From: Chaetoceros tenuissimus
Taxonomy: Eukaryota > Bacillariophyta > Thalassiosirophyceae > Chaetocerotales > Chaetocerotaceae
Assembly: GCA_021927905.1 (NCBI GenBank)
Contig: BLLK01000047.1
Span: forward strand, 744,001-808,000
Length of the DNA: 64,000 nt
Reading direction: 5' to 3'
Shown: in pieces, positions 1 to 64,000 of the stretch
Numbering within the stretch: the first letter of the stretch is position 1
Layout of the letters: every line of letters starts with the position of its first letter
The notes under the pieces: generated by a model
Seen by the model: only the letters and a program-made list of their open reading frames with translations
The model's database searches: none
What the model was told of the DNA's origin: nothing
Program-made: the position numbers and the translations under genes

Positions 1-102
1 TACAGCCTTTGCGCATTCAATAGATAGAGTCATGGTAGAATTTTTACTTGATTAATTTGTGAGAAAGAAAGATTCAAGGATGACTGTGTGGTCCATTGGA
101 GG

Positions 103-315
103 TAGCCCATTCGGTACAACGCGCAACGGGGGATCCCCGTTTTTCAGAAAAAAATTTGAGGGGCCAAAATCAGCGAAAATCAGCCTAAATATTCGATTTT
201 CCTAGGGATTTTCACCGAAAATCAATGAAAATCATGCCTTTTTTCTTCCCCTTTGCCCCGTCGCGCGGATTCCCCGTTTCTAAAAAAAAATCTCCGCGTT
301 GTACCGAATGGGCTA
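103..315. mobile_element. MITE-like element with 21-bp terminal inverted repeats
   Basis: Positions 103-123 and 295-315 are perfect inverted repeats starting TAGCCCATTCGG. They are flanked by an exact 8-bp direct repeat ATTGGAGG (95-102 and 316-323), read as the target-site duplication. The 213-bp interior holds related direct segments (around 128-155 and 265-290, each with a CCCCGTTT core followed by an A-run) and no coding frame. An 8-bp duplication is typical of hAT-type elements, so this is most likely a non-autonomous hAT-like MITE. The superfamily is inferred from the duplication length only. Confidence 0.8.
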
Positions 316-669
316 ATTGGAGGGTGTCACTCGCAACGGAAACAAATGCTGAAAGATTTTTGTGGTCAATTTTCAATGAAAATTGCAGAGGCTTTTCTTG
401 ACAGCCAATCAAAAATGGCGTCTAATATCCCTATCAGGTCGGGCCTGCTGATCAGGTTATCAGGTCGGGCGAATCTATTTTTTCCTGGGAATGACTATTT
501 TCACGACTTGAAAATTTGTCACATTTTATCGCTGAAAATTTTTCTGTTATGCCCCACACAGCCGAACACCTTCTCTTTGCATCCTTCATTCTGCACATAA
601 TATTCCTATCCTGCTGAAATCAAAGTGATAGTGAAAGCACATAGTAGTAAATCATAATAAGGGAATATT

Positions 670-2217
670 ATGCAGTTGTTAAAAAAGAGAAGTGGATTGA
701 AGAAGAAAGGCTCAAAAGACTTCAATGTCGACGAAAAAGATTGGCTTCCAAAAAAGCTCAATAGATCAGGGTCTTCTCTTCTGAAACCAAGTAGTTCAAT
801 GCTTAGTACTTCTAGCTCCTTTAGCTTCTCGAAGAAACATGATGGTCCTACAAGTATAGTTGACTTTACCATTTCAATTGAAGCCCTTGACGGAATCATC
901 GCCACTAACACAGGAGGAAAGTTTGTAAACATTGGACAGATGGGTGTACCTGTATTTGGCGTAGTCTCCTACAACCAAAGAGTGGTTGGAAGCAAATCTT
1001 TCATTCAATCTAATGTTCCTTCTATGCCTTTAGTAAAGTCTAATTCTTCATTTGGGAACAGAGACCGCTTTCATGCTGGCTTCTCGAATCCACTCTCGAG
1101 CCCTGGCGAAGCAGAGTCCGCAAAGATCGAGATTGCTTTGCCTATGAGAAAGAATACACGTGCTGCTTCAGGATTCTATGGTCGCGAAATGGAAATGACC
1201 TTCAGCTTGATGCGTGGATCAGAAGTAATGAAACTGGGAATGATTTCTTTACCCCTCAGTGGAGACGAGTCTGGTCATTCAAAGTTGATTGCAATCTCCA
1301 ACGAAAAGACTGTGAAGACAACTCGCATTGTCGGAAACAAGCGTATTTCCCAAAAGAGCAGATCCACCCTGAATTCTAGTTCTATTTCCTTCATCAATGA
1401 TCCAAGTCGTAGATACAGTCTTCAGCGTGCAAATCTCCGCATCAGCGTTGTAGCCAATGAGAGAATCAACGAGTCTGAAGGAGCGACAGCTCAATATATG
1501 AACAAGACTTCTCTTTCCAAATCATCTTCATCTCATGGCGACTCAAGACCTCCTAGACCAAGTACTGCACGTGGGCAACGGAAAAAGATTCCAGAGAATC
1601 TTCGTCCTGTTTGTGATCTTGTCTCTATTGACGCCGAAAGCCAAAGAGTTTCAATTGTTTCAGGAAAGGATAATGACCACGAAGAAATAGAAATCATGCG
1701 TCTACAGAGCAAGACCAAAAGTACAGACGATGATTCCCTATTGGAAGATAACTACACCATGAGTCAAGATACTTTGTCTAGGGCGAGCACAAACTTGTCA
1801 GGAGATTCCTTTGAAGATAAAGAATTCATGGATAGATCATCATCTTACTTGAAGTCTACTAGTGGTTTTGCTTCTGTTGAGCCTGATGATACAATCTCTC
1901 CAATTGGTTCCACCAATTCGGATTTATCACAAGATGATACAGCGTTTATTGACGATGTCTCACTTGGAACAATTCAAAAGTTCAAGGAGATTGGTAACAT
2001 GGTAGGTTCATTGTATGTTGAGCCCAAGAGACAGTCTTCCTCCTCAAAAAGATCATCTAGCTCACCAAAGAAGCCAGAAAGCTTATCGAAGCCAAGTAAA
2101 TCCCCTTCAAGAAGTTCAAGAAAGCCATCACAGTCCCCCCAAAAGCCACAAAGTATTTTGAAGTCCAGGAAGTCTTCCTCGAGGAGAAAGAAGAGCTATG
2201 ATGCGTATGAGCTTTAA
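670..2217 (+). CDS. Ser-rich protein with possible N-terminal C2-like domain
   Basis: A single uninterrupted frame of 515 aa. The first 45 residues are basic and Ser-rich. About residues 58-210 look globular: a hydrophobic strand (VDFTISIEALDGI) is followed by several β-rich stretches and resembles the NT-C2 membrane-binding fold, but this is a weak resemblance, not a firm assignment. The rest is low-complexity Ser/Lys/Asp sequence ending in a basic SPxK/SSRK-rich tail that could be a phosphorylation or binding region. No signal peptide or membrane span is seen. It is convergent with the aspartoacylase gene, 270 bp away. Coding status is well supported by length and composition; function is unknown. 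Confidence 0.75.
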   Translation: MQLLKKRSGLKKKGSKDFNVDEKDWLPKKLNRSGSSLLKPSSSMLSTSSSFSFSKKHDGPTSIVDFTISIEALDGIIATNTGGKFVNIGQMGVPVFGVVSYNQRVVGSKSFIQSNVPSMPLVKSNSSFGNRDRFHAGFSNPLSSPGEAESAKIEIALPMRKNTRAASGFYGREMEMTFSLMRGSEVMKLGMISLPLSGDESGHSKLIAISNEKTVKTTRIVGNKRISQKSRSTLNSSSISFINDPSRRYSLQRANLRISVVANERINESEGATAQYMNKTSLSKSSSSHGDSRPPRPSTARGQRKKIPENLRPVCDLVSIDAESQRVSIVSGKDNDHEEIEIMRLQSKTKSTDDDSLLEDNYTMSQDTLSRASTNLSGDSFEDKEFMDRSSSYLKSTSGFASVEPDDTISPIGSTNSDLSQDDTAFIDDVSLGTIQKFKEIGNMVGSLYVEPKRQSSSSKRSSSSPKKPESLSKPSKSPSRSSRKPSQSPQKPQSILKSRKSSSRRKKSYDAYEL

Positions 2218-2487
2218 AAACTCAAATATCAAGGAGCGCACAATTTTTGTGGCAAACAATAAGCGAGAATGTATATAAATACAGACCTTCCCTTGTCGTT
2301 ATTTAGTTAGTTTATGTTAAAGTTAGAAATATTTTTTTAGCACATTTGTAATTTGTAGCTGCGGCGTTCCGTATGATTTCATTTGTAATTTTTTATAAAG
2401 AGAAAGAAGAGTTGCATCTCTTCTTAGCCATCCTCAAGTCGAGTCAAGAACGTCGCTTTTGAAATAGAAGCAATTTGCTTTTCCATC

Positions 2488-3685
2488 CTACAACTCATCA
2501 TTATCCTCCAGTAACTCACCCGTATGAAGATCATATTCAGTTGCAATAGCGATAGACACACCTGTTCCAGAGCTAGCATAATAATATCCACCTTCATTCA
2601 CAAACATTAGGTAAATTGGAGATCCATGCGAACCATCATAAGGAATGACATTTCCATCCAGATCCACAAAAAGTGCATCTCCAGTCTCTACAGGTTCAAA
2701 ATCACTATCTTGCAGATGCTTGTGCACCATATATGCAGGAAAGTTCGGATTCTCACGCACGGATGGCCAGGAGATTTTACCACTCATTTCACCTTTACGT
2801 TTTGCCGATGCTGAACGAAAACATGGCACTTTGAATCCAGTTGATTTGTACATACTATCCAACTTCTTATTCAAAGCTTTTTCGTCTGTGTTGTACATTC
2901 CAAGAAATTCCAATAAAGCATGTAGTGCCATATCAGTCTTTTCAACTGCATCATGACGCAAAACACCCTGTGGAACAGGTCCAACCTCAATTGTGAAACC
3001 ATGCTTACCAGAAGAAGACAAATTTGGTCTCACATCTTTACTTGGATGAGTATGAACTAAACATCGAACCAATTCACCTTGCTCTTCACATCTTTTGATA
3101 ACATATGCTGCAGCTTTTGTCATGACAACATCGCCTATTGGAACGATAATGGTAGTACCCATATTACTAGTGGTTGAGTGTAAATCAATCACTACATGTG
3201 CTGAATGACTGTGATCAGGGTCATCGGGATCATCAGGAAATTTCGGACCTAAAATCGCATTAATTTCTCTTGCCCTGATGGTCTCTTGGGGCAAGTCATC
3301 ATCTTCCAAATCACGAGTCAAGGCATCATATGAGAATTGTCTATTTAAATCTTCATGTACAAAGCGTTTATTTTGCATATATGCTTCTGGGTTTCCCAAC
3401 AGAGTTGAGATATTAAGAGAAGGATATTGTTTGTGTACCTTATCCATAGCCCTATCTAGTGCCTTTATGCACCATACACCTGTATATTCATTACCATGTG
3501 TTCCTAAAGATATTCAATTTAGATGCTTGGATAATCTAAGCAAAATAGAGTACGCAAAGCAAACATTGGCACTTACCTCCGACCACAACAACATTTTTGA
3601 GATGTGGTGAAGTGTTCGCAAATGCAATCACAGGGAATAGCAAGTTGAGCATTAAAGCAACAAGCATGGGAGAGATTTTCAACAT
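2488..3685 (-). CDS. Aspartoacylase/aminoacylase-2 family zinc hydrolase, secretory
   Basis: Two exons, 3685-3577 and 3503-2488, joined over a 71-nt GT-AG intron; the join gives 374 aa. Family role: deacylation of N-acyl amino acids (N-acetylaspartate in animals). Visible zinc-site motifs are GGTHGNEYTG (His39, Glu42), the DLHST histidine and the TIEVGP glutamate; the substrate-binding NR pair lies in HEDLNRQF. The length exceeds the roughly 310-aa human enzyme because an N-terminal hydrophobic segment (MLKISPMLVALMLNLLFPVI) acts as a signal peptide, which is why the start at 3685 was chosen. Secretion or ER location is inferred. Divergent from DCP1 with 400 bp between. The natural substrate cannot be told from sequence. 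Confidence 0.9.
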
Positions 3686-4086
3686 GAATGCAAAGGAAAT
3701 AAGGGATTCGGTCCTGTGATGGTAATATTTATGTGAATACTCGTACTTGTAGTTCCTTCCTCTCTTACAGAATGAGAATGTAACATCTCCTCCTCCATAC
3801 TGTGTAAGTAGGTACTTTAACTAAATGCGTAATTTATGCGTAATCTATGACACCTTCCATTTATTTCCTTTTTCGTCTTGCCATCACTCAAAAATTAAGT
3901 CTATCCCTTTTCTCTCCTTTCCTTACCTTTTCTTTCTTTGAACAGATGAACGCAAAAAACAACGAGAATTTCAATTCCAATTCATTTGCATTTTATGTAG
4001 AATAGCTTATTACAGTGGCTTGCTGTACAATTTTGCTATCAATCCATCCTCTTTTTAACACATCCTACCCACCAGAATCTTACATT

Positions 4087-4897
4087 ATGGCACCTATTGT
4101 CATTAGTGAAGAAGCCAAGCGGGCAGCGAATTTGCGTGTATTGCAAAAGAACGACAAAGACATTGCTGACATTATTGGTTCTGCAACACATGTAGTACTT
4201 TATGAATTCAATACCCAGTCAAATGCATGGGAGAATTGTAATGTAGAAGGTATGCTACTTTTGGATATTATATATTTCTGTCAATATTTACTCAAAGTAT
4301 GCTCAATCTTCACCTTTGAATACAAAATTAGGTTCGCTATTTGTGGTCAAAAGATCATCCACTCCACGGTTTCAAATGATTGTCATGAATCGTAACTCCA
4401 AGGACAATCTAGTTGTACCACTCGCAAAAACATTTCAGATGCAAGTGAGAGAACCATACTTAATATTCCGATTTAATACAAATGATAAAACACCACAAAA
4501 GGTGAGAGGGATCTGGTTTCATGATGATAAAGAGAGAAATAAGATTGTACAAATTTTAGATAAAGCAGTGAAAAGTTTGTCCATGGCGGTAGAAGAGCCA
4601 GCAGCTCCAAAAACACAACCAGTGGATAAAACTGAAGCCGCAGCGAGTTTAATGGCTGCATTAAAGATTGGTGGATCGAATCAAACAGCACAATCGACAT
4701 CAGAACCAAACAGTCAACCACAACGGCAACCACAGGCACAAACTCAAGAACCAAATGTACAGAATATGGTATTGGATAAGAAATCACTGCAACTATCTCT
4801 TATGTCGCTTTTACAAGAAGACAAGTTTTTGGATATTATTCATGCTCAATACGTGAAAGTCGCGAAAGCTCGGGCGGCTTCTGGGAATCAAAAGTAG
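4087..4897 (+). CDS. DCP1: mRNA-decapping protein DCP1
   Basis: Exons 4087-4249 and 4332-4897 (82-nt intron) give 242 aa. Residues about 10-135 form the EVH1-like DCP1 domain: the N-terminal helix (NLRVLQKNDKDIADI), the NAWENCNVEG strand, SLFVVKRSSTPRFQMIVMNR just after the splice, and the GIWFHDDKER stretch. A Gln/Pro/Thr-rich linker leads to a C-terminal helical segment (SLLQEDKFLDIIHAQYVKV) that matches the trimerization domain. Family role: activator of the DCP2 cap hydrolase in cytoplasmic mRNA decay. Exon 1 ends in phase 1, and the splice restores the conserved VEGSLF motif exactly. Convergent with the AMMECR1 gene, only 34 bp apart. Confidence 0.93.
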
Positions 4898-4931
4898 TGA
4901 AATCTCTTATATTTTAAAATCATTACTGTTC

Positions 4932-5747
4932 TTATCGCTTGAGAAAAAAGTTTTTCCATGATTTACTTTCTCTTTCCATGCTGCTTAGATTTTCCAATGG
5001 ATCAAAATTTTGCATATCCACAAATTCTTTATATGTCAGTCTTTCTTTCGAGCTTTGATACCTTGTACAGTGAATTGAAGATAATATCTCATTTGTCAAT
5101 ACTCCTCGAAAACCTGCTTTGTATGTAAGATGTGAAATTGTTTCTTGCTGATTCCATCCTTGCTGCGGTGCGACTTCGGGTAAGAATGTAGCTAACATTA
5201 TGAAATAAATGATTGATAATGACATTAGTAAATGATCGAAATCGTTTCACTAGTTTCATGCATTGATAATAGGAAAATATTCATATAATATGCACTCACC
5301 ATGGTAATCTACGCCCATATAATTGAATTTAATAATGATACCATGTGTTCCAACAATCCAATCATAGCAATTCTGACATTCTTCGTATTGGACTAAAAGA
5401 GAAACGCCAACTCGCAATGAACTCACTTCTGATATATTGATGGGATCAAATCTACTATCCCGAAAGGCAGATGTTGCTGCATAGTCTCCAATTGCAGGTC
5501 TCAATGGAAGAGGAGATAGGTTTCCTATGCAGCCACGCAATTTATATTCTGATTGATGTAATATATCCCATGTGATGAAAACTGGACATTGTGCTTGAGA
5601 TGGAATGGAAGCTAAAAGATTTGCATCTGGTTCACTGGACTTTGGTAGAAGATGCTTGATAATTACTTGGAAGCAATATGCACAAATTTCTTTATTTGCT
5701 TGCAGTGAAGCTTGTTTGGGATTTGGCTTTACTTCGGCACTGTCCAT
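4932..5747 (-). CDS. AMMECR1-domain protein
   Basis: Exons 5747-5300 and 5191-4932, with a 108-nt intron; 235 aa. Nearly the whole protein is the AMMECR1 domain: CAYCFQVIIKHLL at the N-terminus, the family signature LRGCIGNLSPLPL, the AFRDSRFDPI stretch, and after the splice ATFLPEVAPQQGWNQ. The domain is conserved from archaea to humans; its biochemical function is still unsettled. No targeting sequence is seen. Splicing (GTGAGT…TTAG) restores the conserved HATFLPEV motif in frame. It is divergent from the RPA32 gene, so the 490-bp spacer probably serves as a shared promoter. Confidence 0.92.
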
Positions 5748-6006
5748 ATCTTTCTTTTTGGTCGTCCAAAGCTACAATCTACTTTGTGTAACTTCAAGTT
5801 ATGAGGTGCGAGTTATAGTTCCGTTCCTTTTCGAAATTTTCAACGCTACCAATGTTATCGTGTATATGATCGGGCAAACCTTCTGCTAGGTGTAATGGTA
5901 TTTATCTACTTTGGACTTTAGTTTCATTCCATCGCTTGATTCCATCATCCATCTTTCATCTCAATCACTAAAAAAGATCCATAATGGCGATGAGAACTGT
6001 GCACTC

Positions 6007-6022
6007 TTTTCGCGCCAAAAAA
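6007..6022. promoter_or_regulatory. E2F-like palindrome upstream of RPA32
   Basis: The sequence TTTCGCGCCAAA at 6008-6019, inside a longer T/A-flanked core, matches the animal and plant E2F/DP consensus on both half-sites. It lies about 215 bp before the RPA32 start codon, a DNA-replication gene of the class E2F controls in other eukaryotes. The match is seen; regulation is inferred. Confidence 0.6.
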
Positions 6023-6234
6023 TGACCATTTCAGTCGTAGTTGATACTCAATCTCGTATGTACTTAGTGCGTACTACTTTCTACGGTCAGCTCCAGTTTG
6101 GATTGTGGCTCCAATGATGGAGACGTGAGATAGGTGTGGTATCTTGTCAATGATTCAATAATCAACATATATATTGGTATACCTACATTGCAACACATAT
6201 AAATATTTCACAGAACAAATTTACTCAGAGAAAA

Positions 6235-7179
6235 ATGGCGAACAGATTTGGTGAGTGCGAGTCTAGCTAGAAAAAATGATACATACTCATGCATAAACAA
6301 ACCAATGAACTCTCATAAATCATCATTTTTAGGAATGGAATACAATAGTGGCAGCGGTGGGGATTTTCAATCACCAGGTGGGAGCCAAGGCGGCGGAGCA
6401 AGAAAAGCAACTGACGAACAAACTCTTATACCTGTAACAATCAAAATGCTTCTAGAAGCAGTACCAAATAATAAGATTCTCTTGGATGGACGTGAGCCAT
6501 ATCATATCAAACTTGTAGCAGCAGTGACTGCCGTGAATAAGACATCGACATCCTATGGATACACAGTTGAAGATGGAACAGGGTCGATCGAAGTCAAAGA
6601 ATGGATTGATGAGGGTAATCTTGAGATCACAAAAATGAGAGAGGAAGCAGCACAAGATCATCAATATGTAAGAATCATTGGTAAATTGGAAGAATACGAT
6701 TCAAAAGCTCAAATTGTTGCAGTAGCTGTTAGAAAGCTTTCTTCTGGAAACGAATTGACTCATCATTTGCTGGAGGTTGTATATGAAGGTGAAAAATATA
6801 AAAAGAGTGGACAGATTGTTGGAAGTCCATCTGCTGCCATGGGAAATATGAATTTCGGAAACAATAATATGCACTCTTCTGAGCCAATTACAAATACTGG
6901 CGCTGCCACAGGAGGTGGGCTTCAAAGTGAAGTAATGACATATCTTACAAATGGTGAGTGCTATTGGCATCGAGTTCATATGACTAACCAAAAAAATTGA
7001 AAAGATTCTCACTCTCTCTTTTCCTAGTGACTGCCGAAGAAGGAGGAAGTGTTGATGTTTTTGTAGAAATGAATAAAAGCAAATACTCCTATGCCGATGT
7101 CAAAGCTGCTTTTGAAAATCTAGCTGAGGAAGGTTTGGTTTACTCTACGGTTGACGAATCACATTACAGCTTGATTTAA
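6235..7179 (+). CDS. RPA2: Replication protein A 32-kDa subunit
   Basis: Three exons (6235-6250, 6333-6953, 7028-7179) give 262 aa. Exon 1 codes for only MANRF plus one base. A Gly/Ser-rich N-terminal stretch, the region phosphorylated in animal RPA32, is followed by the OB fold at about residues 30-165 (LIPVTIKMLLEAV, VEDGTGSIEVKEW, QYVRIIGKLEEY). A winged helix (SEVMTYLTN…YSYADVKAAFENLAEEGLVY) ends the protein and is split by intron 2. The family binds single-stranded DNA as part of the RPA heterotrimer in replication and repair. Both splice joins restore conserved motifs. An E2F-like site lies upstream. Confidence 0.94.
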
Positions 7180-7356
7180 TAGTAGAATTGCATGATTTTG
7201 ATGCGAAAGAAACGCATGAAGGGGAATAGTGGAATTTAATTTCTACTAATATCGGGATTTTGGTCATTGACTGTTTCATTTTTAGCTGTAAAAATTAACA
7301 AATCTGCAATAGCTTATTTCCGAACGTTTAGTCTATATTTACTTTTATAGCTCCAT

Positions 7357-8392
7357 TCATTCGTCCTTCTTTCTATTGACGATTAATGGTCCAACATTGT
7401 CTCCAAATTGTTCATTGTGCTTTACATGACTTCCATCACAAAGTGGAAATGTTTCCGATTTCCAGCATCTACAAAACACTGCTTTTTCTCCACTTTGCAA
7501 TTTTTGACTGTCGACAACTTTTGGCGAATCAAGATTAATCATGTTATTAATCTTGCCATTTGCAAGAACAGCTGATTCATCAATACTCTCAACACTTTCA
7601 TCCTTATTCAAAAGCTTTTTGATTGTAGGAATACCTTCCAAAGCTGCAATAAAGGTGATAGCGGAGTAAAATGTTGCAGCTCTTTTGTGCAAAATACTCC
7701 CAACTGGATTCAAACTCGCTACAAACGCAGCTGCAGTTGTCAAACCAATTGCAACCATGGTCTTTTCTGTACCTTCTTTTTCTTCCGCAACTCCCTCATC
7801 TTGTATGCCAACTTTTAGCCGCACCCATGAGATAGAAAACGAAATTCGATCCAAGTACACCGGTAGCTGCCCTCATTGTTCCCAAGACTGTAGATGCCTT
7901 GATCATGTAAACGAGTGTCAATACTTGCGAAATAATTTTAGTTCGAACAAGTGATTTCCATTTTTTCGCATTGGCATCGTCCGGATTAGCTTTCAAAGCT
8001 CTTTTGGCTGATGCTAATTTCACATTGTCACACGGTGCAAAATTCATCAAACTCAATAATGCAGTAGTGACTAGAACTAGCTTCTGAGAGCATGTACTAC
8101 TTGTCAAAGCTTTATTGAACAGGGCTGCCGATGCCGATGCATATGCCACAGGCAAAATTTTTGCGCTTTGCAAAGCTGTAGACGATTTACCATTAACTAT
8201 TGATGCAGAGGTTGGAGCGTAGCTGGAAGTATGTATTCTTGTTCTAGACCAAGGATTCGTGTCAACAATGGGGGAAGTGGTCACAGTTGAGATTGTTCTC
8301 GAAGATGGAGCAAACCCTACAGCTACATCTGCCAATAGCAAGCTTCCAATGAAATAGATACTAAGAGATAAATTCATAATGTTGAGATGCAA
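7357..8392 (-). CDS. Plastid-targeted CDGSH iron-sulfur domain protein
   Basis: The N-terminus (MNLSLSIYFIGSLLLADVAVGFAPSS) is a signal peptide ending in an ASAFAP-type motif, implying plastid import. The middle is moderately hydrophobic with one or two possible membrane spans. The C-terminus carries CRCWKSETFPLCDGSH, a full match to the CDGSH motif whose three Cys and one His bind a 2Fe-2S cluster. The two halves lie in different frames that overlap around 7796-7860. A 49-nt GT-AG intron at about 7862-7814 (GTGTAC…AAAAG), or a 46-nt alternative slightly downstream, would join them. Such an intron is unusually short, so a single-base sequence error cannot be excluded. Family role: cluster or electron transfer. 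Confidence 0.8.
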
Positions 8393-8498
8393 TGTTTATA
8401 CTATTTATACTAGCTGTTTGAATAGGAAGGCCCAATTGAAATTTCATCTCCAACAATCCAACAACAATGTTGGTTGAAGATGAAATCTTGACAGGAGA

Positions 8499-8506
8499 TG
8501 ACGTCA
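8499..8506. promoter_or_regulatory. CRE-like palindrome TGACGTCA
   Basis: A full bZIP/CRE palindrome 107 bp upstream of the CDGSH gene start. In Phaeodactylum, TGACGT elements of this kind mediate CO2/cAMP and light responses of plastid genes. Only the match is seen; the role here is inferred. Confidence 0.45.
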
Positions 8507-8577
8507 TTGACTTTAGGCCATAAAACTTACTAATTTAATTGAAAATGCTTAGTTTGTCATTGAAAATTGTTTTGTTT

Positions 8578-9690
8578 TCAATGTGGCATCGAGAGAAATC
8601 GAAAAAAATTGACGGTTGTGTATATGGACCAAATCAAGGCAGGCAAAGCAAAGATCGTGATACCACCCAACTCTACTGTTTTCGAAATCAACTTTTTATC
8701 TCTAAGTGTCACAAAAAGAGACGCATAACTTGCAGCCAGACTAGTAGAAAGTTGCTGATAGAAAACATGCGATTGAAAGCCTGGGTACTGCAGTTGACTA
8801 TCAATGAATAAACACTGTTCAATGAACCAGGAACGATCATGAATGACACAACTGACCAAGCCAGTAGCTGCAATCAATGGCATTCCCCACGCTACTGGAA
8901 ATACATAACCTAGTGTATCAATAATCTTACGTCCTGTATAATCTGCAGCTTTGCGGTCGCGTCTTCCTTCAACAATTTCATCTGTTTTCAAAATTGTGTC
9001 TGCAATAAAAAACGCATTCAATCCAACCAATACTGCAAAGAACATTCGACTAATCCATAACGAATTGAAAATGTCACCTTCTGAAAAAGGGCTGATCCAA
9101 ACCATGTAGAATCCCGAAAACAAGGACGATACAGCTGTTCCCAAAAATGCATTTCTAGCAGTTAAATCGCCTTGTCGGTGGATAAATGCCATCCTCACTG
9201 ATGCAAAACACATGACGATGTTGGATACTGTAAATATATTCATAAACAACTCCATCTCTTTCGGGATATTAGAAAAAACTTCTGGGGATGTACTTAGACC
9301 AATCGCTGCATTTATCAACATGACAGCAGATGAAATAGTGTAACCGATAGATGCGAGTTTGTGCAAGCTGAAAGAGTCTTCGTGTGTAATGAGCCTCTTC
9401 TTCCAAAGCTCCAATCCAGCATTCTTTTTAAATTCGCTCGAGACGAAACTGCTTGAATCTATGGAAACTTCTACTTCGCTACTTGGAGCAAATTTTTCTT
9501 CTCCAGCTATATTTTGTATGGAAACTTCATTGACATTTGAGGCCATTATTTGTTGCTCATCATGCAAGCGAATTCTTGGTCTGACCAATAAGTTGCTTGT
9601 TCTTCTGGTTACAAATCCTTGCGTCAAAACTTTCTTTTGCGCTAGTAATAGTACATAGAGAAGCAATTTCACTGGTTTTGCCACCGCCAT
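8578..9690 (-). CDS. Plastid-targeted multi-span membrane protein, unknown family
   Basis: One exon, 370 aa. The N-terminus (VKLLLYVLLLAQKKVLTQGF) reads as a signal peptide with the plastid-type GF cleavage site, followed by a basic, Ser/Asn-rich transit-like region. From about residue 115 onward there are six or seven hydrophobic spans (for example IGYTISSAVMLINAAIGL, FLGTAVSSLFSGFYMVWIS, VFPVAWGMPLIAATGLVS, ITIFALPALIWSIYTTVNFF). No catalytic motif or known family is recognised. It probably sits in a plastid membrane. It lies head-to-head with the GST gene across a 300-bp spacer and on the same strand as the CDGSH gene. Confidence 0.82.
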   Translation of the reverse strand: MAVAKPVKLLLYVLLLAQKKVLTQGFVTRRTSNLLVRPRIRLHDEQQIMASNVNEVSIQNIAGEEKFAPSSEVEVSIDSSSFVSSEFKKNAGLELWKKRLITHEDSFSLHKLASIGYTISSAVMLINAAIGLSTSPEVFSNIPKEMELFMNIFTVSNIVMCFASVRMAFIHRQGDLTARNAFLGTAVSSLFSGFYMVWISPFSEGDIFNSLWISRMFFAVLVGLNAFFIADTILKTDEIVEGRRDRKAADYTGRKIIDTLGYVFPVAWGMPLIAATGLVSCVIHDRSWFIEQCLFIDSQLQYPGFQSHVFYQQLSTSLAASYASLFVTLRDKKLISKTVELGGITIFALPALIWSIYTTVNFFRFLSMPH

Positions 9691-9824
9691 TGTATAATCT
9701 TATATTACACAGAAACTAGTAGGTAAAGGTAATGGAATACATATGATGTGCATAGTTGTTGTGAGAAAGTGTTCTTTTTCCTTTTTCTGCCAGCTGCCGG
9801 CGGCCTGCGACACACACACTTCCT

Positions 9825-9859
9825 CCCCCCATCACCCATCACCCATCACCCCCCCCCCC
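9825..9859 (-). other. G-quadruplex-forming tract in a divergent promoter
   Basis: The + strand has C-runs separated by repeated ATCACCC units (9825-9859), ending in 11 consecutive C. The minus strand therefore has at least five G-runs of three or more with short loops, a canonical quadruplex motif. It lies between two divergently transcribed plastid-protein genes, 130-165 bp before each start codon. Confidence 0.6.
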
Positions 9860-9989
9860 TCATTTTTGCATGGATCAGGATATCAGGATATCCATTCGTT
9901 TTGTATGTAACAGGATTTCAATTCTGAAAATACGAGTCAGTGAGAAATCATCACATTGATATATTTTTATTCCACTGCTAATCTCTGCG

Positions 9990-10826
9990 ATGAAGTTGAT
10001 TGTGTCTCTTCTTTTCTACATACAGCTTGCTTGTGTAAGCGCTTTTGTATCAGCTGGGAAAAATGAAAAGCCAAAATGCACAGAACTGGGAATGGGTGGC
10101 TATGATCAGACAATCATAAATCCAAACTCTTCCATTCAATTCTTTGTTCTGCCAGGCAATACATGTCCTTATGTACAGAGAACTCATATAGCACTACAAG
10201 AACTTGGTTTGCCTTTTGATATCACAGAGGTATCAGGAATGCCCAAACCGGACTGGTATCTCAGAATCAATCCTCGTGGCAAGGTACCTGCTTTGAAGAA
10301 AGATACTACAGTTATTTATGAATCAGCAATCTGTAATGAGTTTCTATGCGATTTGGCCAATTCAATGAACACAGAGCAAACTTTGATGCCATCGGATCCA
10401 ATTACAAGAGCAAAGATCCGTCTCTTGAATGATCACTGTGATAATGTATTCAGCAAGACACAATTTACATATTTAATGAATAAAGATTCTGAAAAGGATC
10501 AAGAATTGAAAGAAGCTATGGAAGATGCATTGAAAATGTATGAAGATACGTTGGCAGAGACGCGTGGGCCATTCTTGATGGGTGCTGATTTTACAATTGC
10601 TGATTTGCATCTTTTACCTTTTCTGCAACGTTTGGTGATTACTTTGAAATATTGGAAAAATTATGAACTACCACAAGCAAAATTTGGTAGACTCTCAAAA
10701 TGGCTCGATGCTTGTTTAGATAGGGATTCTGTGAAGGAGTCATCCATGAGTGAAAGAGATACAATCGAAGTTTACAAAAAGTTTGTTGAGGCTGACTATA
10801 AGTTTGGAGGTCTCAATAAGAACTAA
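9990..10826 (+). CDS. Plastid-targeted omega/lambda-like glutathione S-transferase
   Basis: One exon, 278 aa. Signal peptide MKLIVSLLFYIQLACVSAFV ends in SAF, the plastid import signature. The thioredoxin-like N-domain starts near residue 48 with NTCPYVQRTHIALQEL; the CPYV cysteine is the catalytic residue type of omega, lambda and dehydroascorbate-reductase GSTs. Next come NPRGKVPAL (cis-Pro loop) and YESAICNEFL (the glutathione γ-Glu-binding ES pair). A helical C-domain follows with FLMGADFTIADLHLLPFL, the conserved GST N-capping motif. Likely activity is thiol transfer or dehydroascorbate reduction in the plastid. Exact class is inferred. Confidence 0.92.
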   Translation: MKLIVSLLFYIQLACVSAFVSAGKNEKPKCTELGMGGYDQTIINPNSSIQFFVLPGNTCPYVQRTHIALQELGLPFDITEVSGMPKPDWYLRINPRGKVPALKKDTTVIYESAICNEFLCDLANSMNTEQTLMPSDPITRAKIRLLNDHCDNVFSKTQFTYLMNKDSEKDQELKEAMEDALKMYEDTLAETRGPFLMGADFTIADLHLLPFLQRLVITLKYWKNYELPQAKFGRLSKWLDACLDRDSVKESSMSERDTIEVYKKFVEADYKFGGLNKN

Positions 10827-10970
10827 AGCTTTTTATTAGGTTTCTTGGGAAATAAAGTTAGCTTATCTATTTTTCTAGAGCGAGAGTGTACATCAAGGAA
10901 GGTGTAGCATGTATATTTTTTATAACAATTATGAATCTTCTCCAATGTCGTAGGTGGGGTATTCCTGATG

Positions 10971-10978
10971 TGACGTCA
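10971..10978. promoter_or_regulatory. CRE-like palindrome TGACGTCA
   Basis: A second full TGACGTCA palindrome, 160 bp upstream of the SEC-C protein start. Together with the copy at 8499 it puts two perfect bZIP sites inside a 2.5-kb cluster of plastid-protein genes. Confidence 0.45.
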
Positions 10979-11138
10979 TCAAGCGAAGTCCACCATCACC
11001 ACACAATCTTTCTCTAAAAATCATCTCAATCATCACAAGAACACAGAACTAACACAGAAATCAAAAAACCATCAACCAACTGTGTATTTTTGCTTCTCTA
11101 CGTTGCAATTATCTATAGTTTCAGCTTCTACTGTCAAA

Positions 11139-11813
11139 ATGAAACCAACACTTTTGTTTATATTAGTCTCTTTTTGCATATTTGCCCAAGTATCTGCATT
11201 TGCAGCTGGGAAGAAGGGAGGCAAAAAGGGAAAATCTAAGCCTGTAGTCGGACGTGGATTTGGTGTTTCCAAGGGACCATCCGTAGAAGAGATTGCTGCA
11301 AAATTTCCAACTCGTATGCCAGATAATGCCGAAGAAGTTGACTGTCCATGTGGGAGTGGTAAAACATACAACGATTGCTGTGCACCATTTCATAAAAAGG
11401 AAAAGCTTCCAGCATCACCTATCGATGTTCTGCGTTCAAGATACTCTGCGTTTGCTTGGAGATTACCTTTGTATATTATTGATACTACTCATCCTGAATG
11501 TTCAGATTGGCGTAAGAACAAAGTTGACTGGGTGAAGGATCTCAATAGAGATGGTATGTTTGATAGCTATGATTTCATTAGTTTAGAAGCAGGTCCTCAA
11601 GAAATATCTGAGGACGATGATAAGGAAGGATTTATCGAATTCAAGGTCAATCTGAGAGCAAACCAAAACATTGCTGCTGTAGAAGGTGAACAAATTGTTG
11701 TATCTGAGAGATCGCGATTCTTATGTAGTGGTGAACCTGCGTCTTGGACCTATGCTGGAGGTGATGTCACTTCGGATGTTGCAGGTATCGAGGATGTGAA
11801 GCTGAACAACTGA
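11139..11813 (+). CDS. Plastid-targeted YchJ-like SEC-C domain protein
   Basis: One exon, 224 aa from the ATG at 11139, chosen because it begins a good signal peptide (MKPTLLFILVSFCIFAQVSAF) ending in the plastid SAFA motif; earlier in-frame codons are ignored. A basic Lys/Gly-rich linker leads to CPCGSGKTYNDCC, a SEC-C zinc-binding motif. This is followed by the NTF2-like fold of the bacterial YchJ/UPF0225 family (SPIDVLRSRYSAFAWRLPLYIIDTTHPE is split here as SPIDVLRSRYSAFA and YIIDTTHPE). The biochemical role of this family is not established; a plastid quality-control or ribosome-linked role would be speculation. Confidence 0.88.
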   Translation: MKPTLLFILVSFCIFAQVSAFAAGKKGGKKGKSKPVVGRGFGVSKGPSVEEIAAKFPTRMPDNAEEVDCPCGSGKTYNDCCAPFHKKEKLPASPIDVLRSRYSAFAWRLPLYIIDTTHPECSDWRKNKVDWVKDLNRDGMFDSYDFISLEAGPQEISEDDDKEGFIEFKVNLRANQNIAAVEGEQIVVSERSRFLCSGEPASWTYAGGDVTSDVAGIEDVKLNN

Positions 11814-11891
11814 AATTATATAAGCTAAATTCTAATACAAAGTTGAAATCTTTGAAATGTACAAAATTATCCTATCTATAAAATTAAGCAA

Positions 11892-13795
11892 CTAGTCTAT
11901 CAATAAACCAGTCTTTTGTGCGATGCTTCTTCGAATCGTGAGTTTCAAAAGCTTATCTTTCGAAAACTCGAACGCTTGACGACGGTATGGTTCAGATGCA
12001 ACAATCAATGTCATTCCTGCATTCTTCACAACTGGTATCTTTTTTCCAATATCAACCATCAATGATAAAAGTGTTGGGTAAACAAATAAGAACAGAGGAA
12101 GAAAGGCGAAAAGTTTGTATGGCTTGATAGTCTTGCTTTTTGTCTTTTGGAACAGACGTTGAATTGGCTGTTTGATAACTCTAGACATGAAATAAGCATC
12201 TCGCACCTTCTTTTTCCGACGTGCAGATTTTCTCTGCTTACTATACTCTTTGACTATATATTGCATACACGCCTCTGCATTTTTGAAGCCACTATTTTTG
12301 TCACCGCTCCAACCTACAGCTATGTTCCAATGTCGAGGTTTGTTGTCTTCTATATTTTTTGATCGATTCCTTCGACTTTTTCTCTGATTTATAGATATAG
12401 TCTCTCCTTCCGTAGTCTGTGCTTCTCTCTTCTTTTTCGCAGGTGGGTTCAAGTCTGAAAAAGCTGAAAATGTAGCCAAAGCCGCAACGTCATCTCGTCC
12501 AACATTGATAGGAGGAGGTAGTTTACCACCAATGCCTACAGACATTGTCGTAATGGTTTCATTTCGAATATCATCTACCAAATCTCCAGGTCGGAGAATG
12601 ATTGTGTCTACAATGTTACTACTTGCAAGTAGCTTTTCGCATTTAGCTTGATAACGAAATACTAAGCTTCTAACAACATTGGTCACCACATTCACTAGAT
12701 CCCAAGCAGGATTTGCAAGACATGCATCAGTAATTCGTATTATCCGTATCCTATCATTCTTCTTCTCTTCATTATTGGAGTCATCGTTCTTCCTAGTTGT
12801 TTTTGACTTTCTACGATTGTCAGCATTTTGCCAATTTCTCCATTGTTTATTTCGTAATCTTTGCGCTTCTTCACAATATTCCAAAACCTTTTTATGAACC
12901 ATATAATTGACATAGTAAGGGTGAGACTTATCCGTACACCACTTCTTTGGTGAAATAAATACCCTCCACGGTTTCAATAAATAATCTTGAAATGGCAAAG
13001 TAGATCTAACAGTTCCTACAGTTGAAATGATAGCTGTCGCATTCAAAAGAGCATCGTGCAAAGGCAACAAAGGATTCAAATCTACAGCATCATATTTCGC
13101 CTTTGCTCGATAATCATATTCATCTAAATCATCTTTGTAAAACCTTGATGCAGAAACTGCAAACTCTTCATCATCGTCATCTTTTGTTACTTCTTTTGAC
13201 GGATCATATCCTGCGACATAACTCGGAGGGACTAAATCACAAACAACCAATTGAAGTTTCGGTCCTTTGTTATCTTCTCTTTCTATTATTAATTCATCAT
13301 AAAGTACTTCACATGCTTTTTCATAGTCTCGCACAAATGCTACCACTGTAATATCTGATTCCAAAGCCATGAGATTTCGTATAATTCTTCTACCAATTCT
13401 TCCAGTAGCCCCAAGTACAACTACTTTTGGAGACAAATTTTCGGGTGGGGCTGAAGTTTTTTCCAATACTGCAAAAGAGTATTCAATTCAGAAAAATGAT
13501 ACAGCGAGATATGACAAGCAAGTATATTCCTAATACATATTATGATATACTTACCTGTCTCAACAACTGGAGGTGGTTCCATGACAGGCTTCGGTTTTGG
13601 CCTTTGCGGTTCGTCCTCGGGAAACAATCCGGCCGAAATGCTCAAATGTGTTGAAATAAGGAATGGCTTCTGGTTCTTTTTAGTCAAGAAGTTGTCATGA
13701 AAAGTCAATGACTCCCTTTTGGGAGATATCAATGCTGTACAGCTATTGTTGCAAAGTAGGAACAAGAGAAAGAATGCTCTCCTCGATAAAGTCAT
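11892..13795 (-). CDS. Atypical SDR (NAD(P)-binding, NmrA-like) with C-terminal membrane segment
   Basis: Exons 13795-13555 and 13468-11892 (86-nt intron) give 605 aa. The N-terminus MTLSRRAFFLLFLLCNNSCTA is a signal peptide; plastid or other endomembrane destination is unclear since no clear ASAFAP follows. A Pro-rich linker precedes the Rossmann fold with VVVLGATGRIGRRII, the glycine-rich dinucleotide motif of atypical SDRs. A later stretch TIILRPGDLVDD fits the fold's sugar-edge region. Acidic and basic insertions enlarge the domain. Near the C-terminus LFAFLPLFLFVYPTLLSLMV is a membrane span. Related plastid SDRs act in chlorophyll biosynthesis or photosystem assembly, but the substrate here cannot be named. 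Confidence 0.85.
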
Positions 13796-13943
13796 TTTGT
13801 TATGACTTCTATTTCGGTGATATAGGTATATATTGCGTCTGAATAAGCTCATATGGTTGAGTTCAAAGTAAGGTGAAAGGAAAGTGATGGAGGTTCTCAT
13901 CACCACCAACTATGCACTATGCCTTCTTGTGTTTGAATTTGAT

Positions 13944-15905
13944 GTGTTCTGAATTGATGTTCCAAAGATATCCAGATATCCTGATTCAAAAGATGAGAAA
14001 GAGATAGAAATGGGAGAGAGAGGGAGAGAAACTAATGAGAAGTCCGATTAGGTCGAGTAATGTCATCGTGTCACCAAACTTCAACGCGCGACAGTCTGTA
14101 ATCGATCGCATTCTCCTATTTTTTTATGATTCCCCAAAGCATGAAACAATTTTACTTTAGTTTTAGTAAGACCTCGTTCACAAGCATATGTATCAGAGAC
14201 ATTATCAGTGATGCCTCTAAGTGCTGAAGCTTCTCATTCAGTTTTTGGTGGGGGTCTGTGCACAATTAATTCAATTATTGCTTGTTCCACTTTTTCATAC
14301 TGATGTAAATAAAGATGAGTGAAAGTAATCATTTCAATGAAGAACAATATGGTAAGAAGCAACCGTCATATCACAATTCGCCATCTTTCACAAATTACAA
14401 TCTCATTGCGATATTTAGCACCCGCATTGACAGGTCTTCCTCTTGGAGAAGGAGGCTACAATACGGTCTATGAACTTTTAGATTGTGTAGAACCAGAGGA
14501 GCATTCTCAGATCAGTATCATTGATGAAGAGCGTTTCGTCCAGCAGAGTGAGGAAGGTACCACTACTACTTTTTCATCTTCAACTTCATCCTCCAGTAGA
14601 AGTTTAGTGCATGACAAACCGAAACGAAAAGCTTCTTTAGACTTTGTAGTGAAGAAAATCCGCGAAGACCTCTCTCTATCGCGTCATGAAAGAGCTCTAT
14701 CTGACCTTAAGCATGAAGCCAACCTGCTGAAATGCTTCAGTCATCAAAATATTATTGCCCTTCGCAATTATGAAACTAATGAAGTTGGCCCAAGAGATGC
14801 ATCTCTTGTTATCGAGAGGGTTTCAATTGACTTGAAGGAGCAGATTCCCATATGGAAATCAGATGAAGTAAAGATTGGAGTAAACAAACTCTTGGATTCG
14901 ACGTCACAAAAAGAAAAGAGAAAGCAGCTACAAATGAAGAAGATGAAAATTGCGTATGAAATATCAGATGTACTTGTTTATCTTCACAGCAAAAGGCAAG
15001 TTTCTTCCACTTCATTCTTACATCTTTTATAAAAGTCTTTGTATTCACACATTGATTCTTCCGTTAGTGTAATCTATCGTGATTTAAAACCCGAAAATAT
15101 TGGACTCACAGAAGATGATCACGTCAAGATGTTTGACTTTGGATTGGCAAAATTAGTAGTTGATAAATCATATCGATGTACTCAATGTGTAGGTAAGTCT
15201 TATCTTGATCGCAATATACAAATAATTTTTAACGGTTGAAATAGTATCTAACATTCTTTAGGCACGCCAAAGTACATGTCGCCTGAAGTTTACTATGGTA
15301 CTGAATATGGCTTCAAGGCAGATATATATAGTTTCGCCTTGGTATTTTGGGAGATTCTTAGTAGTGAGTTCTGTTTCGAAAACTTTGAAACGCAGGTAGC
15401 TCTGGCTTATAATGTTTATGAGAAGGGTGTTAGACCTAAATTGAATTGGACATGGTCAAGAAAGAAGAAGGCACTGATTCAAAGCTCATGGGAGAAAGAT
15501 CCATCCAAACGCCCATCGGCAAAGAAACTAAGAGATGAATTGCAACAAATTTTAAAGTGTTGAAGGAAATAGCAAAACCGTCACCGCTAACCATGTCAAC
15601 TTACTTTTTCGGAGAAATTCTTTCGTCTTCTGTACCTTTACGGCTTTTGCAAAGACACGTTCAAATGAAAATGCAAACCGAGTTAGCTGAGTCGAAGTGT
15701 CTGTAAACAAAACGCAAATAGGTACAATGAAATAAAAGTAAAAAACTATAATATCGTAAAATACGAGATGGAAATTGATTACGTACTTTTCACTTTTCCA
15801 TTTTCAGTGTTTGAAGTGGAAAATGTCGTCAAAGTCCTTGGTTGAAGCAAGGTTGAAGAAAAAGCCATTGTATGAAGATGCGATCAGCAGAAAAAAAAAA
15901 CCGGG
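13944..15905 (+). repeat. Tandem duplication, unit 1 (kinase gene)
   Basis: Unit 1 of a direct tandem duplication; its partner is 15931-17905. From the middle of exon 2 onward, including introns, exon 4, the 3' flank and the start of a small downstream frame, the two units differ at only a handful of bases. The promoter, exon 1 and intron 1 are clearly more diverged. This suggests either a gene-conversion tract over the 3' three-quarters or recent re-duplication. Confidence 0.9.
14315..15563 (+). CDS. TKL-like protein kinase, tandem copy 1
   Basis: Four exons (14315-14351, 14419-14995, 15068-15192, 15262-15563) give 346 aa. Kinase landmarks: glycine loop [14 protein letters not shown], catalytic-lysine strand FVVKKI, catalytic loop [10 protein letters not shown] (Tyr replaces the usual His of HRD), [16 protein letters not shown] and the [15 protein letters not shown] αF helix. 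The small lobe has a Ser/Thr-rich insertion ([15 protein letters not shown]) between the glycine loop and the lysine. Intron 2 uses a GC donor (AG|GCAAGT…TTAG); no GT donor gives the right frame. All catalytic residues are present, so it is probably active. Likely a Ser/Thr kinase of a lineage-expanded group. Confidence 0.88.
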
Positions 15906-15930
15906 TATCTCTGAAACGGTATGCGCTTTT

Positions 15931-17905
15931 GTGTTCTGAATTGATTGTTCCAAAAGATATCCTGATTCAAATGATGAGAAAGAGATAGAAATGGGAGAGA
16001 GAGGGAGAGAAACGAATGAGAAGTCCAACGACTCGGAGTATCTGTTGTTGAAGGGGTGTCACCAAACTTCAACGCGGATAGATTCTCCTATTTTCGTACC
16101 CAAAGAAACAATTTTCCTTTAGTTTTAGGAAGACCTCGTTCGCAAGCATATGTTGTATCAGAGACATTATATCAGTGTGCCTCTAAGTGCTAAAGTCTCA
16201 TACAGTTTTGGTTGGATAGTCTGTGTTGTGCACAGCACAATTATTTCAATTATTGCTTGTTTCACTTCTTCATAGTGATATGAATAAAGATGACAGGAAG
16301 TAATCATTTCAACGAAGATCAATATGGTAAGAAACAAACGTCGGATTACATGAATCACCATTCACTATCTTTCTCGAATTGTATCTCTCTTCGGTTTATT
16401 ATTCAATACTAAATGTGATATTCAGCAACCACAACAATAGGTCTTCCTCTTGGAGAAGGAGGCTACAATACTGTCTATGAACTTATAGATAGTGCAGAAC
16501 CAGAGGAACATTCTCAGATCAGTATAAATGATGAAGAGTATATTGTCCGGCAGAGGAGTGAGGAAGGTACCACTACTACTTTTTCATCTTCAACTTCATC
16601 CTCCAGTAGAAGTTTAGTGCATGACAAACCGAAACGAAAAGCTTCTTTAGACTTTGTAGTGAAGAAAATCCGCGAAGACCTCTCTCTATCGCGTCATGAA
16701 AGAGCTCTATCTGACCTTAAGCATGAAGCCAACCTGCTGAAATGCTTCAGTCATCAAAATATTATTGCCCTTCGTAATTACGAAACTAATGAAGTTGGCC
16801 CAAGAGATGCATCTCTTGTTATCGAGAGGGTTTCAATTGATTTGAAGGAGCAGATTCCCATATGGAAATCAGATGAAGTAAAGATTGGAGTAAACAAACT
16901 CTTGGAGTCGAACATGCAAAAGGAACAAAGAAAGCAGCTACAAATGAAGAAGATGAAAATTGCGTATGAAATATCAGATGTACTTGTTTATCTTCACAGC
17001 AAAAGGCAAGTTTCTTCCACTTCATTCTTACATCTTTTATAAAAGTCTTTGTATTCACACATTGATTCTTCCGTTAGTGTAATCTATCGTGATTTAAAAC
17101 CCGAAAATATTGGACTCACAGAAGATGATCACGTCAAGATGTTTGACTTTGGATTGGCAAAATTAGTAGTTGATGAATCATATCGATGTACTCAATGCGT
17201 AGGTAAGTCTTATCTTGATCGCAATATACAAACATTTTACGGTTGAAATAGTATCCAACATTCTTTAGGCACGCCAAAGTACATGTCGCCTGAAGTTTAC
17301 TATGGTACTGAATATGGCTTCAAGGCAGATATATATAGTTTCGCCTTGGTATTTTGGGAGATTCTTAGTAGTGAGTTCTGTTTCGAAAACTTTGAAACGC
17401 AGGTAGCTCTGGCTTATAATGTTTATGAGAAGGGTGTTAGACCTAAATTGAATTGGACATGGTCAAGAAAGAAGAAGGCACTGATTCAAAGCTCATGGGA
17501 GAAAGATCCATCCAAACGCCCATCGGCAAAGAAACTAAGAGATGAATTGCAACAAATTTTAAAGTGTTGAAGGAAATAGCAAAACCGTCACCGCTAACCA
17601 TGTCAACTTACTTTTTCGGAGAAATTCTTTCGTCTTCTGTACCTTTACGGCTTTTGCAAAGACACGTTCAAATGAAAATGCAAACCGAGTTAGCTGAGTC
17701 GAAGTGTCTGTAAACAAAACGCAAATAGGTACAATGAAATAAAAGTAAAAAACTATAATATCGTAAAATACGAGATGGAAATTGATTACGTACTTTTCAC
17801 TTTTCCATTTTCAGTGTTTGAAGTGGAAAATGTCGTCAAAGTCCTTGGTTGAAGCAAGGTTGAAGAAAAAGCCATTGTATGAAGATGCGATCAGCAGAAA
17901 TCCGG
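15931..17905 (+). repeat. Tandem duplication, unit 2 (kinase gene)
   Basis: Second unit of the duplication described at 13944. It begins right after an A-run and a truncated copy of the small frame that ends unit 1. Offset between units is about 1,987 bp at the 5' end and 2,007 bp at the 3' end, reflecting small indels in the first third. Confidence 0.9.
16290..17570 (+). CDS. TKL-like protein kinase, tandem copy 2
   Basis: Four exons (16290-16326, 16426-17005, 17078-17202, 17269-17570) give 347 aa, with the same intron positions as copy 1, including the GC-AG intron. All kinase motifs are the same. Differences cluster in exon 1, the first 120 bp of exon 2 (for example IDSAEPEEHS against [10 protein letters not shown]) and one short patch near residue 195 (ESNMQKEQ against DSTSQKEK). 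Exon 4 appears identical. Both copies look intact, so they may be functional paralogs with near-identical catalytic domains and diverged promoters. Confidence 0.88.
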
Positions 17906-18006
17906 GTACCCCTGCCATCTTTGAAAGAATTAGCCAATGTGGAGCCCTTGAAAAGCATCGAGCATCGAATAACAGGTACATCACAGCAATCAGCATAAGT
18001 CTATGA
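17830..18006 (+). CDS. Small hypothetical frame at the duplication end
   Basis: A 58-aa frame starting MSSKSLVEARLKKKPLYEDA. Its first 23 codons are duplicated at 15823 at the end of unit 1, where the frame is cut short. It may be the first exon of a gene (a GT donor lies after ASNN at about 17970) or simply carried sequence. No family recognised. Confidence 0.3.
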   Translation: MSSKSLVEARLKKKPLYEDAISRNPGTPAIFERISQCGALEKHRASNNRYITAISISL

Positions 18007-18192
18007 AAGCATTAGCTTTTACTATTAGATATAGAAAAGCTACTGAGCAAAAATTGATGCCTTAGTCTCGTACTGTGAAGATTAAAGAAGAAAAACAGTT
18101 GAGCGACATCGGAGAAATTATTTTCTATCACTCACCTTTCACTCACAGTCAAATGGTTTTAGGTACATTGGGCCTACACGTATTTATCAATC

Positions 18193-19615
18193 ATGGTACA
18201 AGAGCAACCACAAGAAGTTGTTAAAACAGATTCGGATGATTCTTTTGTAGAGGATTACCGCAAGCAAAGAGAAGAAAGACATCAGAAGGAGAAGATGATA
18301 CAAGCAAAACTTTCCAGTTTGAGCACATTGAATGACGGTGTTAGAGATATTGAAGCAAACTTCACAATGTCTAATGATGATCAAAAGGACGCCTCAGAAC
18401 CAGTAGAAAACAATGCTGGAAAGTTCTCTGTTGGTGTAAGTATGAAATTGATGCATAAATAAGTGCTTTTCGTTTTACTTATTTCGTCTCACTCTTTGGA
18501 TAGCTTATCATCAGCGCTATTGACGACGAGAAAGCTTGGATGACGAAAATTTCTTTGTGTGTTATTCTTTGGTCGTGCCTCTGTGCCTATGGAGCGTCAG
18601 AACTCCACAAGATGGCAGAAAAAAATCCAGGTGGATTAGCAGAGGCGTGGATTGATCATTTGGACAAAGCAAACAAACCTCTGTCAGTTATTGGATCCCT
18701 TTTCTCTTTCTCGCTTGTGTTTCGCTTCAAGGTATGTTATGATAGATGGTGGGTTGGAAGAGGTAAATGGCTCGACATCATTACGAACTGCTTGGATTTA
18801 TCGATGCAATCGTACAGATGGTTCAGCAACCGTGACTTTGCAGATCATATGAATCGCTATTTGATTGTATATGCATATGCCTGTAAAGCTCAATTGAGAG
18901 GAGAATCTATTAAAGATGTTGGTGGCGATGGAGAAGCCCTGGTTCTTCGTGGCCATCTCTCTATGGAAGAGTTGGAGGACATTCATAATTATCCAAGTTG
19001 GCAGCCTCATTACTGCACTGAGATGATGCGTGAGATCCATCAAGCATCAATGTTGCAAAGTGGATCCTTTTATCTCGAGCCTGTTAAAATGCATGGTCAG
19101 CTTTATCGTTGTTTCGATAACACTATCAAGAATCTCATCAATCTCATTGGCGATTGTATTTCTCTTCAGAGTTCGCAAATGCCAGTGGCGTATGATGGTA
19201 TTCATTTGTTGATTTTCTGTGTATACTTTACATTCGCTGCAGCCATTTGGTCTGTAACTTTGTCCTGGTTGGTAGTGCCATTGGAGTTTGCAGTGTCGTC
19301 AGTTGTCCTTCTATTCATTGTATTGGGTACAAAGCTTGTTGACCCGTTTGGGACTGATGCGGTAAGTGTTGTACAGGAAACCCAATCGTCGTGTTTTCAA
19401 AAAGCATTTATACTCAATCTTTACTCTTGCAGGTTGATATTCCTATTCATGACTTTTGTTACACAGTTGAAGCTCAGTTATGTGCGATCAAAGCGCGTGC
19501 AGATAGAGGCACTGTGAAAAAGTTCGCAGTATGTGCAGTTCCTTCACCAAAGAACAATCGTAGACATAAAGAGTTGCACAAAAGACAATCATACAGGATT
19601 GGAAAATTGAACTAA
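18193..19615 (+). CDS. Bestrophin-family (UPF0187) anion channel
   Basis: Exons 18193-18435, 18504-19361 and 19433-19615, all joined in phase 0, give 427 aa. After a charged cytosolic N-terminus (about 85 residues) there is a first span (ISLCVILWSCLCAYGAS), then SLVFRFKVCYDRWWVGRGKW, the family's RxxxxYxRWWxGR-type signature. Later spans fall around IHLLIFCVYFTFAAAIW and FAVSSVVLLFIVLG, followed by DPFGTDAVDIPIHDFCY, the conserved motif that ends the channel core; intron 2 splits it exactly after GTDA. Algal and plant bestrophins conduct chloride or bicarbonate in thylakoid or other membranes. No plastid presequence is visible here, so the membrane is unknown. Confidence 0.9.
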
Positions 19616-19772
19616 GAATTTGTATGTGACGATCGGGGATGACAATAAGTTTTAGGATGGAAGTGAAAGTGGTGTTAATGACTTTGTAGAAGTCTTCCCT
19701 ATGACGATCAATCTCTTTCTTTTTTAACAAAAAATATCTACTCCATTTCTTACTTTTAATAAGAATATCTAT

Positions 19773-20702
19773 TCATCTTGCTGATCTCCCTAGTAATCTC
19801 TGAATCTCATGTAAGTATGCTTCAATTGGAATTGAGTAGTTACCAATAGCTCTCCTTTGTGCCATTGCTATGTCCATCATTACGTTGTCTTCAATTTCAT
19901 CTTCTTCCTCTAATGGCATGTTAACAGCTTGAGCAATATACAGGTGATCGTTTCCCTGTTCATAAAGCCCAATGATGTGAACATGCTCTACAGGATCCAA
20001 CTCTACATCCGCAGTTCCATCTTCATATATGATGCACTTCGCCACCTCTACCACTAGAGCAACCTGATTTTTCGCTAGTGGAGATCTGTGAGCATAGATG
20101 AAACGTGGTCGACGAGGAACATTATCCAAATTTTCGCCTTGTCTATAATTTGCAGGGAATCGATTCATTACTTCTCGTATCAAACGCCGATAACGAGGCT
20201 CGAAAAAATGTAGACCTATACGGCGACCTCTTATTAATTGAGGGTCAGGCATATAAAAAATTGGGAAAAAGAATCGAAAACCTTCATTCAAAAGATATCT
20301 GAATAAGTTTTTATAAATGCTTTCATCTCCACCATATCGTTCTTGTTGTTGTTGAACAATTGGTGACATTCTTTCACATGCAGCTTTTAGTAAAGCTTCA
20401 GGACCTGTAATGTTTACGTTGCTATTGCCATTGTCAGTGGCAAAATCTTCTACAACTCTAGGCCATGCAATCTGTTTCTTATCTTTCTTCATCAATCGCA
20501 TCATAGATGCTCTCCAGAAAAAATCTCTCTTGCAAAATCTATAGAATTCCTTACAAACGAATGGGAGAACATGAGTAGATGAGGATTTATATTCTCGAGA
20601 ATTGTTTTCGCATGGAACATCAAATACAAAGTCCAATATATCTACAACCAGTTCTGTTTGAAGATCAAGTAGAGGAAATGTAGATTCCTCTGAGGTGTCC
20701 AT
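19773..20702 (-). CDS. F-box-like protein with LON N-terminal-like domain
   Basis: One exon, 309 aa. The N-terminus (PLLDLQTELVVDILDFVF … VLPFVCKEFYRFCKRDFFWRA) matches an F-box, with the usual leucines, the VCK turn and the conserved Trp. Residues about 150-290 resemble the LON substrate-binding domain found in cereblon-like proteins: FPIFYMPDPQL, IGLHFFEPRYRRLIREVM, then β-strands (VALVVEVAKCIIYEDGTADVEL is seen in part as VALVVEVAKC and DGTADVEL). F-box/LON pairs act as SCF ubiquitin-ligase substrate receptors; that role is inferred. The gene is divergent from the transsulfuration enzyme gene. Confidence 0.82.
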   Translation of the reverse strand: MDTSEESTFPLLDLQTELVVDILDFVFDVPCENNSREYKSSSTHVLPFVCKEFYRFCKRDFFWRASMMRLMKKDKKQIAWPRVVEDFATDNGNSNVNITGPEALLKAACERMSPIVQQQQERYGGDESIYKNLFRYLLNEGFRFFFPIFYMPDPQLIRGRRIGLHFFEPRYRRLIREVMNRFPANYRQGENLDNVPRRPRFIYAHRSPLAKNQVALVVEVAKCIIYEDGTADVELDPVEHVHIIGLYEQGNDHLYIAQAVNMPLEEEDEIEDNVMMDIAMAQRRAIGNYSIPIEAYLHEIQRLLGRSAR

Positions 20703-21084
20703 TACTTCAAATGCTTTCAGTGATCACTAACAGTTTTGTTATGGAGAAGAACATAGGTATCATCAATTTGGAATTCACTACGTAGATTTTTGCTCTGTTT
20801 TGAAGAAGTCGAACGCAACATCATCGTCATTCGAGAAGAATATCCAAAGTGTCAAAAATTAAATTCTACTGATTTATCCAGGATTGAATTCCAATGACGA
20901 TTGTACTTTACACATATGCGTACTTGTAATCATGTTCTCGTTACTCGTTTTATCTCTCTAAACACTTACTTGTTCTCTCTTTTCCGACCTTACTTCGTGA
21001 CGATTGTAGAGTTATTCAAATATCTCATTCAGAAGTCAAATTCATTCATTACACACTGTAGATAGAACTCCTTTAGATATTTAG

Positions 21085-22476
21085 ATGAATAATCTCGTTA
21101 CCAATTCAAGACGACTTCTACGTAGAGCAAATACTGCTCGCTTTCTTAGTTCCAAAACTATTTCCCCAGGCAAACTGGCACATCAAAAACGTATCGAATT
21201 AGAGGCGAAAAATGCTGAAGCTGCAAAAAGCGAAACTATGTTGGATACGAGGTTGTCGCATGCAGGTTTATCTCTAAATAATGATGTTCACAGTAAATCT
21301 ATGAATGAACCACTTGCACCAGCAATCCAATTGGAAACTACATACACTAGGCCGCCATCCGGTGATTATTTTAATGAAGAAGATGGTGGACGGGGTTTGA
21401 TTTATTCTCGAATGGGAAACCCTACACGAACATTATTGGAAGACACTATGAAAATGTTGGAGTTATCAAGCAATGATGTAGATATCTTGGAAAATTGTAA
21501 ATCATGCGCATTTTCCTCGGGTATGGCTGCCGTAGCTGCAATTTTATTAGCTTTACCACAGCCTTTGCATATAATTATTCCAGATGATATTTATCATGGT
21601 TTTCCAAGCCAGTTAAAGGCAATGTTCTTACAGAGAGGAGTTACATATTCTTCAATAGATATGACAGATGTGGACAATATTTTAAGCGAAGTGAATCGGT
21701 TTAATGTTGATGAAATACTTGTCTGGATGGAATCTCCTTCAAATCCTGGTTGTAAAGTTACAGAGATTGAAAAAGTTTGTAAAAGCTTGGAATCCATGAA
21801 GACTTCAAAGTCTGTTACCACTGTGGTTGATTCCACTTGGGCACCTCCAACCGTAACACAACCTCTGCTACTTGGCGCAGATGTTGTACTACATAGTGGA
21901 ACAAAGTATCTTGGCGGTCATTCAGATGTTCTTAACGGTATTACTACTACATCACCTTTTACAGAAAAAGGGAGAGTGCTAGGTGAATCAATCGCAACTA
22001 TTCAAAAAACACTTGGATCGACGGCTTCTCCTTTCGACTGCTGGTTAACACTACGAGGACTTCGTACACTGCACTTACGTGTGGAACGACAAAACAAGTC
22101 TGCTTTGAAAATTGCAAACTTTTTGACTAATGTTGAAGCTGTAGAAAAAGTACACTATCCTGGCTTGAAATCGCATCCACAACATGATATTGCGTGTAGA
22201 CAAATGAAATCAGGTTTTGGAGGTATGCTTAGTTTTGAAATGAAAGATGAAGCAACAGCAATGGCTGTCGCAGGGGCAGTGAAACTCATCATCAGGGCTA
22301 CAAGTCTAGGAGGCACAGAAACGTTGATTGAACATCGTGCTAGCATTGAACCTGAGGATGGACGAGTGAGCCCTGATGGTCTCCTACGAATGTCAGTAGG
22401 ATTGGAGAATCCTGATGATTTGATCAAAGATCTAGACATCGCGATCAAAATCGCGTGCGAAGTAACTTCCATTTAA
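21085..22476 (+). CDS. Cystathionine γ-synthase/lyase-type PLP enzyme, probably mitochondrial
   Basis: One exon, 463 aa. The first 25 residues (NNLVTNSRRLLRRANTARFL) are Arg-rich with no acidic residue, a typical mitochondrial presequence. The Cys/Met-metabolism PLP fold starts near residue 60: TTYTRPPSGDY, YSRMGNPTRTLLED, SSGMAAVAAILLAL, DDIYHG, WMESPSNPG, VVDSTWAPP and HSGTKYLGGHSD, in which Lys274 would form the PLP aldimine. The C-domain has SLGGTETLIEHRA and LLRMSVGLEN. Possible reactions are cystathionine γ-synthase, cystathionine γ-lyase or methionine γ-lyase; the sequence read here does not settle which. Confidence 0.9.
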   Translation: MNNLVTNSRRLLRRANTARFLSSKTISPGKLAHQKRIELEAKNAEAAKSETMLDTRLSHAGLSLNNDVHSKSMNEPLAPAIQLETTYTRPPSGDYFNEEDGGRGLIYSRMGNPTRTLLEDTMKMLELSSNDVDILENCKSCAFSSGMAAVAAILLALPQPLHIIIPDDIYHGFPSQLKAMFLQRGVTYSSIDMTDVDNILSEVNRFNVDEILVWMESPSNPGCKVTEIEKVCKSLESMKTSKSVTTVVDSTWAPPTVTQPLLLGADVVLHSGTKYLGGHSDVLNGITTTSPFTEKGRVLGESIATIQKTLGSTASPFDCWLTLRGLRTLHLRVERQNKSALKIANFLTNVEAVEKVHYPGLKSHPQHDIACRQMKSGFGGMLSFEMKDEATAMAVAGAVKLIIRATSLGGTETLIEHRASIEPEDGRVSPDGLLRMSVGLENPDDLIKDLDIAIKIACEVTSI

Positions 22477-22496
22477 ATTTTAATAAAGATTTCGTT

Positions 22497-23936
22497 CTAG
22501 TTTTCATTACTTGACTCAGATTTAATTCTAGCTCCAATCTCTCCCCAATCTGCAAATACATAGCAGAAGGTCAAAGCAATGTCTAAAAATACATATGTCC
22601 AAGGTAAAATTCTCCACATCATGAAGAAACCACCCCCTTTGTTGATACAAAAATAAATTATTGTAGGGATTGCGATAAACCATAAGCAAATAATCATTGT
22701 TACGGCTGTTGTCCATTGCAGTCCTAGAGCTGATAGAATCCCCCTGCTCATACAAAAGATATACAGAAGCACATTGTAAATACATAATCGGAACCATATA
22801 ATTTTGCAACCGGCTATAACTTCTTCATCGTCAGTAAACAATGATACAATACTGTCTTGATATCTGTACATCATACAAGAAATCAAAACGCCTATTAACA
22901 ACACAATTGTCATTGTATATGCAGCAAGTTTCATCGCCCCTTGAACGTCGACTGGAAGAAGAACTCCCATGCGTACTGTCAATCCTATTGATACACCCAA
23001 TGGTATCATGAACGTGATTGGAATCAGCTGATAACTGACTGTATGAATGCACAAATCAATAACTCCAAATTTTCCAGACAAGAAACAAATCGCTTCCCAA
23101 AACCACCATTCAGATAAAGCAAAAATCCCTCCCAAAGATAACTTTAGATATGTTTGAAGTCCTTTCATATTCAATGCATCCCTCATTGTTGATAAATTTA
23201 ATCCTGGCCAAGTCTGAGGTATGTATTCGCCAGAAAAGTAGATATATGCTAAACAAAGGAGATATTGAACAGATTGAGTTATTGCGATAGCAAATCCACT
23301 TCCGTAGAACCCATATCTAGAAATAGCATATTTGAGAATTATTGGATGCACCAAAAAGCTTCCAATAGCAGCTCCAAACATGCAGGGAAATACAATATTT
23401 TGACTTGCAAGCCACCGCTGTGTCACACGAAATAGAATTAAAGGAGGCACACTCCATGCATAAACATGGATCCATTTTGCAGCCAACATTCCTACTTCTT
23501 CATCTTGACCAAGTGCATCAAAGACATTCTCGGCCTGTGTAAGCATAATTGTTACTGGGATTGCTAAAGACATTAGACTCACAATGAATCCTCGAACTGC
23601 CAGTAATCCAACCTCGCGATACTTTCCAAGTCCAAAACTTCTTGGCTGTAAAGTTTCAGAAGCGCTCAAAGTTCCAATCAGTATTGAAACACATGTCATA
23701 TTTCCGCTTAAACTACCGAGGGAGTAAGCTCCTAACGAGTCAGTATCTAAATGTCTTCCAATGGCGGATGCGCATTGTGGGTACAATATGAATGTTGAGA
23801 ATTGTACAATCACAGTTGGAATCGCAATATTCACGAGTAGCTGAAGTTCATGGTAAAATTGAAATGACTTTTCTCGTGAACTTTTTTCTCTATCTATTAA
23901 TGACGAAGTCTCGTGATCATATTCATTCTCCATCAT
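22497..23936 (-). CDS. MATE-family efflux transporter
   Basis: One exon, 479 aa, with about 12 hydrophobic spans. MATE landmarks in the N-lobe include LVNIAIPTVIVQFSTFILYP, LGAYSLGSLSGNM and ASETLQPRSFGLGKYREVG (the family's ALETLxxQAxGAG motif with substitutions). The C-lobe half starts around LKLSLGGIFALSEWWFWEA, which mirrors the eukaryotic MATE pattern. Family members export organic cations, flavonoids or other compounds using H+ or Na+ gradients; plasma or vacuolar membrane is likely. Substrate unknown. It is convergent with the PLP enzyme gene, 20 bp away. Confidence 0.9.
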   Translation of the reverse strand: MMENEYDHETSSLIDREKSSREKSFQFYHELQLLVNIAIPTVIVQFSTFILYPQCASAIGRHLDTDSLGAYSLGSLSGNMTCVSILIGTLSASETLQPRSFGLGKYREVGLLAVRGFIVSLMSLAIPVTIMLTQAENVFDALGQDEEVGMLAAKWIHVYAWSVPPLILFRVTQRWLASQNIVFPCMFGAAIGSFLVHPIILKYAISRYGFYGSGFAIAITQSVQYLLCLAYIYFSGEYIPQTWPGLNLSTMRDALNMKGLQTYLKLSLGGIFALSEWWFWEAICFLSGKFGVIDLCIHTVSYQLIPITFMIPLGVSIGLTVRMGVLLPVDVQGAMKLAAYTMTIVLLIGVLISCMMYRYQDSIVSLFTDDEEVIAGCKIIWFRLCIYNVLLYIFCMSRGILSALGLQWTTAVTMIICLWFIAIPTIIYFCINKGGGFFMMWRILPWTYVFLDIALTFCYVFADWGEIGARIKSESSNEN

Positions 23937-24207
23937 AGATCATAGATATATTGGAATACGCAGGAAAGGTCGAACAAAAAATGAGATGCATTTTTTTTAA
24001 ACACGGCTAAGATTTGGGGGGAAGCTACATCCCCGTAGACACGTACAAGACATACCAGAATAAATGGCCTATTGCTTCATAGCCACCAATTTTTGCACGA
24101 TGTGAAAAATACAAGATGGGACTTAACTCGTTCAACTCAACGAGAAAAGGTTAATTAACTTCCAAAATTTGATAGATGCGATTGCATAACTCGTTGGGAA
24201 TGTGAAA

Positions 24208-24278
24208 TCCAGCGACCCCGACTTACACAAGTCTTTATCCGTACCCTATAAGTATACGTCTAAGTCGGGGTCGCTGGA
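24208..24278. repeat. 18-bp perfect inverted repeat (hairpin)
   Basis: TCCAGCGACCCCGACTTA at 24208-24225 is repeated in perfect reverse complement at 24261-24278, with a 35-nt spacer. It is GC-rich in an AT-rich, gene-free stretch. It could be a miniature foldback element, a transcribed hairpin RNA or a remnant of a larger transposon; no target duplication could be recognised. Confidence 0.7.
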
Positions 24279-25591
24279 TATTGACTATAAGAAATGTTAT
24301 GGCTCACTATGATAGCTTCTGCACGAAGTAAGAAACAAGGTGACAGAACTCGGTCTTTCAAGCTGTGTGTATTGAAACTTTAATAGATTTGCCAAATACA
24401 CGTTCCAATTGATCATGTCGGGAATATTTATTGCTTATATGGTTACAGATTTAGTATTGGGTAGGAGAAGAGAAAATATGATTACTATATATTCCATGTT
24501 CCATGATTTAGGAAGGAGTATCCTCCTCTAGCGACCGCCCAATGAGTCTGCTCAGAAACAAAACGCTACTTTGAAAGCTTTTACAAATGAGATAGAATAG
24601 TTGATGAATATGTAAAAGCCGAAAGAATATAATTGAATTCAAAATAGTTACCAGCAAGATCAAGTTTCTTGACATCACAAGCAAAGGCGTCAATGTTCCT
24701 TCTCTTCTGGCACTCTTGGAGAAAATGTCAGAGACAACTGCAGCATATGCAAACAATATTGTTGCAGCAAATAAAATACATAATATTCATTCAACTTTTT
24801 TTTATATCTTTGTAAGTAAACTAAATCAAAACTATTTATTGCGTTCTGCTGTTGAATGAACTTGTTCGCCACCATTTTCTATTACAACAAAGTTGAAAAT
24901 TTTTGAAATCGTAAATAGATATTTTTTTAAGAATTCTTATGCGTTATTATATGCTTTAGTGATGGAAACAATACGAAACAACATGAGGAAAGGGAACTAA
25001 ATGGTGAGCTAATGAAAACCAAAGAAATAAACAATGAAACGACATTGTACTATGTGACGGATAAATGGCCTAATTATTGTCAAATAGAGGTATTTTAGCC
25101 ATTTATTGGGGGGATTTAGCTTTGTTAGGAGATGTAACTGCTTAGCGTCCGTGGGAGAGGGTGGCTCAATTATTTGGCTAGTCTCAGATGTTGGTTCTTG
25201 GCACGGTAAGCAAGAAAAATAAAAACAAAAAGTAAAAAATGTTTTCACGTTTTTGTAGTACGCTTCTATAGGTTTCTCCATATTCATATTATATTGATAT
25301 GCAAAAATAGTTGACTCTACTTGAAGAATTAATCATGTTACTAGTCATAGCTTCAGTGGCTTCCGATTCTTCTTTTTTTTTTCTACATGCGAAATGTTTT
25401 TATTTTATTAACTTTGTAATTCTTAAACCTTAGCAACATGTTTTGAGATAAATTAAATCTCGTCGTTTTGTAGAGTGTCGAAAGCACATATTCTTTATTG
25501 ATGATTAGAAAGTCGTTGACTTAGACAATGCAGGTAGAATCAACTTGATATACAGCAATACTTCCATAAAAGAATTCCTTTAGTGAATTGC
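24279..25591. other. Gene-poor spacer
   Basis: No convincing gene is seen. A + strand frame without stops runs from about 24614 to 24859 and reads protein-like in its middle (KFLDITSKGVNVPSLLALLE); it is followed by a good GT donor at about 24810. It has no start codon, and I could not attach it to a gene, so it may be an exon relic. The rest is AT-rich with poly-T tracts. Confidence 0.4.
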
Positions 25592-25981
25592 TTACTTGTC
25601 CCATGGAAATTTGAATCCTCCTGCCTTCTTTGGGGGCTCTACAGGCTCTGGAACAGGCTCTGGTTCTGGAGTTGACTTCTTTGCAAAGAAACTGAAAGGA
25701 GAAGCAGCTGGTGCTTTCTTTGCAGCTGGGGGTGGTGGAGGAGGAGTAGCCTTTGGCATAGGTGGGGCCTTTTTCGCAGCGAATGGATTCCAGTTCACTC
25801 CCTCATCATCATCCTCATCAATCCACATTGCATCATCTTCGCGCGTCATGATATCATTCTTTTTTTGGCTTCCATCAAGGAAATTATACAACTTTGTGTC
25901 AACAGACTTTGAAGAAGTCGGTGCAAATGCTTCACTCAATTGTGTAGCTGTTAAAAGGACAAGGATAGATACTGATCTCAT
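25592..25981 (-). CDS. Small plastid-targeted Pro/Ala-rich protein
   Basis: 129 aa from the ATG at 25981, chosen because it begins a signal peptide (MRSVSILVLLTATQLSEAFA) ending in EAFAP, a very clear plastid import motif. The mature part has an acidic stretch (EDDAMWIDEDDDEGVNW), then Pro-rich repeats with Lys-Lys-Ala/Pro-Glu patterns, and ends in GGFKFPWDK. No domain is recognised. The acidic EDDAMWIDEDDD and terminal W motifs suggest a short interaction protein; function unknown. Confidence 0.78.
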   Translation of the reverse strand: MRSVSILVLLTATQLSEAFAPTSSKSVDTKLYNFLDGSQKKNDIMTREDDAMWIDEDDDEGVNWNPFAAKKAPPMPKATPPPPPPAAKKAPAASPFSFFAKKSTPEPEPVPEPVEPPKKAGGFKFPWDK

Positions 25982-26391
25982 GTTGATGCTTTTTGTTTCA
26001 GATAAGCTATTTACTATATGCAATATATACAGAAGATGCTTATGAGTATTTAAAATTAGATTCAAAACTACTCAGTAGATTAAATTTGTGGTGTCAGATC
26101 TTTCTGACAGCACCCTTCGTCTCGTGGTTGTACGTCTGTCCGTTAGGCTTTTTAGATTTGAGAGAAGTAGGGGAAAGGGTAATTTACCGTTATTCCTGAC
26201 ATTGGTTTAGTAGCATTGGAAATATGCTAATACATACTACGTAGGTATATATATATATGATTTATATTGTTACGAGTATACTCAACGTAAATATACAGAA
26301 TAGGTTAGGTATTGTTCAGGCCTTAGATGTCTAGCTCGAAAAGCATCAATAAAAGGAAAAGGCTTCGTTTAACTAATTATAATCTTAGAGA

Positions 26392-27951
26392 CTACTTTTT
26401 ATTCAAAGCTTCAAAATGCTTCGCAAATTGAATCTCTTCAGGACTTTGACCGAGTGGCATACTCTTTCCACCATACTCTGGAGGAATATTCTCCACATCG
26501 ATCTTTTCACTCAAAGCCTGAAAGATTGCTTCCTTTCCATATCTCAAAATCTTGATCTTCTTCTTGGTTACATCATCAACCATTGGCTTGACGACATTCC
26601 AAATGACACTAAACCAAGACGGAACATTGATGACGAAAATCGTTCCACTGCGTTCAGGATAATGAGCTCCTGTAAAGGAACTTGCCCTCTTGACAAAGTC
26701 CACAACATCACCTGCAAAATCTCTAAATCCAATACCGTCAAGATCAATCACGTAGATACTCTTCCCCTCCTCTGAGGGTTCAATGTGTGTCCACATAAAT
26801 TCACAGCAGATTGCATAATGCTTCAATAATGAATCAATTTCAATTCCAGTTTTGCGCAATTCGACGAGATTCATTTTAGGTGGTTGTTCATAGTAGCAGC
26901 ATTCATTATTCTTTCCACGAAGATGAAAGTAATGAGGGTAGTTTTCCTTAATCACCTTGACATGTGGATGAGGTGTAGATAGACATGTATCCATTCCATT
27001 TTCGGCACGCCAAGCGAGAGTGTCTGCCCAACGCTCTTTTGCAGCTGCAACATCTCCCTTGGTAGCTCGAATAAATCGGAATGGAATCGATCCAGGTGCA
27101 TTCTTAGTTGGAGATGGCGGAGCTGAGGTCGCAACCGCACTTGATGGCGTTGCTGAAGATGGTGGCTGAATCGATCTACTAGGTGCAGATGCGGTACTAG
27201 AAGCATTCGTTGGAGTAGCAGGTGGCCTTGGTGGTGATTTTGCTCCTTTTGCATCAGGAGGATCTGTATAAGATTTACTTGACGTTGTGATAACCTTCTC
27301 TTTTTTCGTTTCAACTATCTGTGGTCGCATGGATTGACTAGGGTCTTCCATACATTTCTCAACATTGATTTCTTCTTCATAGGTTTGTGTTTCAGTTATA
27401 AGCAACTCATCATTTGCTACTTCTTGTGCAGCAAGATATCCATCATCCACGATAACTTCTACCCCGATATAATTATTACACATACCACTTTGCCCCCCTT
27501 CCATAGCTAAATTCTTTCCGCCAGATGAATAATGATAAAAACTCTGTTCATAAGCTACAACTGCAATTAATGTGACCCAGACTGTAAACTTTAGAACAAT
27601 TGGTGATGTTTGCTGAGATGGAAATATAGCATCCCATCCTGTAGCTTCTGACAATCGAAATGCGACTATAGCTGCAAAGAGTGTAGCAGCTGGTACGACC
27701 AATGTCAATAGTTGCGAAATGGGAAGCTTTTCTTGTTTTGGTGCATTACGAAATGAAGGATGAACTGTAATAAATACATTCTCTTCTATTTGATACCTGC
27801 CTCTATTAAGAGCAAGTAGAAGTTGCTGATTTGTGATACTTGCCGTTTGTGTTTTGTTGGAATTATTGAGAGACAATGCAATCCCTTCTGGTTTATTTCT
27901 AGGAATTGTCAGAAAAATAGACACCATTTTTTTTTTCGAGGATATGTACAA
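26392..27951 (-). CDS. Sec14-like CRAL-TRIO domain protein with N-terminal membrane spans
   Basis: One exon, 519 aa. Two hydrophobic segments lie in the N-terminal third (LLTLVVPAATLFAAIVAF and LKFTVWVTLIAVVAYEQSF), followed by a Ser/Thr/Pro-rich linker. From about residue 295: CRAL-TRIO N-like helices (AKERWADTLAWRAENGMD) and the lipid-binding domain with SIYVIDLDGIGFRDF, HYPERSGTIFVINVP, FSVIWNVVKPMVDD and a final ENIPPEYGGKSMPLG. This closely follows plant and yeast Sec14 order. Role: phosphatidylinositol or other lipid exchange at a membrane. The N-terminal anchoring is unusual for a soluble lipid carrier. Confidence 0.9.
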   Translation of the reverse strand: MYISSKKKMVSIFLTIPRNKPEGIALSLNNSNKTQTASITNQQLLLALNRGRYQIEENVFITVHPSFRNAPKQEKLPISQLLTLVVPAATLFAAIVAFRLSEATGWDAIFPSQQTSPIVLKFTVWVTLIAVVAYEQSFYHYSSGGKNLAMEGGQSGMCNNYIGVEVIVDDGYLAAQEVANDELLITETQTYEEEINVEKCMEDPSQSMRPQIVETKKEKVITTSSKSYTDPPDAKGAKSPPRPPATPTNASSTASAPSRSIQPPSSATPSSAVATSAPPSPTKNAPGSIPFRFIRATKGDVAAAKERWADTLAWRAENGMDTCLSTPHPHVKVIKENYPHYFHLRGKNNECCYYEQPPKMNLVELRKTGIEIDSLLKHYAICCEFMWTHIEPSEEGKSIYVIDLDGIGFRDFAGDVVDFVKRASSFTGAHYPERSGTIFVINVPSWFSVIWNVVKPMVDDVTKKKIKILRYGKEAIFQALSEKIDVENIPPEYGGKSMPLGQSPEEIQFAKHFEALNKK

Positions 27952-29074
27952 AGCAAAGGGTGAATGTTATGAAAGCTATTTGCAGGATACTATATGATGT
28001 AAATAGTATCTGGGAGCTATTGGTATTATGGTTTCTAATGTGCTTTTACAAGAAGTGAATGAATAAGATTGAATCTTTTGGTGCATCAAATAGTGAGAAG
28101 TGAGCAAGTAAAGCAGGCTGGCTGAAAACTGCCGTTGAAAAGTTGATAGCGTTTCAGTTGGCCAAAAAGAAAGGATATAAAAAGGAGAAGAAAAGAAAGA
28201 AAACAATGATATTCATATCCATGTTCCTTTGGGAGATCTTTTGGAACTAGTGCGCACTTCCAACTTGGAACAAGATGAAGTGTTTCTGACGAAGATTTGG
28301 AATGGGGGAAATGCCGCAGAAAAGAAAGAAGTTGTATTACATATAGGCAAAATAAAAAAAGGGAACTATCCATGCATTTTGAACAGTGGAAAGAATAGAA
28401 AAACTCTGCAAATTTTGCGTGAGAAACATGACTTCTAACTTTTGATTAGCTCGAGTAGTTTGCTCCCGGTACGTAGTCTAATCCTCAATGCAAATACGTA
28501 AATAAATAGACGAGGACGCTGAAGACAGTGAGTAAATAGGTAAGTTCAAGTACTTAGTACTAGACAACGAATAAAGTACAAAAGATCCATAACTTAATGC
28601 AAATTTTTGAAAGGAACTTATCAAAGTTCTGATATTCCTATGTTCCGCGTCTTATGTCGTTTTGAAGACATTTGCAAACGTTTCTCCGTGAAAAGCGGAC
28701 AAACTAGTTTCTCAACTGAAGTCGATGAACCCCAACGACGTTTCAGCTATGATTGATATATCTGACAACTCAGCCTTGACAAGTACGACGTAAATACTGG
28801 ATCATTACATTTGATATACGTTTGAAACAGAGACGTAGTTGTAACTTAGTAAAAATTCCACCAGAAGGTATAATAAGCTATTCTTGTAATCGAAATCGTA
28901 GTGTATCTTTGCTAAAAATCTTGCCATCATCATAAGATTGCATGAAATACATATTGGCCTGTCTAGGGAATGACATCGACATCAGACGTGTTAAAATCTC
29001 TACTGACGTACCTACTTTACACTCATGTAAAAGGCTCGATGTACACATTCTCTTGTGCTGCTTCAAAGCCGAAT
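27952..29074. other. Intergenic region without a recognised gene
   Basis: Only short frames are present (for example about 28229-28438 on +), none with recognisable motifs or flanking splice signals. No RNA gene was recognised. Confidence 0.45.
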
Positions 29075-29700
29075 GCAGAAGAAGACAAATAAACTTCCCG
29101 GAACTTTGCCACGTCGTCTCCCTTAGACATGATGGGAAATGGAATGACGTACCGTCATATTGAAAATTCCCCGTGCACGAAATTTAGGCCATTTTGCAAC
29201 TTCTACTACTTTTTTTCTCGATGTCCGTTGGACTTCATTTTTGAATCAGGCAGTGCACAAGATTACACTGCACTGCCTGACTTGAAAATGAAAACCTAGT
29301 TTTTGATATTTCAACACTAGTAGGCGTTGCAATGCATTTTCGGGCTCTAATTTATTTTTGTGGGAATCGCATGTCAATCTGTCCAAAATCAGAATTTCTC
29401 AGACATTTATGCTGGATGTCTAGTATTGCCGCAACGAACACCACGGATAGATTGACGGCCGTCAAAGATAGCTTTTGTCCATTTTAAGGAGATTTAGATC
29501 GCTCATATCTTTTTTGTATCGTTTCTGTTGCTTTTTCTGCCAGATTCAGCAGAAAGAGCGTGAAAAACGGGTCTAGAAACAATTTCCGGAAATTCTCTAT
29601 CTTTTCTCCATCCTTTCCTCTCACGTGGAATTTTCAATATGACGGTATTTGCATTTTTTAAGGGATTTCAAAGTTCCGCGGAAGTTTCCCTTCTTCCACC
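29075..29700. repeat. Foldback repeat with about 95-bp imperfect inverted arms
   Basis: Sequence around 29075-29170 is repeated in reverse complement around 29627-29700. Anchors are a perfect 21-bp match (29150-29170 with 29627-29647, core CCGTCATATTGAAAATTCC) and matching GGAACTTTG and AAACTTCC blocks further out. The 450-bp interior contains a separate hairpin (29246-29280). No coding frame is seen. The right arm ends about 90 bp before the urea transporter start codon, so it forms part of that promoter region. Likely a foldback-type DNA element; no target duplication was found. Confidence 0.7.
29246..29280. ncRNA. Possible hairpin RNA or nested inverted repeat
   Basis: TCAGGCAGTGCA (29246-29257) and its exact reverse complement (29269-29280) flank an 11-nt loop; the similarity extends outward over CATTTT with a few mismatches. 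The stem is stable and short, suiting a hairpin RNA or a nested element. Transcription is not shown. Confidence 0.35.
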
Positions 29701-29789
29701 GTTTCACTAGAAGTTTGGGATGTTCTGCTCACTTGACTCCATTTTTCGCACAAAGCAAACTCTCATAAAAAATCTTTCTTGGTTTTATC

Positions 29790-31905
29790 ATGGCAACTCC
29801 ATTCGAGTCTCAGCAACCTACCGAGTACTTTACTCAGGAATCTTTCTTCCAGGGAGCCTCTCCCCTCCCAGAATCTGTTGGATATGCAGTAGTTCTTGGT
29901 TTCGGAGCAGCTTTCTCTATCTTCACCACCATCCTTGTTTTCCTTGAAAAGAAATTCGCAGGAGGAGCTACCATCACTTCTGAGAAGTTCAAGTAAGTTA
30001 TCTATTGCTTCAATATCTTATGCTTGTCACATAGCCATCTTTACTCACACTCTTGTCTATAGCACTGCTGGACGTTCTGTAAAGACTGGTCTTACTGCAT
30101 CTGTTATTGTATCTCAGTGGACTTGGGCTGCTACTCTTCTTCAATCTTCCAACGTTGCTTGGCAGTATGGAGTTTCTGGACCTTTCTGGTATGCATCTGG
30201 AGCTACCATTCAGGTTCTTCTTTTCGGAGTTTTGGCTATCTCTCTCAAGAAGGTAGCACCTTCTGCGCACACTGTGTGTGAGATTGTCAATGCTCGTTGG
30301 GGACGCACTGCACACAAGACTTTCCTTTTCTTTGCTTTCTGTGCAAACATTATTGTAACATCTATGCTTTTGCTTGGAGGAGCTGCTACCGTAGAGGCTC
30401 TTACTGGAATGAACAGAAAGCTTGCTTCTTTCCTTATCCCTTGGGGAGTTATTCTTTACACTGCTGCTGGAGGACTTAAGGCTACTTTCATTGCTTCCTA
30501 CCTTCACACTGCAATTATCTTCGCTGTACTTATTACCATGATCACCATGGTATACATCAAGAAATATTCTTCTGATCAGATCTATGATATGCTTGACCAG
30601 ACTGTATCCTATTCTGAAGACGAATGTAAGGCAATTTACTCTAGTGACGGAACTGTAGAAGGTACTTTCTATGACAGCTCAACCTACGCATGTGGAGCTG
30701 TACCAGGAAACAACTCTGGATCCTACCTTACTATGCTTTCTGCTGATGGACTTATGTTCGGAATTATCAACATTGTTGGAAACTTCGGAACTGTTTTCGT
30801 AGATCAATCTTACTGGCAATCTGCTATTGCTGCAAAGCCAACTTCTGCTTCCCGTGGATACCTTCTCGGAGGAATCTGTTGGTTCGCAATTCCTTTCTCC
30901 CTTGCTACTTCTCTTGGACTTGCTTCTACCGCTCTTATGCTTCCAATCACTGCTGGAGAGGCTGGATCTGGACTTGTACCACCTGCTGTAGCAACTCACC
31001 TTCTCGGAGATGTAGGATCTGCACTTATCCTTACTATGCTTTTCATGGCTATCGTATCCACTGGATCTGCTGAATCTATCGCTGTATCTTCCCTTGTAGC
31101 ATACGATATCTACCGTGAGTACATCAACCCTGAGGCAGATGGACAGAAGATTCTCTTCGTTTCTCGTGTTGTAATTGTTGTATTCGGACTTATCATGGGA
31201 GGACTTGCTATCCTTCTTGACTGGATGAAGCTTAACCTTGGATGGGTATACCTCTTCATGGGAATCTGTATTGGATCTGCTGTTATTCCACTTTGGAACA
31301 TGATGACCTGGAAGAAGGCTTCCGGAACTGGAGCTGTTATCGCTGCATGGTCTGGACTTATTCTTGCTGTAGCATCCTGGATGATCGCATGTACCGTTCA
31401 GTCTGGATCTATCTCCATTGACAACCTTGGAAAGAATGAGACTATGCTTACTGGAAACTTGGTTGCAATCCTTTCTTCTGGACTTATCCACTTTGTTTAT
31501 TCCATGATTTTCCCACAGGACTTCGACTTCGAGGAGCTCGATGCAAACATCAAGCTTGTTGAGGAGGATGAGTCTGGACTTACCGCTGAGGACAAGGATC
31601 CTGAGATGCTTGCTGAGTCTTACAAGTGGATCACCACCCGTGGATGGATTCTTACCATCGTTCTTGTTATCATTTGGCCACTTCTCTCCATCCCAGCTGG
31701 AAAGTTTACCAAGGATTACTTCGCATTCTGGGTACTTATTTCTATTGCATGGGGATTCGGAGCTGCAATTGTCATTACCTTCTTGCCACTTCTTGAATCT
31801 TCTACTGAACTCGGAATTGTTATCAAGGGGATGTTTGGCATGGGAGGAGAGTCTGAGGAATACGTTGAGAAGAAGGAGGAGGGAGATAAGTTCACTGAGG
31901 CTTAA
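29790..31905 (+). CDS. DUR3: DUR3-type urea/H+ (or Na+) symporter, SSS family
   Basis: Exons 29790-29992 and 30063-31905 (70-nt intron) give 681 aa with about 15 membrane spans. The stretch NTAGRSVKTGLTASVIVSQW followed by TWAATLLQSSNVAWQYG is the hallmark of plant and fungal high-affinity urea transporters; the intron sits at its first residue and the splice restores EKFNTAGRS. Other SSS motifs include GGLKATFIASYLHT and AIVSTGSAESIAVSSLVAYDIYRE (seen as two halves). The cytosolic C-tail is acidic. Codon use is strikingly uniform (GGA for Gly, CTT for Leu, TCT for Ser), unlike neighbours, which suggests strong expression. Confidence 0.95.
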
Positions 31906-31989
31906 ATCTGACTCTTGTATATACAAGATTTTGATGTTCATATCTTAAACTCTCTGCACATACCAATCCCAATTTTGGTTTTCCTGTTG

Positions 31990-32265
31990 TCAAAAAATCG
32001 TAACCGCTTAATTCTAAAAGAATTCGTACCATTATTCTGTTCTTAAATTTATATGTTTCTTGAAATAGGTTGTTATTCAATTTACGTATAATATTGTAAA
32101 AACAGTTCTCTTGGATCTAAGCAGAAATCCATCATCATCCATACCGTGCTTTCTCTATCATGGGACCATTTCTTTAAGGCCCATCTATCAAGTTTCTCGA
32201 TGGTACTTTGATCCCATAGCTCCTTTTCATCGTAACCACTTAATTCCAAAAGAATTCGCACCATA
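31990..32265 (-). pseudogene. Decayed copy of the downstream kinase gene 3' end
   Basis: On the minus strand 32100-32225 encodes a diverged version of the final 55 residues of the adjacent kinase (STVWMMMDFCLDPREL against STLWMMMDFCLYPREL; EKELWDQSTIEKLDR against EKELWDLSNIEELDR). Flanking it, two copies of a 35-bp block (31998-32033 and 32230-32265) repeat each other with a few differences. This points to at least two rounds of local tandem duplication of the kinase 3' end. Confidence 0.7.
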
Positions 32266-32361
32266 ATTTTTCTTAGACTTGTCTACGTAGATAACCCAAA
32301 TTTGAAGAGAAGAAAGATTAGTTATTCAATGGTGGCTTCTTTTAGTTTTCATTGTATTTAA

Positions 32362-33816
32362 TTACTGCAACAACAGCTCTCTTGGATACAAGCAAAAGTC
32401 CATCATCATCCACAAAGTGCTCTCTGTATCGATATAACTCTCTTGGGACCAGTCGCATTTCTTGAAAACACCTCTATCAAGTTCTTCGATGTTACTTAAA
32501 TCCCATAGCTCTTTTTCAAAGAATCTCCCAGCCAAAACAACGCAGTCAACTAATCCTTGGCTCTCACTTAAATTATCGAGACAATCGTCAAGTTCTGAAA
32601 GTTGAAGACTATAACAAAGTGCAGCCTGTGTTGTCATTGGGTTCTCAGCATCCAAGGCGCTTGCAATTTTTTGTATCAGTTCAATCCTTTTCTTTACCAT
32701 CTTTTTGTCCAACCCACTCATATCTGATACTTCCAAAGGCAAAGCTTCACCCATGTGAATTGATCGAAAAGTTTTGTCTTGATTCTTTCCATTCAATTGA
32801 AACTTCTCAAAGAGCGGGTGTTCCAATGCCATTTTTGCCGTCATTCTCTTTAGCGGATCCTTCTCAAGCAACCGACGTACTAAATTTGCAAATGGTTGAT
32901 CTGGCAATTCAGATAGTGCATCATTGACTAACTTCACAGCAGCCTTATCTTTGAATGCTTCGATGCAACTTCCTCTCAATAATTCCAGTAAAACAACTCC
33001 AATGCTGTAGATATCGGAGGGCAAACCATATTTCTTCTCTTCGTCAATACATTCAGGAGCACGATAGGTAGGAGTCCCTACTGATGGTGAGTGTGTATCT
33101 TCTCCTTGCAAGTTTGTGCAATCTTGCATCTCCTTTGTCTCGAGCAATTCCGATTTGGTCGACATTTTATAGAATCTAGATGGAACAATGACTTTTGCTA
33201 GACTGAAATCAATCAAAACACTTTTATAATTTCCATGTTCATCCATGTCCATCATAATATTATCACTTTTTATGTCCCGATGTATAATTCCATTATGATG
33301 CAAATGTGCAATAGCACACAATAATCCATGAGCAATTTCGACCTTTGTTTTTTTACTCAAGGATGAACTAATTTTTATAATATCAGTCATGGTTCGAGAG
33401 TAGAGAGGCATACATATTCCATGATATTTCATGGATACATCTCCATCTTCTTCTTGGTCGACATCAGATGGTTGCTTTACATCTGATATTTCTATAATGT
33501 TTGGATGAGCATTTTCATGTCGCAATATTCTCAAAATGGATATTTCTCGTAAGGCTCCTAGATCCATTGGTTGAGTCTCTTCTTCGTAGTAATCTTCTTC
33601 CTCACACGATGCTTCATCTTCTTGCTCTTCTTCGGATTCTTCTTCTTCTTCGTAATCCTCTTCCTCCTCTTCATCATCAGAATCTTCTTCATTGAATAAT
33701 TTCAATGCAAATTGTTCACCTTCATCATTGTAGACAGTAAGTACAGATCCATATGCCCCTGATCCAAGAGCGTTAGCTCTATGATATTGCAATAGAGGTA
33801 GTTCACCTGATGACAT
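32362..33816 (-). CDS. Ser/Thr protein kinase with DFS in place of DFG
   Basis: One exon, 484 aa. Kinase domain: glycine loop ALGSGAYGSVLTVY, catalytic-lysine strand FALKLF, then an acidic insertion of about 45 residues rich in Glu/Asp, REISILRILRH (αC), IIHRDIKSDNIMM (intact HRD and Asn), LIDFSLAKV (Ser replaces the Gly of DFG), GTPTYRAPE and SDIYSIGVVLLELL. The fold and HRD resemble CMGC kinases. DFS is rare but tolerated in some active kinases, so activity is uncertain. The C-terminal 120 residues are helical, end in PRELLLQ and have no known domain. The 3' end is duplicated downstream. Confidence 0.88.
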   Translation of the reverse strand: MSSGELPLLQYHRANALGSGAYGSVLTVYNDEGEQFALKLFNEEDSDDEEEEEDYEEEEESEEEQEDEASCEEEDYYEEETQPMDLGALREISILRILRHENAHPNIIEISDVKQPSDVDQEEDGDVSMKYHGICMPLYSRTMTDIIKISSSLSKKTKVEIAHGLLCAIAHLHHNGIIHRDIKSDNIMMDMDEHGNYKSVLIDFSLAKVIVPSRFYKMSTKSELLETKEMQDCTNLQGEDTHSPSVGTPTYRAPECIDEEKKYGLPSDIYSIGVVLLELLRGSCIEAFKDKAAVKLVNDALSELPDQPFANLVRRLLEKDPLKRMTAKMALEHPLFEKFQLNGKNQDKTFRSIHMGEALPLEVSDMSGLDKKMVKKRIELIQKIASALDAENPMTTQAALCYSLQLSELDDCLDNLSESQGLVDCVVLAGRFFEKELWDLSNIEELDRGVFKKCDWSQESYIDTESTLWMMMDFCLYPRELLLQ

Positions 33817-34256
33817 ACTAGTTAGTTGGTGGAGGGATTCTTATTGCTGCTTTAGTTCTAAATCTGTTGTTGAATAAGCATGAACACCAAACACAATGCA
33901 GTTCATTTTTATGTTTGTGGTCCAAAAGCATTGTCGTACGTCTAAATTTGAATTCTACTAAGTACTGTTTCCGTAGATAATAAAAAGTCTTATATGAATA
34001 ACATTGAAGTCAAAAGAGCTTTTTTGGTGTCCATGACGTGTAATCCCATAATCTCCGATCAGACTCCAAGAAAGCTAGCTTCGCACCCACTCATCATCTT
34101 CATCATCGACAGTTTGTCAATGCGCAAATGAAACTATTTTGTGAGAAACATAACATACCACAAGAAAGTGCAGTACGTGAATCAAGCTGCTCTCTACTAC
34201 ACGCAACATAAACATCCTATAGAAGAAACATTTAGTATCCAATAGATTGCACATCC

Positions 34257-36959
34257 ATGAAGGTAAAAATCAAAAGAAGGAACAGAAAGAACCAGGAAGG
34301 AAGCATCCAGAAGAACACGACTACTGCTTCCACCTATGATACTCAAACATTCACGAGACGAATGCCAACAGCTGGTCTTTCGTCTTTTTTCAATTCATCA
34401 GAATCCGCAGTGAATCAAAAGGAAAAGACAATGGCATCCAGTCATGATGCATCCAATGTAGATTATTCCGATGATGGACAGCCATCTGCCAATCTCATAA
34501 ACGATGTACATAGAATCTTTGAACTCATTCAACAAGAAAGACATTTGGCAGCTTATACATTGTACAAATCTACATTGGAAACTGTGAGCAAGCCAATGGA
34601 TTCACAAGAAAAAATAGCGGAATGTGCAAAAGTCAAGGATTTATTTCGTAATAATGAAAAAGAATTGCAGCAATTGAAACAACATGCTTTGATTTTAAAT
34701 TTGGCAAAGAGGAATGCCAATGCTACCAATGAATGGATTGTTTGTCATGAACACAATGGGATTACTAGTAGTTATAGGAGAGAACATGATGGATCTTTGA
34801 GTTTGAAAGTTGAAGGACGGATTGAAGGTTTGCCCCTTTTTGAACAGGTGGCGGTTATGCGGGAAGTGGACCTCTATCATTTGTGGAGTCCATTCGTGAC
34901 GCAGAGTGCGAAAATTAGTCAACTCGGAAAATTGGATCAAATTGGTTGGTAAGTACAGCATTAGGCAATAGTGGAGATGTAGATATGTGGTATATTGTAT
35001 CAGGATACTAAACTTGTTTTCTGTAGGTTTGAAGTCGGTGGACCACTCATGATGCGTGATGCACTTTATAGAGCTATAGGATGTGATTGTATGATGGAAT
35101 CGGGTGAAGTCATTGTAGTGGCGCAGGGAATAGATGATGATGAAGAGGACGAGACTAATAATGATGATCAACAGAATATACCTGATTTTGATGGGGATAA
35201 TTTATCTTATGGAGCTTCTAGTTTGGAATCGTATGATCACACAATCACAAATGCACACGTAGAAATGAATGAAGGGGATGAAGACTATATCAATAATTTA
35301 CTGGGAAAAGAAGAAATTTTAGATTCCATAGAATTGCCACCTAGACCCAAGGGATTCAATAAGGCACGAATGAAAGTCAAGTTTTTTGAAGCTGTATTGC
35401 AAGTAGAATCACCAACTACGGCAACTACTCGCATTGTCTCAAATATTGATTTGAAGCTCAAGTTTATCCCGCAATCCATCATCGAATTTATCATGAAAAG
35501 AATGTGTGGTATGATGGTTGTAAAGCTTCAAGGAGCGGCTCGAAAGATCGTCGATAAACCAGAGACCAATCAACATGCTGAACGTGTTCGAAATGATAGT
35601 TTTTACAAACACTGGTTGTTACCAAAGTTTGTCAACTATTGTAAGCATAAAGGATGGGACATGCCACAAGTTGTTGCATTGGATCCTAAATATTGTCCAA
35701 GGGAATCCTGGGACACAGTGTCGGCTCCAACATTGATGCAAACAACAGAAAAGGATGCTTCGGTTGGTTCCGATCCTAGTAGATTCTCTAGTAGAATGAA
35801 GAAAACCCTTCAGTCAAAACTACAGAAATTGAAAAAACGGCAGAGAGGTTCTTCTGTTGGGGATCTTGCGAGCGTAGCTAGTGCTCCTGCAACTTCGAGA
35901 CTTCATACAAAATATGCTCACAAGTTTTCAGAAAAGCAACAACAGCGTTTAGAGCAATTGAAGGCTTTGCAAAAGCGTATTGAGAAGGAACCAACCGCAT
36001 TCGAGGAGATGAAGGCATCTCTCAGGAAACCTTTGAAGAGATTCACGTCCCTTGGGCCAATGGGTCACGCAGTTCACGATTATTCACCTCTATTGGTTTT
36101 GCCAATCCTCTTTATCTTAAAGCTACATGCATTCTATGTAGTACCATATGAAGAGTTTCTTGCGATCGACAAGCATGCTGGACAAAGCTGTTTACTTGCT
36201 CTTGTGATTATGGTTGCGTCTATATTCGTGCATAGATACATGGTTGAAACTCTAATTGTTTCAACTCTGGACAATTATGATTTACCAATACCTAGGTATA
36301 CCGATACTAATGAGAGTTCTACAACTCGCAAGTATTACATCAAACAAGCTCAAACAGGAAGTCTTGTGTTTTCTGCAAGTCTTGCAATTGTCGCATTTTT
36401 GAATGGGGCTTTGAAGGTGTTGGTAAAATATGCATCGTTCGGTCTTCGATCTTTCTATGCAAATGTATTTGGTACACCTATTCCACCAACAATGGAGGAC
36501 GTGCCATTCTTCTTGCACATGGTTCAAAATACCCACAATATGATGATGTACACCTCTACTTTCTTGGTGGTTGCATGCAGTGTTGCAGTATACATGCATC
36601 CGTCGAAAGCAGGAAAACCTGTCAAAATTACACATGGGAAAAATTCCAGTGGAGAGGACATGGACGAAGTTCCTCTCATGTCTCCAACCACAGAAAGGCA
36701 GCTTCAGCCAATCATGGAGGAAGAGCAGATGGAAAATGAAGAAACTCTTCCCATAGAGTCGGCAGAAGCTAGTGTCTCTTCTGATACAATTTTGAGAAAG
36801 GCGCCAGTACTAGTTATTCCAAAGTTCAAAAGAAGAGTTCCTCGCCGATCATTGATGAATGGAAATATGGACGGTGAAGAAGAGGCAAATGGGCTTGACC
36901 TAATGTCACCGTTGTCTATGGGCAGTGCACATGAAGTAAAGCATGGCTTTACAATGTAA
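34257..36959 (+). CDS. START-like lipid-binding protein with C-terminal membrane spans
   Basis: Exons 34257-34948 and 35027-36959 (78-nt intron, joining IGW to FEVGG) give 874 aa. Residues about 155-470 fit a START-like fold: NEWIVCHEHNGITSSYRRE, LKVEGRIEGLPLFEQVAVMREVDLY, WSPFVTQSAKI, VGGPLMMRDALYRAIGCDCM, and a final helix region IIEFIMKRMCGMMVVKLQ. An acidic loop (DDDEEDETNNDD) is inserted. After a coiled basic linker there are three or four hydrophobic spans (LLVLPILFILKLHAFYVV, CLLALVIMVASIFVHRYM, SLVFSASLAIVAFLNGA, TSTFLVVACSVAVYM). START proteins bind sterols or phospholipids; membrane-anchored forms work at contact sites. Role inferred. Confidence 0.8.
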
Positions 36960-37165
36960 AATTCATAAAAATATAAATTGCTAGCATCTATGTAACTTTT
37001 TCCTCAAAATTGTAACAACGCTGTAGTTTATACTTGTTTTTCTAATCGTGATTGGCATTTACATCCGAATTCTCCTTTGATATTTTCTTCTTTCATAAAT
37101 ACTGCAAGATTTTGTAAATTATTCCATTTCTCGAACTCAATACTTGAAAGATGTCAATTGATACT

Positions 37166-37831
37166 TTACTCCTTCTTCGCTGCAAAATTCTTTGTAAATT
37201 CCCTTGCAGTCTCTAATGCCTTTGCTTCATCATTCTTCCAAACATCCGCAACAGTGTTATCCAATGGATCATCAGGATTAGGCGCACTCATGAGCGCCTG
37301 AATACTTAGCAAAACTGTTCTAATTTGTAACGCCGGACTCCATTTTTCTTTGAGAATATCGAGACAGATACGACCAAGTTTGTCTACATTTGGATGATAT
37401 ATTTTAGTAAGGAACCTTACTTTTGGTGGAGCCATTGGGTAATCTGCTGGAAGAAATAGTTCGAGTTGAAACACGCCTTCTTCGTAGCATGAGTCGGAAG
37501 GACCTTCAATTGCAACCGCAAAGTATCTAAGGTTGTCCGCGTAGGGCGTAGCACTGATTCCAGCAACTGGGTCAGCGATGAGACGTTGAGTTTCCTATAA
37601 AATTATGAGGGAAGGAATAGAATTAGATTAGAAATTTCTTCAAATGATTGTGGATGATGTTGTGATATGTGTGCTATGTAAATTGATTGACTGAGGAGAA
37701 GAATACTACGATTATGAATAAAAGTTTTTAGGTAGGGAAAGCCTCATTCATGTTCCTATCTTTACCTATCTAGCCTGCGAGTTTTTGGAACTGACCTTTA
37801 CAATACGTCTTGGCAAACTTCCTCCACTCAT
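37166..37831 (-). CDS. UBC13: Ubiquitin-conjugating enzyme E2, UBC13 type
   Basis: Exons 37831-37796 ([12 protein letters not shown]) and 37594-37166, with a 201-nt intron; 154 aa, the usual length. It follows UBC13/UBE2N almost residue for residue: [61 protein letters not shown] (Cys of GRICLDIL is the active site), [17 protein letters not shown] and [18 protein letters not shown]13 with a UEV partner builds Lys63-linked ubiquitin chains in DNA-damage tolerance and signalling. Convergent with the START-like gene. Confidence 0.94.
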
Positions 37832-38088
37832 TATATTCTTTTCTATGAAAAATGTAGTCAATACGTAAGGTATGACAGTAGTTGATTTGTGATTGTAACT
37901 AATTGATTGTCTTGAATACCTTGAGAGAATTACACTACCTTACTTACCGTAGTACGAGAACCAATACAGTAAGTATGGATGTTGGTGCAGACTTGTAACC
38001 TAAGAATATGTAGTCTAGGTATACATAGATTATAGACAAAATCGACGTCATTGGTGTTTACAGAAAATAATTCGATTAGAGGTATGGT

Positions 38089-38436
38089 ATGCTTACAAAA
38101 CATAAACCTTTTGGATCTCCTACTAGCACCAAATGCTTTGTAATTTATAATGTACATTTGCAACCAATTACTGTAGCTGTAATGATGTTAATTTTAAGAT
38201 TTGGACCAAGGGTCGAGGATGATCCAGAAGATGGAACTGAGTTTATATCAGAACATGCTGTCATGGACGAGCTCACTTTTGATGAGGAGAATGCTGAGGC
38301 TATGTCACCTTTACGACTTCCAAGCGTTGGGTATGGATCTACGAAAGATTTGTCGGGTAAATCTGCATCTATGAGAAGAAGTACTCATTCTCACTTTTCA
38401 AGATCAGCTCATGTTAGAGCATCCTTGAAAGATTAG
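38089..38436 (+). CDS. Possible C-terminal fragment of a membrane protein
   Basis: A 115-codon frame whose second half reads like a genuine cytosolic tail: RFGPRVEDDPEDGTEF, then Ser-rich GYGSTKDLSGKSASMRRSTH. A short hydrophobic segment (ITVAVMMLILRFG) precedes it. Nothing upstream supplies the rest of a protein, so it could be the last exon of a gene or a truncated duplicate. No family recognised. Confidence 0.35.
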   Translation: MLTKHKPFGSPTSTKCFVIYNVHLQPITVAVMMLILRFGPRVEDDPEDGTEFISEHAVMDELTFDEENAEAMSPLRLPSVGYGSTKDLSGKSASMRRSTHSHFSRSAHVRASLKD

Positions 38437-38765
38437 AAACTGTACACATAATTCTAAACGAATTACATTAGTTGAAAGTATGAAAGCATTCAATGCACAT
38501 TGATTTTGGAAAGAACCATAATGCGAATCTTATTTTAAATAGCAACATTGTGTTGCGGGCAACAAGGGAGACTCATCTCTCCTTTACTCCTCTGGGCATG
38601 CAGTGTTGATAATTGCAAGCAAAAGGTCTTCGTAGTTGCCTTTACACTCGTCTCTGACACGATCGTGAATACTCTTTTCAAATAATTCTAGATGTGCGTC
38701 ATTCACGAACTTCAGATACTTTTGATATCCCACTCCACCTTTTCCCCCCTTTTTTGGCGAAAAAA

Positions 38766-38778
38766 CGCGACTGTCGCG
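38766..38778. repeat. Subterminal palindrome CGCGACTGTCGCG, left end
   Basis: A near-perfect 13-bp palindrome 38 bp from the left end of the element. Two more copies (42382-42394 with one change, and 42411-42423) lie near the right end. Such subterminal palindromes are typical transposase-binding sites; that use is inferred. Confidence 0.6.
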
Positions 38779-39097
38779 CTTTCACCTCTTCGCGCAAAAA
38801 TCGCTAACTATCGCTAAACATCCTTTTTACATCATATAAACCATACACATTACTATTTTCCAATGTAGATTCATTTGAACACAAAACTACTTTGTACTGG
38901 TATCCCTCGAACGACAGACAGACCATCCCCCCTCTCTCTTGATGATGAGCTGGTGAGTACAGATCTTTCGTTCGAAATCTATTTGCGTCGTCAACGAAAA
39001 GGAAGAAGGAACCAATCATCACATCATCGACTTCATCTATCACTTCAATACATGCTCACACATTCGTCCAACTTTTATTCGCAATTATTCATCAAAC

Positions 39098-41737
39098 ATG
39101 GATCCAAATGAACATGAAGAACTTATCGGTGAACATCTTGGCGCATCTGATGCTGAAGAGGAGGAAGATACGGAAGAAGAAGAACCAAATCTAGATGACA
39201 CATCCAAGAAGAAATGGCATGATGTTCATCCGTCTGATGTAAATTTTAACATCAACGAAGGCCGAAAAAAAGCATTCTCTTCTGCACGTGAGGAAGTTCT
39301 TCATTATAAGAAGCGGCTAAAAGAAAAAACAGGGAAATCAGTTCTACACATATATGATGCTATCGATGTAATATTTGGTGTAGAGTCTCCTTTCTTCAGA
39401 GAACTTGCAATCATCCTTGGTACCACTCATGATCCAGAGGAAACCTACAAGTTTTTAGCAACATTTACTTTCCAGTGTATTATGACAAAGGATACTAATA
39501 AATTTTATGATATATTGGAGAAACTAACCGGAAAAGGTGCATCGACAAATGTTCCACTTGCGAGAGAAGAGTACGAAGAGTATTGGAGAAAGTTAGCTGA
39601 ACATGGAATGAAAAGATCTGTTGTATCTGATTCATTTCGGTCTGTGCCTGGCTGGGAAAGATTACAACAGGTACTCAATGCATTATGCAGAGAATTGATG
39701 ATCGAGGGTAGAGAAGGAAAGATTTCTTTAGTTTTCGATGACGACAAAATCTGGCTTACCGTTTCAGGCGCGAATGGGGTAGATAAATTTAAACTTAAGA
39801 TTGTTCGGCACACAAAAGACAATCGTGACGGTTTAAATGCACACTCCTTATGTACAACCGGATTCATGTTCCCAGTGAACATCCAGTACGAAATGGAGAA
39901 AGATTCCCCGCTTCAAGCATACGAAAGAGCGATGTCACAGGTTAACTCTTCTGCGTCAAACGAGGTTAATCTAATCACTTATACGGATAGAGGATATACA
40001 GACAAAGCCCGCGTTGCAAAAAGAATGAAAAAAGGAGGAGATCTTGCTGCAACTGTACAACGACAACAGGGATGGGGATTTACCTATGATCAATATCTAC
40101 AAAGTAACGATACAAGGAAACTCTTGAATACTCAGGGTTGTGCAAGCCAGTTTGTCAAGTATCAGAAGATTCATAACAAGACTCTTACCTTATCTGCATT
40201 CAAAAACGGAACAAACAGCATTTCCCTTGCTATTTCCACATTACACAGCGGTCATTCGTGGGAAGGCATTCCATTCAACAATGACTGCACATACCCTTCT
40301 CAGTCCGATTGTCTAAAGGAGATCTATACCAATAAAGAGGCTGTTGAGAATCCAGAATCATGTAAGGATGCAATTCTAGATCTCATGAGAGGCAGAGTAA
40401 AGTTTCTAACACGTGAACAAGGAACATCAGATTGGTTTCTATTGCGAAAAATGAGTTTTTCTTCTTCGATCGCATCATCGGCGTTCAATTCTTATTTCCC
40501 ACTTCTTTACAGTGGAGAAAAAAAAACAGAAGCTTCTTTGGTTGCACAAATTCTACGTGGTCCTACATGGCAGAGATACTACGTTCCTTTACATGATCAA
40601 GTCCAAGGAACGGTCATTGATATTTCAAAAGAGAATGACCAATTTCTTTCGTTTATGAAGGTTCTTGCTGAGACTCCTTTTCCGGAAAGCGATAGACCTA
40701 TTCGGAATGAACCCGTAATTTGTGAGAAATTTGTAGATGCTGTAGGTCGAGGGGCTCTCTCAAGTGTGACAAATGTCAAAAGAGTACTCGCAGCTTTCGG
40801 TACAGGTCTCGTGGCAAGAGAAGACAAACCTTACATAAAAGATAGTATTGATGGTCTACTAGTTGTAGAACTTGATGATGATGAAAATAGTCAAGAAGTG
40901 TGGGGTGTTGAGATAAAGTCTAGGGTTGCTACGGATGAAATTAACAAAGAAACCGACTATCAAAAAAAAGTGTATGGCGAGTGGCGTAGACACAACGATG
41001 AATGGAAGTATGATTGGACATATACAGAATGTAAAACTTACTCATGTTTTACAAAAGACGTTATGCACAAAGCAATTCGAAAAATGGCAGAGAGATGCCA
41101 AATTCTTCATCATGCAAGTATTTATGAACTCGATAAGATGGTTTTCCTTGTTGGAGATAGAGAAGGATATATCTTACAAGGAAATATTATTACTTTATCT
41201 GCTACGTCAATCCGATCGTATAATAACGTTCTTGAAGAGATGTATGATGATACATTAGCTTGGGCTTATGATGAAAACAGAGAGAGAGAATTAAACAAAG
41301 TCAAGGATCTGGCTGCTACCATCAAATCAATTGGTGGCAGAGAGGAATTTGAATCCGTATTCTATCTCTGGAGACACGTTTCTCAGAATGAGACACTGCC
41401 TTTACCACCATTGAAAAGATTGATACCCGCAATTCACGCCACTTGGAATGCTCATAAATCTGGTTCTGATACTACAACAGCACTTATTGAAGATCATAGA
41501 TTTCAACATCCGCATTGTAATACAAACAGTCGTGCTTCCTCAAGACTCATACTTATCGCCTTTGTTGTTGCACACCGCGGAATCCAAGTCGTTGGATTCA
41601 ATGAATCTAGTCATGAAAATATCCAAAATCTCCGCAAAAGCGCATCCAAAAGAAGTACATTCCACCAGTCGTTGAATCATATTCATGATTACTTTTTGCA
41701 CAAAATTCAAACTATAAGAAATCAGGATGATTCATGA
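39098..41737 (+). CDS. Element-encoded protein with YqaJ-like PD-(D/E)XK nuclease motifs
   Basis: 879 aa. The N-terminus is acidic (EEEEDTEEEEPNLDD). In the middle, LVFDDDKIWLTVSG and LITYTDRGYTDKARV look like the first two acidic β-strands of a DDE-type transposase core (the DRGYT turn is typical), but a third acidic residue could not be placed. Residues about 440-640 carry YqaJ/λ-exonuclease-like motifs: QGTSDWFLLRKMSFSSSIAS, NEPVICEKFV, SIDGLLVVEL and WGVEIKSRV, giving the D…ExK catalytic set. The frame ends at a 49-bp tandem duplication, after which the natural C-terminal region continues in another frame. Function inferred: element mobilisation. Confidence 0.72.
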   Translation: MDPNEHEELIGEHLGASDAEEEEDTEEEEPNLDDTSKKKWHDVHPSDVNFNINEGRKKAFSSAREEVLHYKKRLKEKTGKSVLHIYDAIDVIFGVESPFFRELAIILGTTHDPEETYKFLATFTFQCIMTKDTNKFYDILEKLTGKGASTNVPLAREEYEEYWRKLAEHGMKRSVVSDSFRSVPGWERLQQVLNALCRELMIEGREGKISLVFDDDKIWLTVSGANGVDKFKLKIVRHTKDNRDGLNAHSLCTTGFMFPVNIQYEMEKDSPLQAYERAMSQVNSSASNEVNLITYTDRGYTDKARVAKRMKKGGDLAATVQRQQGWGFTYDQYLQSNDTRKLLNTQGCASQFVKYQKIHNKTLTLSAFKNGTNSISLAISTLHSGHSWEGIPFNNDCTYPSQSDCLKEIYTNKEAVENPESCKDAILDLMRGRVKFLTREQGTSDWFLLRKMSFSSSIASSAFNSYFPLLYSGEKKTEASLVAQILRGPTWQRYYVPLHDQVQGTVIDISKENDQFLSFMKVLAETPFPESDRPIRNEPVICEKFVDAVGRGALSSVTNVKRVLAAFGTGLVAREDKPYIKDSIDGLLVVELDDDENSQEVWGVEIKSRVATDEINKETDYQKKVYGEWRRHNDEWKYDWTYTECKTYSCFTKDVMHKAIRKMAERCQILHHASIYELDKMVFLVGDREGYILQGNIITLSATSIRSYNNVLEEMYDDTLAWAYDENRERELNKVKDLAATIKSIGGREEFESVFYLWRHVSQNETLPLPPLKRLIPAIHATWNAHKSGSDTTTALIEDHRFQHPHCNTNSRASSRLILIAFVVAHRGIQVVGFNESSHENIQNLRKSASKRSTFHQSLNHIHDYFLHKIQTIRNQDDS

Positions 41738-41778
41738 TTACTTTTTGCACAAAATTCAAACTATAAGAAATCAGGATG
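41681..41778. repeat. 49-bp tandem duplication at the frame break
   Basis: Positions 41681-41729 and 41730-41778 are identical 49-bp direct repeats. Because 49 is not a multiple of three, the second copy shifts the reading frame and separates the long frame from its Cys-rich tail. Confidence 0.95.
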
Positions 41779-42254
41779 CGTCTAGCCAAGGCCCATCTCT
41801 TCTTGCTACTGACAGTCTTCGAAGATCACGCCGTTTAAATGTAGAAATTGTGAGATACCCAGCTCCAAGAACAAATGAAACTCCAACAAGAAATACAAGA
41901 ACCAAAAGAAATAGGACACCCGACTGTAGTGAGTATTGGTCAAGAATCCGTGCTTGTAGAGGATCAGGTGGCTTCCCAGTCCAAATGCAATATATTGAAA
42001 AGGGAAGACTTAAAACTCGTCCAATAAAGTGCTGGTTATGTGGTAAAGATACCCATGTGATGTGTTTGTACTGTCGTAGAGGGTTTTGCAATGGTAGAAT
42101 AACTATCAAGAATCAAGAATTTCCAGAAGGGACTTACCGTATTCCAACATTAAAGAACCCTCAAGAATATTGGTACGGTGTTCAAACATGCTACATGAAA
42201 GAACATTTCTTTTATGTAGAGGAGACAGAGGAGACAGAAAGTAATGAAAGTTAA
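41727..42254 (+). CDS. Cys-rich C-terminal part of the element protein, out of frame
   Basis: 175 codons that continue naturally from the 49-bp repeat. After a basic region (NTRTKRNRTPDCSEYW) comes CWLCGKDTHVMCLYCRRGFC, a double CxxC-like zinc ribbon that commonly ends eukaryotic transposases such as piggyBac-type proteins. It was probably once the C-terminus of the 879-residue protein; as it stands it lacks a convincing start of its own. Confidence 0.65.
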   Translation: MIHDYFLHKIQTIRNQDASSQGPSLLATDSLRRSRRLNVEIVRYPAPRTNETPTRNTRTKRNRTPDCSEYWSRIRACRGSGGFPVQMQYIEKGRLKTRPIKCWLCGKDTHVMCLYCRRGFCNGRITIKNQEFPEGTYRIPTLKNPQEYWYGVQTCYMKEHFFYVEETEETESNES

Positions 42255-43442
42255 AAAATGATCTAGGTATTATTGTTGTTCTTTATGTATAGTACAAGTA
42301 GATGTGTATTTGCATGAGTGATGTATGTGAAAAAAATGGGTGGGTGTCAAAGCTAGTGTTTTTTGCGCGAGGATGATGAAACGCGACTATCGCGCTTTGA
42401 AGCGTGAAAACGCGACTGTCGCGCTTTTTTGGGGAATGGGATATCTAAGGCCTTGTGCAAGTCAATAGCAACTCGTTTGTACCAAAACCTGCACACGCTT
42501 CTTTGATGAGCTTTGCAATTGTTTGAAAGGGTTTCAATTTGATGCCAAGAGTGAACAGTGCAGCTTTCTCACTGTCACCCCCAAACTCTTTCTCTACAGC
42601 CTTGAATAGGGTATAACCATACTTGTCTGCGTACTGGAAGCTAACGTTCTTGAGATGCTTTGGAGGAGATAAAACAATTATCTTGGCTAGCTTGGAGGTG
42701 TCCTTTCCAAATCTACCTTGACCGGCTTCATAAATAGTCTTAGCATCTTCAATTGCCTTCTCTTCGGTATGAAATCCAGGATCATACTCTTCTTCAGCTG
42801 CCTGCAAGGATGAAACCAAAACTTTCTCAAGAGTACCTCCAACTTCAGCTGACGCAACAGATACGAGATCTTTAGTGTAATTCTTATAGTACGTCTTCTT
42901 TAGAATTTCCATATCTTTGTTGCTGCGTCCGCAAAGTACACTGTAGAGCAAGGTCTCGTTGGTTCCAATTCCTGCACAAGCCTTCTTAATCATTTTGCAC
43001 TCTGCACTGACAGGTCAAATACAAGATACTGCAAAGCTTGTCCAAAATCTGATCCTCCACATTCTTTCTTCATGAGATCCTTGAGGCTGTCACCTTCGTA
43101 TAGCTGGCTAAGTTTCACAGGAACTTACATTCTCTCCTCTGCAGTAGTTTTGCCCGGAAGCTCAATCAATGCCTTTTGTATCCATTGGGATTTGGGATGA
43201 GCGAACCTGCGTCAGTTCAGAATATATTGGTACTGAAAGCTTTGAAGTATGCGAGGTCACACAATTTTCCAATGAAGTTTGTTACAAAATGCTATGTAGT
43301 CTCTAGTTTAGAAGTTGGAAGCAGTGATTTCTGCCGCTTTGCTTTGCACAGTTATTAGTATTTGAAGAATGAAGATGACTTGAAATTGGCTGCATCGTTG
43401 CATAAAATGTATGTTGTGTTGCAGGGGAAAAAAGGAAGTAGT

Positions 43443-43579
43443 GCGAAAGGGGGGAGGAAAGGTAACACCGACCTGCGAAAGGGGGGAGGAAAGGTAACAC
43501 CGACCTGCGAAAGGGGGGAGGAAAGGTAACACCGACCTGCGAAAGGGGGGAGGAAAGGTAACACCGACCTGCGAAAGGT
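43443..43579. repeat. 32-bp minisatellite, four copies plus a partial
   Basis: Four identical 32-bp units (start 43443, 43475, 43507, 43539) and a 9-bp partial. Each contains six consecutive G, GG and AAAGG tracts and ends ACACCGACCT. The units are perfect, which indicates recent expansion. No unique spacers, so it is not a CRISPR array. Confidence 0.95.
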
Positions 43580-44721
43580 TGTGATAGAGATATACACTGG
43601 ACACGTTTGCTACGAAGATTTTCTTTGATATGGCTCGCATAGACCATTGCTGAACATACCCGCGGTAAACTATATGATACCCATTGAAAGCAAGAATGTT
43701 CACGTAAATTCTCCATCTTATGTGTCAAGTCTTCTTCTGAGGATATCTAATAAAGCATCAGAATCCAACTTCATAGATTCGATATTTTTCATCCCTTTGA
43801 TATGTTGAGCGAAAAGCTTTTGCCATTTTACATTATCAAGAAATTATGAAGCTAGATTAGGCATATTATCTAGCGGAGTATCAACGTTGTCTGTGGAATC
43901 TTCGTCTCTTGAACATTCATTGTCTTGAGGTTACTGTCTCCACATTTGGGGTAAAGAGAATTGGATGGCATCGCTCGCTCCGTGAATAGGGCTTCGCCTG
44001 GGCCCTTCGTGGCCAGTCTACCTTGGGACAGGTGTCACTTCTGAACTTGAAAGGATTCGAGGATGAGAAGTGTTCCGATCTATGATTTGGACAGAAAGTC
44101 GCCATTCATGAACAAGGTAGAAGAGTATCACGAAAAATACGCCAACCAGAAATGACGTACATGATAAATATAATTTATAGATAATTTCCATTGATTTATA
44201 TCTTGACTCGACTCGACTTATCGAGATATAAGAAAATACAATAATGCAAGGAATGGACGAATGTTCAACAGTGTGCAAGTGATACTGTGTTACATGAGGG
44301 ATTCCTTCATAACTTTCATCTGGGCAAAAAGTGACCAAAAATATCAGAAAAGTGGCAAAACAGGCCTCAGGAGGTAGTTAGAAATAAAGATTATGTTTAA
44401 ATTTCCATTACTAAGTAGGTGACATATTTATAACTGTAGTCGTACATAATTATAAGCATAGTTCAATTAACTCTAATGGGCAACTTTTTCACTTTTGGTG
44501 CATGTACCCGAGATACATAAAGCTGAAATCAGTCTTTTGAAATCAGATATCCATGTGATCTCGGTCCTTGTGCCAATGACAAAAGAAGGAATCATGCGAG
44601 AATCAAACCCATTGAAAACTTTGCAAAAAAAGTACTGCAAATGTTGTACTGATACCATGCCCGGATCTTCTCTCTTTGTAACAAAAATGAAAGAGACAAT
44701 AAAAAGATGATGTGAAAGGTC
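43580..44721. other. Intergenic region
   Basis: No gene recognised. Short frames occur on both strands, none with recognised motifs. A G/C-richer patch at about 43970-44040 is noticeable but unexplained. Confidence 0.4.
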
Positions 44722-44793
44722 ACCGAATGTGGGGATCGAACCCACGACCACACGATTAAGAGTCGTGCGCTCTACCGACTGAGCTAATTCGGC
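44722..44793 (-). tRNA. tRNA-Lys (anticodon CUU)
   Basis: A complete 72-nt cloverleaf on the minus strand without an intron: acceptor stem GCCGAAT/ATTCGGT (first pair G·U), D arm GCTCAGTCGGTAGAGC, anticodon stem CACGA/TCGTG with loop CTCTTAA (CTT at positions 34-36) and T arm GTGGG-TTCGATC-CCCAC. The internal A and B boxes are both present, so polymerase III transcription is expected. No CCA is encoded, as usual for nuclear tRNAs. Confidence 0.96.
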
Positions 44794-45494
44794 TGTCGTC
44801 CTTGCTTGCCGTTATATGGGTTCATGAAAATAAATTTACCAAATGATACCAATGATATTGAATATTTTCACTTGATTTTTTTTAACATGTTTAGGGTCCA
44901 ACTAGGCATATTTTGCAAGGTTATAATGAATAGCATCTACCCATTTTTTGGTGAAATTCCTTCCCATTAGTTGTGTCAATCTACCGTCACTGGTCATTGT
45001 TTAAAAAAGTATGCTGCCTGTGTCAGCATGTCTACACTGATACAACAATAGAACTGTCCCAAATATAGACCCATGAACCAAGCTCTATTCTTTCCCTGGA
45101 CACAATTCTTCCATATTTGAAGGGAGGGGCTGGAAGAATAACTAAATCGAAGGGTAACGAAGCTGGTATGGCACGCTGCTTTCTCTCTTACCAAAATGGG
45201 ACTAAAAAATCAATTTCTCTTTTGGATTGTGAAGGACTACGTATAAGAATATAAAGCAGACGATCAAAAGCAGCTAATAGAAGTTGAGATATTCAGATAT
45301 GGAATAGGCTATATATAATATAGATACATCTTACGCGATTACGAAAGGTTAATGAATGATGCTATTAAATGCTGGAACCAAGTTAAGGATTAAGGATTTT
45401 TTGTCTTTCCAAGACAATGTCCCAGTCTACAGTATACAACTCATAAAATCAATCGTTACAAATTAAAGAAAAATGACCCCAAATAAAATGTAGC
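44794..45494. other. Intergenic region
   Basis: Holds the 3' flank of the FNR fusion gene and the tRNA 5' flank. No gene recognised. Confidence 0.45.
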
Positions 45495-47467
45495 TTAATA
45501 AACCTCTACATGCCATTGCTTGCTCTTCTTCAATCCCTTCAACCACTCATCATAGTCAAGACCCTTTGACTCCGCTACTCCCTTCAACATATCCTGAATA
45601 CCAGGCATCATTCCCTTCAATCCGCAAAAGTAAATATGCGCTCCATTGTCAAGCTTGGTAAAAATCTCATCCGCATACTCCTCCACCTTGTCTTGAATAT
45701 ACATCTTTCCTCCCTTCTTGTTCTCCTGCTCACGTGACAATGCATAGTCCAAACGGAAGTTATCTGGATAGTTCTTCTTCACCTCTTGCCACTCATCATC
45801 ATACAACAATGCATCACTGTTCGCTACTCCAAGGAACAACCATGCTGTTCCCTCATATGCCTCTCCTGCTGGAGTCTTCTCAGTAAACAAACGACGAATG
45901 AAACCACGATATGGTGCAATTCCTGTTCCTGTAGCTACCATGATCAAATCAGTCTTTGGATCTTCCTCTGGCATCAACATCACCTTCCCTGCTGGTCCAG
46001 TCATCTGCACCTCATCTCCAGCCTTAGTATCACACAAAAAGTTAGAACATACCCCCTTCTTCGCTGGATCCTCTGCCTTCATCTCCGGACACCAGTAAGT
46101 CGCACGACGTACACACAATGATCCAGTCTTACCACTCATATCATCTCCATAACGTGATGATGCAATTGAATACAAACGTACTGAATGTGGCTTTCCATCC
46201 TTCTCACGTACACCTGGTGGAATCACTCCCCATGATTGTCCCTCCCAGTATGGGAAATCTCCCTCATGATCAATCACAATGTGGCAAGTCTCACCAGTTG
46301 CCTTTGGTCCTACGATACGTTTGGTAGAAACAACCTTACCAGTGAAAGGAGCCTTGTTTTTGTACACATTGACAGGAACGTTGGACTGATCCCAATATGG
46401 ATCAGCTTCAAGGAAGTCCTGCTTCGACTCTTCTGTTTCCTTCTCTCCACTCAAAAACTCCTTTCCAGTGATTGCTGCCAAGATAGCAAGTGCTGTGAGT
46501 CCTCCCTTCTTTCCAGCAAGAGTAATTGCTGACATGATAAGTCCCGCAGAAACTACTCCGGTGAAGATGGAAGAAATAGCAACAGCAGTAGGCATACCAA
46601 GAAGGAATGCTCCCATAGCTCCAGTCCATGCCCCAGTTCCAGGAAGGGGAATTCCAACAAATGCAGCAAGGGAAGCCCATTGCTTTTCAAGAGAACCAAC
46701 TCCCAATGCAGAAGACTTCTTCTCTGCACGATCCAAAATTGGCTTCATCATTTTTTTCAATGAATCATTCTTTAGCAAAAACAAGAGAGGAATAATAGGA
46801 ATCATATTTCCGATAACACATGCTGGTAAAACTTGAGTGATTGGAAGTCCCATCCATAGTCCAACTGGTACAGCTCCACGCAATTCAATAACTGGCATAG
46901 CAGAAATAACAGCCAAAATTGCCAAATCTGGAAGACCAAATCCACGGAAATAGTTTGCAACCTTTTGTCCAACATGAAGATGTTCTACAGTTTCAGCAGC
47001 TGCTGCAGCTTTCTTCGCTGCAAGTGCTGGTGGTGCAGCCGCAGATGTTGCAAGTGCGATGAACGAAAGAGTTGCTGCAGTTTTGCATAAGAATTTTAGT
47101 GCTTGCTTTTTCTTGGAAAGAGTTGGCTTTACTGCTTTCTTATTGTGGTTGAATGAAAACATTTTCATGTTGAGTTCGGTACTCGTAGACTTTGCATATT
47201 GTCCAGTGAGTGGTGAGCTGGCAGATCTATATATTTAGTAATATAGAAACGTGAATATGAGTTAGAAAATTTCCTTCAAATAGTCAAAGAATGTAAATAG
47301 AAAAGTCTTTCTACTTTCTACTTCATAAAAAATGAGACAAAAACAAATACATTTGAGAACACGTACCTCACAATTGATGGAGCAACTCTTGGAGAGCTGA
47401 ACGCATTCGCGCTACCCGTGAGACTAGTGACTGCTACGAGAGCAAGAGTTGAAGTAAAGAACTTCAT
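45495..47467 (-). CDS. Plastid ferredoxin-NADP+ reductase fused to a small-multidrug-export (COG2426-like) membrane domain
   Basis: Exons 47467-47367 and 47226-45495 (140-nt intron) give 610 aa. Exon 1 supplies the signal peptide and plastid motif (SANAFSSPR). A second hydrophobic segment ([17 protein letters not shown]) could be a thylakoid signal or anchor. Residues about 125-280 match the small multidrug export family: [48 protein letters not shown]. Residues about 320-610 are a full [16 protein letters not shown] (FAD), [39 protein letters not shown] (NADP) and the terminal aromatic WHVEVY. The reductase should pass electrons from ferredoxin to NADP+; the fused domain would tether it to a plastid membrane. 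One continuous exon carries both domains. Confidence 0.92.
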
Positions 47468-47899
47468 TGTATTTCTAATGAATGGGTATTGGGTTTATTC
47501 CCTTTGAAATGGAGAAGCAACAAAGACGTCGATACCTCATGTTTGAAGTTTGCTTCGCATATCATTGGATATCCATTCATTCTGTAAATTGTCTCTATCA
47601 GGTTGGGACAACATACACGAATGCTTCATTTCAGTAGGCTCCTACTTTGAACTTTTATGCACTCTCCGTCGTCCTCACTTCTCTCTTCTTTGTGACCACC
47701 TAATTTCACATCATAGTTCATAGTTGTTGGAATTAATTTGTACACAACTACATTACCGACTTCTTTTGATCAAGTGCGAAAGGGATTATCCTCTAATACA
47801 TATAGTTTTCAGAGAATAGGACGAAAGACTGTGTTGAAAGCAAGAAGCTCGGGTTAATTGCAAGAACATACACATACTACTCACTACTCAAGTAAAAAC

Positions 47900-48331
47900 A
47901 TGAATCGCACACTTCGATCGCTTCAGACGATAGGCAAATCAAATGCCGTACTCCAAAAAAACACACAACCTGTCCAAATAACGAAACGACTCAAGAGAAC
48001 TAGTACCATTAGCAAGAAAGGACTCAACGAAACTCTTCAAAAGCAAAACCAGCAGTCAAATGAAGCTCTGTTCGGACTGAAACCGGTAGACTTTACAGTT
48101 GTTCCTCCTATACGTTATGGAGCTCCTCCACCACCACCTAAACCTGGTATGCAGAAATATATTTTTCCCATTACGTTGATATTTGCAGGTGGTTTGGTTG
48201 CATACTTTTACTTTAATAATGAAAATGATTCCAAGGAATATTGGGAGGCTATGCAAACTGGAGGTGTTTTGCCAGGAACCTATGATGACGAAGACGATGA
48301 TGACGAATATGAAGATGATGATGAAGAGTAA
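47900..48331 (+). CDS. Small single-span protein with acidic tail
   Basis: 143 aa from the ATG at 47900, chosen since MNRTLRSLQTIGKSNAVLQK makes a basic, possibly mitochondrial N-terminus. Features are a Pro run (YGAPPPPPKPG), one membrane span (YIFPITLIFAGGLVAYFYF), the segment SKEYWEAMQTGGVLPG and a C-terminal Asp/Glu tail. The layout suggests an inner mitochondrial membrane accessory protein, but no family is recognised. Confidence 0.68.
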   Translation: MNRTLRSLQTIGKSNAVLQKNTQPVQITKRLKRTSTISKKGLNETLQKQNQQSNEALFGLKPVDFTVVPPIRYGAPPPPPKPGMQKYIFPITLIFAGGLVAYFYFNNENDSKEYWEAMQTGGVLPGTYDDEDDDDEYEDDDEE

Positions 48332-48560
48332 ATCCTTGAATTTCTTTACAGAGAACTATAAAGTAGAGCTTGATTTCCATTCATTCTGTTTTCAGAGAAC
48401 CAATGAGAAATACGCGTTGTATAACGGTTTATACGGCCTCATATTTCTTGACATCGGGCTTCTCGATTGAGGAATTTGACAAGTAGATCTCATCAACACT
48501 ACACTCCCTTCAAATACAAGAGTCATGAACACATATTCTAACATATAAATAATACGAAAT

Positions 48561-49676
48561 ATGATTGCAAACTTCCACGGCGATGAAGGGTCCAATATGG
48601 CAAGATCGTGGTCTAAAGAAAGAATCATAAACGCGATTTGGTTGCTTGTATCATTATGCTTTTGCTATGCAGCAATTCTATCATATTATCAAGAACAAGA
48701 AGTAAAGAAATATTTAGCTGGAAGCTTTTGGGATGTGCAAAGAGGAACTGGTTTGTTGATAGTTTTGGGAGTTGCTATTCTATTTACTCTATTATTGTAT
48801 CTTGTACTTGAATTTACCTCAAGTACATATCTTCGAGACAACAAACGAAACATTCTACTCTTTTTATTTTACTTCATCGGTCTTGTAACAGATATAGGTC
48901 TCATTGTGGCAGTTGTTCTTGGCACAGTGGATCTACATAGTATGTGGGAAAAGTTTATCATGTTCAAGTACTCAGTTGATCCTTTCATGTTTATAACATT
49001 TTGGTCTTCTCTTCCTGAAAAGTGGAGAGTATTTTATTCACGACATCATTCCGCTTCGATGATTATAGTGGGCGTATGGTTTAGTCTTCATAGTGATTTC
49101 ACAACCACGATGCTCAAAGCAGCGGTGATATGGCTCACTGCTGATCTACTTGGAAATATCGCTTCCATGCATAGAATAATTTACTCTAGTAGGCTTGCGA
49201 AGAAGAAAGTTCTTGATATTTTGATTGTGATATTTATTTTCCAACGAATCCAGCGAGTTTCTTCCTTAATATATGTCGGATTGTTCGAAGAATGGCCTTG
49301 GAAAGTACTTTCTGCTTTAATTTTTTCGTCTGCGTTGGTAATGGATACTTTTGATGCGTGTGTACAATTCATTGGGATTTTGAATCGATGGAAACGCCTC
49401 AAAGATTCTTCGGAAGAATCTGAAGTAGTTGATACAAATCAAGGCCTAGATGAAAAATGGGAAACGAATCCTCAGACAATGCACATTGACAAGAAAAAGA
49501 AGCAAAAGTCCAAGCAACCTCCTTTTCCTTTCGTCACAACGGGTGGAACTATAGATAAAAGTATCAGTAGGCTTACCTTCTTCTTTGGTGCTTATCATTC
49601 AGACAATGCACTTGACTTCCATGATGATGAGGACGAGGAAGATGGGGATGATAATCAAAGCGGGTACGAAGTTTAA
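48561..49676 (+). CDS. Multi-span membrane protein, TLC-like candidate
   Basis: One exon, 371 aa with about seven hydrophobic spans (LLIVLGVAILFTLLLYLVL, ILLFLFYFIGLVTDIGLI, MIIVGVWFSLHSDF). The segment YSRHHSASMIIVG with its paired His and later MHRIIYSSRL loosely recall TLC-type proteins, but the match is weak. The C-tail is charged and acidic (DFHDDEDEEDGDDNQ). A second start (MARSW, codon 13) is possible. Function unknown. Confidence 0.75.
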   Translation: MIANFHGDEGSNMARSWSKERIINAIWLLVSLCFCYAAILSYYQEQEVKKYLAGSFWDVQRGTGLLIVLGVAILFTLLLYLVLEFTSSTYLRDNKRNILLFLFYFIGLVTDIGLIVAVVLGTVDLHSMWEKFIMFKYSVDPFMFITFWSSLPEKWRVFYSRHHSASMIIVGVWFSLHSDFTTTMLKAAVIWLTADLLGNIASMHRIIYSSRLAKKKVLDILIVIFIFQRIQRVSSLIYVGLFEEWPWKVLSALIFSSALVMDTFDACVQFIGILNRWKRLKDSSEESEVVDTNQGLDEKWETNPQTMHIDKKKKQKSKQPPFPFVTTGGTIDKSISRLTFFFGAYHSDNALDFHDDEDEEDGDDNQSGYEV

Positions 49677-49822
49677 AGGGAAATAACATTGGGTATACAA
49701 GTTGTAAACAAAGAGATTTGCACTTGCTAAATGTAAAAGTAAGAGGATATATAAACATGCACTTAAGTATTTCTTATGTAGTTTGTACAGATTGAAAGAA
49801 ATAATTTCTTTTGGAATATGTC

Positions 49823-50947
49823 TCACCAAGCCTTCTGTTGATTTTTATGTTGATAGCAAAATCCTCCTTGTTTCAGGCATCTTTTGCATGGAGCTCCATT
49901 CAGCGTTACTCCGTAGACCTTGTCACTATATGCATGACTATGATTGCTCTTGTTGGAACCTGATCTACCTTGAGCCTGAGACAAATGTTGGAAGCAAAAG
50001 GCACCTTGCTTTAGACAGCGCTTACAAGGCTGACCTGTTGACTTGCAAATTCCAATGTTTTGCTTCTTGTAGCCTCTACCACTTGTTGAGTTGCTGCTGT
50101 AGTTACAATTTGGATTGGAATTCTCAGACTGTCTTCCATTTGAATGTTGCTGATTTGCATGTTGATAACAAAATCCTCCTTGTTTCATACAGCGCTTGCA
50201 CGGCAATCCGTTCTTGCAGACTCCGTAAATTTTACTTCTTGATGAAGATCCACTAGTTCTACTTGAGCTACCACTATTCCTTGACTGACTGTATTGACCG
50301 CTGTCGCTTCTTGTATTTGATTGGGATTGACTGGAATAGGAGCTTTGACGAGGAGGAGGTACATTGTTACCGTATTTAGAATTGGCAGAAGACCCATACG
50401 TAGAATGCTTAGAGCTAGAAGAGTATCTACCTTGATGCGCACTGTTTGTATTTCCACTAGTATAGAAGTTGCTCTTGGTGGAATTGCTGTGAGGTCTTTC
50501 AGAAGAATTATGCTTCCTCTGATTTTCATCACCTGATGGACGCGTAGAAGATTGCTTCCTGGAGTAAGAGTCTTGATTAGCATGATGCTTGCGAGCGTTT
50601 CTATTTGCTTCTTCTTGTTCTCTTGCAGCTTTAGTAGACGAGCGAGTTCTCGGTCCATTTTGAGCACTTGAGGAATTGGCAGTATTCTTGCCATATGTCT
50701 GTTGTCGAAGAATGAAAGCATCGTATGCTGCTCTCTTTTTCACATCTTTCAAAACTTCGTATACATTATTCAATTGAGCCGCTTTCTCGTGAGCTGCTTC
50801 CTGATTTGCTCCATTTTGTTTATCTGGATGAATCTTTCGAATAAGGTTCAAATATGCTTTTCGTATTTCATTACCAGAGGCATCTTTGGAAACGCCAAAG
50901 AGCGAGTATAAGTTTTCGCCGTCAAAATTCATGTGTGTAGTGTACAT
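49823..50947 (-). CDS. J-domain protein with three repeated Cys/His modules
   Basis: 374 aa from the ATG at 50947, chosen because it begins right before the J domain; the frame is open further upstream but reads as non-coding. Residues about 8-78 are a J domain (LYSLFGVSKDASGNEIRKAY, HPDKQNG with the essential HPD, NNVYEVLKD). A long Ser/Gln/Asn-rich region follows. The C-terminal third has three modules: GVCKNGLPCKRCMKQGGFCYQH, written here as CxxxxxPCKRCxKQGGFCYQH, then variants with CKSTGQPCKRC and a last one with VTLNGAPCKRC. In two of the three the spacing Cx5CxxCx6CxxH can bind a metal; the last lacks the first Cys. Likely an Hsp70 co-chaperone with a lineage-specific zinc module. Confidence 0.85.
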   Translation of the reverse strand: MYTTHMNFDGENLYSLFGVSKDASGNEIRKAYLNLIRKIHPDKQNGANQEAAHEKAAQLNNVYEVLKDVKKRAAYDAFILRQQTYGKNTANSSSAQNGPRTRSSTKAAREQEEANRNARKHHANQDSYSRKQSSTRPSGDENQRKHNSSERPHSNSTKSNFYTSGNTNSAHQGRYSSSSKHSTYGSSANSKYGNNVPPPRQSSYSSQSQSNTRSDSGQYSQSRNSGSSSRTSGSSSRSKIYGVCKNGLPCKRCMKQGGFCYQHANQQHSNGRQSENSNPNCNYSSNSTSGRGYKKQNIGICKSTGQPCKRCLKQGAFCFQHLSQAQGRSGSNKSNHSHAYSDKVYGVTLNGAPCKRCLKQGGFCYQHKNQQKAW

Positions 50948-51275
50948 TATGGATTTGAGGATAGCCTTGGAATTGGGGTATATTGATAAGGGCTTGGAAC
51001 TTCTTTTTGTTCTGGTCACCGTGAATTTATGAGCATATATGAATGAAATAAGAAAGAATTTTTGGTAGATAGAATTGAATGATTTCCTGCAATTCCTTTC
51101 TTTGATTGCGGGATAGAGCAGAAAAGTCAGAAAAAGGAAAAGCACGACCAAGCCAGAGACTAAAATAGTAAAGCAATCATCAATGAAGAAAAGCGATCTT
51201 TTTCCACTTTGACTTTTTGTTCCACCATCATAAAACTAGCTACCTCGTACCAGTCTTATTGACATCTATTGCATC

Positions 51276-53015
51276 ATGACTTCTACGCACCAACCTTCGA
51301 GACTCACTCTCGATCAGCCAGAAGACATCATCCGCTTCGCGATCTCGAAAGAGTTCCTCTCGCCTCTCGAACGAGTCATGTTTGCATCGTCCATGGCGCC
51401 TCTCAATGACGCTAGCAACACTAGCAATAACCAGCATATTTCATACCTCAGCAAGCAACTCATCATGGATAGTAAAACAAAGCTTGTCTCCCTGGACTTG
51501 ACTGAGTTAGGAGATTGTGTACTTGCTAGAATGACAGATGTCGATCTCTATCGTATCCTGAGATGTGTCCATTTATATGTTCATACTTTTAGATTAGGTA
51601 ACTGCATCAAGGTACAGGGATGGGGTCTAGCTCCTTTGAAGCATTCTAGCAAGCTAAGAAATATGGACATGAGCAAGATTGCTAGTGGGAAATGCCAGCT
51701 ACAAGAGGAGATGACTCTGCCTATCCTTCTCAGTATCATCAATACTTTCGGAAACAGTTTCCGCGTTGTGCAGTTTCCCGTAGATTGGCGAGCAAAGGGA
51801 AAGGAAAATAAGCTGCTTCGTATTTTTTTGCTAGCATTTGATGAAAAGCTATGTGATAGGCATTTGCATTGCTATGAATGTGATTACTGTATTCACTCTG
51901 ATGAAAGTGACATGTATGCCGCGAAAGATGAGTTGAAATACTTTTGCGAAGGGAAGGATACGTATGGTCTTCAACAAAATGTTTGCTATGAGTGCTCAGA
52001 CGTAGCATGCGACGATGGAAATGGTGATTGCTGGCTAGATAGGTGCAAAGTTTGTCGAACAGTTGCATGCTCAGAGAAATGTTCCAACATGAGATACTGC
52101 GAGCCATGCAGTGAAGAGTATTGCACCAGTTGTAGAAATGTACTAGATTGCATCAATTGTGATACCCCATCGTGTAGAGACTGTTGCATCGATGAAATCT
52201 GCTCTTATTGTGGAAAATTAGACTGCTGTGAAGGTAAGTTCTACTGTATTAATTTAAAAATATTTTAGATTCTTCCAAAAACGTCGTCGCTCACAATAAT
52301 AATCGAAGGAACTTTCAAATGTTCTGAATGTGGTGTAAGGAGTTGTGATGAATGTTTTGAGGTTAGATATTGCGTGAGATGTGATTCAGGGCACTGTATG
52401 GAATGTATTCCAACGTTGCGGTGTGATGCATGTCATGAGCCATCGTGTAGAAACTGTTGCATCGATGAAATCTGCTCTTATTGCGGAAAATTAGACTGCT
52501 GTGAAGGTAAGTTCTACTGTATTAGTTTAAAAATATTTTAGATTCTTCCAAAAACGTCGTCGCTCACAATAATAATCGAAGGAACTTTCAAATGTTCTGA
52601 ATGTGGTGTAAAAAGTTGTGATGATTGTGATGAGGTTAGATATTGCGAGAGATGTGATTCAGCTCACTGTATGGAATGTAATCCAACATGGCGGTGTGAT
52701 GAATGTCATGAGCCATCGTGTATGGTCGATGTTTGTTCTGACTGTGGCAAGAAAACCTGCACATCATGTAGCGTTTGGTGTGATCAGTGCGAGGTAGGTC
52801 ACTGTGAGGGATGCATTCAAACTTTTATGTGTGATGAATGCGAAGAAATTTCGTGTAGGGTAGCTCTTTGTTCAGACTGCGATAAGGCTTCCTGTAGGTC
52901 ATGTGCAAAGGTCCTGCCTTGTAATTGCAGCCCTAGTTGTGACAATTTTCATTGTTTCGACTGTCGTATTTCTGAATTATCAGCACTGATGGAATCTCTA
53001 TCTATTGAAGTCTGA
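51276..53015 (+). CDS. Cys-rich tandem family, member A
   Basis: Exons 51276-52233, 52309-52506 and 52582-53015 give 529 aa. The N-terminal 200 residues have leucine-rich, F-box/LRR-like features (EFLSPLERVMFASSMAPLND, LARMTDVDLYRILRCVHLYV, GWGLAPLKH). From about residue 205 the protein is an array of CxxC pairs about every 8-12 residues (CYECSDVAC, CKVCRTVAC, CEPCSEEYCTSC, CSYCGKLDCC). No known zinc-finger family matches. Exon 2 with its intron is a duplicate of the neighbouring unit (see 52167). Function unknown; multiple zinc sites are inferred. Confidence 0.8.
52167..52712 (+). repeat. 273-bp exon-intron tandem duplication inside member A
   Basis: 52167-52439 and 52440-52712 are tandem copies, each with the end of one exon, a 75-nt intron and the start of the next exon. 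The two introns differ at about one base. The duplication added exon 2 (66 codons) without disturbing the frame, since intron phase 1 is kept. Confidence 0.9.
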
Positions 53016-53725
53016 GGTGATGATAATAGTGCTGCTAGTGGTTCAGACAGAGAGGAAGATACTGAAGCTAACAACAGTCATGTCTGAACATTGTTTATCT
53101 CATCACTAGATATGTACAAATGTTTCTGTTGTAATGAAGTTGTTCTTGATGTTGGGAAATATGACCTTGTAAAAGAGTGACTCACAAATTGAATATTACA
53201 ATGAATCAAAAAAAAGTTTTCATTGTCACTAAAATTCGCAATAGGGAGGAGATATGATTTTGGCTAAATATTAGGGATCTGTTCGCATTTTGGGGTTGAA
53301 AAAAAGTGAAATCACGTAAATAGGGATCGAATTCGTTTCATATTCAATATTTGCTGTAAATTACTATGTAAACGTTTGATATATCAGACTCAAAGAAGAT
53401 TATTTCTTTTTATCAGTAAAACTACTAGGAAAAAAGAATATGCTACCTACATCCTTCTCTATCTGAAAGCAGTAGAGTAGTCTACTCTATTCGAATATCT
53501 ACTTGTAGAGAGATCGATCGGTGTCTTTGAAAACCAAAATCATGTCACAAGCTAAGATAGCTTATTTCGACTCCAAAAAAGCTTCGGAGGACATGAAATT
53601 GGCCGACCATAGATCCATCATTATCCATCAAACAAAACGAAAAGAGATCTTTCATCATAAAACTAGCTACCTCGTACATCAGTCTATCTTCTGCTTCCAA
53701 CTCTAGGCATCTATTATACTACATC

Positions 53726-55154
53726 ATGACTTCTACGCACCAACCTTCTAGACTCACTCTCGATCAGCCCGAAGACATCATCCGCTTCGCAATCTCGAAA
53801 GAGTTCCTCTCGCCTCTCGAACGAATCATGTTTGCATCGTCCATGGCGCCTCTCAATGACGCTCACGACGCTAGCAACAACCAGCATATTTCATACCTCA
53901 GCAAGCAAATCATCATGGATAGTAAAACAAAGCTTGTCTCCCTAGACTTGACAGCGTTAGGAGATGCTTTGCTCGCTAGAATGACAGATGTCGATATCTA
54001 TCGTATCCTGAGATGTGTCCATTTATATGTTCATACTTTTAGATTAGGTAACTGCACCAAGGTACAAGGATGGGGCCTTGCTCCTTTGAAGCATTCTACC
54101 AAACTACGAAATATGGACATGAGCAAGATTGCTATCGGGAAATGTCAGCTACAAGAAAAGATGACATTGCCTATTCTTCATAGCATCATCAATACTTTCG
54201 GAAACAAGTTACAGGTGGTGCAGTTTCCTGTGGATTGGAGAGCAAAGGGAAAGGAGAACAAGTTGCTTCATCGCTTCTTGCTAGCATTTGATGAAACGCT
54301 TAATAGTAGACATTTGCATTGCCACGAATGCGATTACTGTATTCACTCTGATGAAGATGAATGTGACATGTATCCTGCGAAAGATGGGTTGAAATACTTT
54401 GGCGAAGGGAAGGATACGTATGGTCTTCAGCAATATGTTTGCTATGAATGCTCAGAAATAACATGCGACTTTGATGGTTGTTACCTCGATAAATGCAAAG
54501 TTTGTCAGACAGTCGCATGTCAAGAGAAATGTTCCAAAATGAGATGGTGTGAGGGATGTGGTGAAGATTATTGCACCAGTTGTGAAGATGTACTAGAATG
54601 CACCAATTGTGATATCCAATTGTGTAGAGAATGTTGCAGAGATGAAATCTGCTCTTTCTGTGGAAACTTAGACTGCTGTGAAGGTAAGAATCTCCTAAGA
54701 TATTTTAGTTTATTTCCAAAAATTGTCGTCACTCACAACAATAATTGAAGGAACTTTTTGTTCTGAATGTGGTGGAAGGAGTTGTGGTGAATGTTTTGAG
54801 GTTAGATGGTGCGATGAGTGTGATTCAGGGCACTGTATGGAATGTATTCCAACATGGGGGTGTGATGAATGTCATGATTTTTCGTGCAGGGTCGCTCTTT
54901 GTTCTGGCTGCGACAAGGCCTCCTGTAGATCATGTTCAAAGGTACTGCCCTGTATGAGCCCTCGTTGTGACGATTTTCATTGTTACGAGTGTCTTACATC
55001 AAATTGTTCTGATGGTGCGATGGGTTTGATGGTGAATCATGCACTATCTGCACTGATGGAGTCTCTATCACTTGAAGTCCAAGGTGGTGATAGTAGTGAT
55101 GCTGTTGGTTCAGAAGAAGCGGAAGGTACTGACGCTAACGGTTATGATGTCTGA
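53726..55154 (+). CDS. Cys-rich tandem family, member B
   Basis: Exons 53726-54683 and 54751-55154 give 453 aa. Exon 1 has exactly the same length (958 nt) as in member A and is close in sequence. The single intron sits at the same CCEG position. Cys-rich array examples: CHECDYCIHSDEDEC, CKVCQTVACQEKC, CEGCGEDYCTSCE, CSFCGNLDCC. The tail is acidic (DSSDAVGSEEAEGTD). It lacks the duplicated exon found in A. Upstream sequence (53540-53725) is also shared with member C, so the duplicated block includes the promoter. Confidence 0.8.
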
Positions 55155-55762
55155 ATATCGTATGAAAGGTACATACAAGTGTTTCTATTTGAATGTCAGT
55201 TTTTCATGGGGACGGGGAACATGATCCGTGCATAGGACTGACTCGCATATTGAATATTGCAATCAATCAAATAGAAATTGACAAAAGTGCACAATAGGGG
55301 AAAGATATTATGGTTTAGGCTAAAAATTATGGATTTGTGCGCCTTTTGGGGTTGAAAAAAAGTGATGTCACGTAAATAGGGATCGAATTCGTTTCATATT
55401 TGTTGTAAACTATTATGTAAACATTTGATATATCAGACTGAAACAAAATTATTTCTTCGTCAGTGAAACTAGAACAAACGAAGGTGCTACTGTACATCCC
55501 TGTATCCAAAAGAAGTGCTCTATTCGAATATCAAAAATAGAGATGATCGCGGTGTGTCTTCAAAACTAAAACCATGTCACAAGCTAAGATAGCTTATTTC
55601 AACTTCAAAAAAGCTGGAGGACATGAAATTGGCCGACCATCATCCATCATCAATCATCAACTTCCATCAAGAAAAGAAAAAAGCCATCTTTTTTCACTTT
55701 TCTTCCAACATCATAAAACTATAGTCTCTCCTCTGTTCCTCACTACATATCTCAACTATAAC

Positions 55763-57241
55763 ATGACATCAACGCATCAGCCTTCTAGACACACTCTGAA
55801 TAATTTAGATGATATCGTGCGCTTTGCTATGTCAGAGTTCCTCTCGCCTCTCGAACGAGTCATGTTTGTATCGTCCATGGCGCCTCTCAATGACGCTAGC
55901 AACAACCAGCATATTTCATACCTCAGCAAGCAACTCCTCGAAGATGAAGCTAGCAAAGGCGGCCTTACTTTAGATATGAATCTACTTGATGATGATGTGC
56001 TCGCTAGAATGACAGATGTCGATATCTATCGTATCTTGAAGCATGTATCTTCTTTTGTCAACACCTTTCGACTAGGCAATTGTATCAACGTACATGGATG
56101 GGGTCTCGCTCCTTTGAAGCATATGAGCAAAATTGCTATTGGGGAATGTCAGCTACAAGAGAAGATGACTCTGCCTATCCTTCATAGCATCATCAATACT
56201 TTCGGGAACAAGTTACTGGTGGTACAGTTTCCCGTAGATTGGCGAGCAAAGGGAAAGGAGAACAAGTTGCTTCATCGTTTCTTGTTAGCATTCGATGAAA
56301 AGCTTTGTTATAGACATATGTATTGCTATGGATGTGCTTACTGTATTGACTCTGATGAATCTGGAATTTATGCTATGGAGATTGAGTTGAAATACTTTGG
56401 CGAAGGGAAGGATACGTATGGTCTTCAACAATATGTTTGCTATGAATGCTCCGACGTAACATGTAACGAAGATGATTGCTCTCTACATACATGCAAAGTT
56501 TGTCAGACATCTGCGTGTCAAGAGAAATGTTCCCAAATGAGATGGTGCGATCATTGTGAAAAACGATTTTGTGTTCAATGTAAAGATGTACGAAGATGCC
56601 GAGAATGCTCTAATGAATTATGTTCCGATTGTTGCGAGGAATATGTCTGTGATCGATGTGACTCAATGGATTGTTGTGAGATGCCAGATCATTGTGAAAG
56701 CTGTAATGAGAGAAAATGTTGTGTCGAATCTGTCTACTGTGATCATTGTGATGAAGTGTATTGTGTAGAATGTACTTCTGCCATGAGGTGCCATGAATGT
56801 GGCAGAGAGTCATGTGGAAATTGCTTGAAAGTTGCCAAATGTTTTGACTACAATGAGGCTACATGTCAATATTGCGGGGTATTTTGTGATATCTGCAAAC
56901 AATGGCACTGCGCGTTTCACAATAGTGCATCTAGATGTGATGGATGCAACTTAGTGTCGTGCGGAAGATGTGCTCAAGTAGATTATTGCTGGAATTGTTT
57001 CAGTGGTTCTTGCAAGTCCTGCGGTGTCTTTAATTTTTGCGAACATTGTAGAGATACTCATTGCGTTTGTAAGCCTATCATTTCCTGTGATAATTGCGGT
57101 AAATCCTCATGTCGGGTCAGTTTGTGCTCCGAGTGTGAGATTAGCTCGTGCCAATCATGTGGATATTTTGATGATTGCCAGGAATGCGGGGAACCTCATT
57201 GTTCCAAATGTCTTTTGAAACTTAGTACTGGCTGTATCTAA
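55763..57241 (+). CDS. Cys-rich tandem family, member C
   Basis: One exon, 492 aa, from the ATG at 55763 that aligns with the starts of A and B. The N-terminal domain is more diverged and shorter by a few residues. It carries the longest Cys array, about 290 residues without an intron (CDHCEKRFCVQCKDV, CRECSNELCSDCCEE, CDRCDSMDCCEM, CEHCRDTHCVC). The array is regular enough to suggest repeats of about 20 residues with two CxxC pairs. The intron present in A and B is absent. Function unknown. Confidence 0.82.
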   Translation: MTSTHQPSRHTLNNLDDIVRFAMSEFLSPLERVMFVSSMAPLNDASNNQHISYLSKQLLEDEASKGGLTLDMNLLDDDVLARMTDVDIYRILKHVSSFVNTFRLGNCINVHGWGLAPLKHMSKIAIGECQLQEKMTLPILHSIINTFGNKLLVVQFPVDWRAKGKENKLLHRFLLAFDEKLCYRHMYCYGCAYCIDSDESGIYAMEIELKYFGEGKDTYGLQQYVCYECSDVTCNEDDCSLHTCKVCQTSACQEKCSQMRWCDHCEKRFCVQCKDVRRCRECSNELCSDCCEEYVCDRCDSMDCCEMPDHCESCNERKCCVESVYCDHCDEVYCVECTSAMRCHECGRESCGNCLKVAKCFDYNEATCQYCGVFCDICKQWHCAFHNSASRCDGCNLVSCGRCAQVDYCWNCFSGSCKSCGVFNFCEHCRDTHCVCKPIISCDNCGKSSCRVSLCSECEISSCQSCGYFDDCQECGEPHCSKCLLKLSTGCI

Positions 57242-57495
57242 ACTATTCGTAGTAAAGAAAAATCATAATCAGCTTAGGTACTAATATTGCATGGAGAAGA
57301 TACATACTGAAAAATCTATTGTAGACTAGATTGAGTATTCATGTGTTTTGTATTGGTAATAGAAACCGAGGGTATTCTTTTCAATTTATATACAATTTGA
57401 TCCTTTCACCAATAAAATATTTTCACTTATGTTGCGTCATCAATACTGAGAACAACTTTTTATTTGCAACGATATTCTCATTCGAAAACAACTTT

Positions 57496-58572
57496 CTATC
57501 CAAACCTCGGTTCTATTTGACCCTTTACACCCAGCTTCACCGCATAAACTGATCCTGCAAAAGGTTCTTTTTCCATGTCAATATTGATATTTGCAGATGA
57601 GATGAACAAAACATCAAGATCAGGACCTCCAAAACAGCAGCAAGTAAGTTGACTGGAGTTGTCTGGAAGTGTAATAGTATAGATGACTTCTCCGTCTGGA
57701 TTTGTACATTGTACATACGATTGACGTTCTCCGTCCATCCATACGGCGTTCCAAACGTTCCCCTCAGTATCGCAACATGACCCATCTGGAACCCCGACAT
57801 TGTATTTACGAAGTGCTCGTCTATTACTCAATTCTCCTTTTTCCATATCATAGTCATGTTGGAATATAGTTGCAGTTGGAGAATCTGCCAAGTACATTGT
57901 CTTTCTATCGGGACTCCAACACATGCTATTGGTAACTTGAATCTTTTCTACTACAGGCTCATGCTTCAATGAGATATTTCCAGATCCATCTGTTTCTGCT
58001 TCAACCTTGTAAACTTTCATATACATTCCTTCGATGTCACCATAATATCCTCCACAAATAAATCTCTTTCCAGATGGACAGCACTTCCCATCATTCAACC
58101 TCGTAGGCAATTGATTAGGATTGACAGGGTCACCATTACTATATTTACTCAACTCTGTACGTGTATAAGGATCGTAGAGTTGAAACCCATCTTCCCACGC
58201 AAAAATGTATCCATCTTGTCCCTCTTTTCGCAAACCAAAAGCACAAACATATTTTGGTAAATCGGCAACAACTACATGTTCTCCAGTAGAAAGATCAAGA
58301 CTATGAAACTCTTTTCCATAAATATTGGTCCACAACACTTTATTCGCTTTATCATCGTATAAGATACACTCTCCAAGTGAATTCTTGCACTCTATAATTC
58401 TCGTTGCTTCAATTGATCCATTACGTTCAAATTTCGGAGCTGGGCTATGGAGAATATCTTTTAAAAGTTGTTTCTTGGTCACTCCGTTCATATTAGTCAC
58501 AGAAAAGGCAATTGCTTTGTAGAAGAAGGTTAGCAGTAGACAGAGCTTGAGATGTAGTCTCTGGTGATTCAT
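57496..58572 (-). CDS. SMP-30/gluconolactonase-like β-propeller, secretory or plastid
   Basis: One exon, 358 aa. The N-terminus MNHQRLHLKLCLLLTFFYKA with following IAFS is a signal peptide with a plastid-like cleavage site. The rest fits a six-bladed SMP-30 propeller: NSLGECILYDDKANKVLWTN (metal-site Glu in GE), RLNDGKCCPSGKRFICGGYY (the conserved N-D-G motif), NSMCWSPDRKTMYLADSP (conserved Asn and Asp), GVPDGSCCDTEGNVWNAVWM. Those Glu, Asn and Asp residues are the divalent-metal ligands of the family. Likely a lactonase; the substrate is not known. Confidence 0.88.
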   Translation of the reverse strand: MNHQRLHLKLCLLLTFFYKAIAFSVTNMNGVTKKQLLKDILHSPAPKFERNGSIEATRIIECKNSLGECILYDDKANKVLWTNIYGKEFHSLDLSTGEHVVVADLPKYVCAFGLRKEGQDGYIFAWEDGFQLYDPYTRTELSKYSNGDPVNPNQLPTRLNDGKCCPSGKRFICGGYYGDIEGMYMKVYKVEAETDGSGNISLKHEPVVEKIQVTNSMCWSPDRKTMYLADSPTATIFQHDYDMEKGELSNRRALRKYNVGVPDGSCCDTEGNVWNAVWMDGERQSYVQCTNPDGEVIYTITLPDNSSQLTCCCFGGPDLDVLFISSANINIDMEKEPFAGSVYAVKLGVKGQIEPRFG

Positions 58573-58849
58573 TAGATTGTGTAATTGTGTCTCTTTTGTT
58601 GAATCAGAGAACTAACAAAGAATAATGAGCATAGTGATGCTTTCCGAAAAAGATCCAAGAGCCGGCCGAAAGACACGAAGGTCTGTCCAGCGCCAGAATT
58701 TCACTAAGTAGCTAGTTGATGGAGCACCAATGGATTGTAAAAACGTCAGACATTGGCTCATCAAAGAAAAAAACATCACCCTTCTTATTTGGTATTCAGT
58801 ATTCATCATAAACACAACATCTGTATTTTCATTTTATAAATTAGATACA

Positions 58850-60901
58850 ATGAAATTTACAAAGAGTGCTATATTCTTGGCATTCACTTGCCCGCTTGTA
58901 GAAGCGTTTGCTCCTCAAAAGTTTCAAGTGCAAAGAGCCGTCATTCAGCCATCTTCCGTCGTAACTTTGATGAGTAACGATGATGACTGGTATGCAGATT
59001 ACGATGAATCAGCTTATGGTTCCTACAATAATGATAATGATAATGATTACAACAGCTACGGTGGAGGTAGAAGCTTTGGAGGTCGTGGACGTGGAAATTC
59101 TGGTGGAAGAGGAGGTCAAAGAGGAGGTGGAAGAAGAGGAGGATATACTCGTGACACCAGCCGTGATAATTCCAATGTTGATGAAAATGCTGTCATGGAT
59201 TTGATCAATCAGAGAACTGAAGCAAGAAGAAATAGAGATTTTGAGGCTGCTGATGCGATTCGTGAAGACCTTGTGAATAATTATTCAGTTGGTATTGATG
59301 ATAGAGAAAATACTTGGAGAACTGGTTGCTCATCCAGTGGATCTGGAATGAGATTTGGTGGTGGGGGGAGAGGCCGTGATAGAGATGGTGGCAGAGGAGG
59401 CCGTGGAGGAAGAGGTGGTGGAAGAAGGCAGAGAGATTTTGGACCTAATGGTCATGATTATGAATTGTCTGCTGATGCGGGTGAAAATACTTCTCAGCTT
59501 TCTGAACAGGAAGTTCATAGTATGCTTGCAGATAGATTGCAAGCGAAAATGAGCAGAAACTTCCAGGTCGCGGATAGCATCCAAATGGAACTTATTGATT
59601 CTGGAGTTTTTGTACATGATGGTATGAAGGAGTGGAGAGCAGATGGAGTTCCATATGGATCTTTCGAGGGAGGAAGAGGACCAGGAAGAACCGCTGGAAG
59701 CAGAAATGATCGTGAGAGAGGATACACAAAGTCTCCATACTCTGCTGACTTGGATGGTGTTGCTGATAGTTTGATTGATGGTTTGGTTGAAGAAAGACTC
59801 AAGTTCAAAATGTCTAGACAGTATGACAAGGCAGATGCTGTCAGAGAAGGACTTCGTACCAAGTTCAATGTATTGATTGACGATCGTGTAAAGCAGTGGT
59901 CTGTTGGTGGTGACTTCGGTGAAGAACATAACATGCAGCGCCAAATAGCTGATAAATTTGCACAGAGAGGTTACGTAAAGTCAACAAGTTCTCTCAGTCT
60001 TTCTGAGGAAGATGAGCAATACATCCAGGAACAAGTTGACGAAAGATCTGAAGCAAAACAAGCTAGAGACTTTAATTCTGCAGATGATATTCGTGAGTTC
60101 CTTCAAGCGAAATATGATGTGACTATCAACGATAAAATGAAGTTGTGGAGTATTGGAGGAGTTATGGAAGAACTTGGAGGGAAAGCTCAAAAGCCAAGAG
60201 GAGTTTATACTCGACGTGGAGGAGGAGACTTGAGCGATGAAGATTTAGAGACGATTCAAAATGCTCTTACAGAGCGCTATCAAGCTAAGAGAAATCATGA
60301 TTTCGATACTGCAGATAGTATCAGAGATCATCTTATGAAAACTTATTCCATTAGAATTGATGATAGATCCAGTGAGTGGCATGTGGACTCTGATGAATAT
60401 ACAAAGATCGGTAGTGAGCATTTGAGTGATGAGGACGTTGCATATATTGATGAACAGCTTGTAAGACGCCATGAATTCAAGAGAGATCGCTATTACGATG
60501 AAGCTGATGCAATTAGAGAGGAATTAAGAGAAAAATTCGGAGTTGAGATTGATGACAGAACAAAAGAGTGGAGATCGGAGGGTGTTGCTGAGTATAGTAT
60601 TGCAGAAGAGAATGATAATGAAGAAGATGAAGATTTGGAAGATGCATTGGATGATGCACTAGACAGTTTCTTTGCAGAAGACAATGAAGATGATGAAAAC
60701 GATGCTTCTGACGATTTCGATGAAGAAGAGGAGGAAGAAGTAGAAGAAGATATCGTAGCCGCTGAGGAAGAAGAGAATGAATCTTTCTCAGAGGAAGAAC
60801 TCTCAAACTTGACTGTTCCTGTTCTCAAGGAGAAATTGAAGGAAGCAGGTCTGCCAGTTTCTGGAAAGAAAGCAGAATTGATTTCTAGATTACTCGCATA
60901 A
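58850..60901 (+). CDS. Plastid-targeted RGG/SAP protein with six CysRS-tail-like repeats
   Basis: 683 aa from the ATG at 58850, chosen because it begins a signal peptide ending in VEAFAPQKF, a clear plastid motif. An acidic Tyr/Asn-rich stretch and two RGG-type Gly/Arg blocks follow. Six repeats of about 45 residues then appear, each of the form (R)xxAKxxRDFxxADxIRxxLxxxYxVxIDDRxxxW, close to the C-terminal helical region of cysteinyl-tRNA synthetase. After an acidic Glu/Asp tract the protein ends in a SAP motif (LTVPVLKEKLKEAGLPVSGK). RGG and SAP parts both suggest nucleic-acid binding in the plastid. Function unknown. Confidence 0.88.
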   Translation: MKFTKSAIFLAFTCPLVEAFAPQKFQVQRAVIQPSSVVTLMSNDDDWYADYDESAYGSYNNDNDNDYNSYGGGRSFGGRGRGNSGGRGGQRGGGRRGGYTRDTSRDNSNVDENAVMDLINQRTEARRNRDFEAADAIREDLVNNYSVGIDDRENTWRTGCSSSGSGMRFGGGGRGRDRDGGRGGRGGRGGGRRQRDFGPNGHDYELSADAGENTSQLSEQEVHSMLADRLQAKMSRNFQVADSIQMELIDSGVFVHDGMKEWRADGVPYGSFEGGRGPGRTAGSRNDRERGYTKSPYSADLDGVADSLIDGLVEERLKFKMSRQYDKADAVREGLRTKFNVLIDDRVKQWSVGGDFGEEHNMQRQIADKFAQRGYVKSTSSLSLSEEDEQYIQEQVDERSEAKQARDFNSADDIREFLQAKYDVTINDKMKLWSIGGVMEELGGKAQKPRGVYTRRGGGDLSDEDLETIQNALTERYQAKRNHDFDTADSIRDHLMKTYSIRIDDRSSEWHVDSDEYTKIGSEHLSDEDVAYIDEQLVRRHEFKRDRYYDEADAIREELREKFGVEIDDRTKEWRSEGVAEYSIAEENDNEEDEDLEDALDDALDSFFAEDNEDDENDASDDFDEEEEEEVEEDIVAAEEEENESFSEEELSNLTVPVLKEKLKEAGLPVSGKKAELISRLLA

Positions 60902-61220
60902 TTAATTGTAAAATTATTAAATCTTTGGTGAAAAGTCGAATTATGTTTGAAGTGTTGACCTCATTTACTAACAACTGATCTAACGAATTCTAATAGAATT
61001 GCAGCTATTTTGATCTAAGATAAAGTTGCAGTGGAATATCTTAACCAATGTTTACCCCATTTTGACTAATAGTTTTTATTATACAAATTTACTACCACAA
61101 ATTGAACGTCACAATAATTCAAAAATCAACTGATCTAGTTTGTAATAGTTGTCCACGTTTTGGTATTTTCAACAAGCGACGTGTGTGTTCCTATAACGGT
61201 ATTTGAATCCATCATTTCTT

Positions 61221-62299
61221 CTAAGCGTCAACGGCAGTCATGTTTTGGATCAATCCTACAACCTGCTCGCCAGTTGCTGTATCTTCTTCGAGCAAAACAT
61301 TCACTACTTCCCCTACTACAATCACACTTGGAGCTGCGACTTGATATTTTTCTGCCAAGTCAGCAATTGTCTCCATATTTCCGACTACAGTTCTTTGATT
61401 TGGGCAACCTGCATTTTGAATAATTCCTACCGGAGTCTTGCTTGGATAACCAGCCATTGCTATTAATCTCTCACAAAGTTGACGAAGTCTACCAACTGCC
61501 ATCAAAAATACGATTGTTTGCTCTTTATGATATTGAATCAAATCTGGCGAAGTTCCATCTCTTCCATAGCCAGTGCACATGACTACCTGATTGCTTACTC
61601 CACGATGAGTCACCGGTATGGAACCTAACAAAGGTGCTGAAAAAGCAGATGATACTCCTGGGATTACTTTTGGTTCAACTCCATATCCTCTGAATTTCAA
61701 AACTTCCTCTCCTCCTCTTCCGAATACAAATGGGTCGCCAATCTTCAATCTTATAACATGTTTTCCAGCATCTATTCCTTCTTTGCACCATCTGTAGATC
61801 TGTAAATGGAGGAAATATAAAGGTTAGAAATTGCTGAAGGCTGAATACTATATGGTGAAATATAGATCATATGGATGAATGAACTCACCTCTTCTTGCGC
61901 AGAATCTGCGCAACCAGGTGCCTTTCTAGCAATTTTAATTTCTCCTTGAATAAGATCAAGAATTTCCTTTGACACCAAGCGATCGGATACAACAAGTGCA
62001 TCAGGATCAGCAAGTATCTTATGAGCAGCCATAGTCAAAAGGTCTGGATCTCCTGGCCCTGAACCAACCATAGATATTCTTCCTCCATTTGGCAATTCGG
62101 AAGGAGGTAAATTCTGTTTAGATACATTTGACTTTAGGGACAAATCAACAACACCATTGATTCCAGAGTCTCCATCTGTATAAGCATTTACTGAAAAGAT
62201 ATCTTTTTGCAAACCAGTTGCATGTGTAAACACTGGAGATTGTACAAAAGCAGAGCAAGAGATGCTCAAAGCAAGAACTGCTGATAGAATAACCTTCAT
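61221..62299 (-). CDS. Uroporphyrinogen-III C-methyltransferase, plastid
   Basis: Exons 62299-61889 and 61799-61221 (89-nt intron, phase 0) give 329 aa. The N-terminus (MKVILSAVLALSISCSAFVQ) is a signal peptide with a SAF plastid motif. The SUMT fold follows: ISMVGSGPGDPDLLTMAA, DALVVSDRLVS, KAPGCADSAQEE, then after the splice KIGDPFVFGRGGEEV, VIPGVSSAFSAP, PVTHRGVSNQVV, VFLMAVGRLRQL and PVGIIQNAGCPNQ. These match the SAM-binding and substrate motifs of SUMT/CobA enzymes. The reaction makes precorrin-2, the first committed step to siroheme, the cofactor of nitrite and sulfite reductases in the plastid. Confidence 0.95.
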
Positions 62300-62706
62300 T
62301 TTTGCAATTGAATAAAATATGTGATGTTTATGAATTCTTCAAAGATATGCCATCGGCATTTTTTGATGAGTAGATAGAGTTCTTCGCATCCAAAGAACAA
62401 TTCGGAGGAAAAAAGTTTTGAAGTTTGTCACGATGATGATGGGTGGCTCCAAACTCTCTTCGAAATTCACTAAAATGCCGGCAGAGCTAAGACCCAAGCT
62501 TAGAGGGATTAAATGAGAACTCCAAATCTTCGACCGTTAAAAGTGTCGGTTTTCGAGTGTCAAAACAGTGAGTGTATGTATCTGCGTCAGTGTTGATCAA
62601 CACGACGTGAATTGAAAAAAAAAGAAGTGAGAAAGATGTAATTCATTGATTGATTGATCGAAACACAAAGAAATCGAAATACATTCCTTCATATATTTAT
62701 TTTACA

Positions 62707-63178
62707 ATGTACAAGATTGCTAATATTGCTTGCCTTTTCCTTCTCCTAGCTGTTGCAGCTACAAATGCATTCACTGTATCTATGCCAAATGCAGTTCGTT
62801 CCTCTAGTGAATTGAAGATGACTCTTCTTACCTACAATGGAAAGAAGAAGGATTTCAAGGCAGGAACTCCATTGAAGAATGCTTGTGCTAATTTGGGAGT
62901 AAAGCCAAAGTACAGCTGTAAAAAGTAAGTCTTTCTCGTTAACGAGAGAATTTATAGAAGAAAGTGGATGAATGGAAAGAGTGTTCTTTCCTTTATCTAT
63001 CCATCGACACAAAATATTCAATCTCGTCGCTTGTATCTAACTCTCTTTATTTGATAGGGGAGACTGTGGAGCATGTACAATTTCTGTTGGAGGAACCCGT
63101 GTAAAGGCATGTGTTGGAAAGGTTCCACCAGAGCCAAGACTAAAGAGTTTACAAGAGAAGGGATTGGAGATCAAGTAA
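62707..63178 (+). CDS. Small plastid 2Fe-2S ferredoxin-like protein
   Basis: Exons 62707-62924 and 63058-63178 (133-nt intron) give 112 aa. A signal peptide ends in ATNAFTVS. The mature part is short: LLTYNGKKKDFKAGTPLKNA, then YSCKKGDCGACTISVGGTRV with the first three cluster cysteines and KACVGKVPP with the fourth. The spacing Cx4CxxC fits 2Fe-2S ferredoxins. The usual C-terminal third of a photosynthetic ferredoxin is missing, so this is a compact variant. The intron falls between the first Cys and the second. Role: electron carrier of unknown partner in the plastid. Confidence 0.9.
62934..62947. repeat. 14-bp palindrome just inside the ferredoxin intron
   Basis: TCTCGTTAACGAGA, a perfect palindrome starting nine bases after the 5' splice site. 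It could fold back near the donor; effect unknown. Confidence 0.5.
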
Positions 63179-64000
63179 AGAAATGAAAAGCTGTATGAAC
63201 TCATATTAGTGATCAGGTTCATATTTGCAAATTTTGGATACTGACTTACAAATTGAGGCGATATAGAAATACTTTCTCAATATTCACGTATGTCACTTTA
63301 CAAAAAAATGTTTGAACACAATACCTATGATATCATCAATATTAGGTTCATAATCTAGAATAATGTCAGATCTTTATTCTCTGATTATGACAACTATAAA
63401 AGTTCCGATCTACATCAACTGCATTCATAGATGTGAGGAAATAGAACACAAATGAAGTAATTCTTTTTTTCCAGAGTAGGAGAGAATTATTTTCCATGTT
63501 GTTCATTTGATACTTCGATGTCTCTACTGTCTGTGCAGTGAAGAATCATTCTAATCTATGATTTCATTCTAGTTATTTTTCAATATACATGATCTATTGG
63601 TAGAATTATCAATTTTTCAATACATATCATTAATGGAAAGCTCGATTCACATGTAGAGACAAGCAGCGAAGAAAAATGAAAAAAAGTTGAGAAAATTCGT
63701 TGAATTGACATCGTGTATCCGGGTCTTTGTATATATGGTACTTCATAAACTTTTGCAACTTCAAACTCCTCATCGGGTTGGGTTGAACTACGAACACGTA
63801 TCTCCTGACGACGTACAGACGAGAGACATGAGGATTTTGAGGGTTTGTGGCCAAACAACACGCACTTGGAAGTTTGGTTACCCGCCTCGCGAAAAGAGCG
63901 AAGACGATGTATCTCCATGGAATTGAATGGAAACCTATCCCTCTGCATCGTTATAAGTTTTTACATAATAGCCCAAAATGAAGTTGATTTGTTTGACTAG
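63179..64000. other. Intergenic tail of the window
   Basis: No gene recognised. AT-rich to about 63700, then higher GC at 63770-63910 without a convincing frame or domain. A gene may start beyond the window edge. Confidence 0.4.

Follow-up and report, generated by a model that had tools for sequence, protein, structure and literature searches.

A ferredoxin-NADP+ reductase fused to a PF06695 membrane domain in diatoms, and its probable tethering in the plastid

A ferredoxin-NADP+ reductase (FNR) and a small-multidrug-export-type membrane domain appear in one gene of the diatom Chaetoceros tenuissimus, and the question raised by this locus is whether both parts truly belong to a single protein and, if so, where such a protein would sit and work. 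The gene was analysed within a 64,000-nucleotide stretch of DNA (hereafter, the window), and all its features given below lie on the minus strand. The first-pass annotation had proposed that a single exon encodes both domains, which was borne out with the right coordinates: exon 2 (45495..47226) contains a single open frame for the remainder of the presequence, the membrane domain and the FNR, ending at a stop codon at 45495-45497. A 557-aa ORF without internal stop (45495-47168) contains both the PF06695 Sm_multidrug_ex match (46536..46886; ORF residues 95-211, E 4.8e-30) and the PF00175 match (ORF residues 410-525, E 1.7e-26), and at the junction of the two domains the frame is continuous, without intron. 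Exon 1 (47367..47467), coding for a signal peptide with an ANAF motif and for the start of a transit peptide, is separated from exon 2 by a 140-bp GT-AG intron (47227..47366). Many GT-AG candidates exist for this join and the choice was set by the deposited NCBI protein (P0001), which exon 1 matches and with which the splice agrees; spliced together, the two exons give this 610-aa protein of C. tenuissimus. The ANAF motif after the signal is what we take to be the diatom type of plastid presequence, in line with the presequence proposed earlier. The second hydrophobic segment of that proposal was also found, as a signal-like stretch (47019..47117) of thylakoid type with an AxA end (PPALA), where it is presumably cleaved. 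Elsewhere in the window, minus-strand ORFs at 43303-43716 repeat a stretch beginning FPPPFRRSVLPFLPPFAGRCYLSSPLSQVGV, a short repeat.

The FNR half extends from KQDFLEA to HVEVY (45498..46424) and is 63-64% identical to maize root FNR, with which it could be aligned (463.7 bits) over residues 14-308, up to its C-terminal end. This alignment comprised RLYS (46167..46178) and GTGIAP (45912..45929), both checked for position and presumed to be the FAD motif and the NADP-binding motif, respectively, as well as the C-terminal Tyr (45498..45500), whose role is likewise taken from general knowledge. Within the 50 displayed rows, Foldseek identities were 63-64% to root-type FNR and 43-50% to the remaining FNRs, and the FAD_binding_6 match to the ORF reached 15.7 bits, under its cut-off. 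Judged by these features, the domain qualifies as a full-length, two-domain plant-type ferredoxin-NADP+ reductase with RLYS, GTGxAP and a C-terminal Tyr, and the previous description of a complete FNR with intact FAD and NADP motifs can be maintained. Databases already name these proteins FNR.

The COG2426-like nature of the built-in membrane domain was equally confirmed by a PF06695 score of 105.1 bits against a gathering cut-off of 30.7. "Sm_multidrug_ex" is an annotation name, and export of drugs or of another substrate by this domain is putative. Modelled alone with AlphaFold2 (mean pLDDT 89.4, pTM 0.82) and within the full-length protein, the domain (46452..46973) is predicted to fold as two successive series, each made of a short helix, a split, re-entrant-like helix pair and a long helix, followed by a last hydrophobic helix; the helices of the model of the domain alone cover residues 16-25, 31-40, 45-55, 60-82, 85-90, 92-104, 110-122, 129-139, 144-168 and 170-189. 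Comparison of the membrane domain with solved structures gave no clear match. PMC7818093 reports, on the basis of HHpred, homology of PF06695 to the DedA/VTT proteins (PF09335: TMEM41B, YqjA), with a repeat composed of amphipathic, re-entrant and transmembrane elements, and the helix order of our model resembles the repeat order given there. Profile comparison of the membrane domain with the six VTT proteins of the genome (six-sequence profile) yielded no match (1.4 and 1.6%). Two of the genome's DedA/VTT genes, at C58:765,472 and 771,481, are nearly identical and lie about 6 kb apart, one open frame ending earlier.

A six-frame search of the genome (41.0 Mb, 68 contigs) returned the fused gene as the single PF06695 match. 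Conservation of the domain was evaluated at 64 positions conserved among 16 stramenopile proteins from outside the diatoms: the mean fraction kept was 0.912 in 91 fused rows versus 0.899 in 26 rows from the separate proteins of Thalassiosirales, and ELRG, FVG and an 11-residue motif were present in all 91 fused rows. Since motifs conserved in the family are kept, the domain probably still works rather than having decayed to a bare anchor, and the PF06695 part would thus retain an activity of its own. The best 80 of at least 562 prokaryotic relatives were 31-44% identical to the membrane domain, with titles including Firmicutes, WOR-3 and Treponema. Cyanobacteria were absent from the record titles of these best 80, although Synechococcus elongatus, from the control set, has a PF06695 match. 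None of the 3149 ORFs of at least 80 aa at the 80 prokaryotic PF06695 loci matched FNR.

The extent of the fusion among relatives was assessed with the full-length protein (7997 candidates scored). Both PF06695 and PF00175 were detected in 119 of 120 homologues, these being the best 120 of 2020 at E<=0.001; the exception, P0119, matched PF06695 only, its sequence departing from FNR part-way through the FNR part. Direct comparison with each of the two parts was positive for all 120 of these best-listed homologues. Ten of them (P0010, P0015, P0018, P0057, P0058, P0059, P0072, P0074, P0075 and P0104) are fused proteins with transcriptome names (mmetsp/CAMPEP). They bear, for other diatoms, on the possibility raised earlier that transcripts end between the domains, and they speak for uninterrupted transcripts in those species. 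As 119 of the 120 best-listed homologues have both domains, transcriptome entries included, the fusion is no artefact: it is real, and the pairing goes far beyond chance. Named fused entries were from Leptocylindrus, Corethron, Dactyliosolen, Ditylum, Chaetoceros, Seminavis, Nitzschia, Pseudo-nitzschia, Epithemia and Fistulifera, and therefore span Corethrophyceae, Leptocylindrophyceae, Coscinodiscophyceae, Chaetoceros, Ditylum and raphid pennates, that is, from early-branching centric to raphid diatoms. Most of the diatom groups covered have the fused form. The spacing between the PGTGAWTGA motif and the start of FNR was mostly narrow: of 118 fused rows, 99 have 69-75 residues there, 18 have 78-123 and one has 65.

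A broader set of 349 proteins was composed of the best 120 of 2020, 120 of 4034 and 120 of 7433 matches, the last selected for lengths near that of the soluble copy, so that the following class counts do not represent frequencies: 135 fused proteins (in 100 of which both domains are nearly complete), 114 with the membrane domain only (many of these rows being metagenome pieces, possibly cut), 85 FNRs with a single helix, 13 FNRs without that helix, four of which were reassigned by eye to the single-helix class, and two others. P0209 and P0226, in which the membrane domain is joined to the beginning of FNR, are long-branched and sit close to the base of the diatom group; if they come from sister algae, the fusion may predate diatoms.

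The search of relatives thus found both domains in one protein, and the possibility that all close homologues are split does not apply, though Thalassiosirales have the membrane domain alone. In this order (Detonula, Skeletonema, Thalassiosira, Cyclotella, Conticribra and Cyclostephanos), it is a separate protein of about 300 aa, which mostly stops shortly past the last helix, two Cyclotella models having odd ends, and Thalassiosira rotula carries a single-helix FNR (P0345). Standalone membrane domains also occur in brown algae, Tribonema and Fibrocapsa, the latter presumably a raphidophyte. In a 163-row tree, all fused and all diatom standalone rows grouped apart from brown algae, Fibrocapsa and Tribonema (99/90). 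Thalassiosirales fell among fused rows in a 68-row membrane-domain tree (87/84); AU tests did not reject a placement outside for them (p 0.42), as well as for the Nitzschia sp. Nitz4 protein (p 0.49) and for Chaetoceros-like standalone rows (p 0.57, the constrained tree being slightly better). Fission in Thalassiosirales is nevertheless favoured, for the sole reason that Leptocylindrus, Corethron and Dactyliosolen carry the fusion, given the branching order of diatoms. Nitzschia sp. Nitz4, stated to be apochlorotic in PMC11960938, is represented by one gene model, a membrane-only protein of 338 aa (P0196) with the motifs kept. It differs at five of the 64 positions conserved outside diatoms, all five also missing in most fused proteins.

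The same genome harbors further FNR genes. Three of them lie just beyond the window end (C34:809,880-817,425), some 18 kb from the fused gene; they share the same strand and an almost identical FNR part but differ outside FNR, where the enzyme is preceded by a second signal and a single hydrophobic helix. An ASAF-type presequence was seen in two of the three (P0247 and P0250). In another copy (C34:3,845,281), the presequence leads directly to FNR, giving a soluble form, and a diverged FNR at C19:225,459 (L013 3988-5367; 52% identity) has an N-terminal stretch unlike either anchor. Seven weaker matches were 25-30% identical. From the single-helix sisters and the soluble copy, anchoring appears to be the shared feature, with the PF06695 domain as an unusual addition; diatoms seem to put membrane anchors into FNR by two designs. 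In profile comparison, fused and single-helix FNRs matched in their second signals (hhalign, 96.9%, E 1.6e-10), whereas those of standalone non-diatom proteins hardly matched the fused or the single-helix profile (7 and 28%), this control, with its 13-row outgroup profile, being weaker than the test. A motif of our own choosing, present in 65 of 85 proteins, served to cut out the single-helix segments, and Ala and Lys are abundant in the segments compared; homology of the second signals of both FNR types is accordingly likely, not certain.

Over a 924-bp FNR core, the fused gene and its three neighbours differ by 19-22 bases and by 0, 0 or 1 amino acids. Fourfold sites are changed at 13-14 of 129 positions versus the neighbours and at 63 of 119 versus the soluble copy, and to either side of this core identity falls to background (0.26-0.37, ungapped). 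As the fusion is common to diatoms, this near-identity is most simply read as homogenisation between neighbours, and the fused FNR looks to have undergone gene conversion with them. A 153-bp FNR piece beside one gene of the array (C34:813,861-814,013; 51 codons of the FNR 3' end, 98% identical) suggests past recombination there. Concerted evolution was clear in C. tenuissimus and hinted in Seminavis (95.1% within the species versus about 88-92% across), whereas Nitzschia inconspicua gave no sign of it (87.7%), so that two of the three species compared display it. Fused and single-helix proteins were mixed in a quickly built 180-row FNR tree, with 37 label changes for the fused group against a shuffled mean of 56.3, five of them forced by starred branches.

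The data on architecture and targeting can be combined into a working model. The ANAF presequence would bring the nucleus-encoded protein into the plastid and the second signal would direct the N-terminus toward the thylakoid lumen. The membrane domain would then insert so that its middle loop, which is strongly positive, faces the stroma, and the last hydrophobic helix would return the C-terminus to the stroma. FNR, held on a flexible stretch of about 20 residues, would there use ferredoxin electrons near photosystem I for NADPH production; the sister FNRs would adopt the same arrangement with one helix, and the PF06695 part probably keeps a function of its own too, like its separate relatives. 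In agreement with this, the mean net charge of the loop between the two transmembrane helices is +4.6 over 92 fused rows, against +3.9 for standalone rows, the same 92 rows have a hydrophobic last helix (mean 1.59), and FNR is preceded by an acidic linker, SGEKETEES (46425..46451), followed by the flexible FNR N-terminus, as indicated by low pLDDT at 192-198 in the full-length model and by the spacing in relatives. Provided that the signal leads to the lumen, that the positive loop is stromal and that the last helix crosses, FNR is expected in the stroma. Against a stromal FNR, the segment between the last two helices is positive (mean +1.5), a poor fit to a turn in the lumen. In the full-length model (mean pLDDT 78.9), these two helices form one 46-residue helix which, without re-crossing, would leave FNR on the N-terminus side of the membrane. 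It also counts against the model that, among proteins with an xAF motif, the second segment exceeded our own hydropathy cut-off in 32 of 54 fused proteins versus 52 of 56 standalone ones, and the inner envelope may be an alternative location to the thylakoid. Attachment of FNR to a plastid membrane, as opposed to a free-floating state, is very probable. With somewhat less assurance, we consider it probable that this plastid-targeted FNR is held permanently at the thylakoid by the intact, fused PF06695 domain, in the topology proposed.

Other readings of the fusion deserve attention. The membrane domain could be a mere tether, serving as the single helix does in the sister FNRs, and the existence of such simple-helix forms in this genome and in other diatoms speaks for it; yet the residues conserved in the family are as well kept in fused proteins as in the separate ones of Thalassiosirales, and the fused gene holds the sole PF06695 copy found in the genome, which makes a pure anchor rather unlikely. 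Slightly less unlikely, though still doubtful, is the opposite extreme, a redox-coupled device whose membrane part moves a lipid or an ion while FNR senses or drives it, transport being tied to the NADPH/ferredoxin state. The equal upkeep of the membrane motifs in fused and separate forms, the mostly narrow junction spacing and the wide occurrence of the fusion among diatoms are all consistent with such coupling, as is the reported DedA/VTT homology, re-entrant loops being read as a transporter sign in PMC7818093. At its most explicit, and with the same low probability, this reading supposes a re-entrant-loop lipid scramblase or ion exchanger wired to FNR, with traffic following the ferredoxin/NADPH state, from which loss of photosynthesis removed the FNR half only. 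However, the parts are separate in Thalassiosirales and the Nitz4 model holds the membrane half alone, and coupling can therefore not be obligatory. An annotation or assembly artefact, or cleavage of the fused frame product into two working proteins, would accommodate the standalone forms of relatives, but it conflicts with the continuous frame without junction intron and with the ten fused proteins bearing transcriptome names in other species, and is very improbable.

Permanent tethering at the thylakoid, the reading we prefer, invites comparison with known systems. In plants, TROL and Tic62 recruit FNR at the thylakoid, and FNR location affects electron partitioning and is tied to cyclic electron flow, according to PMC7984839, which also calls the role and location of FNR a longstanding controversy. 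The proposed diatom arrangement is alike in that FNR would be held at the thylakoid, but the plant anchor is a separate FNR-binding partner with a weaker hold in the light, whereas in the diatom gene the anchor belongs to the same chain and is covalent. For Chlamydomonas, no orthologues of these tethers are known according to PMC5683061. Among diatoms, it is reported that copper limitation raises ferredoxin and FNR in one strain of Thalassiosira oceanica (PMC5570362) and that in T. pseudonana a density beside photosystem I was assigned to ferredoxin and FNR (PMC8331139). By genus, both species should have the split form, neither being present by name among the listed proteins. Cyanobacterial PetH is also an FNR with a fused N-terminal targeting domain, which is CpcD-like. 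CpcD is a soluble phycobilisome linker domain and not a membrane domain, and NCBIfam PetH models matched our FNR part below their cut-offs (375 bits versus 600 for the equivalog NF045929, and 366 versus 635). The standalone PF06695/COG2426 proteins of brown algae, Thalassiosirales and bacteria have the same domain and motifs as the fused protein. No description of the fusion was found in the titles and abstract beginnings of the open-access papers listed, and closed or unlisted papers or supplements could hold one.

Diatoms thus offer FNRs with covalent anchors in two designs, together with a soluble form. Thalassiosirales constitute a natural control in which the parts are split, and the colourless Nitzschia may serve as a control for FNR loss. 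With these anchor designs, the soluble form and the natural controls, it becomes testable how FNR location affects electron partitioning, and for the plastid PF06695 proteins the fusion provides a functional lead.
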